Shown: positions 1 to 21,857 of the stretch, in pieces
Position numbering within the stretch: position 1 is the first letter of the stretch
How the letters are laid out: each line of letters starts with the position of its first letter
Origin: a virus
Virus record (IMG/VR): IMGVR_UViG_3300032325_000040
Span: 1-21,857 of that record
Length of the DNA stretch: 21,857 bases
Strand: one strand, 5' to 3'
Made by a program: the position numbers and the translations under genes
The notes under the pieces: generated by a model
Databases searched by the model: none
Told to the model about the DNA's origin: nothing
Seen by the model: the letters and a program-made list of their open reading frames with translations, nothing else

Positions 1-183
1 AGGAAGGGTGAGGTACTGGCAGTGCAAGTTACCGCTTCTGCTGTCAGTGACCGTATAAAAAAGATTATGGCCTCTGACACTCTAGCTTTGGTTAGAGATT
101 CAGGAATCAGGATTGAAGTACATGGCTGGCGCAAGTCAGCAAAGACCAACAAATATGTTTTAAGAATTGAGGATATATCATGA
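1..183 (+). CDS. C-terminal part of a small phage nuclease-like protein (5' partial)
   Basis: An open frame enters from the left edge and ends at TGA 181-183, giving 60 visible residues. The strand GEVLAVQVTAS is followed by a helix and then by RIEVHGWRKS, with the end YVLRIEDIS. From memory this resembles a widespread small phage family, often annotated as a VRR-NUC or Holliday-junction-resolvase-like (PD-(D/E)XK fold) protein, in which an acidic residue lies upstream of a GEVLAVQxT core. The upstream half that should carry the catalytic acid is outside the window, so activity cannot be judged. The stop overlaps the next start (ATGA), so it belongs to the plus-strand operon with the glycosyltransferase and methyltransferase. 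The family assignment is inference. Confidence 0.55.
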   Translation, partial: RKGEVLAVQVTASAVSDRIKKIMASDTLALVRDSGIRIEVHGWRKSAKTNKYVLRIEDIS

Positions 184-359
184 CACAACCACAACAAATT
201 CAGATGAGTCCAGAGTCTCTTTCCAAGGCGCAAAACAGTATTAATTACACCAACAACTTGGTAAACATGTCTCTGCAACAACTGTGGAATATTGCATACC
301 AAGCTGGCTTTGAAGATGCACAAGCAATCATGAGTACAGACAGAGGCGTTCAACAATGA
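180..359 (+). CDS. Hypothetical 59-aa protein between nuclease-like and glycosyltransferase genes
   Basis: This short frame starts at ATG 180, which overlaps the previous stop by ATGA, and ends at TGA 357-359, which overlaps the next ATG (356). That double coupling is the main evidence that it is real. The protein has a Gln-rich N-terminus (MTQPQQIQ) and a probably helical body with the segment LQQLWNIAYQAGFEDAQ. It has no membrane segment, cysteines or recognised motif. I do not recognise the family. Its position in a tightly coupled operon suggests it is translated in step with its neighbours. Confidence 0.6.
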   Translation: MTQPQQIQMSPESLSKAQNSINYTNNLVNMSLQQLWNIAYQAGFEDAQAIMSTDRGVQQ

Positions 360-1102
360 GCAAGGCTCACATCTTTGTAGCCACACCTATGTATGGTGGC
401 ATGACCACTGGCTACTACTGTCAGTCACTGGTCAACATGACTGCTGTGATGAGAGCCAACGACATAGACATGTCCTTCTCTTGCATGTTTAACGAGTCTC
501 TGATTCAGCGTGGACGTAATGCTCTTGCACATGGTTTCCTCAACAAGAAGGAAGCCACCCATTTAATGTTTATTGACGCAGATATTAAGTGGAATCCTGC
601 CGACATCATTCCAATGATTGAAGCTGACAAGGACATCATCTGCGGCATCTACCCCAAGAAAGAAATTAACTGGCATGAGGTAGAGAAGGCTGTCAAAGAA
701 GGTGTGCCTACTGACAAGCTCAAGACCCGCACAGGTAGCTTGGTGGTCAACCTTAAAGACTATCAAGGCACAGTCACAGTACCAGCACATGAGCCTGTAG
801 AAATCTTTAATGGCGGTACAGGGTTTATGCTTATCAAGCGTGAGTGCTTGGAAGACCTGTCAACCAAGATGGCAAGCTATATCAATGACGTTACCTTCCT
901 GTCAGGCGAAATCAAGCAAGACAAGATTGTGGAGTTCTTTGCCTGTGCTATCGAAGAAGGTGTAGGACGCTTGCTGTCAGAGGACTACTATTTCTGTCAG
1001 GAAGCACGTAGACATGGCTACAAGATTTACGCTGCTCCTTGGGTGGTTTTAGGGCATTTTGGAAGCTACCTGTTTGAAGGTGGCTTGATACCCGCTCCAT
1101 GA
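356..1102 (+). CDS. Glycosyltransferase-like protein (GT-A fold, DAD motif)
   Basis: The 248-aa protein begins with a beta strand typical of a nucleotide-sugar-binding domain (HIFVATPMYGG, residues 5-15). It has RGRNALAHGFL (52-62), then HLMFIDADIKW (69-79), where DAD at 74-76 matches the DxD metal and nucleotide-sugar motif of GT-A glycosyltransferases. CGIYPKK (96-102), a gly-rich NGGTGFMLIKR (152-162) and SEDYYFCQEARRHG (208-221) follow, the last fitting the (E/D)D acceptor-side motif of GT2-like enzymes. GHFGSYLF lies near the end. This order is common in phage proteins annotated as glycosyltransferases. The substrate is unknown: a host surface sugar, a virion protein or DNA are all possible. 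It is translationally coupled (ATGA) to the upstream 59-aa gene and to the downstream methyltransferase, so the two enzymes may act on one product. Confidence 0.75.
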   Translation: MSKAHIFVATPMYGGMTTGYYCQSLVNMTAVMRANDIDMSFSCMFNESLIQRGRNALAHGFLNKKEATHLMFIDADIKWNPADIIPMIEADKDIICGIYPKKEINWHEVEKAVKEGVPTDKLKTRTGSLVVNLKDYQGTVTVPAHEPVEIFNGGTGFMLIKRECLEDLSTKMASYINDVTFLSGEIKQDKIVEFFACAIEEGVGRLLSEDYYFCQEARRHGYKIYAAPWVVLGHFGSYLFEGGLIPAP

Positions 1103-1563
1103 CCATCTCTCTCGACCTTGGGTGCGGTGAAACAATCCGCAACCCCTATCTTGCTTTAACGGTGATAGGACTTGATATTCAGGACGCTGACCTGGCTATT
1201 GAGCCTATCCCTTATCCTAGTGACTGTTTTGACTTTGTAACGGCATACGACTTTCTAGAACACATTCCACGCCTCTTGTATGTCCCACAACGCAGATACC
1301 CGTTTGTGGAACTGATGTCAGAGATTTACAGGGTGATGAAGGTGGGTGGCAAGTTCTTATCTTCAACGCCAGCATACCCACATGCGCCAGCATTCCAAGA
1401 CCCTACCCATGTCAACATCATCACGCCTCTGACCTTTGCAGAATATTTTGATGATGAGAAGACCTGGGCTAAACAGTATGGGTTTAAGGGCAAGTTTCAC
1501 ATCAACAACATGCGCTATCACGGCCCTCACCTGATAGCAGAGTTAGAGAAGGTCAGCGTTTAG
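1099..1563 (+). CDS. Class I SAM-dependent methyltransferase (compact)
   Basis: The 154-aa protein starts almost directly at motif I: LDLGCGE (residues 5-11) is the SAM-binding loop. GLDIQDADL (24-32) carries the motif II acid that would bind the ribose. FDFVTAYDFLEHIP (about 44-57) matches the motif IV region of methyltransferase type 11 proteins, and VMKVGGKFLSSTPA (about 80-93) the following strand. Compared with usual type 11 enzymes (200 aa or more) it lacks an N-terminal region and is short, but the core is intact. The methyl acceptor is not visible. It overlaps the glycosyltransferase stop by ATGA, so sugar or glycan methylation is a reasonable guess. Its last 11 bases overlap the 3' end of a convergent minus-strand gene. 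Confidence 0.8.
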   Translation: MTISLDLGCGETIRNPYLALTVIGLDIQDADLAIEPIPYPSDCFDFVTAYDFLEHIPRLLYVPQRRYPFVELMSEIYRVMKVGGKFLSSTPAYPHAPAFQDPTHVNIITPLTFAEYFDDEKTWAKQYGFKGKFHINNMRYHGPHLIAELEKVSV

Positions 1564-1699
1564 CAGTACGTGCGCTTCTTACAAAGGCTTCTTTTGTAGG
1601 GTAACCCTCTTGACCTTTACGCTTGGGAGGCAGTCCTGCTGCTCTGCGTTGGTTAATGTTGTAGTACAAGCCACGTTGTGCTTTAGGTGTGTATGCCAT
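1553..1699 (-). CDS. Small basic hypothetical protein, 48 aa
   Basis: The ATG (1699-1697) overlaps the stop of the upstream DUF6321-like gene by one base (TAATG), and TGA lies at 1553-1555. The product starts MAYTPKAQRGLYYNINQRRA and ends EAFVRSARTAKR; it is strongly basic, with no cysteines or membrane segment. The pattern LYYNI followed by a Lys/Arg-Pro stretch and a terminal SARTAK is familiar from short phage proteins of unknown function. It is the last gene of the long minus-strand late block and runs 11 bp into the 3' end of the plus-strand methyltransferase gene. Function is unknown; nucleic-acid binding is only a guess from charge. Confidence 0.65.
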   Translation of the reverse strand: MAYTPKAQRGLYYNINQRRAAGLPPKRKGQEGYPTKEAFVRSARTAKR

Positions 1700-1926
1700 T
1701 ATCTGCAACCCCATCTCTTTCTTGCTGCTTTACCACGCTCGCCAGTCCATCCACTGCTTCTAGCGCAGAAAGACTTGTGACGAGGGCCTGATTTTGTAGG
1801 TGCTTTCAGGTTGCTACCTGTAGCCCTGTTTGCCTTTGCCCGACCCTTGGCAGTCAACCCGCCACCCGCTTTGACAGAAAGTTTCTCACCTCTGCCTACA
1901 GACAGGTTTGGAAATATCTTTTTCAT
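1699..1926 (-). CDS. DUF6321-like small basic protein
   Basis: The 75-aa protein has the sequence GGGLTAKGRAKANRATGSNL followed by KSFCARSSGWTGERGKAARKRW near the C-terminus. From memory these are the hallmarks of DUF6321 family proteins found in many phages and some bacteria. The signature Cys sits in SFCARS, and the rest is rich in Lys, Arg, Gly and Ala. No catalytic motif is known. Its ATG overlaps the endolysin stop (ATGA) and its own TAA overlaps the next start (TAATG), so it is expressed with the lysis genes. Its role is unknown; strong positive charge suggests binding to nucleic acid or membrane, which is inference. Confidence 0.8.
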   Translation of the reverse strand: MKKIFPNLSVGRGEKLSVKAGGGLTAKGRAKANRATGSNLKAPTKSGPRHKSFCARSSGWTGERGKAARKRWGCR

Positions 1927-2264
1927 CCTACATTCCTCTCAAAATGGGGGCAGTCAACAAGCGACTTAAAGTTTCCTCCCCACCTGTTTTTAGGATGTAA
2001 GGACTCCCAGTATGCGCCAAGCGGAGCAAGTATGCCTTTGTCCCAGATTATCTTGCCATCCTTAAAGAAGTTCAAGTCTATGGCACAGCGTTTCAAGTGA
2101 ATGGAGTTCATGGTCTTAGACCGACCTGTTTTGAAATAAATGGCCTGTTGTTCAGGTGTACGGGCAAGTTCCCCACCTGTAACGACAAACCCTTGTTCTG
2201 TAGCGTAAGTAATCAACTTACACATGTCTAGCAAGAATGCTGCTTGTTCTGTGTTGAGGCTCAT
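1923..2264 (-). CDS. Endolysin, M15-type L-alanyl-D-glutamate peptidase
   Basis: The 113-aa protein is a single zinc-peptidase domain that should cut the L-Ala-D-Glu bond of the peptidoglycan stem peptide at lysis. HLKRCAID gives His56 and Asp63 (H-x6-D), and DCPHFE gives Asp104 and His107 (D-x2-H). This matches the T5 endolysin arrangement of zinc ligands His66, Asp73 and His133 with catalytic Asp130. RTPEQQ (35-40) is also typical. There is no signal peptide or cell-wall-binding domain, so export must depend on the holin. Its start overlaps the stop of the holin gene just upstream (ATGA), and its stop overlaps the DUF6321-like start. The length fits small phage M15 endolysins. Confidence 0.92.
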   Translation of the reverse strand: MSLNTEQAAFLLDMCKLITYATEQGFVVTGGELARTPEQQAIYFKTGRSKTMNSIHLKRCAIDLNFFKDGKIIWDKGILAPLGAYWESLHPKNRWGGNFKSLVDCPHFERNVG

Positions 2265-2770
2265 TTCTTCCTCATATCTGCAAGTTTTTCGATTGTTCTG
2301 CCACCAAAATACGCACCCATGATAAGCATTCCCCAGTTACCAAGCAAGGTGACATAGCTTTCATTTGCGTTGTATCCAAAGGCAGACATCATGGCAAACA
2401 AGAAATAGCCTAGAAAGATGGCTATAAGGGACATAGGACGGATATTCTTGGACAGCCAAGAGTCAGATGACATATCCGCTTCCCACCTGTCTGTGATGTT
2501 GTCAGCGTCATTCTGTGCTGCTGCCGCCAAGACTTTCATCTCTTCCAGTTCTAGCTTGGCCTTCTCTATGCCAAGTTCTAGCAAATTCTCTTCATGCTCA
2601 AATTGCAACTGGCGTAGCTTGGAAACATCTTCGGGAGTAGGCGAGTCTGGAATCTTGACTCCAAGAGTTTTCTCTACCACTTCCTTGCCTTTAGCTTGAA
2701 TAGCACTAGATAGAAGGGTAAGACCGTTTTCGGCAAGACTACCTAGCAATGACGCAACTATTGGTATCAC
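2261..2770 (-). CDS. Holin, 3TM (gene-transfer-release type)
   Basis: The 169-aa protein has a weakly hydrophobic N-terminus (MIPIVASLLGSLAENGLTLL). A long charged helix, probably coiled coil, follows (about 50-90), then WLSKNIRPMSLIAIFLGYFL (105-124) and a further membrane segment (about 139-156, GNWGMLIMGAYFGG), ending in Lys/Arg. The SWLSKNIRP entry into the membrane helices is typical of the holin_3TM family (PF11351). The start is GTG at 2770, overlapping the preceding stop (GTGA). The gene sits immediately before the endolysin, as expected for a lysis cassette. Timing of pore formation would set the lysis time. Family identity is from memory but the context supports it well. Confidence 0.82.
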   Translation of the reverse strand: MIPIVASLLGSLAENGLTLLSSAIQAKGKEVVEKTLGVKIPDSPTPEDVSKLRQLQFEHEENLLELGIEKAKLELEEMKVLAAAAQNDADNITDRWEADMSSDSWLSKNIRPMSLIAIFLGYFLFAMMSAFGYNANESYVTLLGNWGMLIMGAYFGGRTIEKLADMRKK

Positions 2771-2937
2771 TTGTCTTCCTTTTCCTGCTTTGCTTGGTTT
2801 ATCAAGCGTTGAACCTGTTCCTGCTGTCGTTTAGTTTCCTTCTTAGCCTCAAGAATGTCAAGATACATGAAGCCCAAGATAGGCAAAAGCAGGGCAAAAA
2901 CTATCACCATGCTGAGAAAAGCTATCAAGAACCCCAT
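2767..2937 (-). CDS. Small single-TM coiled-coil protein of the lysis cluster
   Basis: Starting at ATG 2937 gives 56 aa: an N-terminal membrane helix (GFLIAFLSMVIVFALLLPIL, 2-21) followed by a charged Gln/Glu/Lys-rich coiled-coil tail (about 30-56). I chose this start because GAGGA lies at a good distance upstream and the overlap with the preceding gene is then only 13 bp. A GTG at 3060 would add 41 residues, including a Pro-rich stretch, but would overlap the neighbour by 136 bp. The topology (N-in anchor, coiled coil outside) resembles an inner-membrane spanin or a holin antagonist, but there is no partner lipoprotein with a lipobox nearby, so the function stays open. Its stop overlaps the GTG start of the holin. 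Confidence 0.6.
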   Translation of the reverse strand: MGFLIAFLSMVIVFALLLPILGFMYLDILEAKKETKRQQEQVQRLINQAKQEKEDK

Positions 2938-3464
2938 TTGGTTGTCCTCATTTGCCACAGGGCGAGGAACAGGAGGTGGAGGTATATAGTAACTATCATT
3001 ACCGCTCCGATTATTAGAGCTTTGTCTTGAAGATTGTTTAGCATTTGCTTTCGTTGCCACAACGCTCTCCTGTCCTTGGCCTCTTGCTCTAGCCTATCCT
3101 TTTCCTCTTCTTCTCGTAGTCTCGCATATTCTTCCTCAAACCTTGTCCACACCGCACCCAAGGCAGGGTCTACATGATAGATAAGAAACTCACGCAGTTC
3201 AACAGCTTGTCGCTCTAACTCTATTTGGTTAAAGACATTTTCTAAGGCTTGAGTTTTAAGCGATTTTGTTTTGGGAGGATTACGCTTTTGCTCCTCCGCT
3301 TCCTTCTTTACTTCTTCGTGCGCCTCAAAGAACTGACCTATGTAACCAGATATTTCCTTGGTTATCTTGTGCAGTTCACCACCAGTCTGCTTGATGTCTT
3401 TGTAAAGCGCAACCCCTTGCTTTATCGCCGCAATAGCGCCTAGAGCAAGGGTGAACGGGTCAAT
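2925..3464 (-). CDS. Lysis-region membrane protein, probable ATT start (179 aa)
   Basis: The frame is open from ATT (3464-3462), which directly follows the TAA stop of the upstream gene, to TGA 2925-2927. There is no in-frame ATG or GTG in the first 100 codons. Initiation at ATT gives MDPFTLALGAIAAIKQG, which looks like the N-terminus I recall from related phage proteins (MDPFTLALxA). A Shine-Dalgarno-like GAGGGG lies six bases upstream of that TAA-ATT junction. The protein has an amphipathic helical first half (VALYKDIKQTGGELHKITK), conserved-looking REFLIYHVDPALGAVWTRFE (91-110), a Glu/Arg coiled coil (110-145) and one membrane helix (about 149-170) with a short basic tail. A late TTG at 3161 would leave only 78 aa. 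The function is unknown; the position next to the holin suggests a lysis or envelope role. Confidence 0.7.
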   Translation of the reverse strand: MDPFTLALGAIAAIKQGVALYKDIKQTGGELHKITKEISGYIGQFFEAHEEVKKEAEEQKRNPPKTKSLKTQALENVFNQIELERQAVELREFLIYHVDPALGAVWTRFEEEYARLREEEEKDRLEQEAKDRRALWQRKQMLNNLQDKALIIGAVMIVTIYLHLLFLALWQMRTTKWGS

Positions 3465-3818
3465 TTACAACCCCTCACCTGGGGTCACATAAACCTCTGG
3501 AGTACCAGTTTCAGACACAAAGGTCACGTAAACAGGCGCAGTATTTGTTGATTGTGGGCCAGTAATAACCATGACGGTATCTGGTGGAACAATCACAGAA
3601 TAGCTTGGGGAGCCATTTGCTGGCAATGCTACGTTAGCAGTAGCACTATTGCTGATACGAAGATATACAGGCAAGCCAGCACCACCCGCAGGTTCATGAC
3701 TGACCAACATGTATTGCTGTACAGGGCTGTCTGAGTACAGAGTTAATTGCTGAATAGTTGTAGCAGCATTTAACTTGTACGTCTTGCCCATAGGCTGAAA
3801 AGCAATATTATTTGCCAT
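3465..3818 (-). CDS. Hypothetical beta-rich phage protein, 117 aa
   Basis: The protein begins MANNIAFQPMGKTYKLN and is mostly short beta strands rich in Thr, Val and Pro (for example YSVIVPPDTVMVITG and APVYVTFVSETG). It has no cysteines and no membrane segment. Such small beta-sandwich-like proteins in phage late operons are often minor virion components, but I do not recognise a named family. The start overlaps the preceding gene's stop by one base (TGATG). Its TAA is immediately followed by the ATT proposed as start of the next gene, so the two would be translated by re-initiation. Confidence 0.75.
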   Translation of the reverse strand: MANNIAFQPMGKTYKLNAATTIQQLTLYSDSPVQQYMLVSHEPAGGAGLPVYLRISNSATANVALPANGSPSYSVIVPPDTVMVITGPQSTNTAPVYVTFVSETGTPEVYVTPGEGL

Positions 3819-4033
3819 CAGTAAACCTTCCCACCGCCACCAGATGTTGGAGATTCTTTGCGAGTGAAGTAGTCGTTAGGCACGTTGTTTTTAAAGTTCC
3901 ACACAGCTTGGAAGCCACCTGCGGGGAGTTTGCCAGGGGTAAAGTCACCAGGTACACACATCTTGTTCTGTGTGATACCAGTTCCAATTTGACCCTGTAC
4001 TTTAGTTGTTTTGACTTTCGGAATCATTTCCAT
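3818..4033 (-). CDS. Hypothetical 71-aa protein
   Basis: The start ATG 4033 follows AAGGAG with a suitable spacer; a second ATG lies two codons later. The product begins MEMIPKVKTTKVQGQIGTGI and contains QAVWNFKNNVPNDYFTRKES and a Gly-rich end (GGGGKVY). It is basic and lacks membrane helices. It overlaps the upstream two-TM gene by 32 bp and its TGA overlaps the next ATG. I do not recognise the family. Good ribosome binding site and coupling argue that it is a real gene. Confidence 0.65.
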   Translation of the reverse strand: MEMIPKVKTTKVQGQIGTGITQNKMCVPGDFTPGKLPAGGFQAVWNFKNNVPNDYFTRKESPTSGGGGKVY

Positions 4034-4223
4034 GTTTTTTCTCCTTTATCCTCACTAGCAGATAGCTGAATATTACATAAATTGCAAGAGTTGTCACTCT
4101 CTCCCACTTGGGTTCCCACATCACCCAGCAGCCCATACCAAAGGAGGTGAGCAGAGCAAGAATGGTAATTAAGCGGTCGGTGATGACTCCCAACGCCAGA
4201 CGAATGATTGCGGTTGCTTCCAT
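4002..4223 (-). CDS. Two-transmembrane-helix small protein, 73 aa
   Basis: The start ATG 4223 has AGGA upstream. Two membrane helices are visible: about residues 16-35 (LITILALLTSFGMGCWVMWE) and 42-58 (VTTLAIYVIFSYLLVRI), with a charged C-terminal tail (KEKKHGNDSE). This is the size and topology of a class II holin, but it lies outside the holin-endolysin pair and a 3TM holin is already present. It may be a second holin, a pinholin-like or antiholin protein, or an unrelated membrane protein. The function is therefore open. Confidence 0.65.
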   Translation of the reverse strand: MEATAIIRLALGVITDRLITILALLTSFGMGCWVMWEPKWERVTTLAIYVIFSYLLVRIKEKKHGNDSESQNN

Positions 4224-4236
4224 AGATTTTCCTGTC

Positions 4237-4258
4237 TAATAATGGAATAACCATATTA
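4237..4258. repeat. Imperfect AT-rich palindrome in a 35-bp intergenic gap
   Basis: TAATAATGG, loop AATAA and CCATATTA form an eight-base-pair stem with one bulged A. It lies between the stop at 4259 and the Shine-Dalgarno sequence of the 4223 gene. This is one of the few spaces left between genes here. It could be an mRNA hairpin, a weak operator, or nothing; no T-tract follows. Confidence 0.4.
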
Positions 4259-4471
4259 TCATGTATCCTCGTCGTCGTCACCAAATAACCCTGAACCATA
4301 CCCTTCGTCAGCATCCTTCATCTTCAGTGCTTCTAGCTTCAAGGCACGGTCTATAACCTTCATCTTGTCGGTTATGGAGGCATTAGGGTCAAGCATGACA
4401 GTAGCCATCAACTCGTTGATAGCTTTCTCTAATGCAGGGTTGATACCCTTCTCAGCCTTCTTCCTGCTCAT
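4259..4471 (-). CDS. Hypothetical 70-aa phage protein
   Basis: The product begins [20 protein letters not shown] and has the segment LDPNASITDKMKVIDRALKL, followed by an acidic C-terminus (FGDDDEDT). It is mainly alpha-helical and soluble. I recall similar short proteins in phage late regions (NPALEKA...ITDKMKVIDRALK) but know no function. The ATG overlaps the stop of the upstream 58-aa gene (ATGA), so its translation is coupled. Size and helical build would allow a DNA-binding or adaptor role, but nothing in the sequence proves that. Confidence 0.7.
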   Translation of the reverse strand: MSRKKAEKGINPALEKAINELMATVMLDPNASITDKMKVIDRALKLEALKMKDADEGYGSGLFGDDDEDT

Positions 4472-4644
4472 CGCTTCATCTTGCGGGGAGTGGAGCGGGT
4501 CATGGGCTTGGCTTGCATCTTCATCATTTGACGGTTGTAGTCCTCAGAAGCACGAACCTCATTCTCACCACCTTGGCGAGCCATGCGGTCAATATCAGCT
4601 TGTGTGGCTTTACCCATAGATTGTTTACCGTATTGGTCTTTCAT
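4468..4644 (-). CDS. Small basic, Met-rich hypothetical protein, 58 aa
   Basis: The frame runs from ATG 4644 to TGA 4468-4470. The product begins [20 protein letters not shown], with eight methionines and a basic end ([11 protein letters not shown]). AGGACAG lies upstream of the start at a usable distance, and ATGA overlaps exist at both ends (with the 47-aa gene before it and the 70-aa gene after it). No membrane segment or known motif is visible. It is supported mainly by this tight coupling. Confidence 0.6.
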
Positions 4645-4784
4645 GATTTTCTGTCCTTCCTTTTAACTTTACGTGCTGTCGAGAGTGCAATAGCAATCGC
4701 TTGCTTTTGCGGCTTACCTGCCTTCATCTCTCTACGAATGTTGGCAGAAATGGTTTTTTGACTACTACCTTGCTTAAGTGGCAT
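4641..4784 (-). CDS. DUF6496-like small basic protein, 47 aa
   Basis: The ATG at 4784 is preceded by AAGGAG with good spacing (another ATG five bases upstream is in a different frame). The product starts [20 protein letters not shown] and has [19 protein letters not shown] near the end. The KQAIAIAL(S)xAR signature with an MPLK(K/Q)GSS start is shared with short phage proteins often labelled DUF6496 or hypothetical. It is very basic. Its TGA overlaps the next start. Function unknown; a nucleic-acid-binding or packaged role is conceivable. Confidence 0.7.
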
Positions 4785-4794
4785 TTCATTCTCC

Positions 4795-6684
4795 TTAAGG
4801 AATTCCTGCTAGTTGACTAATTTTGCTAACACCTGCTTCACCAATTAAAAGAGTTGCCAAAACACCCGTTATCACCCTTGTTCTGGTTGTTTTGTCTGAT
4901 ATTTTTTCAAGTTGCTGAACTTGCTGGCGTAATACTTGTATCTGTTGTTCAGACAAAAGTTGAGCGCCCGCTTTTTGTTCGGCCTCTCTGATTTTTGGCA
5001 ACACCGTATCTTCAAATGTTTTGATGGCGGTGTTTGGTTTTGCACTTGCCAAAGCCTCGACAGAATCTGAAAACAATTTTTTGCCTTCAGAAATACCTTT
5101 GAGCTTGGTGGCTACTTGCTTATCAACCTCGTCTGCTTGTTTTGCTATTGACTGTTGAGCGGCCTTTGATTCTTCTGCAATTTGACCTGCGGATGTGGCT
5201 CGGCGTTCAGACTGCCTTAATGCGCCCAAATAACGGTCTGTAATTTCTTTTCTAACAAGCGGCATCTCATCTAAGACGGCACGATTCTTACGCAACAAGT
5301 CTTCAACTGCTTTTGGTGTTTTTGCAGTTTCAGCCATACCAGCAAAATATCTCCGAGCTGCTGCTTCAGCAACTTGTTTATTACCACCAACAGCGTCAAC
5401 AAACGTCTTGTACTTTTCAGGACTGCTAAATATGTCGTTTGCAATTTGCTCTGCTGTTTTTGTATAGTATTTACCAGCGGCATCTTGAGTCTCTGTAAGT
5501 CCCTTGCCAACCTTTGTTCCATGTGATTCAATGGTCTTTGACAACTTTTTGTAGTCATCCAAATACTTTGCAAAGTCACTTGAATAAGAGCGCATTTGTT
5601 CTGCAAGACTTTTGTACATGTCTTTTGCAAAACCCTGACCAATAGCTTTGTAGCCTTCTTCTGGCAACCCAAAAGCAGCGTCACCAAGTCTTCTTCTGAT
5701 AACTTCTAATCCTTCAAAATCTTTGGTTGCAGCAAGGTCATTACGCAACTGATTGATTGAACGGATGTAATCAGTTGACCCACCTTTAGCAATCAGTTGG
5801 TCAATATTAGAAACCAAAGGCTGAGTATCTACAAACTGACCAAGACTTTGTTTAAGTGCCGCTTCATTTTTAGCATTGGAAAAACTTGTTTTAGCAGCAG
5901 CATCACGTTGAGATTTAATTGATTTAACAAAGTTCTCAGCTTGCTCACGTATGAAATTACCAATTTGTGTAGGTGTTTGCGGAATAGGTTTAAACCCACC
6001 AGCTTCAGACAAAGTTCGAACACCTGCAAGTTCTTTTAATGACCTACCGCCTGTAGCTTGAGCTTTAGCTTCAGCAGTAGTAGCCGTTGCTTCACGAACC
6101 TTTTGAGCTTCTTGAGCAGCAAGCACTTGAGCCTGTTGTTCTTTTAATAATCTTTGTTGTTCTGCCTCTGTAGCCGACAATGCTTTGCCGCCTGTTGCCT
6201 CGGCTTCTCTAGCGGCACTAGCAACTTTTTGTTGTTGAGCTGTTGTTTTTCTACCCAACAACGTACTAGCTAAATCAGTTATTTTTCCTACTCCATATCC
6301 ACCAAGCACTTGAGCGAGTTTTGCTCCACCAGCAATAGCGGGAGCAAGCTCTCCCAAACGCACAGAGGCCTCTGTACCTAGCGCTGGCGCTGGCATACCT
6401 AACTTTTGAAATCCTGTCTTGACATTTTCTGAAGTTGGAAAAACAGTTTCATAGCCACGAAGTTTTGGGTCTTGAGATGGCAATGTAACCATAGACTCAA
6501 TGTCACCAGGCGCACCAAGAATAGAAGAACCAAGGCCATAAGCACCTCCATACAACTGCTCACCAAAAGATGGCTCTTGTTTTGCTGCAACAGGCGTAGT
6601 TGCATCTGGTGCAAACTCTCTTTGCTTCTTTGCAACAGGCTCGTCAGGTGCGTATTCTCTTTGTTTCTTTGCAACAGGCTCCAT
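4795..6684 (-). CDS. Large putative internal virion protein (629 aa)
   Basis: The protein opens with two tandem 13-residue copies of EPVAKKQRE(Y/F)APD, followed by a degenerate third (TPVAAKQEP). A Gly/Ala-rich stretch ([21 protein letters not shown]) comes next, then long Ala/Gln/Glu-rich helices likely to form coiled coils (roughly 145-230 and 480-600). A C-terminal hydrophobic helix ([19 protein letters not shown], about 604-622) ends the chain. I see no enzyme motif; no lytic transglycosylase signature was found. Size, composition and position in a series of four such genes next to tail genes resemble ejected internal proteins of short-tailed phages; this is inference. Start ATG 6684 overlaps the preceding stop (TAATG). 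Confidence 0.65.
6604..6681 (-). repeat. Tandem 39-bp coding repeat (two copies plus remnant)
   Basis: Codons 2-27 of the 629-aa gene encode [13 protein letters not shown] and [13 protein letters not shown] back to back, differing at one residue, with several silent differences in the DNA. A degenerate third copy follows. The silent changes show that the duplication is not very recent and that the amino-acid pattern has been kept. Confidence 0.85.
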
Positions 6685-8120
6685 TATTTTGCATCCCGAT
6701 AAAATTTGTTGTTTTCAAATCCATAATCGTATTTCTCAGGTTCATAAGTGCCAAACCTTTTTATGGCCTCTTGCTGAAGGTTTGATGTGTCACCACCTGA
6801 AAACGACTCAATAAAATTTCTTGGCTGTTTATCAGGAACTTTATATCCAGCGCCTTCATAGCTAAGTTTCTTGTTTTCACTAACAGAACGTGAATAGTTA
6901 ATTTGGTCTTTTAATAAAGTCTTTACGGTATCAGCAGAATCAGATTTCTTAGCAGTGAAAGACTGGTAATTTTTTAATTCATTACCAGTCAATGTTGCGC
7001 CAAACAATGCGTGACGGTTAGGTGCTTGGAAACGCTCGTATCTTGACCACCAACTTATGACTTCTTGTGCTTTTTCATCGCCCAATCTTCTTTTTGCTTC
7101 GAATGCCAAATCAGCACCAAACCCTAATACACCGAAACTAGCAAACTCTGGTTTGAAATCTTTTAGTAATTGATTCAAACCTATTTGTATGGAGTCCAAA
7201 CCTTCTATTTCTTGCGCTTGTTTAGAAGTAAGAGTTTTGCCCTCTTTTTCCTTAGCGCCGCCTACAGGTTTAACTTGCTTTTTAATAGCTTCACCACCCG
7301 CTGTCATCACAGGGGTAGCAATTTTATCTGCATCTATGGCATAAACAGTGCCATCACTTCCTGTAACAAAATGAGGTCTACCTGTTGATTTTGCTTGTTT
7401 GCTTGCAATTTCAAACATTTGGAAATACATCTTGTCTGCTGCTTTTAACAAATCATCCGCATCTTGAGCGGCTTTTGCATATCCAAATTTAGCGGCATTG
7501 TCCTTGTAAAAAGTAGCACTCTCTTCAGCAACAAGCATGGCTTGTTCAACCTTTGCGGCATCTCTGTCAAGCGCAGACAATTCAGCAATACGCTTCGAAT
7601 TCTCAGCAACAACTCTAGCTCTTTCACGTAAGTTGCGGACACTTAAGTCAAATACTTCTTTTTCTTTCTTATATATGTCTTGTCTGCCTTTTTGGTAACC
7701 TTCTAACATGCCATTCATAGCTGACATGGCTTGCATAGCATCACCCTTGCCACCAGCACCAATACCCCATCCCACAACACCTATCAAACCATACAAAGCG
7801 GCAAGGTCTGTAGCAGTAGCTTCAGAAGGTATAAATGTTGTGTCTTGTATGTTTTTTTCTAAGGTTTCTAAAGGCTTATATGCCTCTTCTACGGTTGTTT
7901 TTTGTTTCCCAATAGCTTCTTTTTCAACTTGCAACCCTTTTGTTTTTTGAGCTTGCTCAAATGCTAGTTTTTCAGCACCGAACTCTTGCTCTTGCTTCCT
8001 TGCTTGAGTCCTAGATTCTTCGTATGGTTTCAACATGCTTGAACGTTGAGCCATCATTTGTCCCAAATCAGGAGTTGGGCTAGAGCCAACCATTGTTTTT
8101 ACAGCAGCATCTTCAGCCAT
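6684..8120 (-). CDS. Putative internal virion protein (478 aa)
   Basis: The protein has a charged, helical N-terminal region (30-95), a Gly-rich hydrophobic segment LAALYGLIGVVGWGIGAGG (106-124), a long helical part (130-240) and a more compact C-terminal half. The latter includes WWSRYERFQAPNRHALFGAT (357-376), followed directly by LTGNELKNYQSF. The (R/A)HxLFGxxLTGNE pattern is familiar from uncharacterised proteins of aquatic phages. There is no catalytic motif that I recognise. The start ATG 8120 follows GGAG. It is the second of four large genes that may encode the DNA-ejection apparatus; a minor structural protein is the alternative. Confidence 0.65.
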   Translation of the reverse strand: MAEDAAVKTMVGSSPTPDLGQMMAQRSSMLKPYEESRTQARKQEQEFGAEKLAFEQAQKTKGLQVEKEAIGKQKTTVEEAYKPLETLEKNIQDTTFIPSEATATDLAALYGLIGVVGWGIGAGGKGDAMQAMSAMNGMLEGYQKGRQDIYKKEKEVFDLSVRNLRERARVVAENSKRIAELSALDRDAAKVEQAMLVAEESATFYKDNAAKFGYAKAAQDADDLLKAADKMYFQMFEIASKQAKSTGRPHFVTGSDGTVYAIDADKIATPVMTAGGEAIKKQVKPVGGAKEKEGKTLTSKQAQEIEGLDSIQIGLNQLLKDFKPEFASFGVLGFGADLAFEAKRRLGDEKAQEVISWWSRYERFQAPNRHALFGATLTGNELKNYQSFTAKKSDSADTVKTLLKDQINYSRSVSENKKLSYEGAGYKVPDKQPRNFIESFSGGDTSNLQQEAIKRFGTYEPEKYDYGFENNKFYRDAK

Positions 8121-8122
8121 AT

Positions 8123-9175
8123 TTACTCCGTAGTTACGTTTGGTTGACCAGCAATAACATATTTTGGTTGAGGCATCAAAGTACGCACAATGTTGTTCAT
8201 ATAATTGTTTGTCATTTGATTCACAACTTGGTCAGCTTGCAAGCCTGTTTTGATAGCACCAAGAGAAATCTGGTCGCCAATGCCTGAAAGTTTCAATCCG
8301 TAATCGTACTGTTGTTGCAGTAACTGACTACGCAGAGCCTCTATCCTAGCGGCAGTCTGTTGTGCGCCTACACCACCACGGGCAGAAGCAGCTTGTGCTG
8401 CCTGTGCTTGTGAGGCTTGCAACTGTTGCCTAGCAACAGGTGTGAGTTCACCTGCCTGTGCTTGACGCTGTAACTCTGCACCCTTTTGCAGGTAAGGAGC
8501 GGCAAGAGCTTCCATATCTCTTCTGCCACGTTGAGATTGCTCTCTAGCTTTCTTAATTGTTGGAGCATTTAACAGTGCTGTAATACCACCCAAACCAAGT
8601 CTAGCCAAGGTTTCTTCTTTCAAACCTGTAGCCTCTGCCAAACGAGCCATAACTCCTTTTTCAGATTCAGGTCTAGCTGGTGCAGCTAAGTTTGTTAATT
8701 CTTTACCAGCAGTTACATCATAAGATGGTGTTGGTGGCAAGTTGATTTTAGGAGCCACGTCAAATCCACCCGCTTGAACACCCGATGTGCCACCTAATCT
8801 AACACCTGGTTGACCTACAGGTTGATAATTAAAAAACTCAGAAGTAGATGCTGGCGCTGCTATTGGAGCACTTTGTGCTTGTTGGTAATACGATGACGTT
8901 TCTTGTGGAGGTACAAATTGTTCTGTAGGTGCAGGGCCAAAGTCATATGCAGTATCTTCTGTAAAACCATAGCCACTAGAGTCATAAACAGGAGCAAAAG
9001 AAGGCACACCTGTCTCTGGGTCAGGCATACCGCTACCACCTCTGTCTTTTAACAGTTGTGCTTCTTCAGGAGTAATGTAGGCAAGCATGTGGTTTTCAGG
9101 TGCTTTTGCTTGTAGCAAACGAGCAATCTGGCGCACATCTGCACCAACACGGGTCATGTTTTTTAATGTTGCCAT
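8123..9175 (-). CDS. Putative structural protein, PEEAxLLKxRGGSG family (350 aa)
   Basis: The N-terminus carries HMLAYITPEEAQLLKDRGGS (29-48) and GMPDPETGVPSF, a combination found near the start of many uncharacterised marine and freshwater phage virion proteins. Residues 60-175 are Pro/Gln/Tyr-rich and probably disordered. Residues 175-300 are Ala/Gln-rich helices (for example LQASQAQAAQAASARGG), and the C-terminal part is QVVNQMTNNYMNNIV. No membrane helix or enzyme motif is visible. AGGA precedes the ATG (TAAATG junction). It is probably an internal or tail-associated virion protein, on context alone. Confidence 0.7.
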   Translation of the reverse strand: MATLKNMTRVGADVRQIARLLQAKAPENHMLAYITPEEAQLLKDRGGSGMPDPETGVPSFAPVYDSSGYGFTEDTAYDFGPAPTEQFVPPQETSSYYQQAQSAPIAAPASTSEFFNYQPVGQPGVRLGGTSGVQAGGFDVAPKINLPPTPSYDVTAGKELTNLAAPARPESEKGVMARLAEATGLKEETLARLGLGGITALLNAPTIKKAREQSQRGRRDMEALAAPYLQKGAELQRQAQAGELTPVARQQLQASQAQAAQAASARGGVGAQQTAARIEALRSQLLQQQYDYGLKLSGIGDQISLGAIKTGLQADQVVNQMTNNYMNNIVRTLMPQPKYVIAGQPNVTTE

Positions 9176-11194
9176 TTATAGTCCTAACGCATCTTTAAGA
9201 CGCAAAGATTCTTCGTTCCACACAGTCTGACGCTTTTTACCTGATTCTTTACTTTCTATCTCACCCCTACCCCCTAATCCTACAGAAGTGCCTGTAGTTG
9301 TACTAGCAGAAGGTAGATTTTTTACTGTTGTTCTTAATGTCTGCGACAGAGTAGATGGTTTTGTACCGCCATAAATAAACAGATTAGGTCTGTAGGGTTT
9401 ACCCTTCTCTTCTACAGTTGGTTCTTCCTCAACAGGTGTTTCTGCAATAGGTTCTTCTTCTCTTTTACCTGTGACATTTACTTCTGGCAAAGTATCTTCT
9501 TCACGTTTTCCTGTGACTGTTACTTCTGGCAAGGTATCATCTGTTTCCCGTTTACCGGTAACAGTAGTTACAGGCAACGTAATATCTGTATCTTGTATGG
9601 TTGGCTCTCTTCTTCCAATGACTGTTACTGGTGCAAGAGAAGGTTCAGCAGCAGGTGCAGGTGGTTGCATAGCGTTCATAACTTCTCTGTCAGTTATAGG
9701 GCCTGTAGGAGTAATGATGTTTGTGTCTGTAATGCTTGGCTCTGCTTTACCAGTAACAGTTGTTGTTGGTAAAGAAGGTTCAGGAACAGGTGCAGGAGGA
9801 GTAGGCTCAATAGGAGTTAACCATGCGTTTTGTTCTATGTCGTAATACGAACCAGCGGGTTTGTTTTCAGCCAGTTGTATAGGCATTACAGTAAATCCAG
9901 TAGGCGGCTTAACATTAGCTGCTCTAGGAGAATCTGCAAATATGGGTGTTCCAGAAACAATAATAGAAGTATCTTGTATGGTTGGTTCACGCTGACTAGT
10001 AACAACAACATCTTTTAATTGTTGACCTGAATCAGATACCGTATCTGTGGGAGCCGCAGCTATACCTCTTTTTGCTCTTTCTAAAGCCGCATCTTTTGCT
10101 GCTTGTTCTGCCGCTTTCTGTGCCCCAAGTTCACCAGCCGCACCCATGACAGCACCTGTAGTACCACCAACAACAGCGCCACCAGCAGTAGCACCTGCTA
10201 TACGACTTGTTTGCCTACTTACATCTGCTTTCTGTAAAGCTGAAGTTAAAGCTGAACCCGTTAGAGCGGCAGTCATGTTCTTCTCAATATCGTCTTTAGT
10301 ACCACCCATGGCGGCAGTCTTTGCCGCAGAAGCACCTATAGACGTAAGAGCATCTGCTACTATTTGGTTTCCAACGAAATCTTCAATATAAGTTGCGGCA
10401 ATAGGAGCGCCTGTGCTTGTAACTGCATTTACGGTTGCGTTTTTTAAAGCAGTTTCAAAAGGTACACCTTGTGCTGTTTGCAAAGCGGTATTGGCAAGAG
10501 CGCCAGCAACAGCAGTTTGGTAAGCGGCAGGTATTGCCGTTAAGTAAGGGCCTAAGTAAGAAGCAATAGTCGGCATATAAACCGCCAACGCTACTTGAAA
10601 AAGAGGGTTTGGTAATACATCTTCTTTTACAACATCTTCAACTTTAGCAAGAGTGTTTGACACTGATTGATAAGCGCTTGAAACTACATCCCCAACGCCA
10701 CCAAACACATCATCCACAAGACCGAAGAAACCACCGCCACCCGAGGGTCTTGAAGCATCGTATGCTTGTTGTATTGTAGTGTTAACAATAGATGCAGGAA
10801 CGCCTTCGTTAGCCGCACGTTGAATGTAGTTATTTAAAAGGTCTTTGTCTACTTGCTGTTTGCCGTAAATAACACTATTAACTTTTGCTTGTATAAGGTT
10901 TTGATACCAATCGTTTTTGTTATTTAAAAACTGTTCAACAGCATATTGAGGTGTTTTTGTAGCACGTTCTGCGTCTCTTACTGAACCTCTTCCTTTTTCA
11001 ATATTGCTAACTGAGGTGTAATACGCTGGTGTAGGAAAAATAGTCACATAAGACATTTCCGCAAAGTCTGAAGGAATGGTTACTCCCTTAGATTTTGCAT
11101 ACGCTTCCGCTTCTGCCTGATATTTGGCATTTGCCTCATTTCTTTCTTTTTGTTTGGTGAATGTGGTTTTTCTTCTTGCATCGCCTTGGGCCAT
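9176..11194 (-). CDS. Large putative ejection/virion protein with TonB-box-like repeats (672 aa)
   Basis: The N-terminal 150 residues are helical and charged. SGGGGFFGLVDDVFGGVGDV (151-170) begins a long Ala/Gly-rich section, with an alpha-helical membrane-active-looking stretch and a glycine-zipper-like part AGATAGGAVVGGTTGAVMGA (333-352). Residues 395-600 are Pro/Thr/Glu-rich and hold six copies of a V-x-V-T-G-x-R-E motif. The C-terminal 70 residues are basic. There is no recognised enzyme domain. The start ATG 11194 follows TAGGAG. Its place beside the fibre and other large genes suggests a virion protein that meets the host envelope at DNA entry; this is inference. Confidence 0.65.
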   Translation of the reverse strand: MAQGDARRKTTFTKQKERNEANAKYQAEAEAYAKSKGVTIPSDFAEMSYVTIFPTPAYYTSVSNIEKGRGSVRDAERATKTPQYAVEQFLNNKNDWYQNLIQAKVNSVIYGKQQVDKDLLNNYIQRAANEGVPASIVNTTIQQAYDASRPSGGGGFFGLVDDVFGGVGDVVSSAYQSVSNTLAKVEDVVKEDVLPNPLFQVALAVYMPTIASYLGPYLTAIPAAYQTAVAGALANTALQTAQGVPFETALKNATVNAVTSTGAPIAATYIEDFVGNQIVADALTSIGASAAKTAAMGGTKDDIEKNMTAALTGSALTSALQKADVSRQTSRIAGATAGGAVVGGTTGAVMGAAGELGAQKAAEQAAKDAALERAKRGIAAAPTDTVSDSGQQLKDVVVTSQREPTIQDTSIIVSGTPIFADSPRAANVKPPTGFTVMPIQLAENKPAGSYYDIEQNAWLTPIEPTPPAPVPEPSLPTTTVTGKAEPSITDTNIITPTGPITDREVMNAMQPPAPAAEPSLAPVTVIGRREPTIQDTDITLPVTTVTGKRETDDTLPEVTVTGKREEDTLPEVNVTGKREEEPIAETPVEEEPTVEEKGKPYRPNLFIYGGTKPSTLSQTLRTTVKNLPSASTTTGTSVGLGGRGEIESKESGKKRQTVWNEESLRLKDALGL
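9458..10009 (-). repeat. Six degenerate VxVTGxRE coding repeats
   Basis: Within the 672-aa protein the repeats are VVVTSQRE (396), TTVTGKAE (478), VTVIGRRE (523), TTVTGKRE (543), VTVTGKRE (558) and VNVTGKRE (572). Three are followed by EP(T/S)I(Q/T)DT, and the last three have only about 15 residues between starts. The repeat resembles TonB-box and plug-linker sequences of outer-membrane receptors (for example VVVTGxR). Confidence 0.8.
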
Positions 11195-11195
11195 A

Positions 11196-11534
11196 TCAAA
11201 CTCCTAAAGCCGTAGCTATCTGTTGATGAATAGTTTGGTGAACACCAATCCAGTCATAGAAATCTTCTTCCACATTCCAATCACTGTCGAGCAACTGAAA
11301 GGGATTGTCCAACCCTAATACGCTTGCCAACCGCTGATGCTCTTGGTTATGCACAAACAACCAGTCATCCAAGTTATCGTAGTCAGCATCTGTTAACGGA
11401 TACTTCTGTACAGCAATACCGTTATCTCCCAAGATTTCGTAGAACAACTGGTGCTGTACACCATTTTCAAACAAAAACTCTCCCAGTCCGTCCTTGTCGC
11501 CAAATTTCACATAGGACAAAACTTCAAAATTCAT
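11196..11534 (-). CDS. Hypothetical protein of three 17-residue His repeats (112 aa)
   Basis: Three segments align without gaps: FLFENGVQHQLFYEILG (20-36), WLFVHNQEHQRLASVLG (58-74) and WIGVHQTIHQQIATALG (95-111). The shared pattern is (W/F)-x3-(H/N)-x3-H-Q, then a hydrophobic helix ending in LG. The linkers are acidic (DADYDNLDD, DSDWNVEEDFYD). I recall similar short proteins in aquatic phages, without known function. His-x3-His on one helix face could bind a metal. The start ATG 11534 overlaps the preceding stop by ATGA. Its place among tail genes suggests a virion or assembly role. Confidence 0.75.
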   Translation of the reverse strand: MNFEVLSYVKFGDKDGLGEFLFENGVQHQLFYEILGDNGIAVQKYPLTDADYDNLDDWLFVHNQEHQRLASVLGLDNPFQLLDSDWNVEEDFYDWIGVHQTIHQQIATALGV

Positions 11535-11752
11535 TTGTCAGCCTTGTTGTCTAGCTTGTCAAAGATTTGTTTGAGGATACTTTTGATTTCAGCGATGTCA
11601 GAGCGGTAATCATCTTTTGCCACATACTCTTTAGGAAGTTCATTTATCTTGTCCTCCAAACGTTGAATTTGCTTTGTCGTGTTGTTGAAAACATAAACAG
11701 CAAGAAAGCCAGCAATGCTAACTACGATGTTGAAGATTTGTTGGTTATCCAT
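11531..11752 (-). CDS. Small N-anchored coiled-coil protein (73 aa)
   Basis: An N-terminal membrane helix (IFNIVVSIAGFLAVYVF, 6-22) is followed by a charged helical region with coiled-coil character (QIQRLEDKINELPKEYVAKD, 28-47; then IAEIKSILKQIFDKLDNKAD). This pattern MDNQxIFNIVV...YVxKDDY...KLDxKADK is familiar from many phage genomes, usually near tail or lysis genes; the role is not established. It might be a spanin-like or holin-associated protein. The start follows the fibre stop by one base, and its stop overlaps the next ATG. Confidence 0.75.
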   Translation of the reverse strand: MDNQQIFNIVVSIAGFLAVYVFNNTTKQIQRLEDKINELPKEYVAKDDYRSDIAEIKSILKQIFDKLDNKADK

Positions 11753-11753
11753 G

Positions 11754-12437
11754 TTAGACAGCGTAGTAGGGAACTTTTACTACTGTCCCGTTAAGATTGA
11801 CTTGCATGAATCCAGCAGGTTGCAAAGGCAGACTTGCTATGCCATATGTTGCTGTAGCTGTTGTGTTTCCTGTGAAATTGAACACACTTGCGTTTGTTGT
11901 GCCACCAATAATGGTGACGTTGGAAATAGTGACGTTGCCTAAATTGGCTGTGCTTCCACCCAACGCAATCGTTGTGTTGCCAATAACTACGTTTGAATTC
12001 TGAAGATTACTGTTGCCTATAGCAATAGTTACGTTGGAAGCACTTGTTAATCTACCCTGTTGGTCTACGGTAAAGGAAGCAACATTGGTAGCGCCACCGT
12101 AAGTGCCTATAGTCACAGCAGTGTTTGCTAAAGATACAGTGCCTGTAGATGTTATAGGGCCACCTGTAAGGCCTGTACCTGTAGCTACGTTGCTGACATA
12201 GATAATCTCAGAGTTATCTACCTTTTGCCATACAGAACCGTTAAATACACACCAGTCACTCACCACCCAGTCTGTGATGCCGTTAAGGTTGGTAGAGCCA
12301 GAAACAGACACAACATAGTAGTCCCCTTTCGTACCTACGCTAGAGGCAAGAGCAGGATTATTGGCGGCAGCATCCCATGTACCCTTGTAATTGAGTGCGC
12401 CTATAGCGTTGATGACTGAACTGACTGTCTTTAACAT
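11754..12437 (-). CDS. Tail fibre or adhesin-like protein (227 aa)
   Basis: I chose ATG 12437, two bases after the upstream TAA; an earlier in-frame start would run back into that gene. The N-terminal part holds NYKGTWDAAANNPALASSVG (16-35), then GDYYVVSVSGSTNLNGITDW and a WxVFNGSVWQKVDN element, as in phage fibre and receptor-binding proteins. The segment SFTVDQQGRLTSASNVTI (121-138) is a familiar fibre repeat element, and the rest is Asn/Thr/Gly beta repeat (IGNTTIALG, LGNVTISNVTI). No chaperone domain is present. It probably attaches to or accompanies the larger S74 fibre encoded just upstream. Confidence 0.75.
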   Translation of the reverse strand: MLKTVSSVINAIGALNYKGTWDAAANNPALASSVGTKGDYYVVSVSGSTNLNGITDWVVSDWCVFNGSVWQKVDNSEIIYVSNVATGTGLTGGPITSTGTVSLANTAVTIGTYGGATNVASFTVDQQGRLTSASNVTIAIGNSNLQNSNVVIGNTTIALGGSTANLGNVTISNVTIIGGTTNASVFNFTGNTTATATYGIASLPLQPAGFMQVNLNGTVVKVPYYAV

Positions 12438-12439
12438 GA

Positions 12440-12769
12440 TTACATCCCATCGCCGCAAGTCACATACACAGCCGCAGTACCACTGACAGTGATACCAGTA
12501 AAGTAAGCGTTAGGAACAAACGAGAGAACCTCATCTGTGCCTGGCAATAAAGGTATAGATGTACCTGTAGTGGTAATTACCGCAGTGTTGGCAGTAGCAC
12601 CAGCAGAAGTATCTCCATAACCTAGAAACACAGTTACAGAGCCGCTATTGATGATGCGGTACTGGTTACCACCAAGCGTGGTAGATACTGCTTGTATAGG
12701 CGTAGGAGCAGATGCAGCGGCAGTAAAGACTACCGTGTTACCTGTCTTGGTAAATGCTTGTGTTCCCAT
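12440..12769 (-). CDS. Hypothetical beta-rich tail-region protein (109 aa)
   Basis: ATG 12769 overlaps the upstream stop (TAATG), which I prefer to a longer start that would lie inside that gene. The product starts MGTQAFTKTGNTVVFTAAAS, with IINSGSVTVFLGYGDTSAG in the middle and a strand-rich end (YFTGITVSGTAAVYVTCGDG). It is a small all-beta protein with a single cysteine near the C-terminus. Its position between fibre genes suggests a virion or fibre-associated part. No named family is recognised. Confidence 0.7.
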   Translation of the reverse strand: MGTQAFTKTGNTVVFTAAASAPTPIQAVSTTLGGNQYRIINSGSVTVFLGYGDTSAGATANTAVITTTGTSIPLLPGTDEVLSFVPNAYFTGITVSGTAAVYVTCGDGM

Positions 12770-12984
12770 TACTCGCTCGCAGCCTGCAATGGAGTCAGGT
12801 CTTCTGTTGTCCAGTAATCTTTTGCCAGCATGATGACCAAATGCTCTTTGTTTCGTGACAAGCAATCTGCCCAATCAGCATCAGTCATGTCTTCGGGCTG
12901 TCCTGCGTTGATGAGGTTTACGCTGTCCATGCAAGCTGAGTAGTGCTTGGCAATTTGTTCTGCTGTGATTTCATTCATGTTCAT
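12769..12984 (-). CDS. Small helical tail-region protein (71 aa)
   Basis: The protein contains ITAEQIAKHYSACMDSVNLI and the C-terminal LAKDYWTTEDLTPLQAASE. The combination of C-x-RN-x-EHL and (A)KDxWTTEDLTPLQ is a recurrent pattern in small phage proteins near tail fibre genes, but the function is unknown. The start (ATG 12984, or two codons later) lies just after the fibre stop. A fibre-assembly helper is one possibility that its position suggests. Confidence 0.75.
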   Translation of the reverse strand: MNMNEITAEQIAKHYSACMDSVNLINAGQPEDMTDADWADCLSRNKEHLVIMLAKDYWTTEDLTPLQAASE

Positions 12985-12989
12985 GCTCT

Positions 12990-14453
12990 TTATGGGTGGG
13001 TTGCTTTGTATGCGTCAAATTCGGCTTTGAGTTCTTGGATTGCGGCAGTTAATGTAGCCACTAAAACAGAGGTATCAATTTGTTGGTATTTAGGATTGCC
13101 TTCTGAATCGACAGCATCTTTTATTCCTACAACAGCATCAGGAATAACAGCCTGTAATTCATGGGCAATAAATCCTTGACCATTAGATTTGCTTTCAATC
13201 CAATCATAAGTAACTGGTTTTAATGCCATAACTTTATCTAAAGCACCTACCATAGGTAAAATATTTTCTTTTAAACGATAGTCAGAAGTAGTGTTATATA
13301 AAGTAACGGAGCCGTTAGAAGTAATAGAACCTCTTCCTGTTCCATTTTCAACTATGTTCATGTGATAAAAAGTTCCACCCTCAGACAAAGCATTAGAAAT
13401 AAATCTGTATCCAGAGCCTACTGTTGCGCTTGAACATATACCACTACCACTACTTGTAGAAACAAATAATCTAGCAGTTAATCCCCCTGAACTAACAGGA
13501 TTACTACCAATACCTATTAATCCACTACCATCTGAAATCAATCTTGGATTCCCATCCCCATCAGACAGCACGATGTAGTTGTCTGCTGTGCGAATGTCTA
13601 AGCCGCCTTGGTTGCCATCGTATTTACCAATGATGGTGTTTTTAGTTCCCGTAGTAACCAAGTTTCCTGAGTAATCTCCAACAAAAGTGTTTCTTTCACC
13701 TGTTGTTGAATAACCTGCTCCAGCACCAATAAGCGTACAGTAATTACCTGTTAAAGAGTATCCAGCAACATAACCAAGCAAAGCGTTGCGAGTGCCAGTA
13801 GTATTGCTATACCCCGCCTGATAACCAACAGCAGTGTTGTTGGAGGCGGTGGTGTTGGACTGAAGAGCAGACACGCCAAGAGCAGTGTTATTGCCACCAG
13901 TAGTGTTATAAAACATTGATATTTGACCGACCGATGTATTGTTAGCTCCAGTTGTATTTGTCAACAAAGCACCAGAACCAAAAGCAGAATTTGCATTAGC
14001 CGAAGTCGTGCTCTTTAATGCACTCTCACCAAATGCTGAATTAGAACCACCAGAAGTCATACCCAACATGGCAGAACTTCCAATGGCTGTATTTGATGCC
14101 CCGCTTGTATTCGCCGCCAAAGCACTAGCACCCACCGCAGTGTTGGTAGCCACAGCACCAGCACCTCTGCCGACTGTGAGGCCTTGGATGGTTGTTGCCG
14201 TACCAGCTATAGTTGCATTACCAGTAACAACAAGCGTAGATACATTTCCTGTACCGCTGATGTTCGCACCAGTAACAGTCACATTACCACTGCTGATAGT
14301 GACGTTGGTGAGCGTCACATTACCAAAAGAAGTTACTGTGTTACCTAGCTGTACAGCGGTATTACCGATAGTAACAGGGGTAGCAAAGTTGGTGTCTAGT
14401 TGCGATAACGGGATTGCCGAAGTCGCAGTACCGAAAATATTAGGAACAGCCAT
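12990..14453 (-). CDS. Tail fibre with C-terminal S74 chaperone of endosialidase domain
   Basis: The 487-aa protein has a short N-terminal attachment region, then Asn/Thr/Val beta repeats (27-90), about ten beta-roll repeats (103-277) and a link region. It ends in an intramolecular chaperone (Peptidase_S74). SDYRLKENI (390-398) contains the catalytic Ser390 and Lys395 positions of the self-cleaving Ser-Lys dyad, and GFIAHELQ (427-434) and LVATLTAAIQELK (464-476) are the typical later elements. The chaperone helps the trimer fold and is then released by cleavage just before Ser390. No catalytic depolymerase motif is seen. It is followed closely by two small tail-region genes and a second fibre. 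Confidence 0.9.
   Translation of the reverse strand: MAVPNIFGTATSAIPLSQLDTNFATPVTIGNTAVQLGNTVTSFGNVTLTNVTISSGNVTVTGANISGTGNVSTLVVTGNATIAGTATTIQGLTVGRGAGAVATNTAVGASALAANTSGASNTAIGSSAMLGMTSGGSNSAFGESALKSTTSANANSAFGSGALLTNTTGANNTSVGQISMFYNTTGGNNTALGVSALQSNTTASNNTAVGYQAGYSNTTGTRNALLGYVAGYSLTGNYCTLIGAGAGYSTTGERNTFVGDYSGNLVTTGTKNTIIGKYDGNQGGLDIRTADNYIVLSDGDGNPRLISDGSGLIGIGSNPVSSGGLTARLFVSTSSGSGICSSATVGSGYRFISNALSEGGTFYHMNIVENGTGRGSITSNGSVTLYNTTSDYRLKENILPMVGALDKVMALKPVTYDWIESKSNGQGFIAHELQAVIPDAVVGIKDAVDSEGNPKYQQIDTSVLVATLTAAIQELKAEFDAYKATHP
13623..14147 (-). repeat. Beta-roll coding repeats (about ten) in the fibre
   Basis: Residues 103-277 contain repeats of the form N-(T/S)-A-(V/I/F)-G-x-(S/E)-A-(L/M)-x-x-(N/T)-T-(T/S)-(G/A)-x, for example NTAVGASALAANTSGASN and NTALGVSALQSNTTASNN. 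This resembles the left-handed beta rolls of trimeric adhesins. Later copies change to (A/Y)GYSxTG. The DNA copies are diverged. Confidence 0.85.
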
Positions 14454-14454
14454 G

Positions 14455-16449
14455 TTAGAACCTCACTCTTAATTCATGTTCAAACTCAATCGTATTGACA
14501 GTTAGCGCAGGGTCTGTGCTAGTCATTGTCAACCCCAAATACTTACCATACTGTTGTGCATCTGACTTGTACAAGGCGTACCCTGCACTCGTCAACCACC
14601 CTATTGTCGTAGAAGAATTGTTCACCCACGTGAGTGTCACCCCTGAATTGTTGTACCAAGTCACACTGTTACTCAAGGTATACACAGGGCTAGAACCACT
14701 CTCGCTATCCACAGTCACATTAAACGTACCACCTGTAGTAAGAGTTGCCTCAATACCAAACTTCAACGCCTGTTTGGTACGGATTGGGTCTTTCATAGGA
14801 GATAAAGAAGTCTGTATCTCACTAGAAACGTTTGCAGTTGCATCTCCATACAAGCGGAAAAGTGCAGTGTTTGTCACTCCATACAAGTTTATCAAGCCAC
14901 CAACAGGTGCAGATGACAAATAACGTAATGCACCCTGACTGGTAATAAACCACTTCTTCTCAAAAAACACGCACTGTACAAACCTATCTCCCGTGGTTGT
15001 TGGGAAAGTAGGCAACAAATAGAAGTTAAATGCCGCACACAGGATGTTATTAAGCAAGACTTGACCAGCAGTTACAGGCTTGGTAAAGTCTATATACGGG
15101 AAAATACCATCCAGTTGGTCAGAAATCTTGCTCGTTGTTGAGCCAACTAGGGCATATACCCCGTAGTTATTCATAAACAACACAGAACGAAAGTATGGGA
15201 AGACCGCATATTTCAGCTTGCTACCAACAGAAGCAGACACGTTTGTGTTTGTGAATAAGGTTTCACCTGTGTTTGTAATTCTTACATCTGAAAAGACGTT
15301 GATGCTGTCCTCTCCGTAGATGTAGAGAAAGTTGTTGGCAGACACCATATGTTGGATATTGCCACGCAAGGTAGAGTCAGTAATAGTCTCAGCACCCGCA
15401 GAAATAGAAGTAAAGTCAGTAGGACTTGTCGCAGAGGAAAAGGTTACTGTACGTCCTGTAGATACCCACACACGACCAGAAAAGGTAGCAACACTGGATA
15501 TTTCATCTAGGTTAGGTACACCTATAACAGTCGCATTAGCGTTGCCTGTAGGCGTAGGTGGTGCAGCTATGGTGACAGTAGGAACACTTGTGAAGTTGTT
15601 CCCTACATTCGTCATAATAACTTCTATAACAGAGTTACCAAACACGATAGAAGTAGCGGCTGCGTTTGCTCCACCGCCACCTGTAATTGTTACCGCAGGA
15701 GGAGAGCCAGGGTCATAACCAGAACCACCATTGGTTACTTGTACATATAACGCACCTTTAGTGAAGGTCAACAGTTGAGCAATAGCGTTAGCACCACTTC
15801 CACCACCACCTGTGATAGTCACTGATGGTGCAGCGGTATATCCGCTACCACCTTCTGTAACAGATATAGAAGTTACCGCATTCGCTGTGATTGTTGCTTC
15901 TGCTGTGGCCTGTGTACCGTTTGCTTGGTTAGGCGCAGAGATGGTAACTGCTGGCGCAGATGTATAACCAGTACCTCTGTTAGTCAAACCTATCCTGCCT
16001 ACACCACCAACATTGAGTAAGTTAGTGCCATCCCAAGAAAAGAGTCCTTTATTAGGGTCACCTATATATACTTCTTCGTTTTTCCACTGGGCTGTAGACA
16101 CATTGGCAGAAGAGAAAGTGCCTGTCACAGCTACATTTCCTACAGTGCCTGTATCTATGACTACATATTGCGCTCTACCATCTTCTTGGAAAGCTAGTAA
16201 ATAGTCATCCAATCCAAGATTGGTGTTTGTAAGAGTAGTGACTGTATTACCAAAAGAGATAGCGTTATTGCCGCCATCTTTGACTGTGACTTGAGCAGGA
16301 ACAATCTTGATGTTGCCAAAGCCGATAGGCATGGCGTTTTCTATCCACGAAAATTCCTCGTCATCAATGGCTGTCCTGTTGGACTTAGTGTTTAAGCCCT
16401 TAAAGTTCTTATAGACAGCATAAGATTTCTTTTGCTCTGCTGCTGCCAT
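14455..16449 (-). CDS. Tail nozzle / tail tubular protein B-like (664 aa)
   Basis: The N-terminus (YKNFKGLNTKSNRTAIDDEE then FSWIENAMP) and many beta strands of the type found in beta-propeller tail nozzle proteins (T7 gp12, P22 gp10) are visible. KGLFSWDGTNLL (134-145), ISSVATFSGRVWVSTGRTV (317-335) and TSPTDFTSIS (341-350) suit a propeller with 'place' loops, and NFLYIYGEDSINVFSD follows. An inserted block at about 150-310 holds four GSGYT-type repeats. The gene follows the head-tail adaptor gene and precedes the fibre, the order expected in a podovirus-like tail module. No enzymatic motif is visible. Assignment is by architecture and position. Confidence 0.72.
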   Translation of the reverse strand: MAAAEQKKSYAVYKNFKGLNTKSNRTAIDDEEFSWIENAMPIGFGNIKIVPAQVTVKDGGNNAISFGNTVTTLTNTNLGLDDYLLAFQEDGRAQYVVIDTGTVGNVAVTGTFSSANVSTAQWKNEEVYIGDPNKGLFSWDGTNLLNVGGVGRIGLTNRGTGYTSAPAVTISAPNQANGTQATAEATITANAVTSISVTEGGSGYTAAPSVTITGGGGSGANAIAQLLTFTKGALYVQVTNGGSGYDPGSPPAVTITGGGGANAAATSIVFGNSVIEVIMTNVGNNFTSVPTVTIAAPPTPTGNANATVIGVPNLDEISSVATFSGRVWVSTGRTVTFSSATSPTDFTSISAGAETITDSTLRGNIQHMVSANNFLYIYGEDSINVFSDVRITNTGETLFTNTNVSASVGSKLKYAVFPYFRSVLFMNNYGVYALVGSTTSKISDQLDGIFPYIDFTKPVTAGQVLLNNILCAAFNFYLLPTFPTTTGDRFVQCVFFEKKWFITSQGALRYLSSAPVGGLINLYGVTNTALFRLYGDATANVSSEIQTSLSPMKDPIRTKQALKFGIEATLTTGGTFNVTVDSESGSSPVYTLSNSVTWYNNSGVTLTWVNNSSTTIGWLTSAGYALYKSDAQQYGKYLGLTMTSTDPALTVNTIEFEHELRVRF
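15520..16002 (-). repeat. GxGYTxxPxVTI repeat block inside the nozzle gene
   Basis: Four copies are seen: NRGTGYTSAPAVTISAP (157-173), EGGSGYTAAPSVTITGGGG (199-217), NGGSGYDPGSPPAVTITGGG (240-259) and NVGNNFTSVPTVTIAAPP (281-298), separated by 20-30 residue strands. This repeat is common in environmental phage and bacterial surface proteins. Confidence 0.85.
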
Positions 16450-16451
16450 GA

Positions 16452-17291
16452 TTAGAACGTAGAGTAGGGGTCAGGGATTCTGCGTGTGTACACAGAGTTC
16501 AACACCGCTTGGATTTGCTTCGCATATTCCTGCTTGTAAATCTCAGCTTCTCCATAGCTCTGCTCTTTGTACTTGGCTTTATAAGCCGCATAAAAAGCTA
16601 CAGGCGTAGTGTAGGGGTCTTGTATTTGGTCATTAGCATTAGGCGTGTTCAAGCTCAATGCTGTAGGCAGGATAGTGCTATCTATCTCAACAACATAGGC
16701 TTGGTCAGGAACAGGGCCAACATAGATGGTGTTTTGTCCGTAGACAGAGAAACACACAGGTCTACCTACATAGTTTTGCCAGTAACGCAGTTGAGCATTG
16801 AAGTTTGACCAGGGCAAGTACCGCAGTGGAATACGACTATTACCCCAGTAAACGTTGACGTTCAGAATGTCTAAGGTAGTACCCGTAGAAATAATTCCAA
16901 ATGGAATAACTTCCACAGGGCCAGAATATTGCAAGGTGGCAGTGCCATCTGTGAATGGAGCAGAAGGCGGGAAAGTGTAGCCAGAAGCAGGGTAGGGGGG
17001 TGGTGTAGTGCTGAGAACACCGCTAGTTACTACTTCATAGATGAAGATGTTATTGAATATAAACTGACCAGCAGTAACAGTAGCACCCGCAGTCCACACG
17101 GTTGCGGGTACACCTGTACTAGAAATTGGGGTGGCAGTTATTTGCAAGGTGCGTAAACACCCTGTATCTCTCGCTACTCGCTCACGGGCATCGTTGATGT
17201 AGTCCGTTAGCTCCGAGGTAGACCAGAAGACAGAGTTTGCATCATGCAATAACCGCTGTACTTCCGTAATGTAGGAAGAGAGAGTTGCCAT
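16452..17291 (-). CDS. Head-to-tail adaptor (DUF6682/gp4-like, 279 aa)
   Basis: The N-terminus (SYITEVQRLLHDANSVFWST, 6-25; then LTDYINDARERVARDTGCLR) is the helical signature of phage head-tail adaptor proteins, with WS(x)xEL(x)DYIN(D/E)AR. The middle is beta-rich (IPFGIISTGTTLDILNVNVY; RIPLRYLPWSNFNAQLRYW), and the C-terminal helix (AAYKAKYKEQSYGEAEIYKQ) ends with RRIPDPYSTF. This protein likely seals the portal and joins it to the tail, corresponding in role to T7 gp11 or P22 gp4. AAGG precedes the ATG, and the tail nozzle gene follows at a 2-base gap. Confidence 0.78.
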   Translation of the reverse strand: MATLSSYITEVQRLLHDANSVFWSTSELTDYINDARERVARDTGCLRTLQITATPISSTGVPATVWTAGATVTAGQFIFNNIFIYEVVTSGVLSTTPPPYPASGYTFPPSAPFTDGTATLQYSGPVEVIPFGIISTGTTLDILNVNVYWGNSRIPLRYLPWSNFNAQLRYWQNYVGRPVCFSVYGQNTIYVGPVPDQAYVVEIDSTILPTALSLNTPNANDQIQDPYTTPVAFYAAYKAKYKEQSYGEAEIYKQEYAKQIQAVLNSVYTRRIPDPYSTF

Positions 17292-17303
17292 GTTACCTTC
17301 ATG

Positions 17304-17645
17304 TTAAGCAACCCTCTGATTGACCTTTCCCCCAACGGATTTCTCAATCCGTAAGGGTACTACGCCAACCGCCGAGGGTAACGAGCGGTTCTTTACTGGA
17401 GGCTCTGAAGAAATATGTACTTTCTTCAAAGTTTCCATTGCTTCTTCAAGTTCGCTATGAAGACGTATCATGCCCAACTGGACTAGATACTTCTCTTTGT
17501 CCTCATCTCCGTAACCAATCATGTGTCTAGCAGCAGGTACAGTAAGTTCTACTGTCTTGCCGACAGGAAAATCATAGCCGACATAGTTGTACTCAGCGTA
17601 CAGGTCTTTATCGGTGTTATTGGTTACATAAACGAGTTCTGTCAT
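17304..17645 (-). CDS. Hypothetical structural-region protein (113 aa)
   Basis: The start ATG 17645 overlaps the upstream stop (ATGA). The first half is beta-rich: VYVTNNTDKDLYAEYNYVGY (5-24), then DFPVGKTVELTVPAARHMIGYGDEDK. The pattern DFPxGxTVxxxxxxARHxxGYG is one I associate with small phage proteins encoded between capsid and tail genes. The tail of the protein is Val/Pro/Lys-rich and possibly unstructured. The role is unknown, perhaps a minor capsid or head-completion protein, since it lies between capsid and adaptor genes. Confidence 0.72.
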   Translation of the reverse strand: MTELVYVTNNTDKDLYAEYNYVGYDFPVGKTVELTVPAARHMIGYGDEDKEKYLVQLGMIRLHSELEEAMETLKKVHISSEPPVKNRSLPSAVGVVPLRIEKSVGGKVNQRVA

Positions 17646-18055
17646 AGTGATACAACGTCACCGTATACGTGTATTTCAACCGTGTTGTTTGCAGCAGCCG
17701 CTGTGTTAACGCACAAGAACAAAGAACCAGAGTAGATTGTTGTGGCAGTGTTTGCTGTCAGATTCAAATCTTGGTACTTGGTTGTAGCTGTTACGTTTGA
17801 TAACACAGTTGCATTTGAAACTGCATTTGCAAGCGCACCATCACTACTTGTTAAAATAGTGACGTTTGCAGCAGCAACAGTTCCGTTTGCTTGAGACACG
17901 GTTATACGGCGAACAATGTAGCTTGTACCGATAGTAGGAATAACGGCAACAGCATTACCAGTGCTTCCCAAACCTACGGGAGCAGAGGTAACACCGATAA
18001 CGTAATTGCCAAAGCTATCGGGATAACGAGTTCCTACAGCATTCGAGTTAGCCAT
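17642..18055 (-). CDS. Small beta-rich virion-like protein (137 aa)
   Basis: The product begins MANSNAVGTRYPDSFGNYVI and is dominated by Thr/Val/Ala beta strands (for example IVRRITVSQANGTVAAANVT and TIYSGSLFLCVNTAAAANNT). AAGGGG lies upstream of the ATG. It is probably a capsid decoration or fibre-like minor protein, on the basis of composition and its place two genes downstream of the capsid gene. No named family is recognised. A single Cys is in the final third. Confidence 0.7.
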   Translation of the reverse strand: MANSNAVGTRYPDSFGNYVIGVTSAPVGLGSTGNAVAVIPTIGTSYIVRRITVSQANGTVAAANVTILTSSDGALANAVSNATVLSNVTATTKYQDLNLTANTATTIYSGSLFLCVNTAAAANNTVEIHVYGDVVSL

Positions 18056-18064
18056 GCTATCCCC

Positions 18065-18388
18065 TTATGATGTGTAAGTACTGTTTGCGTTGATACCACC
18101 ATTGATGGTCAATGCAGTAACTGAACCTGCGCCAGCAATAGTAGATTGTGCAAACAAGTTAACGCCATCAGACAAAATCATGCCGCCAGTGTTATTGGCA
18201 AGCAGAGTTGCGATAGATGAACCATTGTTTGCAGTAATAACTACGTTGGCAGCAGGAAACAACAGATATGTACCTGCGGGAATCACAGTTCCTGCGTTAG
18301 CGGCAGTCAGAGTGACGTTAGAGAAATAAGCACCAGCAGTGTTGGTGGTTGCATTCGCAAGAATGATTTTGTTTAGTGCTAAAGCCAT
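18065..18388 (-). CDS. Small beta-rich protein encoded next to the capsid gene (107 aa)
   Basis: The protein begins MALALNKIILANATTNTAGA and consists of Thr/Asn/Ala/Val strands and Gly turns (VIPAGTYLLFPAANVVITAN, about 35-54), with no charged catalytic residues. AAGGAG precedes the start. Its location immediately downstream of the capsid gene and its short beta build suggest a head decoration or cement protein; the sequence itself gives no proof of that. Confidence 0.7.
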   Translation of the reverse strand: MALALNKIILANATTNTAGAYFSNVTLTAANAGTVIPAGTYLLFPAANVVITANNGSSIATLLANNTGGMILSDGVNLFAQSTIAGAGSVTALTINGGINANSTYTS

Positions 18389-18400
18389 GTCTTTTTCTCC

Positions 18401-19402
18401 TTACAGTGAGAGGTAGTTGTAACCCGTCACCTTGGTCATTGACTTAGGCTTGACGTTCACCAATTCGGCAATCATCAAAACTGCGCCAACATAACCAATT
18501 TGCCAGTTAGGAAGTGTGGACTCAAAGCCTGTAAACACAAACGAACCTTGCTCATGGATGTACAGAGACAAGTAGTTGGTGTTCAGGAAGTACACAGTAC
18601 CTTCAGGACAGTAAGGGTCTGGATAGATAGGTACGCCAGCAACCATCAAAGCACGGAAAGCTGCTTGAGGGCCATTGGTTTCACCGTCAAAACCTGCACC
18701 TGGGGTGATAACGTATTGCTCTTGACCAACAAAGTCTTGAGCCAACAGTGTCCAAGTACCAAATCCGCAAACGCCAAATGAAGGCATTTCAGCACCGTTT
18801 TTAACAGTACCAGAGATGTATTGCAGGATGTTTTGACGAGTTGGGTTAACAGAGCCAGCGGCATACTGTGATGATTTCCACCATGTATATGCACTACGGT
18901 CAATGTTTCCGTAAGTACCAGAGTTCGCAACAGCAGCGGGTAAACCGATAAACTGTTGTGTATTCGTGGTGTTGGTGTACAAGGCTGTAGCCATAGCATC
19001 CATCATCACGTTGGTTGCATCGTTCATACGAGCTTCAATCAACGGAATAATAGCGGCATCTTGCTGGACTGCGCCTTCCATACCGAGGAACGGCACGGGA
19101 GAAATCATCAGTTTCAGGTCGAATTCAGCGTTGTAAGCACCTTGCTGAACTGACGGTTGGGCAAAAGAGCCACTGTAGTCAGACCATTGAGCGTTTACAA
19201 ATTGTGCACCTTGAACGGGTACAGTTACAGAAGACACACCGCCAGAAGCAGACTGACTGTTTGCAATCAGAGCCGCCATCAAGGGCGTGGAGTTATAAAG
19301 CTGGACAACCAGCTTGGGGATAAAGGCTCTACGAGTTACATAAGTCAGTTCGTTGAACTGTGCTGACCCTGTAGCTGGTATGATGCCGCCGCCAATAGCC
19401 AT
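18401..19402 (-). CDS. Major capsid protein (HK97-fold candidate, 333 aa)
   Basis: The N-terminal part NELTYVTRRAFIPKLVVQLY (17-36) is followed by TPLMAALIANSQSASGG, an N-arm and first capsid helix typical of this protein class. The middle has DAAIIPLIEARMNDATNVMM, and a WW-type strand region AYTWWKSSQYAAGSVNPTR follows. The C-terminal part contains GVPIYPDPYCPEGTVYFLNT and LYIHEQGSFVFTGFESTLPN, as in capsid proteins annotated in many podovirus-like and siphovirus-like genomes. The length is usual for a capsid protein. TAAGGAGG precedes the ATG at a good distance, one of the strongest ribosome binding sites in the window, fitting high expression. The scaffold candidate is directly upstream. 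Confidence 0.85.
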   Translation of the reverse strand: MAIGGGIIPATGSAQFNELTYVTRRAFIPKLVVQLYNSTPLMAALIANSQSASGGVSSVTVPVQGAQFVNAQWSDYSGSFAQPSVQQGAYNAEFDLKLMISPVPFLGMEGAVQQDAAIIPLIEARMNDATNVMMDAMATALYTNTTNTQQFIGLPAAVANSGTYGNIDRSAYTWWKSSQYAAGSVNPTRQNILQYISGTVKNGAEMPSFGVCGFGTWTLLAQDFVGQEQYVITPGAGFDGETNGPQAAFRALMVAGVPIYPDPYCPEGTVYFLNTNYLSLYIHEQGSFVFTGFESTLPNWQIGYVGAVLMIAELVNVKPKSMTKVTGYNYLSL

Positions 19403-19436
19403 AAGGCCTCCTTACGTGGTTTAAAAAATTACCCTC

Positions 19437-19967
19437 TTACAACCCAATAGGACGTTGCGGTTTACGCAGGTCATTGAGTGCATTCATTGCCTCGTTACGT
19501 GCAGCGGCTACTGGGTTTTTCCAATACTTATTCAAGTCAAATTGCTTGACAGCACTTGGGTTGTATCCAGTTGAAGTAGGCACTGCTGCTTGCTTCATCC
19601 ACTGATGGTACTCGGCTGCTGTTTCGTGGTTAGTGATACCACGCTCCAACATAATTTTTTCTACATCACCGACTTCTGACTCATTAGAAATCAAACCTTT
19701 TTTCATCAAAGATTGTCTGCGCTTTTGGAGTTCTTCAATCGCTTCCTTCTCACGCAACTTTGCTTCTAAAGCTTGCACACGGTCTTCTGAGCGGCTGACC
19801 GCACGGTGTGTGTAATCTTCAATGTCGAGTTCGGGGATTGGAAGGTCAGGCTTTACCCGCTTGGTCATACGCAAAAAATCTTTACGTGTTTCTGGGTTCT
19901 CTGCGAGAGTTTGTGCAAGTGCTGCCAACTCATCACGAGCTTCTAAGGAAAGATTTTCTAGTGACAT
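19437..19967 (-). CDS. Putative scaffolding protein (176 aa)
   Basis: The protein is acidic to basic, highly charged and largely helical. Residues 58-92 (SRSEDRVQALEAKLREKEAI then EELQKRRQSL) look like a coiled coil. A Leu/Glu-rich N-terminus and a C-terminal tail (FDLNKYWKNPVAAARNEAMN, 143-162) with basic end residues match the usual scaffold layout, in which the C-terminus binds the coat. It lies immediately upstream of the capsid gene, where scaffold genes normally sit. GAGGGTAAC precedes the ATG. No protease motif is visible. Confidence 0.7.
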   Translation of the reverse strand: MSLENLSLEARDELAALAQTLAENPETRKDFLRMTKRVKPDLPIPELDIEDYTHRAVSRSEDRVQALEAKLREKEAIEELQKRRQSLMKKGLISNESEVGDVEKIMLERGITNHETAAEYHQWMKQAAVPTSTGYNPSAVKQFDLNKYWKNPVAAARNEAMNALNDLRKPQRPIGL

Positions 19968-19988
19968 AAAGTTACCCTCTTTATACGA

Positions 19989-20171
19989 TTAAATTACACG
20001 CTTACCATCGGCTGGCTTTTGGACAGCCATGCTGTTCTTGTTCAGTTTATTGGGGGCACTCAAGCCACCAAACTGAGAAAAACGTGGGGTGTTGGTGACA
20101 ACGCCATTTTGTTGGTTGTTGTCAGTTGGGCGGCGAGGTGCTGCTGCGCCTCTAGGTTTGAAGAGTTCCAT
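19989..20171 (-). CDS. Small basic protein upstream of the scaffold gene (60 aa)
   Basis: ATG 20171 has AAGGA upstream, whereas a longer in-frame start would run into the preceding gene. The product MELFKPRGAAAPRRPTDNNQ continues with a short hydrophilic, Asn/Pro-rich chain that ends KPADGKRVI. It is basic and probably disordered, with no motif I recognise. Its location between the 152-aa protein and the scaffold gene suggests a head-assembly role. Confidence 0.65.
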   Translation of the reverse strand: MELFKPRGAAAPRRPTDNNQQNGVVTNTPRFSQFGGLSAPNKLNKNSMAVQKPADGKRVI

Positions 20172-20181
20172 TTGATTTTCC

Positions 20182-20640
20182 TTACATTGGGGGAGGAGGA
20201 GACATACCGCCTTGTGGCGACATACCAGGGATAGGTGCTTGAGCCATTGCTCTGCCTTCAGGGGTAGCACCACCCGCCTGTGGCAAGGTTTGCAGTAACT
20301 GAAGAATTTCAGATTGCTGTAATTCGTCAGTCTTGCCTTTTTTCTGACCAATCAAACCCGAAAGCACTCGAATAGCATTGAGAGTTTTCTTACCCTCATC
20401 TGAAATGGAGCCAAAAGCGGGTAGGGATTGCTCAAGCAAGTCGATAGCCATACTTATGTTAATAAGTGCAGCCTCTTTATTTCCCATCTTAGGTTCAGGA
20501 GTAGACATGGGAGATGCCATTGGAGGAGCTTCAGGAAGCTCAGTATCCATTTCTTCTGGCATTTCATTAGGTGTGGGTGCGCCAGCAGCCGCTTGGCTAC
20601 CTCGCATTAACTCCATCAACTTATCTGGTGGAACACTCAT
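20182..20640 (-). CDS. Hypothetical Pro/Met-rich head-region protein (152 aa)
   Basis: I chose ATG 20640, since AAGGAG lies at a good distance upstream and the alternative GTG (20646) overlaps it. The protein starts MSVPPDKLMELMRGSQAAAG. It has a disordered Pro/Glu/Met-rich stretch (22-55), one helical domain (KEAALINISMAIDLLEQSLP, about 56-75; then a helix LNAIRVLSGLIGQKKGK), and a Pro/Gly/Met-rich C-terminus (SPQGGMSPPPP). No catalytic motif was found. It is encoded between portal and scaffold, so a head-assembly or portal-associated function is plausible. A possible promoter and hairpins lie just upstream. Confidence 0.72.
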   Translation of the reverse strand: MSVPPDKLMELMRGSQAAAGAPTPNEMPEEMDTELPEAPPMASPMSTPEPKMGNKEAALINISMAIDLLEQSLPAFGSISDEGKKTLNAIRVLSGLIGQKKGKTDELQQSEILQLLQTLPQAGGATPEGRAMAQAPIPGMSPQGGMSPPPPM

Positions 20641-20657
20641 AATCACTCCTTGCCGTG

Positions 20658-20675
20658 TTTGTAACCACTTACAAA
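20658..20675. repeat. Perfect dyad TTTGTAA-CCAC-TTACAAA
   Basis: Two seven-base arms flank a four-base loop, and the dyad overlaps the proposed -10 region and spacer. It could be an operator for a repressor or, in mRNA, a small hairpin just before the ribosome binding site. Confidence 0.6.
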
Positions 20676-20686
20676 CATCTTGTCAA
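20658..20686 (-). promoter_or_regulatory. Possible sigma70-type promoter upstream of the 152-aa gene
   Basis: Reading the minus strand, a perfect -35 box TTGACA (20686-20681) is followed by 17 bases and then TACAAA (20663-20658, four of six matches to TATAAT). The start of transcription would fall near 20651, almost at the Shine-Dalgarno sequence of the 20640 gene, leaving a leader of about 11 bases. The -35 match and spacing are good, but the short leader lowers confidence. It would separate portal and capsid-module transcription. Confidence 0.35.
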
Positions 20687-20691
20687 TAGGT

Positions 20692-20716
20692 AGAGGGCAT
20701 TTTTTGTCAGCCCTCT
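20692..20716. repeat. Perfect 7-bp inverted repeat AGAGGGC/GCCCTCT
   Basis: Arms at 20692-20698 and 20710-20716 surround an 11-base loop that is T-rich on the plus strand. It follows the 24-aa ORF on the minus strand and precedes the possible promoter. There is no run of T after the stem, so a classical terminator is doubtful. Confidence 0.5.
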
Positions 20717-20723
20717 GTAGACA

Positions 20724-20798
20724 TTACTTACGACCTTTACGGGCTTTGCGTCCCATACGAGCCATTTTTGGAGCCATTTTTGCTTTTCCGTACATCAT
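20724..20798 (-). CDS. Micro-ORF: 24-aa, strongly basic peptide
   Basis: ATG 20798 is preceded by AAGGA at nine bases; a second ATG follows at once. The product is MMYGKAKMAPKMARMGRKAR then KGRK, with eleven Lys/Arg residues. Similar Lys/Arg-rich very short peptides are often found near portal genes of aquatic phages. The good ribosome binding site supports translation; the role is unknown. Confidence 0.5.
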   Translation of the reverse strand: MMYGKAKMAPKMARMGRKARKGRK

Positions 20799-20848
20799 GA
20801 TAATTTCCTTTTACAAGGCCACCTCAAAGGGGAGGCAGCCACACCCAT
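20795..20848 (-). CDS. Possible micro-ORF (17 aa), low support
   Basis: ATG 20848 opens a frame MGVAASPLRWPCKRKLS that ends with an ATGA overlap of the 24-aa ORF start. A GTG two codons later would have a better-placed AAGGA. A strong hairpin (20817-20840) covers most of this frame, so the region may be a structured RNA instead of a gene. Confidence 0.3.
   Translation of the reverse strand: MGVAASPLRWPCKRKLS
20817..20840 (-). other. Nine-bp RNA hairpin GGCUGCCUC/GAGGUGGCC
   Basis: On the minus strand the arms pair over nine bases, including two G-U wobbles, with a CCCUUU loop. It lies between the portal-side genes and the 24-aa ORF. It is followed by UUGUAAAA, not a U-run, so it could be a processing or stability element; a terminator is less likely. 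Confidence 0.5.
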
Positions 20849-20866
20849 TCCTTGCTGGAATTCTGA

Positions 20867-20908
20867 TTAACGGCGGCACTTGCGTCCACTTTTTGTCTTC
20901 ATGTTCAT
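20867..20908 (-). CDS. Micro-ORF: 13-aa basic peptide
   Basis: ATG 20908 overlaps the preceding stop (ATGA) and GGAGG lies upstream at the right distance for it or for the ATG two codons later. The product is MNMKTKSGRKCRR, ending at TAA 20867-20869. It is as basic as the 24-aa peptide. The frame is too short to prove by itself; the ribosome binding site and coupling are the evidence. Confidence 0.4.
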   Translation of the reverse strand: MNMKTKSGRKCRR

Positions 20909-21087
20909 CTCATACCTCCATATTGTTTGCGGTTGGAGTCACGTTGACTTCTCCCGTATGAGGTTTTAAACCCAGTTTGACGCATTGTCAAGTTGGGTGC
21001 AGCCTCATTTCTTTTCAGAGAAGCAGTATCTACCCTTGGTTGGTCAGCCGTAGGCTGTGTCATTCCACTTGTGTTTGGAGCCATCAT
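20905..21087 (-). CDS. Hypothetical 60-aa protein downstream of the portal gene
   Basis: The ATG 21087 (or the next ATG) overlaps the portal stop, with AGGTGGG upstream. The product begins MMAPNTSGMTQPTADQPRVD and ends with a basic, Tyr/Gly-containing tail (FKTSYGRSQRDSNRKQYGGM). It is hydrophilic and probably unstructured. I do not recognise it. Translational coupling to the portal gene suggests a related role in head assembly. Confidence 0.65.
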   Translation of the reverse strand: MMAPNTSGMTQPTADQPRVDTASLKRNEAAPNLTMRQTGFKTSYGRSQRDSNRKQYGGMR

Positions 21088-21857
21088 CCCACCTTTTTCA
21101 AGTCTGGTTTACCTTCTGCTTTTGGAGGCTGCATCTGTTGCATTTGCTGCTCCATTGCCTGTTGAGCTTCTTGCTTCTCTTGTGCTTTCTTCAGTCGCTC
21201 TAACAATAATTGTTTCATTGGAGGTTCAATCATGTCAAGCAAAGATTCTTTGTCAATCACACCAGCTTGGAATAACTCAAACGCCATCTTTCGGCTGTCT
21301 TCCATAAAGATTGGTGAGTTACTGTGAGCATCTACCTTCACCACAAAATCACGGGTGAACTGGTCTGCAATAAATTTTATGCCTCGTCCGTCTGTGTAGT
21401 GGGTGTTGTCATAGACCTGCATACATTTCAGGTACAGGGTAGCCATCTTTTCTAGACTGTCTTCGATAACCAGCGCACGTTTCTTGGCTCTGCTTGAGCC
21501 TAAACGGGCAAGTTGTGAGGCATGACCAGAAGAGCGAACACCTGCTTCACCTCTGCCTTGCAGTACAGAAACAATGCCAGATGCCTCTTCAAACATCAAG
21601 TCAACCTCTCCAATCTCACGGAACAAATCAGGTGGAATAGTAGGCGCTAACTTCTCTACTTTGGCATTAGGCATATCAGTTGCGAGTAAGCCACCAGCAC
21701 GGTTAAGCGCAAAGTTCTTCTCGTCTAAGATGCCTGTAAAGCCAATCAAGGCGGTAGGTGGGCTGACTTGTTTGGAGAGCAAGTCTAAGATTTCAGTCAT
21801 ACGCTTGTTGCGTAATTGCTGGAGATATATCAAGCGTTGAACTTCGGACGCACCCCA
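21084..21857 (-). CDS. Portal protein, C-terminal part (partial at window edge)
   Basis: The frame is open to the right edge and ends at TGA 21084-21086, so 257 C-terminal residues are visible; the N-terminal half lies outside. The visible start WGASEVQRLIYLQQLRNKRM, then SPPTALIGFTGILDEKNFAL, EIGEVDLMFEEASGIVSVLQ and RGEAGVRSSGHASQLARLGS, are typical of the wing and stem region of portal proteins from podovirus-like phages. The last 60 residues are Gln/Glu/Lys-rich helix (EKQEAQQAMEQQMQQMQPP). The portal forms the dodecameric channel for DNA packaging and exit. The terminase gene is expected just beyond the right edge. The 60-aa gene follows by an ATGA overlap. Confidence 0.85.
   Translation of the reverse strand, partial: WGASEVQRLIYLQQLRNKRMTEILDLLSKQVSPPTALIGFTGILDEKNFALNRAGGLLATDMPNAKVEKLAPTIPPDLFREIGEVDLMFEEASGIVSVLQGRGEAGVRSSGHASQLARLGSSRAKKRALVIEDSLEKMATLYLKCMQVYDNTHYTDGRGIKFIADQFTRDFVVKVDAHSNSPIFMEDSRKMAFELFQAGVIDKESLLDMIEPPMKQLLLERLKKAQEKQEAQQAMEQQMQQMQPPKAEGKPDLKKVG

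Follow-up and report, generated by a model that had tools for sequence, protein, structure and literature searches.

An AUU start codon appears to be the default in a family of lysis-region membrane protein genes of bacterial viruses

Gene 1, which encodes a membrane protein in the lysis region of a bacterial virus, almost certainly begins at an ATT codon as judged from sequence comparison, and among its closer relatives ATT is the prevailing first codon while ATG is absent. The gene lies in a window of 21,857 nucleotides (the whole stretch of DNA analyzed, i.e., positions 1 to 21,857 of the IMG/VR record IMGVR_UViG_3300032325_000040), which is a phage fragment with genes mostly on the minus strand. 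Plus-strand genes are present at its left end (22–1563), oriented against the structural and lysis genes; the frames 356–1102 and 1099–1563 look glycosyltransferase- and methyltransferase-like by eye.

The first codon of gene 1 in the window and in its relatives

Gene 1 runs on the minus strand from 3464 to 2925 and comprises 179 codons, with the ATT at 3464–3462 and the stop codon at 2927–2925; an earlier sequence-only reading had given the same coordinates and left the strand unstated. The minus strand reads GAGGGG-TTG-TAA-ATT-GAC at the start, i.e., the ATT directly follows the TAA (3467–3465) of an upstream gene for a 117-aa protein (3465–3818, minus strand), which is in the same frame as gene 1. 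The Shine-Dalgarno sequence GAGGGG (3471–3476, minus strand) lies within the last codons of this upstream gene and is separated from the ATT by six bases. Its predicted duplex of -7.6 kcal/mol and its proper distance are as expected for a gene started at AUU. The sequence-only reading had described this arrangement together with the lack of any earlier ATG or GTG, and both descriptions hold. The first in-frame ATG, GTG or TTG of gene 1 is the TTG of codon 102 (3159–3161, minus strand), as it is in five near-identical loci (L002–L006).

A scan of viral contigs yielded 80 relatives with about 60–97% identity to gene 1, of which 59 have ATT, 18 GTG, three ATC and none ATG as the aligned first codon. 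With two more scans and one prophage the set, referred to as clade A, grew to 188 related loci (ATT 157, GTG 20, ATC 11, ATG 0), and this comparison of homologues supports the start proposed from the window sequence; at the level of the 130 distinct sequences the counts are ATT 106, GTG 17, ATC 7 and ATG 0. The reading frame is conserved over its whole length in an alignment of 35 relatives and codons 2–100 are under purifying selection (pN/pS about 0.16–0.22), which together place the gene 1 frame beyond chance. Moreover, nearly all relatives, with L028 and L199 as exceptions, have an in-frame stop 0–24 codons upstream with no ATG, GTG, TTG or CTG in between.

The codon counts indicate that the first codon of clade A is a start codon rather than an isoleucine residue. 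Among 78 non-redundant clade-A rows, which are related and whose counts are not independent, it is ATT in 65, ATC in five and GTG in eight, with neither ATA nor any other valine codon; the remaining isoleucine codons of the same genes are evenly split (378 ATT, 360 ATC, 339 ATA). A third-base G is seen at the first codon only together with a first-base G, i.e., GTG occurs and ATG does not. As invariant four-fold codons often carry a third-position G (148/624), the missing ATG is not a mutational quirk. Neighboring genes of the same loci start with ATG or GTG (nested gene 64 and 2, holin 59 and 3, endolysin 62 and 0, respectively) and never with ATT. No other gene family with a conserved ATT start was found in the flanks up to about 3 kb from gene 1; further families that had been flagged there were dismissed as antisense or overlap shadows.

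More distant relatives with 25–30% identity (117 viral loci in which the start can be seen, together with GenBank MW202462 and MW202484) begin at the same alignment column or one codon earlier, mostly with GTG, in one branch with ATG and in a few cases with ATT, ATA or TTG. On a tree of 159 proteins, which was built with the start codon left out and in which many forks are weakly supported, the start type changed at least 13 times between AUU-type, GTG, ATG and TTG. Clade A comes out as AUU-type and has switched to GTG about three times, while GTG predominates in clade B and in much of clade C. AUU-type starts arise several more times within GTG groups (L205/L211/L212, L208, L259, L244 and L266), with ATT arising independently in clades B and C. 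In L201 (2998–3003) an ATG immediately precedes the ATT (ATG-ATT-GAT) without a Shine-Dalgarno sequence, and this ATG is probably the start; the L119 protein is nearly identical to that of L201, yet starts at GTG.

The upstream gene, the nested gene and the lysis neighborhood

In the relatives the upstream genes belong to several unrelated families (117-aa MANNIAF, 74-aa MEIDPVKYG, 91-aa, phrog_462-like, AVHEAVC and others) and are often in another frame than gene 1. Nevertheless, the upstream stop mostly lies -5 to +10 nt from the gene 1 start in clade A, which is the close stop/start spacing of termination-reinitiation gene pairs. In 13 non-redundant rows the upstream TGA overlaps the start as ATTGA (-5 nt), for example in L007, L008, L041 and L063, where the upstream gene encodes 74–78 aa. 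According to a statement in PMC10666635, such a -5 nt overlap is possible with ATT and impossible with standard starts. The sequence-only reading had suggested re-initiation after the upstream gene, and nearly every clade-A locus has the geometry for it.

The median predicted Shine-Dalgarno pairing is -6.05 kcal/mol for ATT, ATC and ATA starts and -1.6 for GTG starts; on independent tree pairs this trend amounts to about 4:0 and is not significant (sign test, p 0.125). A hairpin predicted at 3450–3479 (minus strand) would pair the Shine-Dalgarno sequence with codons 2–5 and hold UAAAU in its loop. It is unexceptional compared with shuffles (z -1.19) and absent from some relatives. The idea that a conserved RNA structure covers the start was rejected, since among eight loci folded only L042 (z -2.75) was clearly beyond shuffles, and the Shine-Dalgarno region is about equally likely to be unpaired in the ATT and GTG classes.

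Gene 2 (2767–3060, minus strand) starts with GTG inside gene 1 in another frame, overlaps it by 136 nt and encodes a 97-aa one-helix membrane protein; its Shine-Dalgarno sequence AGGAGAG (3065–3071, minus strand) also lies inside gene 1. It is followed on the minus strand by a holin gene (2261–2770; phrog_3427, E 1e-13) and a gene for an endolysin of the peptidase M15 type (1923–2264; phrog_465, E 1e-16; PF13539 above its cut-off). This nested membrane protein gene at the 3′ end of gene 1, the trade-off between Shine-Dalgarno strength and start codon and the repeated switching between GTG and ATT were absent from the sequence-only reading.

The nested gene is conserved in 67 clade-A loci and is present in 64/65 ATT rows and 5/5 ATC rows of this clade as well as in nearly all GTG, ATA and TTG rows outside of it, overlapping the 3′ end of gene 1 by 103–163 nt in another frame. 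Its start in clade A is ATG in 72/74 loci with a median Shine-Dalgarno value of -6.4. Equal Shine-Dalgarno strength combined with opposite start-codon quality of genes 1 and 2 points to unequal yields. The following gene shares no more than about 14 nt with gene 1 in the main ATG branch, and a long overlap is found in 2/24 ATG rows (L306 and L315). The absence of the nested gene among ATG members comes essentially from one branch, which makes the link between start codon and nesting a lead, and the hosts of the main ATG branch may differ in their start rules.

The gene 1 protein is predicted to be all-helical and to have a single transmembrane helix at its C terminus (residues ~149–167). In the AlphaFold2 model (pLDDT 87) the long final helix holds the membrane segment. 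Searches with the protein against Pfam, PHROG and PDB folds gave no informative match, with weak hits to phrog_32327 (E 2e-4, no known function) and DUF4407 (below its cut-off) and a best PDB match at E 0.23 to helix bundles. It is the position of the gene that suggests a role in lysis. This arrangement resembles that of Rz/Rz1 spanin pairs, in which two membrane-associated proteins are encoded beside holin and endolysin and the second gene is nested or overlapping in another frame. However, the membrane helix of the gene 1 protein is C-terminal (149–167 of 179 by hydropathy) and not N-terminal as in spanins, and gene 2 of the window encodes no cysteine, hence no lipobox, in contrast to the outer-membrane lipoprotein of such pairs. 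No sequence match of the pair to spanins was found.

One ATT-start locus, L083, is part of a 275-kb contig of a Comamonadaceae metagenome-assembled genome and carries a tRNA gene immediately past the endolysin gene (L083:5001-7950), suggesting that it is an integrated prophage in a beta-proteobacterium with the tRNA gene as its likely attachment site. No second copy was found in 400 further genomes of the host family. In L083 the nested gene and the holin-like gene are separated by a gene for a 298-aa possible lipoprotein.

A proposed weak, coupled start and the alternatives to it

The reading that we favor and hold to be fairly probable, an estimate that includes the reality of the start itself, is that a coupled start, weak by design, holds the gene 1 protein at a low dose relative to the nested protein. 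Ribosomes finishing the short upstream gene would halt within about 10 nt of the gene 1 start, on top of a strong Shine-Dalgarno sequence, and gene 1 would be begun by coupled or re-initiating translation from the AUU, decoded as formyl-Met. The poor AUU codon would result in a low yield of gene 1, while the nested gene 2 with its strong Shine-Dalgarno sequence and, usually, an AUG would be produced in larger amounts. The start codon would thereby fix the ratio of two lysis-region membrane proteins, and the low ribosome traffic across the gene 2 start site might keep this site accessible. In E. coli reporters ATT is given as about 0.3% as efficient as ATG (Hecht, 2017, as cited in a passage of PMC10666635), a stronger Shine-Dalgarno sequence tends to compensate for suboptimal starts (PMC5622118) and raised IF3 lowers re-initiation (PMC2268962). 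Taken together, this literature makes low, IF3-sensitive and coupled initiation the behaviour to be expected of such a start.

Alternatively, the ATT start might be real and have no regulatory role, a low demand for the protein, the strong Shine-Dalgarno sequence and the coupling making the codon tolerable. The compensation just mentioned is the same pattern as seen here, and this explanation has some chance of being right. However, one substitution would give ATG, and yet not one of the 130 distinct clade-A sequences has it despite the frequent G at third positions; moreover, ATT has arisen separately in clades B and C.

The ATT start might also sense IF3 or the state of the initiation machinery, with the output of gene 1 going up once infection or host stress lowers the amount of IF3 per ribosome, which we regard as improbable. 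The link to IF3, which the sequence-only reading had also proposed, is plausible in biochemical terms, and such sensing would be in line with the discrimination of IF3 against AUU (PMC5472188) and with the findings that raised IF3 blocks M13 propagation and lowers re-initiation in E. coli (PMC5472188; PMC2268962). Furthermore, the genome that bears the L083 prophage encodes IF3, and its infC itself has an apparent ATC start (L200:2041-2043, minus strand) preceded by GAAGGA. However, GTG, which is much less IF3-sensitive than ATT, has replaced it about three times in clade A and prevails in clade B and in a large part of clade C, so that a specific IF3 response is not essential. The more extended proposal that AUU, kept on one lysis-region gene by a widespread phage family, senses the host initiation state (IF3 or re-initiating ribosomes), and that the weak start and the nested gene time or balance lysis, seems unlikely to us to a similar degree.

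Two further explanations deny the start itself. Readthrough of the TAA or a frameshift fusing gene 1 to the upstream protein, the alternative named in the sequence-only reading, draws on the window, where both frames are the same and the TAA alone stands between them; as a mechanism of the family it is refuted by the unrelated upstream families, their differing frames, the in-frame stop 0–24 codons away and the distant relatives that start at this codon with ATG or GTG, which leaves it with hardly any probability. A downstream start at TTG 3161 or another internal codon is what gene callers would choose, and public entries look accordingly: the nearest entry of BFVD, a viral structure library, has 144 aa at 76% identity and would fit a truncated call from the ATG of codon 36, and the GenBank starts of MW202462.1 (L082) and MW202484.1 (L119) lie 7–9 codons downstream of a conserved GTG start. 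Residues 2–100 are conserved at low pN/pS, and not lost upstream of TTG 3161 as the sequence-only reading had allowed for, the first internal standard start ranges from codon 6 to codon 105 among relatives, and ATT recurs in many independent metagenomes, so that an internal start is ruled out for TTG 3161 and, like an assembly error, scarcely credible at all.

Known AUU starts and the meaning of the family

The combination of AUU with a strong Shine-Dalgarno sequence is known from bacteria. In E. coli infC and pcnB (for pcnB: Binns and Masters, 2002, as cited in a passage of PMC13009471) an AUU start limits translation, which in infC is controlled by IF3 (PMC5472188). Both are chromosomal genes, whereas gene 1 encodes a phage membrane protein with a variable upstream gene, a nested gene and GTG as evolutionary alternative. 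In S. aureus, near-cognate starts of cvfC1 (AUU) and ccpN (AUA) are conserved with a strong Shine-Dalgarno sequence and reduced yield, and an extended Shine-Dalgarno sequence and lower yield are described for AUU and AUA starts including cvfC1 and infC (AUA); these genes lie on a Firmicute chromosome and, in the passages of PMC13009471 that describe them, come without coupling to an abutting stop or a nested gene. A literature search on AUU starts in phages found nothing on this phage family. Nivinskas and colleagues reportedly described an internal AUU start in T4 gene 26 in 1992. That product is likewise a phage protein started at AUU, but it is an internal, shorter product of a baseplate gene, while the AUU of gene 1 would be the main start of a gene family. 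A phage family that keeps AUU by default appears to be new.

To our knowledge, no more than a few genes have an established AUU start. Callers limited to ATG, GTG and TTG must truncate proteins that begin in this way, as public entries apparently have been. The family belongs to a large group of environmental bacterial viruses, and with AUU, AUC and GUG alternating among more than 100 natural variants, with unrelated upstream genes and with a nested partner, it offers a natural experiment in which the choice of start codon, coupling and stoichiometry can be studied.
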